Shown here piece after piece: positions 1 through 45,112 of a stretch of 45,112 nt of DNA. The notes below the pieces were generated by a model. It saw only the letters and a program-made list of their open reading frames with translations. It did not search any database and had not been told where the DNA came from. The position numbers were made by a program, and so were the translations under genes. Each line of letters starts with the position of its first letter. Position 1 is the stretch's first letter. Origin of the DNA: a virus; the IMG/VR virus record IMGVR_UViG_3300027708_000119, positions 1-45,112 of that record. One strand, 5' to 3'.

Positions 1-2
1 TA

Positions 3-2087
3 AATACTTTACGTGATGCTTTAAAAGATAGCTTAGACCAATACGTTTTAGAAATTACGCCTAATCAGAGTATTCGTAAGATGTTCTTGCATCGTAATAA
101 TATTCAAGGTGCAAGTGAGGATATGCTCCGTGCTTTTGCTGAATCTAGGTACCGTATTGCTTACCAACGTTCTAGGTTTGAGCATATGCCACAGTTGTTT
201 AGAGCAGTGGAAGCGGCTCGCCTAAGTTTAAGAAACATGCCGCATAGCCGTAGAACTTCTTTAAACCGTGCGTTAGTGCGTGAGTTAGAGCTAAACCTTA
301 AGTCTGGTGTATTAGAACCACCTAAAGTTAGCAACTTGGCACGAACCTTAACCCAGTTTGGATTCTTGCACTTCTTGACCTCTCCTGCATCTGCAGTCGT
401 AAACATGATGGCGGTTCCAAGCATTTACGTTCCATTTGCTCGTGCTCGTTTTGGCACAGGGCCGGTTATGTCTACGCTGGCTAAATACACTAAGCTTTTA
501 GGAGGAACTGGCTATGTTAATCAAAAGACAGGCCGCTATGAGTTTTTATCTTTAGCACGTTCCAAACTAGACCAGATGCCTTTGTTAGATAAAGATGGCA
601 ACAAAGTTATGATGGAGAAGATGGATGATGACGGTGTTATAACCAAAGTCCCTATGACTTACGCCGACGCCTATGAAAAAGGCGTGTTGTTGCAAGCTAT
701 TGATACTACGTTAAGCCATGAGAGCGCAAGCGTTGGAGACCAGCCATCAGAAGACTACACCGGTCGGTTCCAAAAGTTTATGTATTATGCAAGTTTGCCG
801 TTCCACGCAGCGGAAAAGTTTAACCGTGAAACAACTTACATGACCACATTTGAGTTGGCGTATAAGAAATATATTAGCGATACAAAGAACCCGTATACCC
901 CACAAGCAGCTTTTGAAAAGGCCAGCCAAGATGCACGAGACCTAGTTCAAAAGACTATGTTCAACTACAACACAATTAACAAGCCACGCTATTTCCGTGG
1001 AAATCTACCTAGTTTGCTGTTGCAATTTAAGATGTACCCGCAGCAAATGACTGTGCTTATGGCTAGAACTTTTTACCAAAGCCTCGGTGGTGGTATGCAG
1101 CATGACTTAGATGCTTACAAAGAGCACATTAAAAACTCTCCAGACTTTGATAAATTAGTTGCTGCTAAAGAAGCTGAGCTTAAAGCTATAAAGAAAGAAG
1201 CTATTGAGTCCTTTTGGGGCATGATGGGAATGACTTTCTTAACTGCTGGTATGTCTGGATTGCCAATATTCTTTGTATTATCTGGTATTGCTTCAGCATT
1301 CCATGCAGCATTTGGGGACGATGACGAGCCATATGATTTTGATAATTGGTTTAAAAATTGGTGCAGTAGAACTTTTGGAAGTATAGTCGGCGATACTATA
1401 TCTAGAGGTGCTTTGTCTCAAGTTACCGGCGCTAACTTTGCAGACCGTATGAGTATTAATATGAGCGACATGTGGTTCCCTAATGTTAAGAAGAGCCAAG
1501 ATGAAGTACAGTATTTACAAAACGTTATGACTAACCTTATGGGTCCAGTTATGGGTGCAGGGTTAGGTTACGCCGAGGCACTTAAGCGTTTGAATGATGG
1601 GCATTATGAACGTGCTATGGAAGCAATGCTCCCTGCTGGCTTGAAAAATATATTTGTAGGAACCCGCTATTTAGTAGAGGGCAAAGCTCTAACGCTTAAA
1701 GGCGATACATTAGACCAGCATATTAGCGCAAAAGAAGCAGTCGGACAAATGCTTGGCTTCTCTCCAGAAGATACTGCGCAAAAACAAAAAGCTGCTATGG
1801 AGATGAAGAATGCTAACGAGGAAATTAAAGGGCGCAAGCAAGATTTAGAAAATGCTTTCTTTATGGCTTTTGATAACCATGATAGCAGTATGCAGGGTAG
1901 AGTAATTACTAAGATTATGCGCTTTAATAAAACTAATCCAGAGTATGCTATTGATGCCGACGCTTTAATAAATTCCGTACAGAAACACTACCAGCAACGC
2001 TTCTTAAACAATATGACCGGTGGTATGGCAGTTGAGAAGAAAGCTATGAGTAGGATGACTAGGATGATGGATTACGCAAAGGATTAA
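3..2087 (+). CDS. Giant virion-associated protein, C-terminal part (5' partial)
   Basis: The reading frame is open from base 3, so the true start lies before the window; the first internal ATG is at 81. The visible 695 residues are rich in Lys, Met and aromatics, with hydrophobic stretches (around residues 395-420 counted from the first ATG) and a segment reading LPSLLLQFKMYP. This composition recalls the C-terminal ends of the very large polyvalent or PLxRFG-type virion proteins of podovirus-like phages, which are thought to be internal or ejected proteins. That family assignment is from memory of the sequence style and is moderate. It is the last rightward gene before the convergent early operon, and its stop codon lies in the A/T tract of the opposing terminator. 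Confidence 0.6.
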   Translation, partial: NTLRDALKDSLDQYVLEITPNQSIRKMFLHRNNIQGASEDMLRAFAESRYRIAYQRSRFEHMPQLFRAVEAARLSLRNMPHSRRTSLNRALVRELELNLKSGVLEPPKVSNLARTLTQFGFLHFLTSPASAVVNMMAVPSIYVPFARARFGTGPVMSTLAKYTKLLGGTGYVNQKTGRYEFLSLARSKLDQMPLLDKDGNKVMMEKMDDDGVITKVPMTYADAYEKGVLLQAIDTTLSHESASVGDQPSEDYTGRFQKFMYYASLPFHAAEKFNRETTYMTTFELAYKKYISDTKNPYTPQAAFEKASQDARDLVQKTMFNYNTINKPRYFRGNLPSLLLQFKMYPQQMTVLMARTFYQSLGGGMQHDLDAYKEHIKNSPDFDKLVAAKEAELKAIKKEAIESFWGMMGMTFLTAGMSGLPIFFVLSGIASAFHAAFGDDDEPYDFDNWFKNWCSRTFGSIVGDTISRGALSQVTGANFADRMSINMSDMWFPNVKKSQDEVQYLQNVMTNLMGPVMGAGLGYAEALKRLNDGHYERAMEAMLPAGLKNIFVGTRYLVEGKALTLKGDTLDQHISAKEAVGQMLGFSPEDTAQKQKAAMEMKNANEEIKGRKQDLENAFFMAFDNHDSSMQGRVITKIMRFNKTNPEYAIDADALINSVQKHYQQRFLNNMTGGMAVEKKAMSRMTRMMDYAKD

Positions 2088-2113
2088 AAAAGCCCCGCTG
2101 ATTAGGCGGGGCT
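2086..2113 (-). terminator. Rho-independent terminator of the leftward early operon
   Basis: Stem AGCCCCGC (2091-2098) and GCGGGGCT (2106-2113) with a 7-nt loop. The A run at 2086-2091 becomes a U tract on the minus-strand transcript, so it ends leftward transcription. It also touches the stop codon of the converging rightward gene. Confidence 0.85.
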
Positions 2114-2166
2114 AAGGTATTACTAGAAAGGAGTAGCCAATGAATGTAAGCTACGCCTCTATCTTA

Positions 2167-2364
2167 CTACTTAAGTCTCCAAACACGCAAGCCGTGTATC
2201 CCTTTGTCTATTAAAACCTGCGTTTTTACAGTATAGTTTAGCCTTTTTGTCACCCTGGTAACTTCGGTAATTGCAGCTTCCGTATCTAGACAAGGGATAA
2301 AGAAGCTGGTTCCGACTTTAAACTTAGCCCAATTAATTCTGAAATGCAGTTTGTGGATCAACAT
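2167..2364 (-). CDS. Small conserved-looking phage protein, function unknown
   Basis: A 65-residue protein at the far end of the leftward operon, overlapping the end of the primase-helicase gene by 32 bp. The core (from WAKFKVGTSFFIP to the C-terminal RVWRL) alternates hydrophobic and polar residues, suggesting a small alpha/beta domain that could bind nucleic acid. No catalytic motif is visible. The first ATG is used; no strong ribosome site distinguishes it from later starts. It is probably a real gene because it fills the space up to the terminator. Confidence 0.55.
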   Translation of the reverse strand: MLIHKLHFRINWAKFKVGTSFFIPCLDTEAAITEVTRVTKRLNYTVKTQVLIDKGIHGLRVWRLK

Positions 2365-5176
2365 CTGGTGCGTGCTTAGCTGCTTCTATGTAGGTTTCAG
2401 CATCTAAAAAGTTATCAACTTCAAGACTAAATACATACGCATCAATCGGGGGAGACTGTAGTTTTGTGCCTTTGGATAGACGCTTTTTGACCTGCCCTAA
2501 ATATATGCCATCGGTTTCTAATCCTTTAAGTATTTCCTTTAAAGTTATTTGCTGCTTTGTGCAATAAGTACGTAGTTGCTTAGCATTAATATAAAGGCGC
2601 TTATCGTCAGGCTCAATCCGTACAAACAAGTCATTAAACTTAGGTTCAACAATTGGCAACTGCTCCATACCTGATCTAGCGTCGGCCTTAGCATTAATTA
2701 CTAATGTAGATGCACGGTGCTGGTTCATAAACTCACCAATAATACTAGCTTGGTTTGTAGCACAAGGTGCTTTAACATCTGAACGCATGTGCTCTAGTTC
2801 TTTAACTATCCAACGATATACTCTACCAATATCAAAGTCGCCGAGCAAACCTAAGTCTTTAGCCATTAATGCGCCAGCAATATTACAAGCTACCGTCGCC
2901 GACCAAAACCGCTCACGGCTTGTGAAGTTAACTTCTTTGTCTAGCTTTTGCTGGACTTGGATTACTGTATCAATAGCATCTTCCAAGTTATCTACAAGGT
3001 ATTGGATGTATGGTTCACCAGCAAGTCCGTAGTTAGAATACAACCCATTAAATACGGTGTCGGCTTCTTCTTTAGATAAAGCTTCTGTAACTTCAATTCG
3101 ATACTCAAGCAGACGCATAAACTCGCCGTCTGGTGTAGCTTTAAGTGCTGCTAACTTATCATAGAAATTTGCATTGGAACTACATAGAGCCATAGTCCCC
3201 CACTTAGTAGCATTAACACGCTCAGCATTATCATGCTGCATCATGCGGTTCTTACCACGACCTTGAGAAATACTATAGGCTAAGTCAGAAAAGTTATCTC
3301 CTGATAGCTTAGTAATCTCATCAATCGTAACCGGCAAGTTATTCATAATACCAAGGCGGTGAATCATAGAGTTCTGCGTATCTTTCCATTGAAGCATTAA
3401 TTCTTCGGGATGACCATAGACGCTGTTGCACATCTTAAGAACTGTAGACTTGCCTGTACCTGATGTGTTATTTACCAAGTTAATAATTGCACCTTTTAAA
3501 TTAAGGTGTTTTATTAGGGGTGCCCCAAATGCGGTAAAGAAACCAAATGCGTGTGGCTCAAACTCAGGCTGGTTATATACATTAACAATCTTTAACCAAT
3601 CTTCCATAGACCCAGTCGGCGTCATCCAGTTTGCTAGACTGCCTGTTGCGTGGGATGGTGGGCTATAACTAACTTTACCAGCAGATATTTCTCTATCTCC
3701 CAAGATAAACTTAGAATCATTTTCTGCCCAACCAAATTGCGTTCTCATCATTTCGACCTTTCCTTTGAACTGCAAGTGTTTTATAAATGTAATGATGTAC
3801 GTCATAATAGAGTCCATCTGTTTTTTAGAACCGGCAACACCATGCCAGCTTAATTTTTCCCGTAGCTTCTCAACTACTTGTGCTTCTGTTTGAGCTATAG
3901 AAAACTCTCGTACTCCGTCTTGAGGCAAGTGCAGTCTAAGCCAAATTACGTCACCCTTCGATGGGTCTTTAAGGCGCTTAACTACATACAAATCGTGCTC
4001 ATAAATTAAAGCAGCTTCATCATCCTCATCTACTGGCTGCCTATACACGCCGCCATTCTTCCCTCTAAAATATGGGAAAGGAAACTCTGGAATGACGTAT
4101 TCTTGTTTGGTACCACAAGGCGCCTCTGAAACGACCGCAATATCCGGCTCACTGGCGATAATTTCAGAACCGAGCAATATCGGAGACGATATCTTACCCT
4201 TGTGCGGGCACTCTTTACATCCTTGTGGGTGAAGCTTCTCAAAGGACGAACACGTATAAGGGCCTTTTGTCTGTAAGGCTTTCTTCTCAGTTTCCTGAGC
4301 CGAGTACGATGGGTGGTTCTGTGAAATGATGTGTATTGCTTCATCTCTGTCCACACAATGGGCGGCAATAGATAGTCCTGCTCTCCATAATGGCTCCTCT
4401 ATATCTGCTTGATTAATAGCAATATTCTCAAGTTGTGGACAACCTTTGCCTTCAGTAGTCTTTATCAAAATAGTTTTGAACCTACTCTGACGATTACTCA
4501 TGGCGGCTTGAGCCATTGCGCTAGTTTGTTTTGGTATGTAGTCGGGTGCAATTAAAACCCCAATAGCCATTTTGATATCCTCGTAAGGAGTCTCAGGCTC
4601 TATCTGCATAATAGCTACGGGCAGGGGTGGGTCTTGCTTAAAGTTAAACGTCTCAGGCACTCTAAGGATTGATGCACTCTCTGCGGTGCGTGATGGGTCT
4701 GCCCTAAACTTATGCTCTTCACACAAAGCTTTAAGGCGGTCGGCGACGGGTTTCCATTCAGATCTACTGATGGTTTCTGTTAGTCTCCAATAGGCATGAA
4801 TGCCACGACCCGAATTAACTACCGTTGGTGATGGTAGGGTTACAGCCTCGCAAAACTTTTTAAGCTCTGCCAAACCGGTGGCTTGGTCTAGATAACCTTT
4901 GCCACTTAAATCTTTGTCTATACCACAATCAATATCTACCCAAAAAGATTTAAAGTAGGTGCTATTTTTCTGCGTGCGACCATCTTCGTCGTTCTCATAT
5001 TTAGCGCAAGCAAAATAAACATCGTACTTCTCTAATAACAGATTTGTTATTTCTTCATCGGCTTCTTCCAAAGTCTCAACAAAGGTCTGTCTCGGACGCC
5101 CCTCTTGCTTTAAACCGACAATACAATACCACCCTTCTTGGGGAAGCACTGCATTTAATAAATCTGTCGTTGCCAT
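2333..5176 (-). CDS. Primase-helicase: AEP-like primase fused to DUF927-type ATPase
   Basis: A 947-residue replication protein. The N-terminal part (about 1-210) resembles archaeo-eukaryotic primase/RepB-type domains: an acidic metal motif VDIDCG (D81, D83) and a later SGRGIHAYW motif near 122-130 with its conserved histidine. A cysteine cluster (C309, C320, C323) follows. The C-terminal half has a Walker A motif TSGTGKST (571-578, K576) and a Walker B motif VTIDE (D619/E620), as in DUF927/SF3-like helicases. It probably primes and unwinds the phage replication fork with the PolA encoded upstream. It is the last large gene of the leftward operon and starts 87 bp after the HTH gene. Confidence 0.8.
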   Translation of the reverse strand: MATTDLLNAVLPQEGWYCIVGLKQEGRPRQTFVETLEEADEEITNLLLEKYDVYFACAKYENDEDGRTQKNSTYFKSFWVDIDCGIDKDLSGKGYLDQATGLAELKKFCEAVTLPSPTVVNSGRGIHAYWRLTETISRSEWKPVADRLKALCEEHKFRADPSRTAESASILRVPETFNFKQDPPLPVAIMQIEPETPYEDIKMAIGVLIAPDYIPKQTSAMAQAAMSNRQSRFKTILIKTTEGKGCPQLENIAINQADIEEPLWRAGLSIAAHCVDRDEAIHIISQNHPSYSAQETEKKALQTKGPYTCSSFEKLHPQGCKECPHKGKISSPILLGSEIIASEPDIAVVSEAPCGTKQEYVIPEFPFPYFRGKNGGVYRQPVDEDDEAALIYEHDLYVVKRLKDPSKGDVIWLRLHLPQDGVREFSIAQTEAQVVEKLREKLSWHGVAGSKKQMDSIMTYIITFIKHLQFKGKVEMMRTQFGWAENDSKFILGDREISAGKVSYSPPSHATGSLANWMTPTGSMEDWLKIVNVYNQPEFEPHAFGFFTAFGAPLIKHLNLKGAIINLVNNTSGTGKSTVLKMCNSVYGHPEELMLQWKDTQNSMIHRLGIMNNLPVTIDEITKLSGDNFSDLAYSISQGRGKNRMMQHDNAERVNATKWGTMALCSSNANFYDKLAALKATPDGEFMRLLEYRIEVTEALSKEEADTVFNGLYSNYGLAGEPYIQYLVDNLEDAIDTVIQVQQKLDKEVNFTSRERFWSATVACNIAGALMAKDLGLLGDFDIGRVYRWIVKELEHMRSDVKAPCATNQASIIGEFMNQHRASTLVINAKADARSGMEQLPIVEPKFNDLFVRIEPDDKRLYINAKQLRTYCTKQQITLKEILKGLETDGIYLGQVKKRLSKGTKLQSPPIDAYVFSLEVDNFLDAETYIEAAKHAPDVDPQTAFQN

Positions 5177-5211
5177 ATCACCTCAAAATCCGAAGAAAGG
5201 AAGGGCAGCAG

Positions 5212-5228
5212 GGGGGTCGGCATCCCCC
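5212..5228. other. G/C hairpin in the primase leader
   Basis: GGGGG (5212-5216) and CCCCC (5224-5228) flank a 7-nt loop in the only sizeable gap of this operon, just before the primase start. The run of T follows on the plus strand, where no gene is read, so it is not a convincing terminator for the leftward message. It could fold in the mRNA leader and affect primase expression. Confidence 0.3.
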
Positions 5229-5263
5229 TTTTCGTTCCGTCAAACTAGCTGCCCCGGGGTAAA

Positions 5264-5488
5264 CTACTTTATAAGTTTCTCGATCTGTGCAACCGCCGTT
5301 TTATGTGGCATAGTTGATCCGATAAACCAGTTGTAGATTGTCATGCGGGATACTTCAAACATCTTTGCAATCTCTATAACTGTAATATCGTTAGCAATAC
5401 AATACTTACCTAGCTTCACTCCAATATGTTTAGAGTCGGCAGTTTTGTTTGCTTTTACAAGACGATAGCTATAGCCTCTTAGACTCAT
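5264..5488 (-). CDS. Small helix-turn-helix DNA-binding protein
   Basis: 74 residues. The C-terminal half reads as a helix-turn-helix: ITVIEIAKMFEVSRMTIYNW (about 35-54) has the small residue, turn and hydrophobic pattern of XRE/Cro-like or transposase-type HTH domains. It overlaps the upstream gene through an ATGA junction, so it is translated with the replication genes. It could be a regulator acting on the repeated palindromes at 14-24 kb or on the divergent control region; that link is inference. It could equally be a replication accessory protein. Confidence 0.6.
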   Translation of the reverse strand: MSLRGYSYRLVKANKTADSKHIGVKLGKYCIANDITVIEIAKMFEVSRMTIYNWFIGSTMPHKTAVAQIEKLIK

Positions 5489-6357
5489 GTTGGTTCTTTG
5501 CTCCAGTCACCCATGATTGCCTTTAAGTCTTTTTTCTGAGTAGGTTCCGCAGCTTTCTTCTCAGGGCGCTTCTTAGGTTCTTCAATATCAGCAGCAGGGG
5601 CAGCTTCTTCTTTAATAAATGCAGGGGCTTTTAACTTTGGCAAGTCATCTTTTTTGGAGATAACAAACTCAATAGCTTTTTTAGCTGCAGGTGATTGGCC
5701 TTGCTTAACGGCAACTTCCCATTGGTCTTTAGATAAGAACTTCAAAGGTTTAAAAAACAACTTAGCAGTATCGCTATCAGGGTCAAAACGCATCTCTGTG
5801 TTCAAGCTATTTAAGTTGTAGCCTTGTGAGCCAACGTACTTAGCATATTGCTCAAACGGCATGTGGTTTAAATCACCTTTACCGAAGATTGACTTGGAAG
5901 CCAACTGCAACTGATACACATCGCCGCCGACATCATCTGCCAATGCTACTGCAATTCTACGGAAGTGACGACATGCACGACCACCGCCAGCACCAGACCC
6001 CTTGACGTTCTGAGGGCACTCGGCGCAGTTGTGGTGTTGCGCTTCTTCTACTGAAGCATCGGGTGTTACTCCATCATTAGACCAGCAGTCAGGAGGTGTG
6101 GCGTCTGCCTTAGGGTTGTAAGCACCGGCATAGAATGTACGAGATACGTCTTTAGCAGCGTTAACAATAACTACATTTAGAGAATCACTATTGCTAGTTA
6201 AAATCTCCTCCCCATTTACAACCATGCGGAACTTACCGCCACGCAATGAAATACGTTTGCTACCGCCATTACCTACGAGGGCACGAGTTACATCATCTAA
6301 CTGTACATCTTTAAGGTAGTCGGGTAAATCTTGATTAAAAAGAGTGATTTCACTCAT
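5485..6357 (-). CDS. Zinc-binding phage protein, candidate ssDNA-binding protein
   Basis: 290 residues. A cysteine/histidine-rich stretch near residues 90-135 (PPDCWSNDG, then NCAECP, then GRACRHFRR) looks like a four-ligand zinc site set in a beta-rich domain. This layout is seen in phage single-strand DNA-binding-like proteins. The C-terminal third is a low-complexity Lys/Glu/Ala/Pro tail ending in an acidic and aromatic tip, also typical of SSBs. It sits between primase and helicase genes, with ATGA junctions on both sides. The function is inferred from this layout and position. A zinc-containing replication or recombination mediator is the main alternative. Confidence 0.5.
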   Translation of the reverse strand: MSEITLFNQDLPDYLKDVQLDDVTRALVGNGGSKRISLRGGKFRMVVNGEEILTSNSDSLNVVIVNAAKDVSRTFYAGAYNPKADATPPDCWSNDGVTPDASVEEAQHHNCAECPQNVKGSGAGGGRACRHFRRIAVALADDVGGDVYQLQLASKSIFGKGDLNHMPFEQYAKYVGSQGYNLNSLNTEMRFDPDSDTAKLFFKPLKFLSKDQWEVAVKQGQSPAAKKAIEFVISKKDDLPKLKAPAFIKEEAAPAADIEEPKKRPEKKAAEPTQKKDLKAIMGDWSKEPT

Positions 6358-6749
6358 TTGCTTCTCCTTACTGTAATCGAATGTTCGCTATCCACATTTA
6401 ACCCGAGTGGTAGCAAGTCGGGGTTTTCTTCTAAAAACTGCTTAATGTTTGTTTGATGTATGCGCTTCTCAAGTAAATCGGGAAGATGGTGCTCAAACAT
6501 AAATTGATAAAACTTCTCCCAGTCATTAGTCCAATAGCGACTCTTAACTGTGCGCATTACTGTGCCATGTGGGGTCTTAAGACTTGTAGCCCCTGTGGTT
6601 TTACATACTTCTAGCATTTGTTGCTCAAGAACTTCTAGTTGTGACTCAAACTCAGATTCAATTCTATCGGCTTCTTTTCTTGCTTTGTCACGAGCATCTC
6701 GAATCTTTATGTAGACTTCTACAATTTGATCGACTGTTATATCATCCAT
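6354..6749 (-). CDS. Conserved phage replication-region protein, unknown function
   Basis: 131 residues starting at MDDIT. This start has an AAAGGA ribosome site 5 nt upstream and lies 30 nt after a predicted transcription start; an upstream in-frame ATG would fall inside the promoter. The N-terminal half is a coiled coil (about 5-55). The C-terminal half has a basic, aromatic motif around KSRYWTNDWEKFY and an acidic end (ENPDLLPLGLNVDSEH). I recall similar proteins near polymerases in many phages without a known role. Confidence 0.7.
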   Translation of the reverse strand: MDDITVDQIVEVYIKIRDARDKARKEADRIESEFESQLEVLEQQMLEVCKTTGATSLKTPHGTVMRTVKSRYWTNDWEKFYQFMFEHHLPDLLEKRIHQTNIKQFLEENPDLLPLGLNVDSEHSITVRRSK

Positions 6750-6785
6750 GTTTTCCTTTCTTACAGATCTTATGTCCGTTAAGTA

Positions 6786-6813
6786 ATAATACCACAACGA
6801 TTTACTTTGTCAA
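6786..6813 (-). promoter_or_regulatory. Sigma70-like promoter for 6749-2167
   Basis: On the minus strand, TTGACA (6808-6813), a 16-bp spacer, and TATTAT (6786-6791). The -35 overlaps the stop codon of the SNF2 helicase gene. The start point would be near 6779, leaving about a 30-nt leader before the ATG at 6749. It would give the SSB-like, HTH and primase genes their own transcript. Confidence 0.65.
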
Positions 6814-8315
6814 GTGTTTTCCTCAACTTCATTTTTATATAGGTCTATCAGTTTATCATGAACGCTAAGTTTGTTTCTTAGCATGTTATAGAGTCTATCT
6901 TCTACGGGAGAACCCTTAATATGCACGACAGTCATAGCATTTTTTTGACCTTGCCTATCAATACGAGCATTAGCTTGCAGATAAGTTTCGATTGATGTAA
7001 CAGGCGCATACCATATTATGGTATCAGCAGCAGTCAAAGTAACTCCATGTGCTGCAGCTTGCGGTTGAATTAAGAGAACCTTTGGGTATGGTGTTTCTTG
7101 GAATCGTTTAAAAATTTCAGTTCGTTTACCTACGGGAACGGCTCCGTTTATAACATCGCAAGTAATACCTGCCCCTCTCAAATGCTCTTTGAGTAATTCT
7201 ATTGTATGAGTAAACGGTATAAACACAAGGACTTTTTGGCTAGACTCGTTAATAACTTCTTCGACAACACGTAAACGATTAGACACGTCAAACTCAATAA
7301 CAGCACCGGTATCAGAATAGACAGCACCACCAGAAATTTGCAGTAACTTATTAATATTGACGGCAGCGTTGACGGTACTGATCTCTTCCCCCGCTGCCAC
7401 CATGAGCATCTCTTTCTTGAGTAGTTTGTAGAATTTATCTTGTTGAGGCGTGAGCGGCGCATCTCTGAATACATGTGTAACCTCTGGTAGATCTAAACAT
7501 TCTTTTTTAGTAAATCGTATGGCTGGTTGAAGCGCATTAAAAACTACTTGACTTGCGTTAGGTTTTGGCATCCACTTAAACTTACTGACGCTTAGCATAG
7601 TCTGATCTCTAAACGAACCAAAAAACTTGGGTACTTTCTCAGGCACGCATAATCTAGCTAAGCCATAAGCATCGGTTGGGTTTTGTGCGGCTGGTGTGCC
7701 TGTCATTAGCCATAACCAAGTATCTTTAGTTATGATTGAATTTAGCGTTTTCCAGCGTTGGGTAGTAACAGTTTTATACGCATTAGCTTCGTCAATGATG
7801 ATTAGGTCAAACCCACCGTTTTTAATATCGTCGGCGACAATCTCTACACCATCATAGTTAATGATAACGAAGTCGGCATCGCTGGCAATAATAGCTTTAC
7901 GCTTGGTACGTTCTCCATACGCTATGGCTACTTTGCGGTGTACTGCAAACTTAAATAAATCCGCTTGCCATGCTGACTGCATAATAGACAATGGGCAAAT
8001 AACTAAAACCCTATTAATAATTTCCTGTTCTAATAAACAATCTGCCGCCCATATAGCCGATGCGGTTTTGCCTGTGCCTTGTTCATTAAAACAAAAAGCT
8101 CTTTGATTAGTTGCTAAGAATATTGCCGTTTCTCTTTGGTGTTGCATTGGCTGGTAAGCACCAGGCCAAGAATACGTGCTAGGCTTTTCCATTCTTTGAT
8201 TTATTTCGCTTGACTGTGTGGTCTGAGTTTCTACTAAAGGAACGGTTTGAACTTGCGGATTTAATTTTGAGATTGCTTGGGGCGTTCGTTCCGCCTTTTG
8301 AAAGAGGGATAACAT
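6810..8315 (-). CDS. SNF2/DEAD-like superfamily 2 helicase
   Basis: 501 residues from the ATG at 8315, chosen because AAGGA lies 8 nt upstream; a longer frame to 8384 exists, and an ATG at 8192 would start just before the helicase fold. Visible motifs: Q-like QHQRETA, Walker A EQGTGKT (about 78-84), Walker B IIIDEAN (about 173-178), motif III-like LMTGTP, and motif VI NARIDRQGQ near the C-terminus. These place it in the SNF2-like ATP-dependent DNA translocases found in phage replication clusters. It overlaps the HNH gene upstream by about 135 bp. Probable role: remodelling DNA or displacing proteins during replication or recombination. Confidence 0.85.
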   Translation of the reverse strand: MLSLFQKAERTPQAISKLNPQVQTVPLVETQTTQSSEINQRMEKPSTYSWPGAYQPMQHQRETAIFLATNQRAFCFNEQGTGKTASAIWAADCLLEQEIINRVLVICPLSIMQSAWQADLFKFAVHRKVAIAYGERTKRKAIIASDADFVIINYDGVEIVADDIKNGGFDLIIIDEANAYKTVTTQRWKTLNSIITKDTWLWLMTGTPAAQNPTDAYGLARLCVPEKVPKFFGSFRDQTMLSVSKFKWMPKPNASQVVFNALQPAIRFTKKECLDLPEVTHVFRDAPLTPQQDKFYKLLKKEMLMVAAGEEISTVNAAVNINKLLQISGGAVYSDTGAVIEFDVSNRLRVVEEVINESSQKVLVFIPFTHTIELLKEHLRGAGITCDVINGAVPVGKRTEIFKRFQETPYPKVLLIQPQAAAHGVTLTAADTIIWYAPVTSIETYLQANARIDRQGQKNAMTVVHIKGSPVEDRLYNMLRNKLSVHDKLIDLYKNEVEENT

Positions 8316-8463
8316 GGTCAATATCCTTGCCCTTTCTGTCCACACCCTTTTTGTCCATCTCGTAACGTGCTCTCTCCCGTGCATTGCGGGCTGGCTGCTC
8401 CCCCCGTGCTTTCTGTTGCTGGTATTCCTTCTTGTAGGGGCGGGGTTTGTTCACATAAGGCAT
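8179..8463 (-). CDS. HNH endonuclease
   Basis: 94 residues starting at MPYVNKPRPY, with GAGGA 9 nt upstream. The HNH signature is DIDHVIPLSKGGTN followed by PSNL and an NRSFSRNSDHT tail. The DH pair is the catalytic centre and the later Asn/His complete it. The N-terminal region is strongly basic. The protein reads like the short HNH proteins common beside phage SNF2 helicases, which may act in DNA processing or as selfish nucleases. Its 3' part overlaps the helicase start and its 5' part overlaps the unknown frame ending at 8318. Confidence 0.8.
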   Translation of the reverse strand: MPYVNKPRPYKKEYQQQKARGEQPARNARERARYEMDKKGVDRKGKDIDHVIPLSKGGTNAPSNLKIKSASSNRSFSRNSDHTVKRNKSKNGKA

Positions 8464-8617
8464 AGCGGTCTTCCTCTTTATGGAAAATGTAGAGACTTCC
8501 ATCTCCTAACAACACGTATTTTGGCACATTTTGAGCATTTTTGCCATACATTTCCTCAATAATCAGGTTTAAATCTACTTCAACCATGCCTGCAAATGGG
8601 ATTGGTTCTAAAGACAT
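8318..8617 (-). CDS. Unknown small protein, C-terminal part doubtful
   Basis: Its first ~55 residues (MSLEPIPFAGM to YALCEQ) look protein-like, with a plausible beta-rich pattern, and fill the gap between two certain genes. The rest lies entirely inside the HNH gene in another frame and is rich in Gly/Ser/Thr/Gln, as an out-of-frame reading would be. Either a genuine long overlap exists, or the gene was truncated and now reads on into its neighbour. It overlaps the upstream gene by 10 bp. Confidence 0.45.
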   Translation of the reverse strand: MSLEPIPFAGMVEVDLNLIIEEMYGKNAQNVPKYVLLGDGSLYIFHKEEDRYALCEQTPPLQEGIPATESTGGAASPQCTGESTLRDGQKGCGQKGQGY

Positions 8618-8976
8618 GGCGGTGGCTTCTTTGGTTTTCCTGGTACTTGGTCATAGATTGGGTTCTCCCAAAACTTACTGTTGTTTGATATACCAAGAAC
8701 ATCAGGTTCGTCAGGTATTTCTCCTGCTGGTTTATCTTTTTTATGGGAACTTCTCCATACAACAAATATAGTTTCGGGATGCTCACAACGCTTCTCTTTA
8801 AGCATCTGTATTTTATATTCACGAGTGCAATCTAAGCAGTGGTTCATAGGGTCATGCGGTTGGTTAGTCCTATGAGACTGCCACATATACTCAATGTATT
8901 GCATCCTGCTCTCAAAGCATGGTGGGTGCCAATTAGGATTGTGTGGCTTAATTGTCAGTACTTTTCTATCGCCCAT
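8608..8976 (-). CDS. Cys-rich small phage protein, unknown function
   Basis: 122 residues. A HCLDCTREY motif with a later RCEHP could bind zinc through Cys/His ligands; the C-terminus is Pro/Lys-rich (VPGKPKKPPPCL). It overlaps the DUF3310 gene upstream by 11 bp. No enzyme motif was recognised. Position in the operon suggests an auxiliary role in DNA metabolism, but this is only context. Confidence 0.6.
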   Translation of the reverse strand: MGDRKVLTIKPHNPNWHPPCFESRMQYIEYMWQSHRTNQPHDPMNHCLDCTREYKIQMLKEKRCEHPETIFVVWRSSHKKDKPAGEIPDEPDVLGISNNSKFWENPIYDQVPGKPKKPPPCL

Positions 8977-9178
8977 ATTTTTCTATTCTTTCTACCTCAC
9001 GGTTGATATACCACATAGCTTTCTTTAAATCTTCTAGTTGCTTACCTTTTAATGCAGCACGCCAAATATATTTAATAGCATTACCAAGATTAAAGTTCAT
9101 ATGCTCCGTAACTTGTATGCACTCTATACCCGATGGGTGGTCAGTGTAATGAACTGGGTTATTAACTGGGTCTTTCAA
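8966..9178 (-). CDS. DUF3310 family protein (TTG start)
   Basis: 70 residues. The family pattern is clear: NPVHYTDHPSGIECI, then TEHMNFNLGNAIKYIWR, then EDLKKAMWYI. DUF3310 proteins are widespread in phages and are sometimes annotated as nucleotide kinases without proof. The start is TTG at 9178, supported by a strong AGGAGG 7 nt upstream. The protein is probably a compact helical domain whose conserved His/Glu/Arg residues suggest nucleotide or pyrophosphate handling; this last point is inference. Confidence 0.85.
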   Translation of the reverse strand: MKDPVNNPVHYTDHPSGIECIQVTEHMNFNLGNAIKYIWRAALKGKQLEDLKKAMWYINREVERIEKYGR

Positions 9179-9190
9179 AATGGTGCCTCC

Positions 9191-9439
9191 TCAAAACTTT
9201 CCAGATCTATTAATTTCTTTTTCGAACGTAATTGTTTGAATGTCCACCCAGCTCTCCCATTTACGAGCACCCGTGCTTCTTCTCGCCTTGAGACCGTTCG
9301 CATCAACTCTTGGTTCTCGTCGTAAACTAGGTACAGGAGCATAATCAGTTAGTTTTCCAAATTCAGTTACAGTTGGCGGCAAAAATCTAAGCGCTTCTAA
9401 TACAATCTCGTCAAGGCGTAGATATTTTCTAGGTCTCGG
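9191..9439 (-). CDS. Unknown small basic protein (GTG start)
   Basis: 82 residues. GTG at 9439 is preferred over an upstream ATG because AAGGA lies 6 nt before it and it gives the short overlap (11 bp) typical of this operon. The protein has many Arg/Lys residues, a Pro-rich centre and a basic C-terminal half, consistent with nucleic-acid binding. No family was recognised. Confidence 0.6.
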   Translation of the reverse strand, partial: PRPRKYLRLDEIVLEALRFLPPTVTEFGKLTDYAPVPSLRREPRVDANGLKARRSTGARKWESWVDIQTITFEKEINRSGKF

Positions 9440-9635
9440 CACTTTTCTTCCTTCTTGGTTTAGCGGCAACAATACCTACCTCAGCTTCGGGTTCTTGGTT
9501 ACGAGCTTCTAACATGGCGTCTGCATACTCATAGGCTGTAAGTGAAGCTGATTCTGAATCTTCTCCTTTGTGCGCAAACACAATACCTAGCAAAGCAAAC
9601 ATCGCAAAGCAATCTCTCAAATCATTCTCGTTCAT
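9429..9635 (-). CDS. Small conserved phage protein, unknown function
   Basis: 68 residues: an acidic helical N-terminal part including TAYEYADAMLEARNQE (about 33-48) and a basic C-terminal tail (PRRKK). The YADAMLEAR segment recurs in small phage proteins near recombination nucleases. It starts in an ATGA junction with the nuclease gene, so the two are translationally coupled. Confidence 0.65.
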   Translation of the reverse strand: MNENDLRDCFAMFALLGIVFAHKGEDSESASLTAYEYADAMLEARNQEPEAEVGIVAAKPRRKKSAET

Positions 9636-10306
9636 CTATAACTGCCTTTCCCATTATGTTCACAACTTAGTACCTTACAAAAGCCTTTACAAGTAAAGTT
9701 TGGCTTTGGATTCCACACTCCTGTTTTATGGGCTGACTCAAGGCGGTTAGTTTCTTCTATCCAACGCATCCAAAAGAGCGGCGCATCTTCTGCCGAATAC
9801 TTAGCCTTAACAAAATCATCACATACAACAAATGCCAACCCTGCTTTTACTTTTTGTACTTGGGGGAAATGTTTAAATATTGCTAGAGCCATAAGCTCTA
9901 GTTGTTTAGTGTCGGCGTATTTACTAGACTTGCCTGTTTTGTAATCAATTACGTGGGCTGAGTCTTCATCAATAATTAACAAATCTGCAACACCTCTAAA
10001 CCAAACATTTTTATCAAAGAAATCACATGCCTCTAAATTCTTAGTCAAACCCATCCGATACTCAACTAGCTTTTCACCTTGTATATTTTCTAATACTTTA
10101 AGCACAGGCTCGATAAACTTATACTTAGCTGGAATTGGTGTACCCTGCCCAATATAATCCTCAGCAGCTTTATGCACTTCCTTACCAAACATAATAGCTT
10201 CTGTCTCAGGCTCTTGTATATCCTTGATTACCCTTAGATGGTAATATTTTCTAGGGCATTGTTGGAATAATCCAAGTGATGAGTACGACCAAGTTACAGG
10301 TTTCAT
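9632..10306 (-). CDS. RecB/Cas4-like PD-(D/E)XK exonuclease with Fe-S cysteines
   Basis: 224 residues. Nuclease motifs: H45 in GKEVHKAAE, D108 in RGVADLL, and D121-x-K123 in VIDYKTG, with the QLELMA helix (about 135-140) as motif IV. Four cysteines, C17 near the N-terminus and C206, C210 and C215 near the C-terminus, match the iron-sulphur cluster arrangement of Cas4 and AddB-type nucleases. It probably resects DNA ends for phage recombination or replication. No Cas genes or CRISPR array are nearby, so a CRISPR adaptation role is unsupported. Confidence 0.85.
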   Translation of the reverse strand: MKPVTWSYSSLGLFQQCPRKYYHLRVIKDIQEPETEAIMFGKEVHKAAEDYIGQGTPIPAKYKFIEPVLKVLENIQGEKLVEYRMGLTKNLEACDFFDKNVWFRGVADLLIIDEDSAHVIDYKTGKSSKYADTKQLELMALAIFKHFPQVQKVKAGLAFVVCDDFVKAKYSAEDAPLFWMRWIEETNRLESAHKTGVWNPKPNFTCKGFCKVLSCEHNGKGSYR

Positions 10307-10473
10307 TCTGATTTTTCTTTAGCTATCAAGCACAACAATCGGGCTTCAACCAATGCAGATTCGGCATATAGTTGGGCTTCTTTAAACTCTCTACTTAACA
10401 TACAGTCTTCAAACTTTTTAAGGTTCTTTCTTATGTCCAGTAAAAACTCAGCATAGTCTATCAGTGTTCCCAT
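10303..10473 (-). CDS. Small helical phage protein (56 aa), unknown function
   Basis: A short gene starting MGTLIDYAEFLL and ending LLCLIAKEKSE. It fits the operon exactly: its start overlaps the end of the gene before it by 13 bp and its stop is an ATGA junction with the nuclease start. It is predicted all-helical, with a hydrophobic heptad pattern. Without it there would be an unexplained gap of about 150 bp. Confidence 0.7.
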   Translation of the reverse strand: MGTLIDYAEFLLDIRKNLKKFEDCMLSREFKEAQLYAESALVEARLLCLIAKEKSE

Positions 10474-10700
10474 TCATCATCGTCCAAGTCAGCGTGTTCA
10501 AGTATTACTTTCTTTGCTCTTTCTAGTAGCCACACCATCAAAGCTGAATCACCCGTGCTAGATACTAATCGTTCTGCACCCATTTTAGTGTAGCCAATAA
10601 TAACAACGCACTCGTACTCACCAATATTGTTTTCTAATACGGTGTCGGCGTTGATATCTTCTGTTGTATCCCCAGTAAAAGGAAGAATTTTACCTGTCAT
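10461..10700 (-). CDS. Unknown acidic protein (79 aa)
   Basis: Strongly acidic, especially the C-terminus (ADLDDDEWEH). The middle (YECVVIIGYTKMGAERLVSS) suggests a small alpha/beta fold, followed by a helix. It is joined to the upstream gene by an ATGA overlap. No family was recognised; anti-host or DNA-mimic roles are possible for such acidic proteins but nothing shows it. Confidence 0.6.
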   Translation of the reverse strand: MTGKILPFTGDTTEDINADTVLENNIGEYECVVIIGYTKMGAERLVSSTGDSALMVWLLERAKKVILEHADLDDDEWEH

Positions 10701-10957
10701 TTTTTGCTCGCTTTCTTGGCGGTTGGTCTAGTGCGCTTAACAGCAGCTTTGCTACTTTCCTCGGGTCTAACTCGGTACTCATCAATTGCTGCGGTAAGCA
10801 TAGCAACAATCCCCCATTGTATGAGCGTTTCAAGTCCTTGTTTATTAAACCTAACTTGAGCATCGGCTGAGCCATCTTTGTTTTCCTTAATAATGTTTAT
10901 GCTAATACCACAAGAGTCTACGTCTTTGGTGGTTATCTTTTTTGGTTTTAATGCCAT
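10697..10957 (-). CDS. Small conserved phage protein with basic tail
   Basis: 86 residues. The domain around DVDSCGISINIIKENKDGSA and the following QGLETLIQWGIVAMLTAAI looks like a small alpha/beta unit found in many phages between polymerase and nuclease genes. The C-terminus (VKRTRPTAKKASKK) is highly basic and probably binds DNA. A perfect GAGGAG lies 6 nt before the ATG, inside the end of the preceding small gene. Confidence 0.65.
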   Translation of the reverse strand: MALKPKKITTKDVDSCGISINIIKENKDGSADAQVRFNKQGLETLIQWGIVAMLTAAIDEYRVRPEESSKAAVKRTRPTAKKASKK

Positions 10958-10960
10958 TTA

Positions 10961-11119
10961 TTACTCCTCAGTTATTAATTTAATAGCGGCATAAACTTGC
11001 CTAGTTGTTTTTAAAACATACTCAATATCGTTAGGGGTTAATTGCCCCATTAGCTGCATTATTTTCATAACCGCAACATCATTATCCAAAGCCTGTGGTT
11101 TAACTAATGTCTCAATCAT
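10961..11119 (-). CDS. Small helical phage protein (52 aa), unknown function
   Basis: The peptide begins MIETLVKPQALDND and ends KLITEE. It starts in an ATGA junction with the upstream gene, with AAAGG 9 nt before, and ends 3 bp before the next start. Helical and mildly acidic; no motif. Its exact fit to the gap is the main support. Confidence 0.7.
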   Translation of the reverse strand: MIETLVKPQALDNDVAVMKIMQLMGQLTPNDIEYVLKTTRQVYAAIKLITEE

Positions 11120-11301
11120 TTTCTAAACCTTTCCATATCTTTTGCCCAGTTATTTAATGTTTTATCAAACAAAGCCTTAAGCTCTTCTATTTCAGCTTGT
11201 TGCTGGCGTAGCATGGTGGCGGCTTGTTTCATATACTTATCGCAGTCATACTCCATAGTAAGGCTGGACATCAATTTATCAGCTAGTTCATTTGCGTTCA
11301 T
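11116..11301 (-). CDS. Small coiled-coil protein, unknown function
   Basis: 61 residues. AATMLRQQQAEIEELKALFD (about 27-46) is a clear coiled coil, common in short phage proteins near polymerases. ATGA junctions connect it to both neighbours. No enzymatic motif. Confidence 0.65.
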   Translation of the reverse strand: MNANELADKLMSSLTMEYDCDKYMKQAATMLRQQQAEIEELKALFDKTLNNWAKDMERFRK

Positions 11302-11630
11302 TGTTGCGCCTTTCTTATTGCCAATCTAACGCAATGTGTCATTACTGCAATAAAATTTGCGTTTGCTTCTTTGTCTGATATAGGAAAATATTTCCAAAGA
11401 ATCTCATATATTTCCTCATCTGTTAGTGTCTTTGCTGGTGGCAATCCCGAAAACAATGGGTAGCCATCAATTAATGGTTCGCCTGTTTCGGGGTCGTATT
11501 TAGGGTTTGCTGGATGGGTGTAGAGTGGAATAGGCTCTTTTGTTCCTTGATATTTCAAAGCAAAATTGCTACTAAACACTGTGCATCCCTCACCTTCAGG
11601 GTAAAAATGCGCTACTGGTTCATTATTCAT
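11298..11630 (-). CDS. Small phage protein with PVAH...PLYTHP pattern
   Basis: 110 residues from the ATG at 11630 (MNNEPVAHF), which overlaps the PolA stop as TAATG and has GGAG 7 nt upstream; an ATG two codons earlier is too close to that site. EPVAHFYPEG near the start and IPLYTHPAN around 35-43 recall a family of short phage and enterobacterial proteins of unknown function. The C-terminal part is helical. Confidence 0.65.
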   Translation of the reverse strand: MNNEPVAHFYPEGEGCTVFSSNFALKYQGTKEPIPLYTHPANPKYDPETGEPLIDGYPLFSGLPPAKTLTDEEIYEILWKYFPISDKEANANFIAVMTHCVRLAIRKAQQ

Positions 11631-13426
11631 TAACATTCTCCATAAGATTTACCAACACCTATTTCACAAGCAAGGGGTAGTGTTAACGCCCAGGACGGCC
11701 GATAGTTCATACACTCTTCTATATAAGCTAATGCCTCGTCTTGCTCTTCTTCCTTAACAACCGCCATTACCGCATCATGCACAGTCAAGGCGACTTTGTA
11801 TCTTTGGGCGATTTTAAGCATTTGTTCTCCAATAATGCATCGAGCCAACGCTTGGCATATATTCTCCACAACTTTCCCGCCGTAAATCTTGATTCGACCC
11901 CGTCTGCTTTTATAGGTATAACCTTCATCGTCTTCCTGTAAGTCTGCGTAGTTTAGGTAAAGTCCTGATGGCAATAAAAAACCTGTTTCCGTAACCGATA
12001 TTGCCTGCGGCTGATGCCCAACCGTTGTAGTTTTGCCTTGTCTGAGTGCGTCAAGGGCACTATTAGCTTCTTTCCATAAGAGAGGGATGTGAGGATAGGT
12101 TTGCCTATACACGGAGATGATTCGTGAAGCCTCCTCATCCGAAATTTCAACCCCAAAAGTTTTGAGTTGAATACCGAACTTTGTATGACCCATTCCATAA
12201 CCCGCACCGAGGATGGTCGTCTTGCCGACGAACCTTTCGCTCGTATCAATCTCCTTCTCAGCCTTGCCGTAGATAGCAGAAGCCATGATTTTATAGACAT
12301 CTTCTTTCCTTTCAAAGGCTGACACGAGGTCGTTCTGTCCCGACAGCCACGCCACTATCCTAGCCTCAATCTGAGAGGAGTCGGCGTCAATTAAAACATG
12401 CCCTTTAGGGGCGATAATAGAATCTTTAAGAAGGGATTTTCTTGGAAGGTTTTGAAGATTAAGTTTGTCGTCACCTCCCCAACGCCCAGTATGAGCAGCA
12501 TAATAACGAAGAGGCACAGGCATCTTGCCCCGTAGCGAGATATTAATAAATCTTTGGGTGCGGGTTTCTTCAAGAGTTGATTTAATGCCCAATCTAGCGG
12601 CAACAATAGTTTGAACCCTGAGGTCAGGGTGTTGAGATAGTTCTTTAAACTCTTCATCATTTTTAGCAAAAGCAAAAGTTACCTTCCCTGTGCGTGGGCT
12701 TTCTTTCATAGGGGGCTCAACCCCCATACTTATAAGAAGTTCAGCCAACTTATTGTTGGACATAAGAGTTTCTTTATTAGCAATGCATTGTTCTAGCAAT
12801 CGTTCTTTCTTAGCTTGTACTTGCATTAAATGTTGTTCAAGTAATGGTGTATCTAATCGCAGTACCGGCTCGGAGAACATCTTAGTGGTGAGGCTAATAA
12901 GTTGTAGTTCTGACTTAGAAAAACGCTGGACTAACACCATGAATAACTTATAGGTTAACTCCACATCATTCTTACAGTATCCACTATACGCAACGAGGTC
13001 GTTAGCAGAAAAATCTGTCCTTCTTTTGCCAAGTGCGTTAAGGACTTCTGTTCCCTTTGCTCCAAGACCGTATCGCTCCACCAATTTAGCAAGACTGTTT
13101 CCCACGTCGAGACCATCTGTTGCACGAGCCATTGCAAGTGTGTCAAGCCAAGCCATCGGTTTAATATCAAACCGCCAAGTAAGAATAGCCCCGTCAAACA
13201 TAGCGTTATGGGCAAGAGCAAAAGAGTTAGCCCAATCAAACCCATTAAGGAACGCAGAGATTTTGCTATCTGTTCCACTAAACCATACTGCATCGTTATC
13301 GTTCTCCTTTACTGAAACACCTATTACTTCAAACATATCCGAACGGACATATTCTTCTGTCGTTAATTTAGTGAGACTAAAACCTCTGTCGTAGTAAGTC
13401 TCAAAGTCTATCGTCAATATGTTCAT
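11630..13426 (-). CDS. polA: Family A DNA polymerase with 3'-5' exonuclease (Leu at 762-equivalent)
   Basis: 598 residues, the Klenow-like part without a 5' nuclease. Exonuclease motifs: DFET (D7, E9), AHNAMFD (N74, D78), YCKND (D154). Polymerase motifs: A, DSSQIE (D349, E354); B, RFVGKTTILGAGYG (R398, K402, L406, Y410); C, VHD (H550, D551). All catalytic residues are present, so it should be a proofreading replicative polymerase. The residue matching E. coli Pol I Phe762 is Leu406. It is joined by ATGA/TAATG overlaps to both neighbours. Confidence 0.95.
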   Translation of the reverse strand: MNILTIDFETYYDRGFSLTKLTTEEYVRSDMFEVIGVSVKENDNDAVWFSGTDSKISAFLNGFDWANSFALAHNAMFDGAILTWRFDIKPMAWLDTLAMARATDGLDVGNSLAKLVERYGLGAKGTEVLNALGKRRTDFSANDLVAYSGYCKNDVELTYKLFMVLVQRFSKSELQLISLTTKMFSEPVLRLDTPLLEQHLMQVQAKKERLLEQCIANKETLMSNNKLAELLISMGVEPPMKESPRTGKVTFAFAKNDEEFKELSQHPDLRVQTIVAARLGIKSTLEETRTQRFINISLRGKMPVPLRYYAAHTGRWGGDDKLNLQNLPRKSLLKDSIIAPKGHVLIDADSSQIEARIVAWLSGQNDLVSAFERKEDVYKIMASAIYGKAEKEIDTSERFVGKTTILGAGYGMGHTKFGIQLKTFGVEISDEEASRIISVYRQTYPHIPLLWKEANSALDALRQGKTTTVGHQPQAISVTETGFLLPSGLYLNYADLQEDDEGYTYKSRRGRIKIYGGKVVENICQALARCIIGEQMLKIAQRYKVALTVHDAVMAVVKEEEQDEALAYIEECMNYRPSWALTLPLACEIGVGKSYGEC

Positions 13427-13875
13427 TGGTAATTAAATAGTCTTCCGAAGAGTGTTTTAGGGCTTTCTTTAACTTCTTGTTTTAAGGCTTTAAGGTGTGC
13501 ATCAATATGAGTTTTCATCAATTCAGTCTGCAACGACTCTCTATTTTCCCAGCTTGTTACTGCGCCGTTATTCGACACCGTATATGCTCCTTGGGTCGCT
13601 CCAGCCGAAGATATACCTTTCGCCCGATATTGATTGATTACGTCCTCCAAACTCGACTTTTTTGGGTCAATAAGTTCCTCCATAACCTTTTCAGTAAACT
13701 GTTGCTGAAGTAACGCATTTCTAGCTTTTTTATATTCTTCCAAATCTTCGGGGGGTAGCACTCCTTCATAAGACCTGACTAAGCTATCCCATTTACCAAC
13801 AACCCCTTCTTCAATAACAAACTCCTCGGGGTGAGTTTCCATCCGTTCTAATAAAATTTTTACGCCATCATTCAT
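13423..13875 (-). CDS. Unknown acidic helical phage protein
   Basis: 150 residues upstream of PolA with an ATGA junction to it. The first 100 residues are acidic and helical; the remainder contains NGAVTSWENRESLQTELMKT and a basic end. An AAAAGGA site precedes the ATG. The tight coupling suggests a polymerase accessory role, which is inference only. Confidence 0.6.
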   Translation of the reverse strand: MNDGVKILLERMETHPEEFVIEEGVVGKWDSLVRSYEGVLPPEDLEEYKKARNALLQQQFTEKVMEELIDPKKSSLEDVINQYRAKGISSAGATQGAYTVSNNGAVTSWENRESLQTELMKTHIDAHLKALKQEVKESPKTLFGRLFNYQ

Positions 13876-13924
13876 ATTTTTTCCTTTTGGGGCTAACTCG
13901 TAGTTGTAGGGAACTGGTCATAAA

Positions 13925-14239
13925 TCAGCAGCGTCCGTCGTCATCATCGTCAAGCGGATCAAAATAAGATTCAAAGAAAGAAATATTTTCTTCATTCGCA
14001 ACAAACGCATGACCCCCCGCAGTCATTATGTTTTTTAGTTCTCGTTGTTGTAGTGCGGTAGGTTTGTTGTCGCCAGCTTTACATTCGATAGCAACGAACT
14101 GCCCACGAAAACACGCTATAATATCAGGCACACCTGAGCGACCATAGCCGTGCGTAGCGGGAAAGAAGTAATAGACACTATGCTTCTTTAGTATCTTAAC
14201 TATCTTATCTTTAACTTTAGATTCGGGTGTTGTAGCCAT
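13925..14239 (-). CDS. VRR-NUC / PD-(D/E)XK nuclease
   Basis: 104 residues beginning MATTPESKVKDK. The nuclease core is GVPDIIACFRGQFVAIECKAG (about 37-57), giving D in PD and E-x-K in IECK, preceded by an HGYGRSG loop. This is the VRR-NUC pattern of small phage structure-specific nucleases, possibly acting on branched DNA. The ATG lies about 7 nt after a TATACT box, so if that is the promoter the message is nearly leaderless. The C-terminus is a run of Asp. Confidence 0.85.
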   Translation of the reverse strand: MATTPESKVKDKIVKILKKHSVYYFFPATHGYGRSGVPDIIACFRGQFVAIECKAGDNKPTALQQRELKNIMTAGGHAFVANEENISFFESYFDPLDDDDDGRC

Positions 14240-14245
14240 TGACAA

Positions 14246-14267
14246 AGTATAACACAACCAGTGTCAA
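14246..14267 (-). promoter_or_regulatory. Promoter-like remnant before the VRR-NUC gene
   Basis: Minus strand TTGACA (14262-14267) and TGTGTTATACT (TATACT at 14246-14251) resemble the promoters at 22346 and 23221, but only 10 bp separate the boxes instead of 17. A poorer -35, TTGCAT, lies 16 bp upstream of TATACT. It is active, if at all, as an extended -10 promoter. Confidence 0.4.
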
Positions 14268-14302
14268 ATGCAATAAATATTTATAGGGATAAACCCGAGG
14301 GT

Positions 14303-14332
14303 GGACAAACTTAGGTCTAGCTAAGAATGTCC
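14303..14332. repeat. 30-bp interrupted palindrome, copy 1 (A-type)
   Basis: Arms GGACAAACTTAG and CTAAGAATGTCC around a 6-nt spacer GTCTAG. Identical to copy 5. It lies 64 nt upstream of the VRR-NUC start, beyond the promoter remnant, next to a terminator. Confidence 0.9.
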
Positions 14333-14334
14333 AA

Positions 14335-14358
14335 TAAAAAAGCCACCCAAAGGTGGCT
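14335..14358 (-). terminator. Leftward rho-independent terminator
   Basis: AGCCACC (14341-14347) and GGTGGCT (14352-14358) with a CAAA loop. The A run at 14335-14340 is the U tract on the minus strand. It ends the transcript carrying the 15396 and 16299 genes. Confidence 0.8.
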
Positions 14359-14360
14359 TA

Positions 14361-14523
14361 GTAATGCTAAGGAGATTGAATATGAACACATATTCCTAGG
14401 TTAAGCAGATTACGCCCTAGTGCGTTAATGTCCTTACTGCAACCTTATCACATCTGCCATATGGTTTTGGTTAGGCTCACGAAAGGAACATTGTATGAAA
14501 CAATGTTAACTGTATTATACTAG
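14361..14523. other. Intergenic stretch without a recognised gene
   Basis: It holds an 8-bp inverted repeat AACATTGT/ACAATGTT (14487-14507) and, on the plus strand, two very short frames each behind a ribosome-like site: 5 codons from 14382 (AAGGAG upstream) and 4 codons from 14495 (AAGGA upstream). No tRNA fold or longer frame was seen. Confidence 0.5.
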
Positions 14524-15396
14524 CTATTGAACTACATAGCAATAATCATCGTTGAACTTACATCCAATAGTCATAATGGGTTCGCCGTGACTTAAAACTT
14601 TAAACATAGCGTATTTAGTTTGTATGTTATCAGGCAAGTCGGTATATGACCCATACTTTGTTACCGCATCTGTTGCAAAGTCATACACACTTAACCCACC
14701 CATAGGGTTTGTCTTGATACCATAGCCTATACCTGATTTAACCATATGACGCAGAGCAGAAATATGTTCAAACTGTTCACACTTTTTATCATGTGCGTCT
14801 AGGTTTTTAATGCTAATCGGGCGGACAGGCATCATGGCATACTTGTCCCCACGCAGTCTTGCTTTATATGCTTCCATAGCATAGAACGCTAATTCAGAGT
14901 TCTGGTCAAATTCCCAACGAATAGTATTTTCTCCCTGACTATGGTGCGAGTTTATGTTTTCTGAAATTTGATTCTTTATCTGGGTTTTGAGTTCATCATC
15001 TGCTCTAGCAACGAATGATTGTTTCACAGCACGAAGAGCAACCTTGATATCAGCACTCGTCGTGGTATTCCGCCCACCCCTAAACTTTACGATACGAAAG
15101 CTATTGACGAAGTATGCCTTCTCGGTAGAGCCGTTCCTGTATCTGTCAGTTATACCAATCTCACCTAACTTCTCGCCATTCTCGTATACTTTAATAGCAT
15201 AAATTTCGGGGCGGGTTTCAATTTCATTCGTTTCTTTATTTCGGTAGTGGTAATTCATTACGCATTTGTCCGTTACAATAAACTCGCAAGTCGGCTTTGC
15301 CATAGCGACCTTAATCAAGAACTCCTCTAGGTTAGGGGTGTACTCAACAGTATGTCGCCACTCGGCTTTTACTTTATCTTTATTAACTGCAATCAT
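14524..15396 (-). CDS. Unknown phage protein (290 aa)
   Basis: A mixed alpha/beta protein of 290 residues, starting MIAVNKDK. Features: a basic segment KFRGGRNTTTSADIKVALRAVKQSF (about 104-128, quoted in part: RGGRNTTTSADIK), which could bind nucleic acid, and a C-terminal beta-rich region. No family was recognised. It is the last gene of the unit starting at element copy 2, following the DUF3150-like gene by 9 bp, so it is probably part of the MoxR/VWA-associated set. Confidence 0.6.
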   Translation of the reverse strand: MIAVNKDKVKAEWRHTVEYTPNLEEFLIKVAMAKPTCEFIVTDKCVMNYHYRNKETNEIETRPEIYAIKVYENGEKLGEIGITDRYRNGSTEKAYFVNSFRIVKFRGGRNTTTSADIKVALRAVKQSFVARADDELKTQIKNQISENINSHHSQGENTIRWEFDQNSELAFYAMEAYKARLRGDKYAMMPVRPISIKNLDAHDKKCEQFEHISALRHMVKSGIGYGIKTNPMGGLSVYDFATDAVTKYGSYTDLPDNIQTKYAMFKVLSHGEPIMTIGCKFNDDYCYVVQ

Positions 15397-15405
15397 AACT
15401 TCTCC

Positions 15406-16299
15406 TTAAAATGTAAACTTGGACAAAATGTCGTCGATCTTCTGCTTAACTGCTACTCTAGCAATGTGGTTTTCTCGTAGGTCGTCGGCATCGTGATTCA
15501 TAATAGCCGTTGCCAATTCTCTGCGTGCTAACTCCATATTAGAATCGCCTGTGAGATTAAAGTGTTTCAGGAGATCTACTAACTCCACAGCATTCTCTAC
15601 TAAGGAGTCTCTAAATATGCGGGACTTATAAGACTTGCTACCATCTTCCTCGTCGATTACATCAACAGTCAGTCGCTCACTCATACGCATAAGGCAATCG
15701 TGCAATCTATCCCACGCATCTTTCATTGCATTGTTAAGCCTGTCGGTGTATGCCTTCTCACAGTTAGCCATCAGTTCAGCCTTAGCCTCTTCGCCAATAT
15801 CAATCCTAAAGTCCCCCGCCATAGGGACAGGCAAGTAGTTGACCGAGAACTTAAACTTTTTAGCAATGGTGTCGGCTTCGGGATACTCGGTGCGGTCAAA
15901 CAAATCACCTAACTGAAAAGCTGCGGCACTTACTAGGTTAGGGTAAGCTATGATGAACTTGTCCACCAATGCCTGATAGTTAGTCTCAAGCGTCGTAAGG
16001 TTCTGCTTATAGGTCATGAAGTTCCCCATTGGCAGTAGTCGTAGCCCGTTGTCAGACCAAGGTAATGTTTGAGAAAGATGCCATGCCCTTGCGTTTGCCG
16101 CATACTTTGTTATGGTATCTAAGAACCCTGTGCCTGCTAATAAGTTCTTGTTATAGTTACCCGCCCTAGTCTTTGTGCCTTTACCCACATCAACTTCGGT
16201 TGATACTTTCTTATCCAATTTTCTAGCAGTCCATGAACTGATAGATAGCTCTACTAACATAGCTGATGATGCGATTGAAATACTATTATCTTGTTGCAT
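15406..16299 (-). CDS. DUF3150-like protein of the MoxR/VWA cluster
   Basis: 297 residues. The N-terminal SISSWTARKLDKKVSTEV and the later KYAANARAWHLSQTLPW resemble DUF3150 proteins (phage and plasmid proteins encoded beside CobS/MoxR-like ATPases and CobT/VWA proteins). The long helical middle (about 95-245) may form a coiled-coil platform. Position two genes after the VWA gene supports this reading. It starts 20 nt after element copy 2, with AAAGGA before the ATG. Confidence 0.6.
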   Translation of the reverse strand: MQQDNSISIASSAMLVELSISSWTARKLDKKVSTEVDVGKGTKTRAGNYNKNLLAGTGFLDTITKYAANARAWHLSQTLPWSDNGLRLLPMGNFMTYKQNLTTLETNYQALVDKFIIAYPNLVSAAAFQLGDLFDRTEYPEADTIAKKFKFSVNYLPVPMAGDFRIDIGEEAKAELMANCEKAYTDRLNNAMKDAWDRLHDCLMRMSERLTVDVIDEEDGSKSYKSRIFRDSLVENAVELVDLLKHFNLTGDSNMELARRELATAIMNHDADDLRENHIARVAVKQKIDDILSKFTF

Positions 16300-16319
16300 A
16301 TAATTTCCTTTATAGTGTT

Positions 16320-16349
16320 GGACAAACTTAGGCGAACCTAAGAATGTCC
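16320..16349. repeat. 30-bp interrupted palindrome, copy 2 (A-type)
   Basis: GGACAAACTTAG, spacer GCGAAC, CTAAGAATGTCC. In minus-strand RNA the centre becomes CUUAGG-UUCG-CCUAAG, a stable UUCG tetraloop. It lies 20 nt before the ATG at 16299. Confidence 0.9.
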
Positions 16350-16355
16350 ATTGAT

Positions 16356-16655
16356 TTAATTCTCAAAAAAGTTTAAGCCTTTGGCACAAGCTATTGCCTC
16401 AGCTTTGGTTAAATAATCCATTACTGCACTTGATTCATACTTCTGTCTTTCTTCGTTCCAATACTGTGGTGCGTTGCTTCTTCCTACTGCTTTGTGCTGA
16501 TAAACTGCTTTGTAATCAAATTGGTTGAGCGAATACCTATGCCCAACATGAACCTTAATCACGCACCAATTCCTAGCATAGGGGAGATCTTTAGCGTGTT
16601 TGCCTTCGTTTTCCCCCGCCTTGCGTTGCCACCAAGGTTTCTTCTCACTCCACAT
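16356..16655 (-). CDS. Unknown small basic aromatic protein
   Basis: 99 residues rich in Trp, Tyr, His and Lys (MWSEKKPWWQRK at the start). It overlaps the end of the metallopeptidase-VWA gene by 11 bp, so it is co-translated with it. The TKAEAIACAKGLNFF end looks like a helix. No family was recognised. Confidence 0.6.
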   Translation of the reverse strand: MWSEKKPWWQRKAGENEGKHAKDLPYARNWCVIKVHVGHRYSLNQFDYKAVYQHKAVGRSNAPQYWNEERQKYESSAVMDYLTKAEAIACAKGLNFFEN

Positions 16656-17829
16656 GAACTACTTTACCTACTACTGAACTGCCATTGAAGTGACTATTGC
16701 CTTTGATACACCACATGACAGGCACACCCACATTACCCCAGTTAGATATATCTGAATTGATATAGCCGTCGGTCAACATGATGACGCACTCAGGTGCGAG
16801 GTTTTCCTTTTGCATAAACTTAGGCACGCAGTCAGGGTCAGTTCCGCCACCCCCTGCAGGCTTAGTCGATTCTGTAACAGAGCATAGGTCATTACCAAGA
16901 TAGGTTTCGTGGTTCGCCACTCGTGTATCCCAATACAATAAGTCTAGCTTCTCGGGATTAACTTCGTCGCAAATAGATTTAACTTCACCTAAGAACTGTG
17001 CAAGTTCCTCCCCACCGATAGAGCCTGATGTATCTATGCCTACTAATATAGAACCAACCTTCTCGTCATAAGTTGATGGCATGACAATATCCATACCAAT
17101 GTATCGCTTATGCAACCGACGCCAAGTTGTTTGGTCTTTGCCTTTAGTAGTGGTCTTAACAAAATCACGCAGGGCTTCTTTCCAATCTACCTTCGGTGTA
17201 AGTAAGTCTTGCATTTCTCTTGATACATCACCGCCCATCTTACCCGCAAGAATTGCCCCTTGTCGCAGGGCTTTCTCAATCTCATTAACGACTTCTTCTT
17301 TCTCGGCTTCACTTGCGTTCTCCCAATCATGTTCGTCGAATCCTTGACCGCCATCACCACCCCCGCCACCGCCGTGCTCTTGTTCTAGCAAACGGAATAC
17401 TTCGGCTGAGTCCATGCCACGATACTTCTCATCTATCAAGCCCATGACATTTCCCTCTGCATCCATCGGCATCTCAACATCATAGCCATTGGGGTCATAG
17501 TCACGGATTTGTAGATTGATAACATAATCACAAGCGGCATTTGCTAACTGTGCGTTCTTCTTATGCAAGCTTTGCCATACAACTAGGTGACGATAAGCCT
17601 TGTGCATAGTTTCATGCAGTATTAGAAAAGCAAGTGCTTTGTCGTTCAAACTATCTACAAACTTGCGACCATAGATAACATCAAGACCATTTGTTTTAGC
17701 AGTCGGTGTCGTCTCATCTACTGTGACTTTGCCAACCATAAACAATCCCGAGAACAAACAAAAGTTCTTATGCTTCATGAGTTGCACATGGGTGCGTTCA
17801 ATGCGTTGTTCTGCTGATAACTTCGCCAT
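16645..17829 (-). CDS. Metallopeptidase-like/VWA protein (DUF2201-type)
   Basis: 394 residues. N-terminal zinc-peptidase motif HETMH (H72, E73, H76). A Gly-rich linker (about 152-163) precedes a C-terminal von Willebrand A domain with a full MIDAS: DTSGS (D266, S268, S270), GGT (T330) and TDG (D354). This HExxH plus VWA architecture is that of DUF2201-type proteins, which pair with MoxR AAA+ ATPases. The ATPase gene lies one small gene upstream. Likely role: metal-dependent binding partner that selects a target for remodelling; the target, phage or host, is unknown. Confidence 0.85.
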   Translation of the reverse strand: MAKLSAEQRIERTHVQLMKHKNFCLFSGLFMVGKVTVDETTPTAKTNGLDVIYGRKFVDSLNDKALAFLILHETMHKAYRHLVVWQSLHKKNAQLANAACDYVINLQIRDYDPNGYDVEMPMDAEGNVMGLIDEKYRGMDSAEVFRLLEQEHGGGGGGDGGQGFDEHDWENASEAEKEEVVNEIEKALRQGAILAGKMGGDVSREMQDLLTPKVDWKEALRDFVKTTTKGKDQTTWRRLHKRYIGMDIVMPSTYDEKVGSILVGIDTSGSIGGEELAQFLGEVKSICDEVNPEKLDLLYWDTRVANHETYLGNDLCSVTESTKPAGGGGTDPDCVPKFMQKENLAPECVIMLTDGYINSDISNWGNVGVPVMWCIKGNSHFNGSSVVGKVVHVE

Positions 17830-18061
17830 CTTCTTCTTCCTTTTCTAGTTTATTATTACTACCTTCATACGATTCAACTGCTTGACTAAACAGTCGGACT
17901 AATTCAATCGGTGTCATCTTTGCTTGCTCGATTGCCGTTGATACCAACATACTAACTAGCACGGACAGGACTACCCCTAACTCGATATTGGTTTCGGTAA
18001 ATATATCTCCGACCTTATCTTTAAGGGATTCCGCTTGATTTAATAATTCTTCATGTGTCAT
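17798..18061 (-). CDS. Small protein between MoxR and VWA genes
   Basis: 87 residues: an acidic N-terminal helix, a hydrophobic middle (ELGVVLSVLVSMLVSTAIEQ, about 27-46) that could be a membrane helix or a buried core helix, and an acidic tail. It lies between ATPase and VWA genes and overlaps the VWA start by 32 bp, so it probably belongs to the same complex. Function unknown. Confidence 0.6.
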   Translation of the reverse strand: MTHEELLNQAESLKDKVGDIFTETNIELGVVLSVLVSMLVSTAIEQAKMTPIELVRLFSQAVESYEGSNNKLEKEEEDGEVISRTTH

Positions 18062-18069
18062 ATAGTTCC

Positions 18070-19164
18070 TTAGAATAGGTATTGATTAGTACGCATCCAG
18101 TCTGCAAACGAGGTGCTTGTCAAGAATAATTTTTTCTTCTCGTCATTCTTCATGCCTGTCAAACAGAATACAGATTGCAATTCTTTAGGTGTCCGCTTCA
18201 GATACTCAAAGAACTTACCGATTGTTTCTCTATCCACACGCTGAACCGCAGAGAAAGCTAACAAGCACAAAGCCGCAGGACTATTTGGCACATTGGCAGT
18301 TGAAGGATTCTTAACTATCTCAGCCCAACTTGGTAGCGAGTCGGCGACTTCAACATATGCCATCAAATCTCTAGCTGCGGGTGCACCGATTGTTCCCTCT
18401 AACGCACAAATGGTTGTATTTACCGAGATACCTGCTCGAGCCTTAAGAATATTACTTGCTCTAGCAAGGGAACGAGGACTAACAAAAGACTTCTGTGCTT
18501 CCTTTGGGTTAAAGATATACTTGTTACCCGCTTGTGCTGAATCAAGATACGATGCCAAGCAATGCGGTGTTTCTTTTACCCATGCCAAAATCTCAGGGGC
18601 AATATCATTATCAACTGCCCATGCACCCCATGAGTCAGCATCAATCGAGCCGTCAGGATTAAAGCCTGCGTGAGGTTTTTTAACATTCATAACAATGAGT
18701 CGGTTGCGTGAGTGGGATTTCATTGTGTCGCCTACTCCGTCGCCTGTGTAGTTACCTGCCGTTACGACTATCGTTTTCTCGTGCAATGGGATACCCATAA
18801 TCATGCGTGGTTCATTAAGCATTGGGTGTAGCATATTCTGAACTGCTTGATGACCCTTAGTAAACTCGTCGATAAAGATAACCAATGGTTCGTTAAGATG
18901 AAAACCCCATTGCTCGTTCGGATACATACGAGTTGTCTTGGTGCTATGGTCAGGAATTGGAACACCGAGTTCGCCTAGTTCAATGTTTGGTGCATCAATA
19001 TAAATACCCTTGAACCCTGTGCGACGCACTAAGTTCTTATACATTGAAGTTTTGCCGACCCCCGGTTCACCAATAAGATGACATGTTCCGTTAGCACCGA
19101 GTGCGAGGATTTGATTTTCTGCTTCGATAAGAGTTGCAGACTTATTTAAAAATACTTCAGACAT
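18070..19164 (-). CDS. MoxR/CobS-like AAA+ ATPase
   Basis: 364 residues from MSEVFLNKS; AAAGG sits 8 nt upstream of this ATG, and an upstream in-frame ATG would lie in the element. Walker A GEPGVGKTS (32-40, K38), Walker B VIFIDE (D99, E100), sensor region TIVVTAGNYTG (about 135-145) and an arginine-rich NRL region follow, as in MoxR/CobS-type ATPases. These proteins remodel partners together with VWA proteins. It starts 22 nt after element copy 3 and begins the module ATPase, small protein, VWA protein. Confidence 0.9.
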   Translation of the reverse strand: MSEVFLNKSATLIEAENQILALGANGTCHLIGEPGVGKTSMYKNLVRRTGFKGIYIDAPNIELGELGVPIPDHSTKTTRMYPNEQWGFHLNEPLVIFIDEFTKGHQAVQNMLHPMLNEPRMIMGIPLHEKTIVVTAGNYTGDGVGDTMKSHSRNRLIVMNVKKPHAGFNPDGSIDADSWGAWAVDNDIAPEILAWVKETPHCLASYLDSAQAGNKYIFNPKEAQKSFVSPRSLARASNILKARAGISVNTTICALEGTIGAPAARDLMAYVEVADSLPSWAEIVKNPSTANVPNSPAALCLLAFSAVQRVDRETIGKFFEYLKRTPKELQSVFCLTGMKNDEKKKLFLTSTSFADWMRTNQYLF

Positions 19165-19185
19165 GGTAATACCTTTCATGATGGT

Positions 19186-19215
19186 GGACATTCTTAGGTG
19201 TTGCTAAGTTTGTCC
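19186..19215. repeat. 30-bp interrupted palindrome, copy 3 (T-type)
   Basis: GGACATTCTTAG, spacer GTGTTG, CTAAGTTTGTCC; identical to copy 6 and in opposite orientation to copies 1, 2, 5 and 7. It lies 21 nt before the MoxR-like start. Confidence 0.9.
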
Positions 19216-19229
19216 GTTGGTTTAACTGC

Positions 19230-20144
19230 TTAATAAAAATACTTCTCGTTGCGGTCATAGAAAGCTTTGCCTATCTCAACAGGCTCGGATTCAAAGATTT
19301 GTTCCTTAAACTGATACTTCAATACTTCATCAAACGACTTCTTGAACTGCTCAGATGTGCATGAGTTCCCCCAATAGTTAATAGACTTAATCATTACTGA
19401 TACTAGAGTATAGGCTAGGGTTAAATCACCAGATTGCTCAAATTGAGATACCCTAAGCAAAAAGTTAGTCCTGTTTTTTTCTACTTCTTTTAAGTCAACC
19501 CATCTACCCCAAACAAGTCTATGCCTATCTGTGCCACCCATAATAGTTCTAGCATCTTCCTCGCTATACTTAAAAGCATCTTGGGCAATCTTGAGCATAC
19601 TCGTGCCATACTCAATGAACTTAGCGTAGCGTTTGCGTAGTGCGTTCATTTCTTTCCGCTTAACCCGCCTACGATATTCTTGAATGGGGTTCTCGACTGC
19701 ACTATTCTCGGTGTTGATAATTAACTCTTGGTCAGCACTCTGAGGAATAAAGTAAGACTTGCCACTCCCATTTTGGAAATACCATTTGCCGTTATAAGAC
19801 TCGATGACACCCACCCCCCTGTTCAAGGTATAGTTGACGACAGTCTGAACAATAACCCCATGCCACCGCCCAATCTTTACTGATACTGTGCCATCAGGTT
19901 TCCACTCGACCACATCTCTACCATATACTTGAGCAGAGTATGTTTCTTGCCATTGCCCTAGCACACCATCATCAACGACCCGCATATTTTTGTTGATCGT
20001 ATAGCCGTTATAGCGTCGGTTTTGACCAAGCGGGCGACATTCTTTTGCCCGACCTCGGATTGGAGTTGTGCTATCGAACTTAGCTTTTGCTTCAGCATAA
20101 GTGCTTATGGTTTTAAGTCCTGCTGAATTACCGAATCCCCACAT
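19230..20144 (-). CDS. Unknown phage protein (304 aa)
   Basis: It starts at MWGFGNSAG, with GGAG 9 nt upstream; an upstream TTG in the same frame is inside the preceding gene. The N-terminal half is beta-rich with many Gly, Tyr and Trp. The centre has a basic helix (EYRRRVKRKEMNALRKRYAK, about 160-179), and the C-terminal half is helical. No known family was recognised. It ends 14 bp before element copy 3, at the end of its gene block. Confidence 0.6.
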   Translation of the reverse strand: MWGFGNSAGLKTISTYAEAKAKFDSTTPIRGRAKECRPLGQNRRYNGYTINKNMRVVDDGVLGQWQETYSAQVYGRDVVEWKPDGTVSVKIGRWHGVIVQTVVNYTLNRGVGVIESYNGKWYFQNGSGKSYFIPQSADQELIINTENSAVENPIQEYRRRVKRKEMNALRKRYAKFIEYGTSMLKIAQDAFKYSEEDARTIMGGTDRHRLVWGRWVDLKEVEKNRTNFLLRVSQFEQSGDLTLAYTLVSVMIKSINYWGNSCTSEQFKKSFDEVLKYQFKEQIFESEPVEIGKAFYDRNEKYFY

Positions 20145-20146
20145 AA

Positions 20147-20362
20147 TTAAAATCTCCAATCAAAAATAAAACAAGCCACGATAAAAATCCCACCACCAAC
20201 TAGCCCTACATAAACAAAGCCTAGAAATGCCTCAGCCAAAAACTCTAGCGTTTCTTTAGCATCAGACTTATAGCGGGTTATTGATGTGGCATAGGTTGCG
20301 TTGCGTGTTGCTTCATCCCATGTGCGTGGGGTAGGTCTTAGATTTTTCTCAAGCGAATTCAT
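20147..20362 (-). CDS. Small single-pass membrane protein
   Basis: 71 residues from MNSLEKNLR, where AGGAGG sits 6 nt upstream. A hydrophobic segment, FLGFVYVGLVGGGIFIVACF (about 46-65), followed by DWRF, predicts one transmembrane helix with a long cytoplasmic N-terminus. It could alter the host envelope early in infection. It overlaps its upstream neighbour by 14 bp. Confidence 0.65.
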   Translation of the reverse strand: MNSLEKNLRPTPRTWDEATRNATYATSITRYKSDAKETLEFLAEAFLGFVYVGLVGGGIFIVACFIFDWRF

Positions 20363-20726
20363 TGCCGTCCTCCTCATCTTCGGTAAATTTGTGGTTGAAG
20401 TCGGTGTTGGCATCTAGCACATCATATTTAAATGCTTCTGCCATACGGCTATACACCGCACGCATTTCATCAAAGGTTTCGCCACCCGCAGTTGATTTGC
20501 AGTAACCACATGGCTCGTTTTTGTCGTTGTAATACACTTCAGAGATTTCATAGTAATGCTCAACGACTTCTTGCCCCTCATGGGTATATCTATATGTTTC
20601 TTTAACAACACGATTGTTCCAATGCATATTTGCTTTCCTTTCTTGTTCATACTGTTGTTCTTTTTCCATCAATGCCCAAGCTTCATCTTCCTCGGGGGTA
20701 TAGTCTGCTAAAGTCCATGTTGTCAT
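20349..20726 (-). CDS. Unknown acidic, Tyr-rich protein
   Basis: 125 residues from MTTWTLADY, an ATGA junction with the preceding gene. A CGYC motif (about 71-74) resembles a redox or zinc knuckle, but only two Cys are seen. The C-terminus is acidic (FTEDEEDGNEFA). Element copy 4 lies 22 nt upstream, inside the end of the preceding gene. Confidence 0.6.
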   Translation of the reverse strand: MTTWTLADYTPEEDEAWALMEKEQQYEQERKANMHWNNRVVKETYRYTHEGQEVVEHYYEISEVYYNDKNEPCGYCKSTAGGETFDEMRAVYSRMAEAFKYDVLDANTDFNHKFTEDEEDGNEFA

Positions 20727-20911
20727 TTGCCACACTCTCTTTCATGTTGGACATTCTTAGGTTCAGCTAAGTTTGTCTTGGTTAATTTTCTAAGCTCTTC
20801 CCTTGTAAACCAAACTAATGCTTGAATCGAGGTCTTCGTAGTTTTACTGATTAGTGCCACACCAAGAGTCTGTATTGCTTTTTCTATTACTACGAGTTCT
20901 TCATCAGTCAT
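20723..20911 (-). CDS. Small helical protein whose C-terminus is encoded by element copy 4
   Basis: 62 residues. The helical N-terminal part (MTDEELVVIEKAIQTLG) looks genuine. The last ~17 residues (TNLAEPKNVQHERECGK) are translated through the 30-bp palindrome at 20749-20778 and the ribosome site of the next gene. The element may have inserted into, or been recruited as, the gene's 3' end. Confidence 0.6.
   Translation of the reverse strand: MTDEELVVIEKAIQTLGVALISKTTKTSIQALVWFTREELRKLTKTNLAEPKNVQHERECGK
20749..20778. repeat. 30-bp interrupted palindrome, copy 4 (T-type)
   Basis: GGACATTCTTAG, spacer GTTCAG, CTAAGTTTGTCT (the last base differs from the consensus C). It is the only copy inside a reading frame, 22 nt before the ATG at 20726. 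Confidence 0.9.
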
Positions 20912-21132
20912 CTAGTTTCCTTTAGGTCTAGTAACATATTGATTGCATGGTCGAGGTCTTCCCCATAGATACTGCGTAGGTCTGTGATTACCCTAGCCAT
21001 TTCTTTGCGGTCTTGTTGAGTGCCACCACCACCTCGGATTTCCCAAAACAATTCCAATACCTTGTCTTGGTCTTTCTCATCAGTAATAAACTGCGACAGT
21101 TCGTAATGCAAGTCTTTCATTTTGCTCATCAC
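20908..21132 (-). CDS. Small acidic helical protein, unknown function
   Basis: 74 residues: DEKDQDKVLELFWEIRGGGG and a helical remainder ending MLLDLKETR. ATGA junctions on both sides place it firmly in the operon. A second ATG one codon in is an equally good start. Confidence 0.6.
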   Translation of the reverse strand: MMSKMKDLHYELSQFITDEKDQDKVLELFWEIRGGGGTQQDRKEMARVITDLRSIYGEDLDHAINMLLDLKETR

Positions 21133-21335
21133 TTCTCTCCTTGTAATGCTTTGAACTTCGCTTTTGCGAGGGCAAGCGAGGTATAGCCCTGTGCTACTTC
21201 TTCATAATGTGCTAAAGAAAAGGGTTCATCGGGGTGCTCAGTTGCTATTTGCACCAAAGTCTTGAGTCGCCCTTCCATTTCTTCTATCGTGTCGAGCAAC
21301 TCGCTAATGCGTTGCCCCTTGTAATATTCCGTCAT
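21129..21335 (-). CDS. Small helical protein, unknown function
   Basis: 68 residues from MTEYYKGQR, chosen because it follows the stop of the upstream gene by one base. The segment ISELLDTIEEMEGRLKTLV is a short coiled coil. No motif suggests an enzyme. Confidence 0.6.
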   Translation of the reverse strand: MTEYYKGQRISELLDTIEEMEGRLKTLVQIATEHPDEPFSLAHYEEVAQGYTSLALAKAKFKALQGEK

Positions 21336-21336
21336 C

Positions 21337-21522
21337 TCAGTCCCCCGTTGTATTAAAGTATCTACCACTAAAACCTTCCATGAACCCCGCTTGGAACGCT
21401 TCTCTCATCTGAATTTCTTGCATACCAGTCAAGCCTTGCCCCCAAACCTTGTCCTTGCGGTATTTCGCCCACTCGTTGCTCATGATCCGAGCCATTGTTA
21501 AATACCCATCAGGTTCAGTCAT
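21337..21522 (-). CDS. Small protein, unknown function
   Basis: 61 residues from MTEPDGYLT, with AAGGGAG 5 nt upstream and an ATGA junction with the preceding small gene. The middle holds WAKYRKDKVWGQGLTG and a helical QAGFMEGFS. Function unknown. Confidence 0.6.
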   Translation of the reverse strand: MTEPDGYLTMARIMSNEWAKYRKDKVWGQGLTGMQEIQMREAFQAGFMEGFSGRYFNTTGD

Positions 21523-21695
21523 ACAAACTCCCTTATCCAATCAATATAAACTTCGTTAAACTCAAACCACCTAGCATGACGCTTGCGGTCAGGCACTTCA
21601 ATGGGGTAATTAACTAGCAGTCGCCCACCATTCCACCTTACTAGAGAATAGAACTCAGGCTTATTTGGTTTTCGATACAGTTTTATTACTAACAT
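21519..21695 (-). CDS. Small basic protein (58 aa), unknown function
   Basis: The peptide begins MLVIKLYRKPNK and ends YIDWIREFV. It closes an otherwise unexplained gap: ATGA junction downstream, 35-bp overlap upstream, and AGGGG before the ATG. Arg/Lys/Trp-rich, probably a small beta-alpha domain. Confidence 0.7.
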   Translation of the reverse strand: MLVIKLYRKPNKPEFYSLVRWNGGRLLVNYPIEVPDRKRHARWFEFNEVYIDWIREFV

Positions 21696-21858
21696 GTCGC
21701 CCCCCTAAAAATAACAAATGTAAAAACGGATTTCTTTCTGCTACTAACGCACGCTTTTCTGTTATGGTGAGTTCGGGGTTTTTTAATAGGTGAGTCAGAC
21801 TGTTGGCATTGCGTTGCTCGATCAGGCTTTCCCTGTTTCTAGATTTATAGGTTCTCAT
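21661..21858 (-). CDS. Small basic protein, unknown function
   Basis: 65 residues. LTITEKRALVAERNPFLHLLF (30-50, first 20 given here in part: LTITEKRALVAERNP) looks like a helix-loop-helix. Basic N- and C-termini. It begins in an ATGA junction with the upstream gene. Confidence 0.6.
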   Translation of the reverse strand: MRTYKSRNRESLIEQRNANSLTHLLKNPELTITEKRALVAERNPFLHLLFLGGRHVSNKTVSKTK

Positions 21859-22013
21859 TCTTTTCTTTCTAAGTCTATATCCACACCATCGTCGGTTATG
21901 TAAATCCCTGCAATCCCAACTGTGTAGTTGTCGTAAGTGCTAACAAACCGCACTTCCTTCTCAGGGTCTATTAGTTTTTCTTGCAATGCTTCTATTAGGT
22001 GTTTAACTTTCAT
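21855..22013 (-). CDS. Small acidic protein (52 aa), unknown function
   Basis: It begins MKVKHLIEALQEKL and ends DLERKE, with ATGA junctions at both ends and AAAGGA 4 nt before the ATG. The pattern helix then strands (VRFVSTYDNYTVGIAGIYIT) suggests a compact domain of a type common in phage early operons (HLI..L..LDPDKEV-like). Confidence 0.75.
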   Translation of the reverse strand: MKVKHLIEALQEKLIDPEKEVRFVSTYDNYTVGIAGIYITDDGVDIDLERKE

Positions 22014-22261
22014 GTTGTCCTTTTTGGGTTGAGTTGTTTGAGCATATCGGGGTTGTAAACTAGGTAATAGTTTGATTTGTTCATGGGGGCTACTGTGAAC
22101 TTCCTATTCTTTGCTATCGTGTCGCCACACTTGATACAGGTCAGCGGTTTGCTTTGCTCGATTAAGAACTTGGCACGTTTGCTATATACATAGACTTGGC
22201 AGTCCTTGGCGATATTGGCAATACAAAAGTAATTATGAGATTCGTGGTTTGCTCTGCTCAC
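22010..22261 (-). CDS. First gene of the early chain, possible zinc knuckle (GTG start)
   Basis: 83 residues from GTG at 22261, with AAAGGA 6 nt upstream. C-I-K-C at about 42-45 (TCIKCGD), with Cys13 and Cys21 nearer the N-terminus, could bind zinc. It is the first gene after the strong promoter at 22346-22374 and element copy 5, so it should be among the earliest made proteins. Function unknown. Confidence 0.6.
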   Translation of the reverse strand: MSRANHESHNYFCIANIAKDCQVYVYSKRAKFLIEQSKPLTCIKCGDTIAKNRKFTVAPMNKSNYYLVYNPDMLKQLNPKRTT

Positions 22262-22277
22262 TTTGATTCCTTTCGTT

Positions 22278-22307
22278 GGACAAACTTAGGTCTAGCTAAG
22301 AATGTCC
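22278..22307. repeat. 30-bp interrupted palindrome, copy 5 (A-type)
   Basis: GGACAAACTTAG, spacer GTCTAG, CTAAGAATGTCC, identical to copy 1. It lies in the leader, 38 bp downstream of the -10 box and 16 nt before the GTG start at 22261. Confidence 0.9.
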
Positions 22308-22345
22308 TGATTGATGTTGATAGATAAACTCCCACTTACCCATAC

Positions 22346-22374
22346 AGTATAACACAGAATCAAGACAATGTCAA
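22346..22374 (-). promoter_or_regulatory. Strong sigma70-like early promoter
   Basis: Minus strand TTGACA (22369-22374), 17-bp spacer, TATACT (22346-22351), with TGTGT directly before the -10. The start point is predicted near 22339. It drives the 22261-to-19230 gene chain. Confidence 0.8.
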
Positions 22375-22475
22375 GTGTTTGTCCTTGTAAGCCCTTGATT
22401 TGATTGGGAATTCTCTAGGGACATTTCTTTTGCGTCGCTCGCCATTTCGAGCCAGTTTCCTATGCTTTGGGCAAT

Positions 22476-22524
22476 AAAAAACCCCGCATATAGCGGGGTC
22501 AGGGTTAGTCGGGGTTTCCCCCGA
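22476..22524 (-). terminator. Tandem hairpins and terminator after paralogue A
   Basis: In the transcript order: hairpin TCGGGG/CCCCGA (22509-22524), then a terminator with ACCCCGC (22481-22487) and GCGGGGT (22493-22499) and a U tract from 22476-22480. The same two-hairpin order occurs after paralogue B. Confidence 0.85.
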
Positions 22525-22527
22525 AAG

Positions 22528-23124
22528 TTAGATGATGCCCAACTGTGTGCAGTATGTATGCAAGTCAAAATAAGATAAGTCTTTTGCCCATGCGTTTAAG
22601 TCTTTGATTAACTGCAAGCGTTGTGCTTCTGTTTCTTTTTCATCTTCTTTGCGAATAGAGTCAATGCGTTTTTGAATCTTGGTTGCTTCCTTCATCTTGG
22701 CAAGCGTAGGTGCTTTGAGCAAGTCTTTGGCTTTGTTCTCCAAATCCTCTACTGTCATGTGAGCAAAAAGAGCATCTTCTTTTGCCTTTTGTTCCGCCCG
22801 TTTTTCCGCCTTTTTAATGGAGTCGGCATCGTTTGACTTTGGCTTATCAATACCGAGTTTTTTGGAAAAAGTATTCCAACGAACATTTAAAGCATTTTCG
22901 GTAATATCAGGTTTAACTTCTAGGATTGCTTCTTGAAACAGTAAACGACCCATTTCGTATTGAGCATAGCTAGGGTTTAAACCGATGATGCGTTGATAAG
23001 TCAATACCGCTTCTTCTGCGGATTCGGTTGATTCAAAGAAGTTTACTGCACTTGCTTTGATGGATGCAGTTTGATTTTCGTCAAATGCGGATAACATTGC
23101 TTCGGTTTTAATAACAGTTTTCAT
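22528..23124 (-). CDS. Early coiled-coil protein, paralogue A
   Basis: 198 residues. The central part is a charged helix (DADSIKKAEKRAEQKAKED, about 96-114) followed by another helical stretch. Paralogue B at 23754 has the matching block NADSVKKAQKRAEAKAKLD and similar flanking text (WN.F...L / E.QKVQK), so the two arose by duplication. Each has its own upstream 30-bp element and two-hairpin terminator. Function unknown; strong early expression and high charge suggest a host-interacting or nucleic-acid-associated protein. The ATG is 28 nt after element copy 6. Confidence 0.7.
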   Translation of the reverse strand: MKTVIKTEAMLSAFDENQTASIKASAVNFFESTESAEEAVLTYQRIIGLNPSYAQYEMGRLLFQEAILEVKPDITENALNVRWNTFSKKLGIDKPKSNDADSIKKAEKRAEQKAKEDALFAHMTVEDLENKAKDLLKAPTLAKMKEATKIQKRIDSIRKEDEKETEAQRLQLIKDLNAWAKDLSYFDLHTYCTQLGII

Positions 23125-23152
23125 AATGCTTAGTTCCTATCGTTTAGGTTTT

Positions 23153-23182
23153 GGACATTCTTAGGTGTTGCTAAGTTTGTCC
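23153..23182. repeat. 30-bp interrupted palindrome, copy 6 (T-type)
   Basis: GGACATTCTTAG, spacer GTGTTG, CTAAGTTTGTCC, identical to copy 3. It is 38 bp downstream of the -10 box at 23221, the same distance as copy 5 from its promoter, although the element is inverted. Confidence 0.9.
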
Positions 23183-23220
23183 GTTGGTTTAAATAACTTC
23201 TACTACCACACTACAATCAC

Positions 23221-23249
23221 AGTATAACAGAGAATAGAATAGATGTCAA
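23221..23249 (-). promoter_or_regulatory. Strong sigma70-like early promoter for paralogue A
   Basis: Minus strand TTGACA (23244-23249), 17-bp spacer, TATACT (23221-23226), preceded by CTGT. The predicted start point near 23214 gives a ~90-nt leader containing element copy 6. Confidence 0.8.
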
Positions 23250-23256
23250 GCCCTTG

Positions 23257-23590
23257 TCCGAACATTATGGATTTGTTCGGGTATTGTTCTGCTTTGTTCC
23301 GTTTTGTTCTGTGCGTTGGAACATTGCAAAACCCTTATAGAATAAGGTCTAGCGGTCTATTATATGTATAATGTTATATTGTTATATTGTTATATTTTAT
23401 ATATATCGAAGTTAGAAAAATATATAGATTTATCATAATGTGCAATGCACTATGCGAAGGGGGTCTTTGAAAAACAAAATTCAGAAAAGTAGAAAATCGG
23501 GTGGAACATTAGAACAGTCCGAACATTGTAATGAAATCAAGGACTTAGCAGGAACAGTACAAAGAACATTACGAACAAATCGGAACAAAA
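23257..23590. other. Candidate replication origin or large operator
   Basis: A gene-free region with short repeats arranged around an AT-rich core. Left arm: TGTTC at 23274, 23285, 23295 and 23305 (10-11 bp apart). Right arm: GAACA at 23504, 23512, 23521, 23552, 23564, 23573 and 23583 (8-12 bp apart within groups). Extra GAACA copies are at 23260 and 23319. The core (about 23350-23435) has three adjacent GTTATATT units (23373-23396) and long A/T runs, then a near-palindrome GTGCAATGCAC (23440-23450). Inverted, helically phased binding sites flanking an easily melted core are typical of origins bound by an initiator. A repressor-looping region is the alternative. Confidence 0.5.
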
Positions 23591-23604
23591 CAAAATTGAG
23601 CTTT

Positions 23605-23634
23605 GGACAAACTTAGTTCTGCCTAAGAATGTCC
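23605..23634. repeat. 30-bp interrupted palindrome, copy 7 (A-type)
   Basis: GGACAAACTTAG, spacer TTCTGC, CTAAGAATGTCC. Unlike most other copies it has no start codon close downstream; it borders the origin-like region and follows the terminator of paralogue B. Confidence 0.9.
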
Positions 23635-23693
23635 GAGCCGAGCAGGGCTTATGCGTCGCTTACAACCAGTTCCCTTAAAAAAATTTAGTTAAT

Positions 23694-23748
23694 AAAAAAC
23701 CCAGCATAAAGCTGGGCTGGATAAAACAAGCTGGGGTTTCCCCCCAGC
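23694..23748 (-). terminator. Tandem hairpins and terminator after paralogue B
   Basis: Hairpin GCTGGGG/CCCCAGC (23730-23748), then terminator CCCAGC (23700-23705)/GCTGGG (23711-23716) with the U tract encoded at 23694-23699. The order matches that after paralogue A. Confidence 0.85.
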
Positions 23749-23753
23749 CCTTA

Positions 23754-24362
23754 CTACATTACTGCGACTTCGTGAGTACCATGGAGAATACAGAGCACAC
23801 TATCCAATACTCTATGATCGTGAGTATCACCGACTAGCTTTTTAATTTCATTTTGCTTAGCCTTGATCTCTTCCATCACTTCCTTCATTCCATCTTTACG
23901 CTTAGCCTCGATTACTTTTTGCACTTTCTGAGCCTCGGCTAAGTTTTTAGCGGTATGGTTTTTAGTAAGGCTTTCGACCATAGCTAAGAGCTCTTCCATT
24001 GGTTGCTCTTTCATCTTATCTAGCTTAGCTTTAGCCTCAGCACGCTTTTGGGCTTTCTTTACGCTATCAGCATTGTCAGTCTTAGCTGGTTTTACGATAT
24101 CGTATTGATCCTTCAAAGCATTGGTAAAAGCATTCCAAGCTACTGATACTTTATTGTCTTTAGCATCACAACCCTTAGCCATGGCGTAACCCTCTTTCCA
24201 AGCCTCAGATCCTTCAGTCCACAAGTCATAGCTGATATCGCTATCTACTACAACCTGATTGTAAAACGATAATAAAGCCTCTTCCATTTGACCATCAATA
24301 TCAGCGCATGCTGAGCCAATAGAGATGAAACCCGCTTTTTGTAATTCAGACATAATTGTCAT
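23754..24362 (-). CDS. Early coiled-coil protein, paralogue B
   Basis: 202 residues, the first leftward gene after the control region. The start at 24362 has AAGGAG 7 nt upstream. The N-terminal third is acidic; the central block NADSVKKAQKRAEAKAKLD (about 98-116) matches paralogue A. The C-terminal part differs (ends HGTHEVAVM). Being first and having its own terminator, it is probably expressed immediately after entry. Function unknown. Confidence 0.7.
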   Translation of the reverse strand: MTIMSELQKAGFISIGSACADIDGQMEEALLSFYNQVVVDSDISYDLWTEGSEAWKEGYAMAKGCDAKDNKVSVAWNAFTNALKDQYDIVKPAKTDNADSVKKAQKRAEAKAKLDKMKEQPMEELLAMVESLTKNHTAKNLAEAQKVQKVIEAKRKDGMKEVMEEIKAKQNEIKKLVGDTHDHRVLDSVLCILHGTHEVAVM

Positions 24363-24470
24363 AGTAATGCTCCTTCGTTTAGTTAATGTAGCCGTGATTG
24401 ACTACACCTTGAATATAATGCTTTAGCATAGAATAACTCTTGACCTAGATCAAGAAAACGAAAAGTATTT

Positions 24471-24500
24471 AGACATTCTTAGGTAGAGCTCAGATTGTCC
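24471..24500. repeat. 30-bp interrupted palindrome, copy 8 (degenerate)
   Basis: AGACATTCTTAG, spacer GTAGAG, CTCAGATTGTCC: a decayed T-type copy with changes in both arms. It lies 108 nt upstream of paralogue B. Confidence 0.75.
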
Positions 24501-24868
24501 AGCGCCGACTGGCCTACGAAATCCTGCCATGGCCGACCCCACCATACCCGACCCCCCAAGATAGGGGTTAATTGTAGCTAGCACAACATATACACATTAT
24601 TGTGCACAATACATATATCAAAAATAAAATTTATACCCCCACCCCCTATTGTGTAGAAATACAACATAAGCCTATCGTATTCTAGAGAAAAGGGTACCCC
24701 ACTAAAACTTTACCTCCCCTACCCCCGGGGGGTATATAAAAAGTGCATGAAACGTCAAAAAAATAACGCTGTAACCCTATGATTACAAAAGAGAAACCTG
24801 TGCAAACATAGGACATCGACCGGCATATTAACCGGCAAAAACCGGAATAGCAAAGTAAATTTCCCTGT

Positions 24869-25015
24869 GAAAACAAAAAAATTAAATCTACAGGGAAAAA
24901 TAAAAAAGTTTCCCGAACGGGCAATTCTGCTTAAAATGTGTGCAAATATACGAAAATATTCCCGATCGGGGTATTTTGTAAAGAAAAACAAAAAAATCAA
25001 ATTTACAGGGAAAAA
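24869..25015. repeat. Pair of 32-33-bp direct repeats
   Basis: Copies at 24869-24900 and 24983-25015 share an A-rich tract, then AAAT(C/T)(T/)TACAGGGAAAAA-like ends, differing by two substitutions and one extra A. They are 114 bp apart and each ends in the ACAGGGAA box. Confidence 0.75.
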
Positions 25016-25076
25016 CAACAACGCAATTTCAACCTATAGGTATCAAAACAACAACGCAATTTTAACCTATAGGTAT
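25012..25076. repeat. Two tandem 33-bp units with CCTATAGG palindrome
   Basis: Units 25012-25043 and 25045-25076 are identical but for one C/T change. Each reads AAAACAACAACGCAATTT, one variable base, then AACCTATAGGTAT, whose core is an 8-bp palindrome. The three-turn spacing suggests two cooperative sites for a regulator just upstream of the rightward promoter. Confidence 0.85.
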
Positions 25077-25150
25077 AAAAAACTTTACAAAAACGCCGAA
25101 TTGTAAAAAAAAGTGAGAAAGTGTACGAAAAAGTGTAAAAAATCGACATG

Positions 25151-25159
25151 TGCTATAAT
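25151..25159 (+). promoter_or_regulatory. Extended -10 promoter for the rightward operon
   Basis: TGCTATAAT matches an extended -10 element exactly; no good -35 is seen 17 bp upstream, so it may need an activator, perhaps at the tandem 33-bp units. A second -10-like TATACT at 25184-25189 lies closer to the first gene. Confidence 0.55.
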
Positions 25160-25221
25160 TGGTGCACCGCAACAAATGTGTGATATACTACACAAATCAT
25201 CAACCAACTTAGGAGAACACA

Positions 25222-25353
25222 ATGTTCGAATTTGAAAAGCAATATAAAAACTATGAGCAAGCTGTAGAGCGTGTTGCACAAGCCTATGAATTTTGGGTAA
25301 ACGCAGTGCTTTCAACAACTAAAGAGTTTTTTAAAGCAGCAAAAACTAAATAA
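25222..25353 (+). CDS. Short phasin-like amphipathic protein (43 aa)
   Basis: It begins MFEFEKQYKNYEQAVERV and ends FKAAKTK, with AGGAG 6 nt upstream. The sequence is one amphipathic helix with spaced aromatic residues (F2, F4, Y8, Y11, Y22, F24, W25, F37, F38), resembling the helix of phasins that coat polyhydroxyalkanoate granules, but it is much shorter. It is the first gene after the rightward promoter. A membrane-surface or granule-binding role is inference. Confidence 0.6.
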   Translation: MFEFEKQYKNYEQAVERVAQAYEFWVNAVLSTTKEFFKAAKTK

Positions 25354-25365
25354 GGGTAAACCTTA

Positions 25366-25390
25366 GGGGTGGGTAGAAACTGCCTGCCCC
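25366..25390 (+). other. G-rich hairpin between the first two rightward genes
   Basis: GGGGTGGGTAG (25366-25376) pairs with CTGCCTGCCCC (25380-25390), using three G-U wobbles, around an AAA loop. There is no U tract, so it may be a stability or attenuation structure and not a terminator. Confidence 0.5.
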
Positions 25391-25432
25391 AACTCTAAAC
25401 ATGTAGTAAACTCTGTAAAACGGAGGAACCTG

Positions 25433-25579
25433 ATGAGTTCATGGCTTATTATTGTTACAGGGTTGATTTATGCGTATATTGCGGTTGAGCAAGGAATCAA
25501 AGGTAACTTGCCTATGTGTATCTGCTACGCTTGCTATGCTGGCGCTAATGTGGGTCTGTATATGATGGCCACAAAATGA
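25433..25579 (+). CDS. Small membrane protein (48 aa)
   Basis: The start has GGAGG 6 nt upstream. MSSWLIIVTGLIYAYIAVEQ is a membrane helix, and a second hydrophobic stretch (MCICYACYAGANVGLYMM) follows, rich in Cys and Tyr, so one or two membrane passes are likely. The stop codon overlaps the start of the hydrolase gene as ATGA, coupling the two. Confidence 0.7.
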   Translation: MSSWLIIVTGLIYAYIAVEQGIKGNLPMCICYACYAGANVGLYMMATK

Positions 25580-26007
25580 CTACGATCGTTGGCGACTGGA
25601 GAAGAAAAGTGCTGGTTTCCGATAGCCAGTTTACAGATTCCGATTCTGGTATTAAATACTTTGAAGATAAGATATTCCCTATAGACGGTGGCTGGATGGG
25701 CGTAGCCGGTAATTATTGTGATGCGGAAAAAGTCTTAGACTATCTAAATAAGAAAAGCAAAACTAAACCCAAGCTAAAGTCAGATAGTTCTTTTATAAAG
25801 CTAACTAAGGACGGCTTATTCTCGTGCGGCGCTGATCTTGAGTGGGAGAGAGTACGAACGTTTATGGCAATTGGCTCTGGAAGCATGGCCGCTGAAGTGT
25901 GCTTACGGATGGGGCTAACTGCCGAAGAAGGAATAGAGTGGGCTTGTAACGTGGATGCTAACAGCAGCGGACCAATCAAAACTTATAAGTTAGACGATGC
26001 CGTATAA
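25576..26007 (+). CDS. HslV/20S proteasome beta-like Ntn hydrolase
   Basis: 143 residues. After removal of Met the chain starts TTIVGD, as in HslV (TTIV). Counting from that Thr1, D15 and Q17 (SDSQ) match HslV D17/Q19 (GDGQ), K31 (EDKIF) matches K33, and AIGSGSMAAE matches the HslV IAIGSGG segment carrying the active-site Ser. The rest also follows: VAGNYCDA (strand and turn) and a final TYKLDD. At 142 mature residues it is shorter than HslV (about 175). No AAA+ partner of the HslU type is encoded beside it. It may process virion proteins or degrade host proteins; both are inference. Confidence 0.75.
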   Translation: MTTIVGDWRRKVLVSDSQFTDSDSGIKYFEDKIFPIDGGWMGVAGNYCDAEKVLDYLNKKSKTKPKLKSDSSFIKLTKDGLFSCGADLEWERVRTFMAIGSGSMAAEVCLRMGLTAEEGIEWACNVDANSSGPIKTYKLDDAV

Positions 26008-26392
26008 AGACCCCAAACAACGCAAAGCGTACCATAAAGAACAAAGCCGTAATTACTACTTAGCAAATAAAGAAAAGGTATTGGCTGGGGTAAAAGCCCA
26101 AAGGGCAATAGGAAAAGCTAGGTGGGATGCGTTTAAACGCACACTTAAATGTACAAAATGCGGGTTTGACCATCCAGCAGCATTAGACTTTCACCACGTA
26201 GACCCAAGTGAAAAAGAGAACCTAGTCAGTAAACTAGTTAGCAATGGTTGCTTTGCGGCGGCTATGAAAGAAGTGCAAAAATGTATCGTATTATGTGCAA
26301 ACTGCCACCGAGTCTACCACTTCGAAGAAAATACTGTTAAGATACAACCATTAACAACCAACCAGCTGCCAGAACATGCCGGTAAACGTTGA
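25997..26392 (+). CDS. HNH endonuclease beside terminase
   Basis: 131 residues. Zinc ligands CTKC (C52, C55) and CANC (C100, C103) hold the HNH fold; FHHVDP (H66, H67) and CH (H104) supply the catalytic residues. The N-terminus is basic. HNH proteins next to terminase genes are known to assist cos- or end-directed cleavage in several phages. It overlaps the hydrolase by 11 bp and the small terminase by 17 bp. Confidence 0.85.
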   Translation: MPYKDPKQRKAYHKEQSRNYYLANKEKVLAGVKAQRAIGKARWDAFKRTLKCTKCGFDHPAALDFHHVDPSEKENLVSKLVSNGCFAAAMKEVQKCIVLCANCHRVYHFEENTVKIQPLTTNQLPEHAGKR

Positions 26393-26966
26393 ACCGACAA
26401 ACGAATATCCAGTCCCGCCCATAGCTAGAGCTAAGGAAGCATCAACGCATTCTAATAATCTTAGAGCAAAAGCAAACACGGCTATGCTACTTCGAGAACT
26501 TGGCTCGGATTTTGAGACTACGCCTGAAGAAGATGAGCAAGCTAGAAAGCTAATGGAACAAGTAGATGGTGAAGATCCGTCTAAAGAAATCAGAAAAGCG
26601 CAAAATGCCGTTGCGTCAACCCCAGGGATAGCATTAGCGTTAGGTGGATACATCTCCCACTACGACCAGCAGGTCATTGCCGACAAGATTCAGCTTCGGA
26701 ACATTGCAATTAATCGACTATTAGAGATGAGTCAAGACGACGACCAGAAGATTGCTATTAAAGCAGTTGAACTAATAGGTAAAGCGTCCGACTTATTTAC
26801 TGAACATCAAGAAATTACCATTACACATAAGAACAGTGCCGAGTTGCAAGACGCAATTAGGGAAAAAATTAGGCTTTTGATGGAGATGAACACTATAGAT
26901 GTCACTCCCAAGTCAGAAAAACTCATAAATACACTGGATGTAGAAGCAAAAGACGTCGATGAGTAA
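26376..26966 (+). CDS. terS: Small terminase subunit (putative)
   Basis: 196 residues directly before the large terminase and overlapping it by 8 bp. Acidic and helical, with a central region (GEDPSKEIRKAQNAVAST) and a long helical segment (NIAINRLLEMSQDDDQKIAIK, given here as NIAINRLLEMSQ), consistent with the DNA-recognition/oligomerisation core of TerS. The assignment rests on position, size and composition; the sequence itself shows no specific motif. Confidence 0.7.
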   Translation: MPVNVEPTNEYPVPPIARAKEASTHSNNLRAKANTAMLLRELGSDFETTPEEDEQARKLMEQVDGEDPSKEIRKAQNAVASTPGIALALGGYISHYDQQVIADKIQLRNIAINRLLEMSQDDDQKIAIKAVELIGKASDLFTEHQEITITHKNSAELQDAIREKIRLLMEMNTIDVTPKSEKLINTLDVEAKDVDE

Positions 26967-28491
26967 GCTTTCGGTCGAAGAATTACAAGCATTAGAGCAA
27001 AATCTAGGGAAAATGAACCCTGCGCAGCTTCGCCAGCTCTTAGAAGAGCTAGATGTGACTGTAGAAGCAAAACAAAAAGAGAATTGCCAAGAGAACTTCA
27101 TGGATTTTGTCCACCGAGTGTGGCCAGACTTCATTGACGGCGCCCACCACAAAGAAATGGCTCATGCCTTTGAAAGAGTAGCAAATGGAAAAATTAAACG
27201 GCTTATTATTAATATGCCTCCTCGTCATACTAAGTCAGAATTTGCATCTTATTTACTGCCAGCGTGGTTTTTGGGCAAGTTTCCTAAAAAGAAAGTTATC
27301 CAAACCTCTCATACAGCGGAGCTTTCGGTTGGCTTCGGACGTAAAGTCCGTAATTTGGTGGATTCCGACATTTATAAGTCTATCTTCCCGGGAGTTGGAC
27401 TACAAAGTGACTCTAAAGCTGCTGGGCGCTGGGCAACAAACCAGGGGGGAGACTATTTTGCTATCGGTGTGGGAGGCGCAGTTACGGGTAAGGGCGCAGA
27501 TATTCTCATTATTGACGACCCACACTCAGAACAAGAAGCAGCCTTAAGCGAGAACAATCCAGAGATTTACGATAAGACCTACGAGTGGTATACATCTGGT
27601 CCACGTCAGCGTCTACAACCAGGCGGCTCTATTATTATGGTTATGACGAGGTGGAGTAAGAAAGACCTCACAGGACAAGTACTAAAATCAGCTGCGCAGC
27701 GCAACGGAGAAGAGTGGGAAGTTATTGAATTTCCTGCAATTTTGCCTGACGACCTACCACTATGGCCACAGTTTTGGAAGTTAGAAGAACTTTTAGCGCT
27801 AAAGAATGAATTGCCTAATGGCAAGTGGATGGCGCAGTATATGCAGCAGCCGACCTCAGATGTGTCTGCTATTGTTAAAAGAGAGTGGTGGAAAGTTTGG
27901 GAACACGAAGACCCGCCGTTTTGTGAGTTTATTATCCAATCTTGGGATACAGCATTCTTAAAGACACAACGTTCTGACTATTCTGCATGTACTACATGGG
28001 GTGTTTTTTATACTCCAAACGACAGAGGAATTGACGTAGCTAATATAATTTTGCTAAATTCCTTCAAAAGGCGCATGGAGTTTCCCGAATTAAAGCAAAC
28101 TGCCTTTGAACACTATAAAGAATGGGAACCTGATTCCATAATTGTTGAAGCCAAAGCTTCAGGAGCGCCACTAGTATTTGAGTTGCGGGCTATGGGTATT
28201 CCAGTTCAAGAGTATACTCCAAGCAAAGGTAATGATAAAATAGCAAGACTTAATGCCTGCGCAGATCTTTTTGCGTCTGGACGAGTTTGGGTACCTGGAA
28301 CAGCTTGGGCAGAAGAATTAGTAGAAGAGGTAGCAAGTTTCCCTTCGGGCGAGCACGACGACTTAGTAGATAGTATGACACAAGCGTTGTTACGTTTCCG
28401 CAGGGGCGGTTTTGTGCAGTTAGACTCAGATGAGCCAGACGAAATTAAAGAATTTAAGTCAAAGCGAAATCAGGGTTACTACAACGTATAG
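26959..28491 (+). CDS. terL: Terminase large subunit
   Basis: 510 residues. ATPase: Walker A-like PPRHTKSE (87-94) and Walker B ILIIDDPH (182-189, with D186/D187). RNase H-like nuclease: D330 in QSWDTA, E397 in IIVEAKA, and HDD (D467, D468) near 466-468. The motor pumps DNA into the prohead through the portal and cuts it. The basic catalytic set is intact, so the gene is functional. It is followed 8 bp later by the portal gene. Confidence 0.95.
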   Translation: MSKLSVEELQALEQNLGKMNPAQLRQLLEELDVTVEAKQKENCQENFMDFVHRVWPDFIDGAHHKEMAHAFERVANGKIKRLIINMPPRHTKSEFASYLLPAWFLGKFPKKKVIQTSHTAELSVGFGRKVRNLVDSDIYKSIFPGVGLQSDSKAAGRWATNQGGDYFAIGVGGAVTGKGADILIIDDPHSEQEAALSENNPEIYDKTYEWYTSGPRQRLQPGGSIIMVMTRWSKKDLTGQVLKSAAQRNGEEWEVIEFPAILPDDLPLWPQFWKLEELLALKNELPNGKWMAQYMQQPTSDVSAIVKREWWKVWEHEDPPFCEFIIQSWDTAFLKTQRSDYSACTTWGVFYTPNDRGIDVANIILLNSFKRRMEFPELKQTAFEHYKEWEPDSIIVEAKASGAPLVFELRAMGIPVQEYTPSKGNDKIARLNACADLFASGRVWVPGTAWAEELVEEVASFPSGEHDDLVDSMTQALLRFRRGGFVQLDSDEPDEIKEFKSKRNQGYYNV

Positions 28492-28499
28492 GTTAAAAC

Positions 28500-31031
28500 A
28501 TGGCAATAGATAAGTCACTTTCACAAGCCCCGGCGGGTTTAGGCGCAGACACATTAAATCAGATAGAAGAAGGTCCTGATTTAGAAATTACGATTGAAGA
28601 CCCAGAAAGCGTAGAACTTGGGATTGACGGTAAGCCACTGCTTAGAATCGAAAAAGGGGAAGATGAAGAAGGCTTTGATGATAACCTTGCCGAGTACTTA
28701 TCTGATTCTGAATTAACACAAATTGCTAGTGACATTATTGGCGATGTTGAAGATGACATGTCCGCTAGAAAAGATTGGATGCAAACTTATGTAGACGGTT
28801 TGCAACTTTTGGGTATGAAGATAGAGGATCGTATGGAACCATGGCCTGGTGCCTGTGGCGTATATCATCCACTCCTATCGGAGACCCTTGTTAAGTTCCA
28901 AGCAGAAACCATCATGGAGATTTTCCCAGCGCAAGGTCCTGTTAAGACACAAGTAATCGGAAAAGAAACACCTGAGAAAAAACTTTCTGCCGAGCGGGTT
29001 GCAGATGACATGAACTACCAGCTCACAGAGAAGATGGAAGAGTTCCGCCCTGAGACTGAGCGCATGCTATGGGGCTTAGGCTTATCAGGTAATGCGTTCA
29101 AGAAGGTCTACTATGACCCAAGCTTAGAGCGTCAAGTTAGTATGTTTGTGCCAGCTGAAGACTTAATCGTCCCTTATGGTGCGTCTAGTTTAGAGCAGGC
29201 CCCTCGTGTCGCACACGTCATGCGCAAGACCGAGAACGAGGTTCGCAAATTGCAGCACGCAGGCTTTTGGTTAGATGTAGACCTTGGTGAGCCTGTAGAT
29301 AGTTTTGATGAAGTAGAGAAAAAAATTGCCGAGAAGATGGGCTTTAGAGCCACTACGGATGATCGCTACAAAATCCTAGAAGTACAAATCGACCTTGACC
29401 TAGAAGGGTATGAGGACAAAGACGAAGATGACGAGCCTACGGGTATCGCACTGCCATATATTGTGACTATTGAGAAATCTAGTCAGCAGGTCTTGGCAAT
29501 TCGTCGTAACTGGAGACCCGAAGATGCAACTAAAAAGAAACGCAATCACTTTGTTCACTATGGCTACATACCCGGCTTTGGCTTCTATTGCTTTGGTCTT
29601 ATTCATCTTATCGGTGCATTTGCTAAGTCAGGTACTTCCATTCTCCGTCAGCTCGTTGATGCAGGGTCGCTTTCAAACCTGCCAGGTGGCTTTAAGACCC
29701 GTGGCTTGCGTGTTAAAGGAGACGACACCCCGATCGCACCGGGTGAGTTTAGAGATGTGGACGTGCCGTCCGGGTCAATCAGGGACAATATCGTTCCCCT
29801 GCCTTACAAAGAACCCTCAATGGTTCTTGCAGGTCTCTTAGATAAAATTATTGAAGAAGGTCGTCGCTTTGCGTCCGCAGCGGATTTAAACATAAGCGAC
29901 ATGAGCGCCCAAGCTCCCGTAGGTACAACTCTAGCAATTTTAGAACGTACCCTTAAAGTCATGTCCGCAGTACAAGCTCGCATCCATTACTCGTTTAAGA
30001 AGGAGCTCTGTCTCCTGCGTGACATTATTCGTGATTACACCCCAGATGAATATGGCTATGAGCCAGTCGAAGGTTCACGTCGTGCAAAACAAGCCGACTA
30101 CGACAATGTGGATGTAATTCCAGTGAGTGACCCAAATGCCGCAACAATGGCACAAAAAGTTACTCAGTATCAAGCAGCACTACAATTAGCTCAGGGAGCA
30201 CCACAGCTCTATAACCTTCCATACCTTCACCGTCAAATGTTGGATGTGTTAGGAATTAAAAATGCTAACAAACTAGTCAAGCTGCCAGAAGATCAAAGAC
30301 CCGAAGACCCAATCACAGAAAACCAAAATGTTCTGATGATGAAACCCGTCAAAGCGTTTTTGTATCAAGACCACCAAGCTCATATTGCGGTTCATCAAGC
30401 TGCAATGCAAGATCCAAAAATCCTGCAGCTTATAGGTCAAAACCCAAATGCCCAGGCTATGCAGTCTGCGATGCAAGCACATATTAATGAGCACATTGCG
30501 TACGAATACCGCAAGCAAATGGAAGAGCAAATGGGTATGACTTTACCGTTCCACCCAGACGAGGATGATGCAGATCAAAGGGCTATCCCCCCAGAAATGG
30601 AAGTCAAAATCTCTCAACTCGCTGCTCAAGCTTCTCAAGTATTGTTACAACGTGATAAGACCGAAATTGCTGCTAAGCAAGCACAACAAGCTGCGCAAGA
30701 CCCAATTATCCAAATGCAAATGCAAGAACTTAAGATCAAGCAAATGGAAGTTGATATTAAGAACCGTAAACTTGCCGCTGATTCCGCAGCCAAAGCGGAC
30801 CAACTTGATATTGAAAAACAACGCATCGAATCGCAAGAAAAGATTGCAGGTATGAACGCAACTCTTAAGGCCCAAAAAGACCAACAGGATCGCATGGCTA
30901 AGCAAGAAGAAGCAGGTGCAAGACTAGGAGTTGATATGGCAAAAACAAAACAACAACTAGATTATCAAAAAGAACAGGCGTTTCATAATCGCCAAGCGCA
31001 ATCGCAAAAACCTCAGAAAGGTAATAAATGA
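28500..31031 (+). CDS. Portal protein
   Basis: 843 residues, placed between terminase and scaffold. N-terminal 60 residues are acidic. The core has portal-like stretches (YHPLLSETLVKFQAETIMEI, around 120-140). The last ~150 residues are a Gln/Lys/Ala-rich coiled coil (QMQELKIKQMEVDIKNRK), as in long podoviral portals whose C-terminal barrel extends into the head. It is larger than P22 gp1 (725). It ends in an ATGA overlap with the next gene. Confidence 0.85.
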   Translation: MAIDKSLSQAPAGLGADTLNQIEEGPDLEITIEDPESVELGIDGKPLLRIEKGEDEEGFDDNLAEYLSDSELTQIASDIIGDVEDDMSARKDWMQTYVDGLQLLGMKIEDRMEPWPGACGVYHPLLSETLVKFQAETIMEIFPAQGPVKTQVIGKETPEKKLSAERVADDMNYQLTEKMEEFRPETERMLWGLGLSGNAFKKVYYDPSLERQVSMFVPAEDLIVPYGASSLEQAPRVAHVMRKTENEVRKLQHAGFWLDVDLGEPVDSFDEVEKKIAEKMGFRATTDDRYKILEVQIDLDLEGYEDKDEDDEPTGIALPYIVTIEKSSQQVLAIRRNWRPEDATKKKRNHFVHYGYIPGFGFYCFGLIHLIGAFAKSGTSILRQLVDAGSLSNLPGGFKTRGLRVKGDDTPIAPGEFRDVDVPSGSIRDNIVPLPYKEPSMVLAGLLDKIIEEGRRFASAADLNISDMSAQAPVGTTLAILERTLKVMSAVQARIHYSFKKELCLLRDIIRDYTPDEYGYEPVEGSRRAKQADYDNVDVIPVSDPNAATMAQKVTQYQAALQLAQGAPQLYNLPYLHRQMLDVLGIKNANKLVKLPEDQRPEDPITENQNVLMMKPVKAFLYQDHQAHIAVHQAAMQDPKILQLIGQNPNAQAMQSAMQAHINEHIAYEYRKQMEEQMGMTLPFHPDEDDADQRAIPPEMEVKISQLAAQASQVLLQRDKTEIAAKQAQQAAQDPIIQMQMQELKIKQMEVDIKNRKLAADSAAKADQLDIEKQRIESQEKIAGMNATLKAQKDQQDRMAKQEEAGARLGVDMAKTKQQLDYQKEQAFHNRQAQSQKPQKGNK

Positions 31032-31225
31032 TTGAAAAATATCTTGATCGTGTAGTCCAACAACTAGACGAAAAAGTAGGACGGCTACAGGAAGCCGTTG
31101 GTGCAGGAGCAGCTAAAGACTTCTCTGAGTACCAAAAGATGTGCGGGGAAGTGCAAGGTCTATTAACCGCTCGTCTATATATAACAGACCTTAGAAAAAA
31201 CTTGGAGTCCTCAGATGACGACTGA
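31028..31225 (+). CDS. Small helical protein after portal
   Basis: 65 residues, one or two amphipathic helices (MIEKYLDRVVQQLDEKVGRL at the start) and an acidic end. It overlaps both neighbours (portal and GroES-like gene), so it belongs to the head operon. Function unknown. Confidence 0.6.
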   Translation: MIEKYLDRVVQQLDEKVGRLQEAVGAGAAKDFSEYQKMCGEVQGLLTARLYITDLRKNLESSDDD

Positions 31226-31649
31226 TAATTTAGCTGGCTCAAACCCCAGTGTGAATTTGTCACAAGCAGTAGATTTAACAGCATTACTACATAAAACAGA
31301 AGAAGAGAAAGGCAAACAGCTTCCTAAACCGTCTGGATATAGGATTCTCTGTGCTATTCCCGAAGCAGAAAAGGAATATGACAGCGGCTTGCTTAAAGCT
31401 GACGAAACCGTAAGACATGATGAGCTTTTAACCACAGTGCTATTTGTTGTGGATTTAGGTCCAGATTGTTATAAAGATGCAGAACGATACCCAAATGGGC
31501 CTTGGTGTAAAAAAGGCGATTTTATTCTAGTGCGACCAAACGCAGGAACCCGCTTAGTAATTCATGGACGAGAGTTTAGGATTATTAACGACGATTCTGT
31601 AGAAGGCACAGTAGATGATCCACGTGGTATTAAACGTAAAACAGTATAG
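31215..31649 (+). CDS. GroES-like co-chaperonin
   Basis: 144 residues. After a ~40-residue extension, the core follows the GroES order: KPSGYRILC (strand 1), a mobile-loop-like AEKEYDSGLLKADET, the VLFVVDLGPDC strand, CKKGDFILVRPNAGTRLVI (matching VGDIVIF.. in GroES) and a last EFRIINDDSVEG (matching YLIMRESDI). It probably caps host GroEL or replaces host GroES for folding of the capsid protein, as T4 gp31 does; the loop tripeptide that docks GroEL (hydrophobic GLL) is present. Encoded between portal and scaffold. Confidence 0.75.
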   Translation: MTTDNLAGSNPSVNLSQAVDLTALLHKTEEEKGKQLPKPSGYRILCAIPEAEKEYDSGLLKADETVRHDELLTTVLFVVDLGPDCYKDAERYPNGPWCKKGDFILVRPNAGTRLVIHGREFRIINDDSVEGTVDDPRGIKRKTV

Positions 31650-31658
31650 GAGCTATAA

Positions 31659-32618
31659 ATGAGTCAAGAATTTAAATTCCCTGATGAACAGGACAAGGAT
31701 TTGCCCGAAGATACTCTAGATATTGAGTTGGAAATCGAGGACGATACCCCCGAAAAAGACAGGAATAAAGAAGCAATCCCCAAAGAAATGGTGGATAAGT
31801 TCGATGCCGCCGACGATGAAGAAGAACTCGACGAAAAAGCCCAGGCCCTACGTCTAAAGCAGTATAAGAAGGTCTACCACGACGAGCGACGTGCTAAAGA
31901 AGCTGCTTTTAGAGAGCAACAAGAGGCTATTGAGCTTGCAAAACGGGTAATGGAGGAGAATAAAAAGCTCCGTGCTCAGTATACTGCAGGGGAAAAAACC
32001 TACATTGAGACCGTCCAAAGCCAGGCTGATTTACAAGTACAAGTAGCCCAACGTGCTTATAAAGAAGCTTTGGAGTCTGGAGATCCAGATCGCATTGTCG
32101 AAGCACAAACTGCACTAAACGATGCAGGCTATAGAGTACAAAAGGCAAAAGACTTTAAACCTAGTACTTTACAAGCAGAAGAAAATAATGTACAAATACA
32201 ACAAGTAGAACAACAGCGCCCCAAGATTGACCCTAAAACGGAAGCTTGGTTGGACCAGAATCCATGGTATGGCACTAAAAAAGCTATGTCCAGCTATGCT
32301 GTTGGGATACATGAAGAATTATTGGATGAGTACGGACAGGCAGTTGTGGGTACTGACCAATACTTTAGACGTATAGACAGAACTATGCGTGAAAAATTTC
32401 CTGAGTATTTCGATACTTTGGAAGACAAGGCCGAGCCTAAAGAAGAGGTCCAGAAACCTGCCTCCAAAGCTAAGCCAAGCACGGTAGTAGCTCCGGCAAC
32501 TAGAAGTACGGCCTCTAAACAGGTCAAGCTTAAAACTTCGCAGCAAGCAATTGCTAAGAAGCTAGGATTAACCCCAGAGCAATACGCTCGTGAACTTATT
32601 AAATTGGAGGCCCTATAA
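31659..32618 (+). CDS. Scaffolding-like protein
   Basis: 319 residues. An acidic N-terminus, a long charged coiled coil (about 45-170), and a basic C-terminal segment (KQVKLKTSQQAIAKKL) are the hallmarks of phage scaffolding proteins, whose C-terminus binds coat protein. It lies upstream of the capsid genes. No protease domain is seen. It overlaps the following start codon (TAATG). Confidence 0.7.
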   Translation: MSQEFKFPDEQDKDLPEDTLDIELEIEDDTPEKDRNKEAIPKEMVDKFDAADDEEELDEKAQALRLKQYKKVYHDERRAKEAAFREQQEAIELAKRVMEENKKLRAQYTAGEKTYIETVQSQADLQVQVAQRAYKEALESGDPDRIVEAQTALNDAGYRVQKAKDFKPSTLQAEENNVQIQQVEQQRPKIDPKTEAWLDQNPWYGTKKAMSSYAVGIHEELLDEYGQAVVGTDQYFRRIDRTMREKFPEYFDTLEDKAEPKEEVQKPASKAKPSTVVAPATRSTASKQVKLKTSQQAIAKKLGLTPEQYARELIKLEAL

Positions 32619-33070
32619 TGGCTGGCAATAATAGAATTACTCGTGAATTAGAAAGTCGTGAAGTAACAGAGCGTCCTAAACAGTGGCAGCTCCCAGAACT
32701 ACTCCCTGAGCCTGACAAACAGGCTGGCTATTCTTATCGTTGGATTCGTGTTTCTACGTTAAATGCGGCTGACCCTCGCAATCTTTCTGCAAAACTGAGA
32801 GAAGGCTGGGAACCCGTACGTTTAGAAGAACAACCTAAATTTCAACTGTTAGCTGATCCCAATAGTCGTTTTAAAGACAACATTGAGATTGGCGGGTTAT
32901 TACTCTGCAAAACCCCTACTGAGCTCGTAGAGCAACGGAATGCATACTTTGCAAACCAAGCACAGAATCAGACGGAAGCTGTAGATAATAATTTAATGCG
33001 CCAAAGCGACCCACGGATGCCACTCTTTAACGAGAGAAAGTCTTCGACTAGCTTTGGTAATGGTTCTTAA
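32618..33070 (+). CDS. Head-operon protein, unknown function
   Basis: 150 residues. The pattern RWIRVSTLNAADPRNLSAKLREGWEPVRLEE (residues about 42-71, shown as GWEPVRLEE) recalls a small family found between scaffold and capsid genes of podovirus-like phages. A disordered C-terminus (NERKSSTSFGNGS) follows. Possibly a minor head protein. Confidence 0.6.
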   Translation: MAGNNRITRELESREVTERPKQWQLPELLPEPDKQAGYSYRWIRVSTLNAADPRNLSAKLREGWEPVRLEEQPKFQLLADPNSRFKDNIEIGGLLLCKTPTELVEQRNAYFANQAQNQTEAVDNNLMRQSDPRMPLFNERKSSTSFGNGS

Positions 33071-33089
33071 ATTTAATTAGGAGTTTTAA

Positions 33090-33704
33090 ATGGCTTATCC
33101 TACCGTATCAGGCCCTTATGGGTTTCAGCCGATCAATTTGATCGGTGGTCAGGTATTTGCTGGTTCTACTCGCTTATTCCCTATCGCTTCAGGCTCCGGC
33201 ACATCAATTTTTTACGGTGATGTCGTGCGTCTAAACACAGGCGGTACACTAAGCAAAGTATCTACCACAACTACTGCAACCGACGCAGTTGGTATTTTCT
33301 TGGGCTGTCAGTTTACAAACCCAACTACCAAACAGTTGTTGCAACAGCAATATTACCCAGCTAGCACAGTGGCTTCTGACATTCAAGCTTATGTTTTGGA
33401 TGATCCAGATGCATTGTTCAAAGTTGCCGTAACAGCTGCTGGTACATCAACAATTTCTGGTGTAACACAAGCCGCTATTGGTCAGAACTCAGCTTTAGTT
33501 CTAACTGCTGGTAGCACAACAACAGGCGACTCTTTAGCATCTATTTCTGCTACTACAAACAGCACTTCGACTCTTCCGATTCGTATTGTTGCTGGCGTTC
33601 CAGAAACAGTTAATGCATCGGGCTCTTTCACTGAGGTTATCGTTAAATTTAACTTTGGTATTCACACTTACTACAGCGCTACTGGTGTAGCTACTGCAGC
33701 CTAA
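33090..33704 (+). CDS. Putative head decoration protein
   Basis: 204 residues. Beta-rich, with many Gly, Ser, Thr; begins MAYPTVSGPYGFQPINLIGG, followed by SGTSIFYGDVVRLNTGG. This start and composition are those of proteins just upstream of capsid genes in several phages, thought to decorate the capsid. It precedes the major capsid gene by 13 bp and has AGGAG upstream. Confidence 0.65.
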   Translation: MAYPTVSGPYGFQPINLIGGQVFAGSTRLFPIASGSGTSIFYGDVVRLNTGGTLSKVSTTTTATDAVGIFLGCQFTNPTTKQLLQQQYYPASTVASDIQAYVLDDPDALFKVAVTAAGTSTISGVTQAAIGQNSALVLTAGSTTTGDSLASISATTNSTSTLPIRIVAGVPETVNASGSFTEVIVKFNFGIHTYYSATGVATAA

Positions 33705-33717
33705 TAGGAGCATATAA

Positions 33718-34626
33718 ATGGCTATTTCTCGTGCACAACTATTAAAAGAGTTGCTCCCAGGTTTGAACGCTTTGTTTGGGCTTGAGTACGCTCGCTATGG
33801 CGAAGAACACAAAGAGATCTACGATACAGAGACCTCTGAGCGTTCTTTTGAAGAAGAAACCAAATTGTCTGGCTTTACAGCCGCTCCAGTCAAAAACGAA
33901 GGCTCCGCTATTCGTTACGACAACGGCCAAGAAGCATGGACAGCTCGCTACAACCATGAAACAATCGCAATGGGCTTCAGCTTAACTGAAGAAGCTATCG
34001 AAGATAACTTGTATGACTCTTTGTCTGCTCGTTATACTAAGGCATTGGCTCGTTCTATGGCTTATACCAAGCAAGTTAAAGCTGCTGCCGTTATTAACAA
34101 CGGTTTTAGTTCTACCTATGCTGGTGGCGACGGCGTCGCACTGTTTTCTACAGCGCACCCATTGGTTTCTGGTGGTACAAACAGCAACACTCAGTCTACA
34201 ATGACCGACTTGAATGAGACTTCTTTGGAAGCTGCAGTTATTCAAATCGCTGGTTGGACAGACGAACGTGGCTTGTTGATCGCTGCTAAACCTCGTAAAT
34301 TGATTGTTCCACCTAACCTCATGTTCGTTGCGACTCGTTTGCTCGAAACTGAATTACGTGTTGGTACAACCGATAACGATATCAACGCCCTCAAGAACAA
34401 TGGTTCTATCCCTGAAGGCTACACAGTAAACCACTTCCTAACCGATACAAACGGTTGGTATTTGACTACTGATGTACCTAACGGTATGAAGCACTTTGTT
34501 CGTACACCTCTTGCTAACAGCATGGACGGTGATTTCGATACTGGTAACGTTCGTTACAAGTCTCGTGAGCGTTACAGCTTTGGCTGGTCTGATCCTCTCG
34601 GTATGTGGGGTTCACAAGGCGCCTAA
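33718..34626 (+). CDS. Major capsid protein (HK97-fold, Mu gpT-like)
   Basis: 302 residues. Sequence features of the gpT-like group: EETKLSGFTAAPVKNEG (N-arm loop), QEAWTARYNHETIAMGFSLT, then LFSTAHPLVSGG and the C-terminal YKSRERYSFGWSDPLGMWG. It is directly followed by a strong rightward terminator, as expected for a gene needing the highest expression. No extra protease domain or long delta region is seen. Confidence 0.85.
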   Translation: MAISRAQLLKELLPGLNALFGLEYARYGEEHKEIYDTETSERSFEEETKLSGFTAAPVKNEGSAIRYDNGQEAWTARYNHETIAMGFSLTEEAIEDNLYDSLSARYTKALARSMAYTKQVKAAAVINNGFSSTYAGGDGVALFSTAHPLVSGGTNSNTQSTMTDLNETSLEAAVIQIAGWTDERGLLIAAKPRKLIVPPNLMFVATRLLETELRVGTTDNDINALKNNGSIPEGYTVNHFLTDTNGWYLTTDVPNGMKHFVRTPLANSMDGDFDTGNVRYKSRERYSFGWSDPLGMWGSQGA

Positions 34627-34648
34627 TCGGTTCCTTGGCTTTACTAAG

Positions 34649-34674
34649 ACCCCGCTCAAAAGGCGGGGTTTTTT
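34649..34674 (+). terminator. Rho-independent terminator after the capsid gene
   Basis: CCCCGC (34650-34655) and GCGGGG (34663-34668) followed by TTTTTT (34669-34674). Probably partial, since tail genes follow in the same direction. Confidence 0.9.
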
Positions 34675-34705
34675 ATTGCACATCTTTTTTATTTGTAGTA
34701 TTATT

Positions 34706-34742
34706 GGGACATCTGGGTAATTCCAGCCTATTAAACTGTCCC
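34706..34742 (+). promoter_or_regulatory. Structured leader before the 34794 gene
   Basis: GGGACA (34706-34711) pairs with TGTCCC (34737-34742), enclosing CTGG/CCAG (34713-34716, 34723-34726). The outer arms echo the GGACA/TGTCC ends of the early 30-bp element, but the inside differs. A promoter downstream of the terminator is expected here but none is clear. Confidence 0.45.
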
Positions 34743-34793
34743 AGCAGACGATATACCGATTAATAGGTTTAACTTGTATATAGGAGAATCCTC

Positions 34794-35258
34794 ATGGGTT
34801 TCGCTACACACTTAGGCCCTTGGTTATTGGGCACAAATCGTTACACAACTGGCACAACTGCATCTACTTTAGCTAACACTGGTTGTACTGTTGTTTCTCA
34901 ATCATTCCCTGTAGTTTATGGCACATTGACTGGTAGCCCAATCGCTATTCCTGCTGGTTCACAGATTGTTGATGTTAAGGTTGTTACTACAACCGTATTT
35001 AGCGCTGCTACAACTGCGGCATTGGATATTGGCGGTACGGCATTTACAACTACTGGCACAATTACTTCTGTTGGCTCTGTAGCTTTAGGTGCTAATGCAA
35101 CCACTCCTGCTGGCTGGTTAAATGTTGGTTCTACTGATGTGTTAATTAACTACACATTGACTGGTACATCATTATCTACTGGTGCAGCAACTATTATCGT
35201 TACTTATTCTGTTCGTAACTCTGATGGTAGCCAACGTCCTACTGGTCAACAAAATTAA
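34794..35258 (+). CDS. Beta-rich virion protein
   Basis: 154 residues with AGGAG 7 nt upstream. Thr/Gly/Ser/Val-rich; begins MGFATHLGPWLLGTNRYTTG. Long beta-strand pattern (IVDVKVVTTTVFSAATTAALDIG, quoted as IVDVKVVTTTVF). It lies immediately after the capsid gene, so it may be a head fibre or decoration protein. Function from composition and position only. Confidence 0.6.
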   Translation: MGFATHLGPWLLGTNRYTTGTTASTLANTGCTVVSQSFPVVYGTLTGSPIAIPAGSQIVDVKVVTTTVFSAATTAALDIGGTAFTTTGTITSVGSVALGANATTPAGWLNVGSTDVLINYTLTGTSLSTGAATIIVTYSVRNSDGSQRPTGQQN

Positions 35259-35264
35259 TCTTGC

Positions 35265-35281
35265 GGGGGCTTAGTGCCCCC
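35265..35281 (+). terminator. Hairpin/attenuator between two virion genes
   Basis: GGGGGC (35265-35270) and GCCCCC (35276-35281) around TTAGT. The following sequence lacks a strong U tract, so termination would be partial. Confidence 0.5.
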
Positions 35282-35304
35282 ATTACATCTTTAGGAGATT
35301 AATT

Positions 35305-35811
35305 ATGACGATGCAATATGACGTAAAAGGTTCGCATTTTAGCGGTTCAGGTTTAGCAGTATCTGGTCGTGTTCGCCTTAAAAACTTGGTTTATCTTGGT
35401 ACTGGCACTGCTGGTAGCATTGATTTATTTGATACCACAACTGCCCCTGTATCAGCTACTTATGCTCGTTCTGGTTATACAGTAACAGTTACAAAAACAG
35501 CACATGGATTAACTACTGGACAGTCAATTGGTATAACTTATGCCGCTGCCTCTGGTGTTGCAGCCGTTGCTGGAACTTATGTAATTACTGTTGCAACTGC
35601 TGATACTTTTACCATTACAGACATTAATACTGGAACTATTGCTAGTAGTACCGCTTGTGTTTATTCAACTGGTAGATTTTTGACTAGCTACAATACAGGT
35701 ACTGCAGTTCAACCTTTCCAAGCTATTTTTTCTGGTGAAGGAATTTTGGCAGAAAACGGTATCTATGTTGTAGTAACTAATATTAACTACCAGACCATTC
35801 AATACGGATAA
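35305..35811 (+). CDS. Virion protein with inserted beta domain
   Basis: 168 residues. The N-terminal ~50 and C-terminal ~45 residues (GRFLTSYNTGTAVQPFQ...) form one domain, split by an insert at about 51-122 (VTVTKTAHGLTTGQSIGIT to TFTITDINTG) of a type found in tail and capsid fibre proteins. A plausible capsid or head-fibre protein. Confidence 0.6.
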   Translation: MTMQYDVKGSHFSGSGLAVSGRVRLKNLVYLGTGTAGSIDLFDTTTAPVSATYARSGYTVTVTKTAHGLTTGQSIGITYAAASGVAAVAGTYVITVATADTFTITDINTGTIASSTACVYSTGRFLTSYNTGTAVQPFQAIFSGEGILAENGIYVVVTNINYQTIQYG

Positions 35812-35814
35812 AAA

Positions 35815-36573
35815 ATGACCCAACCTACGCAGGTAGAAGCTTCATATAGTTTAGTAGGGCGGAAGGTAATGTTGGGCCTTCCCTCTTACGACTACAAAGT
35901 ATCTTCAAAGCTAGCTATTTCGCTAGCTAATTTTTGCTTGATGGCAATGAAGCATGGTGTTGATGTTCAGATATGCAATATTTCTGGATGTTCTGTTGTA
36001 TCTCGTGTACGCAATTTGATTGCGGCTGATTTTTTAAACTCAGATTGTACAGATTTGATGTTTATTGACTCAGATATTAACTTTGAAGCTAACGATATTT
36101 TCCGTTTACTAGCGTGGAATAGTGATCCTAAAAAAGGTATTGTTGCTGGTATTCCAGTCGCTCGCAAAAAAGGCCAAGTATATTTCTCTACATTAGATAC
36201 AGATGATGACCAAAGTATTTTTATGGATAAAATGGGTCTAGTAAGAGCCAAACGTGTTGCTACAGCTTTTATGATGATTCGCCGTGAAGTATTTGAAAAA
36301 CTTAAAGATGCGCATCCAGAATGGGTTTATCATGATGAGAAGAAGCAAGGCGACGAAATGGTTTGCTTCTTTGACTTTGCGCTAAAAGATGGGCAATATA
36401 TTGGTGAAGACTATTTGTTCTGTGACCGTGCAAGAGAATTAGGGTATGAAGTATGGATTGACCCAACAATTAAGCTAGGCCACATGGGTACAATAGAGTT
36501 TGAGGGTTCGTTTGGGGAAGAGTTTTTATACCCACTAATCCGCCCAATTGATTCTAATAAGGAAGCTGCATAA
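35815..36573 (+). CDS. Glycosyltransferase-like protein (GT-A fold)
   Basis: 252 residues. GT-A signature: SRVRNLIAADFL, then LMFIDSDINFEA with the DxD motif (D-S-D around 84-86), and GEDYLFCDRARELGYEVWID near the C-terminus (ED plus RA helix), as in sugar-nucleotide binding glycosyltransferases. It lacks signal peptide and membrane segments, so it acts in the cytoplasm. Sitting among virion genes, it may glycosylate a capsid or tail protein. It overlaps the next gene by one base. Confidence 0.75.
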   Translation: MTQPTQVEASYSLVGRKVMLGLPSYDYKVSSKLAISLANFCLMAMKHGVDVQICNISGCSVVSRVRNLIAADFLNSDCTDLMFIDSDINFEANDIFRLLAWNSDPKKGIVAGIPVARKKGQVYFSTLDTDDDQSIFMDKMGLVRAKRVATAFMMIRREVFEKLKDAHPEWVYHDEKKQGDEMVCFFDFALKDGQYIGEDYLFCDRARELGYEVWIDPTIKLGHMGTIEFEGSFGEEFLYPLIRPIDSNKEAA

Positions 36574-36836
36574 TGGCTACTAAAAAGAAAAAAGGCCCCT
36601 CCCTTGCGATTGGCCGTGGTGAAAAGTTGCCTGTATCTAAGGGCGCTGGGCTTACCGCCAAAGGCCGTGCTAAGTATAATGCGGCTACTGGCTCGAATCT
36701 AAAGGCTCCACAGCCAGAAGGTGGGCCTCGTAAGAAATCTTTTTGTGCTCGTATGTCTGGAATGCCAGGCCCAATGAAAGATGAAAACGGTAAGCCAACC
36801 CGTAAGGCTGCTAGCTTAGCACGATGGAAATGCTAA
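36573..36836 (+). CDS. Small basic protein, DUF6321-like
   Basis: 87 residues, strongly basic. GLTAKGRAKYNAATGSNLKA and the Cys-containing KKSFCARMSGMPGPM, ending SLARWKC, recall the DUF6321 family of short phage proteins. It starts in a TAATG overlap. The two Cys could form a zinc site or disulphide. It is the first of the run of small Lys-rich proteins. Confidence 0.65.
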   Translation: MATKKKKGPSLAIGRGEKLPVSKGAGLTAKGRAKYNAATGSNLKAPQPEGGPRKKSFCARMSGMPGPMKDENGKPTRKAASLARWKC

Positions 36837-36837
36837 A

Positions 36838-37035
36838 ATGAAAGATATTTTTGACCACATAAGCGAGCCTACAAAACATATAGTAGATGCGCTATCTATA
36901 ATGACTGTTTTGGGTACTCTTGTGGATATATTACCTGCCGTAGCTGCCATACTATCTATTGTGTGGTCAGTAATCCGCATTTATGAAAGCAAGACCGTTC
37001 AAGGTTGGTTAGGAAATAAAGATGCCGTCAACTAG
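36838..37035 (+). CDS. Holin-like membrane protein
   Basis: 65 residues. A short cytoplasmic N-terminus, then a hydrophobic stretch with two helices: LSIMTVLGTLVDILPAVAAI and LSIVWSVIRIYE (about 19-52), then a polar C-terminus. This size and layout fit class II holins and the holins of podoviruses. It starts 2 nt after the previous stop and overlaps the next gene by 14 bp. No endolysin is in this window, so lysis is unproven. Confidence 0.55.
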   Translation: MKDIFDHISEPTKHIVDALSIMTVLGTLVDILPAVAAILSIVWSVIRIYESKTVQGWLGNKDAVN

Positions 37036-37429
37036 TAAAAAACAACATAACTTTATGGCTGCAATTGCACATAACCCTGCATTTGCTAAGAAGGTAGGAG
37101 TTCCACAATCCGTGGGTAAAGATTTTAACAACGCCGACAAAGGCAAAAAATTTAAAGGTGGTGGCATGGCTAAGAGCGACATGAAGGAAGATATGAAGGC
37201 AGATATCAAGCAAGATAAAGCCATCATCAAGAAAGCATTTAAAATGCATGATAAGCAAGAGCATAAAGGTGGCAAAGGTACTAACCTAGCTGCGCTTAAA
37301 AAAGGCGGCATGGCTAAAAAGATGGCTGGCGGTGGTCTTGCTGCTGGTCACAAGTCTGCTAACGGTGTCGCTAAAAAAGGCTTAACCAAAGGCAAAGACG
37401 TCAAAATGTGTGGCGGGGGGAAAATGTAA
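37022..37429 (+). CDS. Lys/Gly-rich virion-operon protein
   Basis: 135 residues. N-terminal domain MPSTSKKQHNFMAAIAHNPA and VPQSVGKDFNNADKGKKF (about 27-44) is a recognisable unit of phage small proteins. The rest is low complexity: a helical Lys/Asp/Met repeat (KSDMKEDMKADIKQDKA) and Gly-Gly motifs (KKGGMAKKMAGGG). Strongly basic; nucleic-acid binding or packaging with the genome is possible. Confidence 0.65.
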   Translation: MPSTSKKQHNFMAAIAHNPAFAKKVGVPQSVGKDFNNADKGKKFKGGGMAKSDMKEDMKADIKQDKAIIKKAFKMHDKQEHKGGKGTNLAALKKGGMAKKMAGGGLAAGHKSANGVAKKGLTKGKDVKMCGGGKM

Positions 37430-37986
37430 TGAAAAAGAAAATGAAACGCTTTGAAGAGGGCGGATATACTGGTGACGACGAGATTGTTAAGTACCGCATG
37501 GGCATGACCGATAAAGCTAAAGCTAAAGAAGAAGGTCCTAGTGAGTCAACAATTGAAGATGAAAGTGACCGTGGTAACGTAAGCCCAGCAGCCGCTGAGT
37601 TTAATAAAGGTTTAAGCGGCGGTGAGTCTGAAAAACCTGTAATCCCTAAAAAAGCTGCTGCTAAACTAACTCCTAAAGCTGAACCTAAAGCTGAACCTAA
37701 AGCTGAAGCTGAAGCACCTAAAAAAGGCGCAGAGAAGTTACGCAGCGAGTTGAGCATTAGCAAACTTTCTGCTCCTACAATGATCCGTGGTTCAAAAAAT
37801 ACTGGTACAGACCTTAAAAGCGCTATATTTGGTGGCTCGAGCGAGTCCCCACGTATGAAGGCAGCTAAGCGTGCCCAAGCTATGGACGCAAGCAACTACA
37901 GTATGAAAAAAGGTGGTACAGTTAAAGCTAAGTCTGCTTCTGCCCGTGCTGATGGCTGCGCTATTCGTGGAAAAACAAGGGCTTAA
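37429..37986 (+). CDS. Basic low-complexity protein with ADGC C-terminal motif
   Basis: 185 residues, starting ATG at 37429 in a one-base overlap (TAATG) with the preceding stop. FEEGGYTGDDE follows the start; the middle has a PKAE repeat; the end is MKKGGTVKAKSASARADGCA then IRGKTRA. Similar C-terminal ending to the next gene. No enzyme motif. Confidence 0.65.
   Translation: MKKKMKRFEEGGYTGDDEIVKYRMGMTDKAKAKEEGPSESTIEDESDRGNVSPAAAEFNKGLSGGESEKPVIPKKAAAKLTPKAEPKAEPKAEAEAPKKGAEKLRSELSISKLSAPTMIRGSKNTGTDLKSAIFGGSSESPRMKAAKRAQAMDASNYSMKKGGTVKAKSASARADGCAIRGKTRA
37672..37707 (+). repeat. Three tandem 12-bp units encoding PKAE
   Basis: CCTAAAGCTGAA repeats three times exactly (37672-37707), giving PKAE PKAE PKAE in the protein. 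A site of length variation by slippage. Confidence 0.9.
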
Positions 37987-37988
37987 TT

Positions 37989-38348
37989 ATGGGTACGGGC
38001 AAAATGAACCGAGATATATCTAAGAATATGAAAACTGGAGGCAAAGTGAAAAAATATGAAAGTGGTGGGTCGATACGTGTTGATAGATCCCCAAAATATT
38101 CTAACTCACAAATGGCTTCTGTTAGAGAACAACTAGACAAAAATGAAAAAACGGCTAAACCTGAGCACGATAAAAATGTTGAGCGGTACAACAAAGCTAT
38201 GGATGAAGTAACAAAAAGAACTCAACCGGGTATGACTAAAATGAACCCAATGGGCGACACATACAAAAAAGGCGGGAAAGTTTCTTCAGCATCTTCTCGT
38301 GCTGATGGCTGCTGCACTAAAGGTAAAACTAAAGGGCGTTTTGTATGA
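37989..38348 (+). CDS. Basic low-complexity protein with ADGC C-terminal motif
   Basis: 119 residues. MKTGGKVKKYESGGSIRV near the N-terminus and YKKGGKVSSASSRADGCCTK near the C-terminus, then GKTKGRFV. The ending matches that of the preceding protein (RADGC, GKT). It ends in an ATGA overlap with the next gene. Confidence 0.65.
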   Translation: MGTGKMNRDISKNMKTGGKVKKYESGGSIRVDRSPKYSNSQMASVREQLDKNEKTAKPEHDKNVERYNKAMDEVTKRTQPGMTKMNPMGDTYKKGGKVSSASSRADGCCTKGKTKGRFV

Positions 38349-38716
38349 GAGCCGCTCGTGGGATGGGTGATATAGCCCCTTCTAAAATGCCTGGTAAAAA
38401 AATCATCAAGCGGAAAGACAATCCGGAAGATATAGAAATGTATGCTAAAGGTGGCAAAGTAGGTAAAGGTGCTGGCGTAAATGTTACTACTACTAGAGGT
38501 GGCACTGCATCAGCAATGGCTAAAAAGTTATTAGCTAAACCAGGGTCATTAACCGCAGCGGACATGTACGCTAAAGGTGGTTTGTACGAAAATATTCATA
38601 AAAAGCAAGCACGTATTAAAGCTGGCTCTGGTGAAACAATGCGTAAGCCTGGGTCTAAGGGTGCGCCTACTAAAGCGGACTTTATTAAATCTGCTAAAAC
38701 TGCAAAGAAAAAATAA
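38345..38716 (+). CDS. Basic protein with two YAKGG motifs
   Basis: 123 residues. It begins MRAARGMGDIAPSKMPGKK; two YAKGG motifs (about 37-41 and 77-81) precede separate segments: GKVGKGAGVNVTTTRGGTAS and GLYENIHKKQARIKAGSGET. The second half is a recurring unit in small phage virion-region proteins. Overlaps the adaptor gene by TAATG. Confidence 0.65.
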   Translation: MRAARGMGDIAPSKMPGKKIIKRKDNPEDIEMYAKGGKVGKGAGVNVTTTRGGTASAMAKKLLAKPGSLTAADMYAKGGLYENIHKKQARIKAGSGETMRKPGSKGAPTKADFIKSAKTAKKK

Positions 38717-39639
38717 TGGCAAGTACTTCGGGTTCAGCAATATTTAACCTAGACCTTTCTGATTTAATTGAAGAAGCATTTGAACGTGCTGGTCTAGAGC
38801 TGCGCTCTGGTTATGATATGAGAACTGCTCGTCGCAGTCTTAATTTGCTTACTATTGAGTGGGCAAACCGTGGTATTAATTTGTGGACTATTGAGCAAGG
38901 GCAAATTACGATTAATACAGGGCAAGCTATGTATGCTATTCCTGTTGACACAATCGACCTTTTAGACCAAGTTATACGTACTGGGTCAGACCAAACTCAA
39001 GTTGATATTAATATTAGCCGTATTTCTGAATCTACTTACTCAACGATACCGACTAAGAACGCACAAGGCCGACCAATTCAAGTTTGGATTAACCGCCAAT
39101 CAGGACAATCAAATACAATTACGGCTAAACTAGCTTCCAATATTAGCTCAACAGCGACCACATTAACTTTAACTTCTGTGGCTGGCTTAGGTACAACAGG
39201 TTTTATTCAGATTGGCTCTGAAATTATTTCATACCAAAACGTAGATACAGCAGCTAATCAACTACTAAATTGTTTCCGTGGGCAAGCTGGCACAACTGCA
39301 GCAGCTCATACAACTACAGATACTATTACTGTTCAAAACCTACCTAATATTAACGTTTGGCCGACTGGCGATGGTGGCGGTCCTTACACCTTTATTTATT
39401 GGCGTATGCGCCGTCTACAAGATGCTGGTAATGGTATTAATGTACAAGATATTCCGTTTCGTCTAATTCCAGCACTAGTTGCTGGGCTTGCGTTTATGAT
39501 AGCTTCTAAAAAACCAGAAGTTGACCCTCAGCGAGCAGTGGCTCTTAAAGCTGCTTATGATGAGCAATGGCTATTAGCTTCGCAAGAAGACAGAGATAAA
39601 GCTGCTGATAGGTACGTACCACGACAGCTATTTTATTAA
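38716..39639 (+). CDS. Head-tail adaptor-like protein with inserted beta domain
   Basis: 307 residues. The N-terminal helices (LSDLIEEAFERAGLELRSG, then RTARRSLNLLTIEWANRG) and the C-terminal helix bundle (LIPALVAGLAFMIASKKPEV) are those of podoviral adaptor or gp4-type head-completion proteins that sit below the portal. An insert at about 134-207 (ITAKLASNISSTATTLTLTS to TITVQNL) is a beta domain of the kind found in fibres. Confidence 0.7.
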   Translation: MASTSGSAIFNLDLSDLIEEAFERAGLELRSGYDMRTARRSLNLLTIEWANRGINLWTIEQGQITINTGQAMYAIPVDTIDLLDQVIRTGSDQTQVDINISRISESTYSTIPTKNAQGRPIQVWINRQSGQSNTITAKLASNISSTATTLTLTSVAGLGTTGFIQIGSEIISYQNVDTAANQLLNCFRGQAGTTAAAHTTTDTITVQNLPNINVWPTGDGGGPYTFIYWRMRRLQDAGNGINVQDIPFRLIPALVAGLAFMIASKKPEVDPQRAVALKAAYDEQWLLASQEDRDKAADRYVPRQLFY

Positions 39640-39647
39640 GGTGATGT

Positions 39648-40076
39648 ATGCCAGAAAAGTATGCATCAGGTAAATGGGCTATTGCGGAGTGCGATCGGTG
39701 TGGTCAGCGCTATAAGCTTAAAGAGTTAAAGAAGCAAGTATTAAAGACAAAGCTTTATAATGTGAAAGTCTGCCCTAGTTGTTGGGATCCAGATCAGCCG
39801 CAGCTGCAGTTAGGTATGTATCCAGTCTCAGACCCACAAGCTATACGGGAACCTAGACCAGATACAAGCTACTATAGCTCTGGTCTAACTGGGCTTCAAA
39901 CAGAAAATGGGTCTTCCACAGCAATGGACGAATCAGGATATCCTGCAGATGGTAGTAGGCAGATTCAGTGGGGATGGAATCCTGTAGGCGGGGCAAGTAG
40001 CTTTGACACGGTTTTAACGCCAAACTACTTGATTGGAATTGGGCAAGTAGGTACAGTAACAGTAACAGTTAATTAG
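39648..40076 (+). CDS. Zinc-ribbon virion-region protein
   Basis: 142 residues. CDRCG (C15, C18) and CPSCW (C42, C45) form a four-cysteine zinc ribbon; the remainder is Pro/Gly/Ser-rich and probably extended (IREPRPDTSYYSSGL). Zinc-ribbon proteins of this type follow adaptor genes in related phages. Probably a minor tail or neck component. Confidence 0.65.
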   Translation: MPEKYASGKWAIAECDRCGQRYKLKELKKQVLKTKLYNVKVCPSCWDPDQPQLQLGMYPVSDPQAIREPRPDTSYYSSGLTGLQTENGSSTAMDESGYPADGSRQIQWGWNPVGGASSFDTVLTPNYLIGIGQVGTVTVTVN

Positions 40077-40085
40077 GAGTAAATT

Positions 40086-40283
40086 ATGTCATTTAAAAAA
40101 GGCGCTAATGGTATTGAATCCAAAGGCAAAACAGTAGGTAAAAATTTGGGCGATTCAGGCCCGACGGCCAAAATCGACAACGGCGGCAAGGGTTCTGCTG
40201 GCGTAACATCTATGAAAATGAAACAAGTGGGGCGTAATATGGCCCGTGCTATGAATCAAAAATCTGCAGGGAGAGGACGTTAA
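40086..40283 (+). CDS. Small basic Gly/Lys-rich protein
   Basis: 65 residues, starting MSFKKGANGIESKGKTVGKN; AGGAG 6 nt upstream. No hydrophobic core, so likely disordered and nucleic-acid or protein binding. Same style as the small proteins at 36573-38716 but without the KGG motif. Confidence 0.6.
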   Translation: MSFKKGANGIESKGKTVGKNLGDSGPTAKIDNGGKGSAGVTSMKMKQVGRNMARAMNQKSAGRGR

Positions 40284-40285
40284 TC

Positions 40286-40519
40286 ATGGCTATTAACAAC
40301 AAACCAGCTAGTACCTATGCTAAGCCACACACAATGGCTGGCGGCGCTGTAAATGTAAAAGATGCAGTTACTAAACCAGGTAATGGCATAGATCAGCTTG
40401 AAATGTCTGTAGCAGGTTCATTTAAAAAACAAAAAGATGAAGTTAAGACTTCTGGCGTTAAGCAACGTGGGTCTGGAGCAGCAACTAAAGGCTTTACATC
40501 TCGTGGGCCAATGGCTTAA
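40286..40519 (+). CDS. Small Lys/Gly-rich protein
   Basis: 77 residues starting MAINNKPASTYAKPHTMAGG, with Gly/Lys/Ser richness and little secondary structure. It sits between zinc-ribbon and adaptor genes. Function unknown. Confidence 0.6.
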   Translation: MAINNKPASTYAKPHTMAGGAVNVKDAVTKPGNGIDQLEMSVAGSFKKQKDEVKTSGVKQRGSGAATKGFTSRGPMA

Positions 40520-40528
40520 GGAATAGCT

Positions 40529-41467
40529 TTGAACTACGAACAGTTATATAACAATATCCAAGCTTACGCTGAGAACACCGAGTCGTTATTTATAGCGTCT
40601 ATCCCTGTCTTTGTGCAACAAGCTGAGGAACGTATTTATAACTCGGTTCAAATCCCTGCACTTCGCAAAAACGTTACTGGTAATGTTAGTTCTAGCAATC
40701 AGTATTTATCGTTACCAAACGACTACCTGTCTTCTTATTCCGTAGCAATTATTGATGCAGATAATAACTACAGCTATTTGCTCAACAAAGACGTTAACTT
40801 TTTGCGTGAAGCATACCCAAGCGTAACGTATTCTGGCACTACCTATCAAGGTACGCCGGGCGGGGTGCCTAAGTACTACGCCTTATTTGGGTCTCAATAT
40901 GGCAACGTAAACGAGCTTTCTTATATTTTAGCCCCTACCCCTGATGCTAACTACGTTGTAGAGCTGCATTATTTTTATTACCCACCTACTATTGTGCAAG
41001 GGCAAGTTGCTACGGTTAACACTCTTGTTGCTGGATCGCTATATACCAATGGCGTATACCAAAATGTGCCTTTAACTGGCGGTTCTGGTTCAGGGGCCAC
41101 TGCAGATATAGTAATTTCAGGACAGGTAGTAACTTCTTGCACCCTTAAGTTTGGTGGTAATTTTTACGTTGTTGGTGATACGTTGTCTTGTTCTTCACTA
41201 GGGTCTACTGGTTCTGGTTTTTCTGTTACAGTGGCAACAGTTACAAACTCTACAGGCACAAGTTGGCTTGGCAATAATTACGACCCAGTACTATTCTATG
41301 GCGCTATGCGTGAAGCTATGTTATTCATGAAAGGCGAGCAAGATTTGGTTAAGTATTACGAAGACAAATACACTGAAGCCCTTATGCAGCTTAATCGTTT
41401 GGGAACTGGTCTTGAACGAGGTGACGCATACAGGGACGGTCAAGCTAAGATTGCGGTTAGCCCATGA
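40529..41467 (+). CDS. Second adaptor/tail-tube-like protein with inserted domain (TTG start)
   Basis: 312 residues from TTG at 40529 (MNYEQLYNN), with AAGGAA 7-8 nt upstream. The text SIPVFVQQAEERIYNSVQIP, SLPNDYLSS and the C-terminal AMREAMLFMKGEQDLVKYYE is characteristic of phage adaptor/gatekeeper or tail-tube A-like proteins. An insert at about 157-244 (SLYTNGVYQNVPLTGGSGSG to GSGFSVTVATV) is a repeat domain normally found in fibres. Confidence 0.7.
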   Translation: MNYEQLYNNIQAYAENTESLFIASIPVFVQQAEERIYNSVQIPALRKNVTGNVSSSNQYLSLPNDYLSSYSVAIIDADNNYSYLLNKDVNFLREAYPSVTYSGTTYQGTPGGVPKYYALFGSQYGNVNELSYILAPTPDANYVVELHYFYYPPTIVQGQVATVNTLVAGSLYTNGVYQNVPLTGGSGSGATADIVISGQVVTSCTLKFGGNFYVVGDTLSCSSLGSTGSGFSVTVATVTNSTGTSWLGNNYDPVLFYGAMREAMLFMKGEQDLVKYYEDKYTEALMQLNRLGTGLERGDAYRDGQAKIAVSP

Positions 41468-41886
41468 TAGTACAAGGACAATGCACCATTTTCAAACAAA
41501 ACTGTTTAAGCGCTTTAGAAAACTTTGCAGTTGGAACCCCTTATACCTATAAAATAGCGTTATATACAGCCAACGCCGACTTAAATGAAACTACTCTAAC
41601 TTATACAACCGTTGGTGAAGTAGTAGGCACTGGGTATACAGCAGGCGGTAAAACCCTAACTATTAGCCAAGTCCCAGCCAGCAGCGGTTATACTGCCTAT
41701 GTGTCTTTTGCCAACGTAACTTGGACCCCCGCCTCCTTTACCACTAGGGGAGCTTTGATTTATAATGCCACTACAGGTGCCGCTGTTGCTGTACTTAATT
41801 TTGGGGCAGATAAAACTCCTACAACAAGCTTTACAGTTACTTTCCCAACAGCAACATCAACAACTTCTATTTTAAGGATTTCTTAA
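41464..41886 (+). CDS. Tail protein, unknown function
   Basis: 140 residues, beta-rich (Thr/Val/Ala/Tyr). MIVQGQCTIFKQNCLSALEN at the start suggests a small N-terminal helix, then a beta sandwich (YKIALYTANADLNETTLTYT). ATGA overlap with the preceding adaptor. Position suggests a tail or baseplate-like component. Confidence 0.6.
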   Translation: MIVQGQCTIFKQNCLSALENFAVGTPYTYKIALYTANADLNETTLTYTTVGEVVGTGYTAGGKTLTISQVPASSGYTAYVSFANVTWTPASFTTRGALIYNATTGAAVAVLNFGADKTPTTSFTVTFPTATSTTSILRIS

Positions 41887-41887
41887 C

Positions 41888-42502
41888 ATGAGCATTGAAC
41901 AATCAAACTTTGGTGACGCTTCTAGCGCATCAGTAACCCGTGGCGCACAACACGCTGAGAATCTAGGTATTGAAGGTTATTACCATGTAGTATGCCGTGA
42001 CTCTGAAGGTAATGTTAAATGGGAAGAAAGCTTTCCTAACTTAGTTACTGCTGTTGGTAAACAGGCTTTGTTTGACTATTATTTTGGTGCTACTGGTACA
42101 GGTGGTGGTACAGCTGCTGGTGCTAACTATTTAGGTCTTTGCGGCGGTACAGCTACTTACACAGCTGCTGATACTATGGCTTCGCATACTTGGACTGAAG
42201 TTGGTGGCACAAACGCTCCAGCATACACAGGTAATCGTCAAGCTCCATCATGGTCTGCTTCTACATCATCTGGTACAACACCATCAAACGTAACTACTAA
42301 AACAGCATCTGCTTTAACTTTTTCTATGACTAGCTCTGGTACTGTTAACGGTTGTTTTATTAACTCTGGTGCTTCCGCTTCTGCTACTAAAGATACAACT
42401 ACTGGTATTTTGTATTCTGCTGGTAACTTCACTGGCGGCTCAAAAACTGTAGCTTCTGGTGATTCTTTAGCGGTTACATATAGCACAACTGCTACTAGTT
42501 AA
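41888..42502 (+). CDS. Beta-rich tail protein
   Basis: 204 residues. N-terminal YYHVVCRDSEGNVKWEESFP resembles small phage tail proteins; the rest is Gly/Ser/Thr-rich and likely a beta solenoid or sandwich with a Thr/Ser-rich C-terminus. Starts 1 bp after the preceding gene's stop. Confidence 0.6.
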   Translation: MSIEQSNFGDASSASVTRGAQHAENLGIEGYYHVVCRDSEGNVKWEESFPNLVTAVGKQALFDYYFGATGTGGGTAAGANYLGLCGGTATYTAADTMASHTWTEVGGTNAPAYTGNRQAPSWSASTSSGTTPSNVTTKTASALTFSMTSSGTVNGCFINSGASASATKDTTTGILYSAGNFTGGSKTVASGDSLAVTYSTTATS

Positions 42503-42515
42503 GTAGAAGCCTAAT

Positions 42516-44180
42516 ATGGCTCTAGCGCTATACGATAGAGTACAACAAACTGGAACTGCCAATACAACCGTTAGTTTTACTTTAAGCGGCTCTGTTACTG
42601 GCTTCCAGTCTTTTGCCGTTGTCGGCAATGGAAATACCACTTATTACTCGGCTACAGATGCTTCTGGAAACTGGGAAGTTGGTCTTGGTACATACTCGAC
42701 TACTGGACCTACATTAACCCGCACAACAATTTTATCTTCAAGCAACTCAGGCTCTGCGGTAACTTTTTCTGGTGGTGTAAACGTATTTGTTACTTATCCA
42801 TCTAGTAAGTCTGTAAACCTTGATGCTAGTGGTAACGCATCTGCTTTAGGAACTCCAGCAGCTTTTGTTGCAACCAATGTAACAGGATTGCCTTTAAGTA
42901 CAGGTGTAACAGGTACTTTGGCAGTGGCTAATGGTGGTACAGGTCTTACAGCTACCCCAACAAACGGTCAAATTGACATAGGTAATGGGACAGGCTTTAC
43001 AAGAACAACAATAACTCAGGGTACAGGTATATCTGTAACTAATGCGGCTGGCGCAATAACTATCACTAACACAAGCCCATCAAGCGGTGGAACTGTTACA
43101 TCTGTTACAGGAACTGCACCAGTAGTGTCTAGCGGTGGTAATACACCTGCTATATCAATGGCTGCTGCTACAACTTCTGTTTCTGGTTATTTAACTTCAA
43201 CAGACTGGAATACTTTTAATGGTAAACAAACTGCTTTAGTTAGTGGCACAAACATTAAAACTGTTAATAGTACAACGCTTTTGGGTTCAGGCGATGTTTC
43301 TGTAGGTGTAACTTCTGTAACAGGAACTGCCCCAGTAGTATCAAGCGGCGGAGCAACTCCAGCAATTTCTATGGCTGCTGCAACTGCATCAGTAAACGGT
43401 TATTTAACTAGTACTGACTGGAGTACTTTTAACGGAAAACAAGCAGCTGGTTCTTATGTAACATCAGTTACTGGTACTGCTCCCGTAGCCTCTTCTGGTG
43501 GTACTACTCCAGCTATTTCTATGGCTGCTGCAACAACATCAGTAAGCGGATATTTAACAAGCACAGACTGGACTACATTTAACAATAAATCACCAGCAGC
43601 TGGCTCTACAAGTATTACTACATTGGGAACGATTGCTACGGGAACCTGGAATGGTTCTTCGATTACCACTACATATACTGCAGCTAAAGTAACTGATGTT
43701 CAAGCTGGCACAGGTGTTTCTGTGAGTGCAACTACAGGTTCTGTTTCAGTATCTATTGGACAAGCAGTTGCTACATCTTCGAATGTGCAATTTAACTCTT
43801 TAGGTGTAGGCACAGCTGGATCTGCAACTGCTGGTGAAATCCGTGCAACAAACAACGTAACTGCATTTTATTCATCAGATAGAACTTTAAAAGAAAATAT
43901 CCAAGATATTCCAAATGCTTTAGAAATAGTAACGTCAATCGGTAGTAAAAGTTTTGATTGGACTGATTCACATTTAGAAGCTCATGGTGGTGTAGATGGA
44001 TATTTTGTTCAAAAATCTGATTTTGGTGTAATTGCTCAAGATGTTCAAAAAGTATTTCCGATGGCAGTAAGAACTCGTGAAGATGGAACATTGGCAGTAG
44101 ATTATGAAAAATTAGGAACTTTGGCTTTTGCAGCCATTGGTCAATTACTGAAACGGGTAGAAGCATTAGAGGCTAAATAA
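42516..44180 (+). CDS. Tail fibre with C-terminal S74 chaperone
   Basis: 554 residues. N-terminal beta-rich domain (about 1-110), then three copies of a ~46-residue unit (VTSVTGTAPVVSSGG... SGYLTSTDW.TFN.K) at 43094-43591, and a C-terminal intramolecular chaperone (about 451-554) of the peptidase S74 type: SSDRTLKENI has the Ser (S454) and Lys (K459) of the self-cleavage site, then FGVIAQDVQKVFP. S74 chaperones trimerise the fibre and are then released. It is probably the receptor-binding fibre. Confidence 0.85.
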   Translation: MALALYDRVQQTGTANTTVSFTLSGSVTGFQSFAVVGNGNTTYYSATDASGNWEVGLGTYSTTGPTLTRTTILSSSNSGSAVTFSGGVNVFVTYPSSKSVNLDASGNASALGTPAAFVATNVTGLPLSTGVTGTLAVANGGTGLTATPTNGQIDIGNGTGFTRTTITQGTGISVTNAAGAITITNTSPSSGGTVTSVTGTAPVVSSGGNTPAISMAAATTSVSGYLTSTDWNTFNGKQTALVSGTNIKTVNSTTLLGSGDVSVGVTSVTGTAPVVSSGGATPAISMAAATASVNGYLTSTDWSTFNGKQAAGSYVTSVTGTAPVASSGGTTPAISMAAATTSVSGYLTSTDWTTFNNKSPAAGSTSITTLGTIATGTWNGSSITTTYTAAKVTDVQAGTGVSVSATTGSVSVSIGQAVATSSNVQFNSLGVGTAGSATAGEIRATNNVTAFYSSDRTLKENIQDIPNALEIVTSIGSKSFDWTDSHLEAHGGVDGYFVQKSDFGVIAQDVQKVFPMAVRTREDGTLAVDYEKLGTLAFAAIGQLLKRVEALEAK

Positions 44181-44776
44181 TGTTTGGATATGCCGCTTTT
44201 GCTCAGCCTGCTTTTGCGGCATTAGGTAGTACAGCAATTTTTGTTTTTGCTACAGAAGCATTAACAACAGCAGATTCTAGTACGGGAACAGCAGCATTTG
44301 TAGCGGTAAGAATAGAACCAATAACCAGCGCAGATTCAAGCTCAGTATTAGCTAGTTTTTTAAGTAGTGTATCAGAGAATTTTGGGGTTGCAGATACCCC
44401 AACGGCAATAAGAACGCAATACGCCTTAATTAATGAGCCACAAACCATTGCTGATACTGCTTTAGGTCTGGCTAATTATGTAGGTTCTGTATCCGAAAGC
44501 ATTATTTCTGAAGTAGATTCTGAGGCTGTAGTAGCGACTTTTGTAACATTTATAACCGAGGCTTTGCGGGCAGCGGATACCCCAAGTGGGGCGGTTAGTT
44601 TTATTAGTGTTATAGCAGAAAACGTAAATTTAGCAGATATTAACCAAGTAGCAGCAACTTTTAGATCTTCAACCACAGAAAACATCAACCTTTTAGACGC
44701 CCCAATAGGCTTTGCTTGGGTTAAAATAGACAACACCGAGGGCACTACTTGGACCCTTATAGATAATAGACAGTAA
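44180..44776 (+). CDS. Tail protein with eight ~20-residue repeats
   Basis: 198 residues. From about residue 22, eight segments of 19-21 residues follow the pattern x-x-x-(S/T)-E-x-(hydrophobic)-x-x-A-D-(S/T)-x-x-x-x-A-x-F/Y (for example SSVSENFGVADTPTAIRTQY and VTFITEALRAADTPSGAVSF). The C-terminal AWVKIDNTEGTTWTLIDNRQ differs. A repetitive fibre or needle-like component. Overlaps the preceding stop by one base. Confidence 0.6.
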   Translation: MFGYAAFAQPAFAALGSTAIFVFATEALTTADSSTGTAAFVAVRIEPITSADSSSVLASFLSSVSENFGVADTPTAIRTQYALINEPQTIADTALGLANYVGSVSESIISEVDSEAVVATFVTFITEALRAADTPSGAVSFISVIAENVNLADINQVAATFRSSTTENINLLDAPIGFAWVKIDNTEGTTWTLIDNRQ

Positions 44777-44788
44777 GGGGGTAATAGC

Positions 44789-44968
44789 ATGGAAAAAATT
44801 GACTTTACTATTACTCAACACGGATATACCTACAGCGATGCTTTATTTGTAGAAGATGAAACACCAGAACAGATTGAAGCCATGAAAAAAGCTCGATTTG
44901 ACAACTGGTACAAAATCATTACTACGCCTGTAGAAAACCCCAATCCTGAAGAACCACAGGCTGAATAA
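44789..44968 (+). CDS. Small acidic tail-region protein (59 aa)
   Basis: Starts MEKIDFTITQHGYTYSDALF and ends PNPEEPQAE; mostly beta then a helix (EQIEAMKKARFDNWYKII). AAGGGGG upstream. Overlaps the next gene by one base (TAATG). Chaperone-like or minor tail component; unknown. Confidence 0.65.
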   Translation: MEKIDFTITQHGYTYSDALFVEDETPEQIEAMKKARFDNWYKIITTPVENPNPEEPQAE

Positions 44969-45112
44969 TGGCAAATAGGTACTGGGTTGGTGGTACAGGT
45001 ACTTGGAACGGAACAAGTACAACAAACTGGTCTGCTGCCACTGGTTTATCTTTTACTGCAAGTTGTTCTGGTACTGTTTTAACAACAACAGGGTCGCCCG
45101 CACTTGTAGCAG
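44968..45112 (+). CDS. Fibre protein, 3' partial
   Basis: 48 codons visible, beginning MANRYWVGGTGTWNGTSTTN followed by WSAATG. The MANRYWVGGTG-WN start is a recurring beginning of phage fibre or hub proteins in which repeated tryptophans form a beta structure. The gene runs out of the window. Confidence 0.7.
   Translation, partial: MANRYWVGGTGTWNGTSTTNWSAATGLSFTASCSGTVLTTTGSPALVA

Follow-up and report, generated by a model that had tools for sequence, protein, structure and literature searches.

A repeated interrupted palindrome at early gene heads of an uncultured, apparently freshwater phage family, and a candidate protein pair that changes with it

Introduction

The stoperators of cluster A mycobacteriophages, read by the L5 gp71 or TipsytheTRex repressor, are operators of which many copies are spread through the early regions, both at promoters and in short gaps between genes (PMC9283540, PMC6550527). 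Their sequence is specific to the phage group and correlates with the repressor, for which a stop to both initiation and elongation has been proposed; the sites are 13 bp long, asymmetric, bound by a monomer and mostly placed in one orientation to transcription (PMC9283540, PMC6550527). In cluster K mycobacteriophages, the ESAS are imperfect 17-bp inverted repeats that directly precede the start-associated sequences of some genes; certain bases change from subcluster to subcluster, and the function of the repeats has not been established (PMC3203893, PMC12699233). Their spacers are 4–13 bp long and they are paired with a separate 13-bp start-associated repeat (SAS), GGGATAGGAGCCC (PMC3203893, PMC12699233).

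The sites described here were found in a 45,112-nucleotide stretch of viral DNA (IMG/VR record IMGVR_UViG_3300027708_000119, positions 1 to 45,112; the window) and in its relatives. Like stoperators, they are multi-copy and lie in short intergenic gaps among early genes. However, they are dyads of about 30 bp and are used in both orientations (on the coding strand of the window, four copies are of an AA class and four of a TT class), and the candidate binding proteins, A and B, lack a helix-turn-helix (HTH) by sequence; nor was an integrase of the two families searched found. Like ESAS, they are imperfect inverted repeats directly upstream of start codons. Unlike in ESAS, nearly every phage keeps to one spacing, and groups of phages differ in the whole arm sequence, together with a co-varying protein candidate; in addition, nothing like an SAS partner was noticed next to the sites.

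Phage-private operators that are read by a phage repressor and give dialect-specific immunity are well known from P1 (c1) and the lambdoid phages, 434 among them. The P1 c1 operators are asymmetric 17-mers in many scattered copies, and in lambdoid phages the operators are short palindromes found in just one or two control regions. The present sites are likewise phage-private and, as in P1, scattered, but they are unlike the asymmetric 17-mers of P1 and are not limited to one or two control regions. The dif/XerCD and lox sites consist of two inverted arms of about 11–13 bp around a 6–8 bp spacer, and the two halves of dif differ. Inverted arms about a spacer are seen here too, but neither a recombinase nor shuffling of modules was found. 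The best reading is that the sites form an operator network that would work like stoperators or ESAS.

Results and Discussion

Eight copies of the dyad in the window

A search of the window for the 30-bp interrupted dyad GGACANNCTTAGN6CTAAGNNTGTCC at up to three mismatches gave exactly eight matches, at 14303, 16320, 19186, 20749, 22278, 23153, 23605 and 24471 (0, 0, 0, 1, 0, 0, 0 and 2 mismatches, respectively), where shuffled sequences gave a chance expectation of 0.01. An earlier note on this DNA had listed the same eight copies and none elsewhere in the window, and its account of the arms, the spacers and the AA..AA and TT..TT classes agrees with the sequence, as does the identity, spacer included, of copies 1 and 5 and of copies 3 and 6. 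The two-base pairs in the middle of the arms, said never to be complementary, are indeed not so in seven copies, but in copy 8 one middle pair is a complementary T.A.

All copies (S1 to S8) are given on the (-) strand. As noted earlier, five of them, copies 2 to 6, stand 16–28 nt upstream of a start codon; copies 1, 7 and 8 do not. S2 (16320..16349) is 20 nt upstream of ATG 16299 and S3 (19186..19215) 21 nt upstream of the ATG of an AAA ATPase gene at 19164, while S4 (20749..20778) lies within the last part of gene 20723-20911 and 22 nt upstream of ATG 20726. S5 (22278..22307) is in the leader of a sigma70-like promoter, TTGACA-17-TATACT (22346..22374, (-)), 16 nt before GTG 22261. A promoter of the same description (23221..23249, (-)) has S6 (23153..23182) in its leader, and the ATG of gene B (22528..23124, (-); 198 aa) follows 28 nt later. 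Copies 1 and 7 are placed after terminators, and copies 1 and 8 upstream of promoter-like sequences. S1 (14303..14332) is immediately preceded by a terminator-like hairpin (14340..14359, (-)) and followed by the promoter-like sequence of a Hjc/VRR-type nuclease gene (13925-14239); the same order of terminator, dyad and promoter occurs in 18 other relatives, making 19 loci with the window. The degenerate S8 (24471..24500) is located upstream of the promoter-like TTGATC-N17-TATGCT and 108 nt upstream of gene A (23754..24362, (-); 202 aa), and degenerate copies are present in relatives too. Gene A represents a fast-evolving all-helical family and gene B is its paralogue; both products are candidate site-binding proteins. 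S7 (23605..23634) lies past two terminator-like hairpins that follow gene A (23698..23750, (-)), with neither a promoter nor a start codon close by. It adjoins an AT-rich repeat region, which may be an origin.

The dyad in related phages

The phage family is uncultured and apparently from fresh water. A DNA search of the region in a phage collection gave no match, and the stretches fetched from the cultured terminase relatives HTVC027P, DSL-LC04 and 023Pt_psg01 contained neither A/B nor comparable multi-copy dyads (at most three members, in one of them). In bacterial genomes, the dyad pattern had one isolated match, in a Ruminococcaceae MAG, which is consistent with chance and was dismissed.

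A dyad of the same build was found 21–42 nt upstream of the same AAA-ATPase gene in 32 of the 32 relatives examined, with a score that 12% of random 90-nt stretches reach. In most relatives there are 4–10 copies, all of one spelling, placed at orthologous gene heads. The spelling is constant within a phage and changes completely between phages, which gives at least a dozen "dialects"; other phages of the CTTAG dialect have the same arms as the window at orthologous gene heads, and multi-copy dyads of other spellings occur in near and distant relatives (none in shuffles). Across dialects, nACA...TGTn is usually kept. When any ACA-to-TGT distance between 14 and 25 was allowed, nearly every phage proved to use a single value (19, 20 or 21), while the spacer sequence varied. 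The idea of a conserved phage-specific operator thus gains support: the element is retained rather than lost at the same gene heads in related phages and is co-ordinated within each phage.

Lack of complementarity in the middle is a real feature, statistically significant in five dialects. It is not obligatory, since phages G028 (GTTA) and G035 (ATAAG) have copies that are fully palindromic. The site had also been described as directional. Its middle is asymmetric, but the orientation of orthologous copies differs from phage to phage, and the site is therefore no strict signal of transcription direction. In some relatives, A or VWA genes have copies within their coding region.

Recent duplications, or a mobile REP-like palindrome without a regulatory role, would explain why copies 1/5 and 3/6 are identical down to the spacer. 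Copies 3 and 6 moreover have about 10 nt of upstream flank in common (TTAAACCAAC), so a copying event is possible for this pair. However, copies 1 and 5 have no flank in common, flanks otherwise differ, the sites stand at gene heads, and orthologous positions are kept across phages while the sequence changes; as a general explanation, this is very improbable. We regard as equally remote a role as dif/lox/attC-like sites, with inverted arms about a 6-bp spacer, for site-specific recombination or cassette exchange that shuffles early gene modules. The 12-6-12 layout, the asymmetric halves and the orientation flips between phages would fit such a role. It was rejected because no tyrosine or serine recombinase (PF00589, PF00239) was found in 20 records, which may be fragments but include four of 60–67 kb; furthermore, homologous genes adjoin the sites in relatives, and sites also occur inside genes.

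DNA site or RNA hairpin

The earlier note had offered an mRNA leader hairpin as the alternative to an operator. Recognised by a phage protein or ribonuclease, such a structure (5 bp, a 2x2 internal loop, 5 bp and a loop) would set the translation or stability of early mRNAs. The distance of five copies from start codons (16–28 nt) would suit it, and S2–S6 are in transcribed leaders; S1, S7 and S8 are outside clear leaders, with read-through possible. Single copies are predicted to fold well as RNA, though any dyad would. Between phages the arms change on both sides, the middle is usually unpaired (significantly so in the five dialects), and on the coding strand A.A is commoner than T.T, a bias that may partly reflect A-rich coding strands.

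The arms gave no sign of an RNA pairing constraint. Their mismatches on the coding strand comprise 26 G.T and 31 A.C, i.e., no preference for G.U. In a conserved RNA encoded nearby in these phages, which served as a control, the G.T to A.C ratio was 13:1 (Fisher P 0.002 against the dyad arms). Counted separately, the middle positions of the dyad are weakly enriched in G.T (40:25, P 0.04). A pure RNA hairpin was rejected on the G.U test, and the hairpin is further disfavoured by the fixed spacer length with free spacer sequence, the fully paired copies in G028 and G035, the copies between terminator and promoter or within genes, and the interchange of AA and UU versions at orthologous copies. 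We therefore consider the hairpin distinctly unlikely. A protein–DNA site is favoured by the lack of a G.U preference and by the copies that lie within coding sequence or separate a terminator from a promoter.

Candidate binding proteins

The HTH protein encoded at 5264-5488, proposed earlier as the binder, was rejected as the reader of dialects: its recognition helix (VSRMTxYxWF) is near-identical in all dialects and its divergence does not follow dialect. In contrast, A and B separate the dialects. Same-dialect pairs have at least 47% identity in A and at least 64% in B, compared with at most 45% and 40%, respectively, in other pairs of similar AAA conservation. The partial correlation with dialect was 0.66 for A and 0.82 for B, against 0.53, 0.19 and 0.07 for three neighbours; permutation tests leave some effect of phylogeny in place. 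Unlike A/B, neighbouring genes are equally conserved in same- and other-dialect pairs. In terminase (96 versus 85% identity) and VWA protein (85 versus 79%), G006 resembles the window more than G001 does, yet its dialect differs and BLAST detects no A in it; G001 has both the dialect and the A of the window. An A/B-type gene is present in 23 of the 23 loci that have an assigned dialect and extend over this position, and also in the distant L057 and L060; in most of these loci a site lies 14–111 nt upstream of A or B, or within the first 150 nt of either gene. The A genes of L088, L098, L100, L119, L120 and L121 have no well-matching site directly upstream, and the distant relatives L059, L067 and L069 have multi-copy dyads but no A/B match. 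Judged by this covariation, A/B looks like a phage-private regulator of the sites, with sites and protein changing in step.

No relatives of A/B were found in Pfam, PHROG or PDB, a fold search with whole A and with its N-terminal part gave nothing significant and no recognised DNA-binding fold, and tblastn for a single-copy relative of A in the phage collection was negative. Both proteins of the window are slightly acidic. A gp71-type repressor with an N-terminal HTH was not seen among the window proteins scanned, which were part of the ORFs of a possibly incomplete record. The same DNA sites could instead be bound by another phage protein or a host protein, A/B being fast-evolving in any case, and could serve genome organisation (partition, replication or nucleoid-like binding) rather than transcription. 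The missing DNA-binding fold, the repeat region beside S7 and the gene g19230, which also correlates with dialect, point that way. However, same- and other-dialect pairs overlap for g19230, no gene tested besides A/B separates the dialects without overlap, the HTH helix is constant, and the sites are unclustered and at gene heads; we find this alternative unlikely.

Proposed operator network

Our preferred interpretation, to which we assign a probability of about 0.55 from sequence comparison, is that the sites form a phage-specific, self-regulated DNA operator network through which candidate A/B would turn down early gene blocks together. Each site would comprise two half-sites of about 12 bp (GGACA-WW-CTTAG), one with AA and the other with TT, inverted around a 6-bp spacer of free sequence. 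All copies would be bound by a sequence-specific phage protein, most likely A and B as homo- or heterodimer, both at their own genes (S8 and S6) and at the heads of other early blocks, where they could block or tune RNA polymerase. S2–S6, in leaders and between genes, might act as roadblocks, and S1 and S8 would provide promoter-proximal control; as A/B accumulate, the early gene blocks would be turned down together. Somewhat more speculatively, A/B may be a new class of sequence-specific DNA-binding protein, of no known family or fold, whose rapid evolution has produced at least a dozen private dialects in one lineage not seen to be temperate. All 4–10 sites would then switch together, and immunity-like specificity would serve temporal control of early genes rather than lysogeny.

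Should A/B and the sites indeed be partners, the phages would hold a natural library of at least a dozen matched regulator–operator pairs, with one site to each gene block, from a protein family without known relatives, and a concerted change of specificity in a regulator and all its scattered sites becomes directly testable. In addition, a concrete way to tell DNA from RNA action, and a candidate binder, would become available for start-associated repeats of the kind that still lack an established function in cluster K mycobacteriophages. Two A/B paralogues are present in CTTAG, TGAC, AGTG and GTTAC phages. A strict A+B heterodimer on the AA and TT halves was considered and set aside as not decisive, since asymmetric sites also occur in CGAC, CCA, TCGA and TCAAG phages, where a single A/B copy was detected.

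Interrupted dyads in the early region

When the window was searched for GGACANNCTTAGN6CTAAGNNTGTCC, exactly the eight sites of the earlier note were found, each with at most two mismatches (copies S1 to S8 at 14303, 16320, 19186, 20749, 22278, 23153, 23605 and 24471; coding strand (-)), compared with 0.01 in shuffled sequence. The arms, spacers and AA/TT versions were as first described; of the statement that the middle pairs are never complementary, only S8, with one complementary pair, has to be taken out. Copies S2 to S6 do stand at gene heads, with start codons 16-28 nt downstream, and S3 and S6 have some flank in common. Good sigma70-like promoters (TTGACA-17-TATACT) lie about 40 nt upstream of S5 and of S6, terminators directly precede S1 and S7, and promoter-like sequences are located downstream of S1 and S8.

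Exact scans of IMG/VR revealed the CTTAG spelling in five further contigs, three of which (G001, G003 and G005) carry seven copies each with a gene-head placement resembling that of the window. Among these phages the arms are nearly invariant and the spacers differ freely. The AA/TT middle is reversed between some orthologous copies; S1, for example, reads AA on the coding strand in G001 and G003 vs TT in the window.

Dyad spelling in related phages

The early region contains genes for a MoxR-type AAA ATPase and a VWA/metallopeptidase partner (DUF2201) at 16645-17829 and 18070-19164, a pair kept in relatives, and about 60 contigs were recruited via homologues of the two proteins. An interrupted dyad of varying sequence precedes the AAA gene (ATG at 19164, behind S3 in the window) in every locus examined: the best dyad per locus had 9-11 of 12 pairs and lay 21-42 nt before the ATG in 32/32 loci, while a score of 9 was reached by 12% of random 90-nt stretches. 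A scan with the ACA-TGT distance left free showed near-identical arms in several copies within most phages, an outer end nACA...TGTn retained in most, and a distance of 19, 20 or 21 that is constant inside nearly every phage, the spacing shifting by one base among copies in CCAC and TCGA phages. Besides CTTAG, the arm spellings, or dialects, were TGAC, AGTG, GTTA/GTTAC, CGAC (two spacings), CCA, TCGA, TCAAG, CGGA, ATAAG, CTAAC, CCAC and ACTT; they were assigned, and some weak sites found, by consensus searches allowing up to three mismatches, with a few doubtful matches (e.g., L085 7736). Five distant relatives (L057, L059, L060, L067 and L069) have 4-7 copies of still other dyads, and shuffles gave none.

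DNA site or RNA hairpin

Dyads would result from a DNA site and from an mRNA leader hairpin alike, but an RNA stem is expected to favour G.U among its mismatches. On the coding strand, the arm mismatches comprised 26 G.T and 31 A.C, whereas the control, a structured RNA that these phages conserve, gave 13:1 when counted without the unreliable pair 131/138 (Fisher P 0.002). The spacer is free in sequence yet fixed in length, S1 sits between a terminator and a promoter in the window and 18 relatives, and some copies fall within genes (the A gene of CGAC phages, the VWA gene of L057 and L060). These results favour a DNA site over the hairpin, even though G.T is weakly in excess (40:25, P 0.04) at the middle positions, a signal that we do not discount. 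A further result on the same side concerns the middle itself: its lack of pairing is significant in CTTAG, TGAC, AGTG, CGAC and CCAC phages, but several G028 copies and G035 are palindromic there, so an internal loop is not required. The asymmetry of the middle is real.

Candidate site-reading proteins

The earlier note had suggested the small HTH protein (5264-5488) as binder; its recognition helix is practically identical across all dialects, and it was rejected as their reader. Directly 3' of its gene lies an int-alpA RNA (RF02996, 49.7 bits; 5189-5255 (-)). In most relatives S1 is followed by a small dyad AGGGnnnnnCCC(T) (window 14270-14300), a TATAAAAATA-like sequence and then the nuclease promoter; a conserved protein, the HTH protein for instance, may bind this stretch.

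Among the early proteins of the window, tabulated against 25 relatives, the best followers of dialect were the fast-evolving paralogues A (23754..24362 (-)) and B (22528..23124 (-)). G001, with the window's dialect, has A/B identities of 53/65%, whereas G006, nearer to the window in terminase and VWA protein yet different in dialect, has no BLAST-detectable A. By profile search, relatives of every dialect carry an A-type gene at the same position if their contig spans the region, some of them in two copies. Among pairs of similar AAA conservation, identity within and between dialects was at least 47% and at most 45% for A, and at least 64% and at most 40% for B. Partial correlations with dialect were 0.66 (A), 0.82 (B), 0.53 (the neighbouring early gene g19230, ranges overlapping), 0.19 and 0.07 (others), values from related phages that are not independent, with kinship corrected only in part by permutation. 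A and B co-vary with dialect. Linkage alone does not explain this: A and B adjoin S6-S8, but the dialect has also changed at S1-S4, which lie kilobases off between genes that are well conserved. Structure prediction gives an all-helical A with good confidence (pLDDT 90), and searches by sequence and by fold gave no known match. A site usually lies 14-111 nt upstream of A or B, or inside near the gene start, which suggests that both regulate their own genes.

The most likely mechanism is binding of A and B to the dyads, through which they would regulate both the early gene blocks and the A and B genes; binding, stoichiometry and the sign of regulation we infer. Within leaders and between genes, bound A/B would form roadblocks, and at S1 and S8 they would act close to the promoter. 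Early transcription would then be shut off early and in a self-limiting way. This would fit the phage records, perhaps incomplete, in which neither of the two integrase families searched for was found. In their proposed mode of working the dyads resemble stoperators, which are specific to a phage, lie scattered in many copies and have a repressor that varies alongside (PMC9283540, PMC6550527), but they depart from them in site symmetry and orientation, which are defining features. In appearance they resemble ESAS, inverted repeats before starts with subcluster-specific bases and no established function (PMC3203893, PMC12699233), but their fixed spacing departs from a defining ESAS feature.

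Neighbouring features

Just upstream of S1, a candidate non-coding RNA of about 150-190 nt (14338-14514 (-)) is conserved in 19/19 loci examined. A promoter-like sequence (14542-14514) and a terminator of its own accompany it, the closing helix is GCAGATG...AATCTGC, and in 10 of 18 predicted pairs both positions have changed; scanning the window gave no Rfam match for it at gathering. The AT-rich stretch between S7 and S6 (23240-23580) repeats GTTC/GAAC words (AATGTTC, GAACAA) and is a possible replication origin. An FNR/ANR-box-like TTGATCTAGGTCAA (24437-24450) overlaps the -35 of the promoter-like sequence of gene A.
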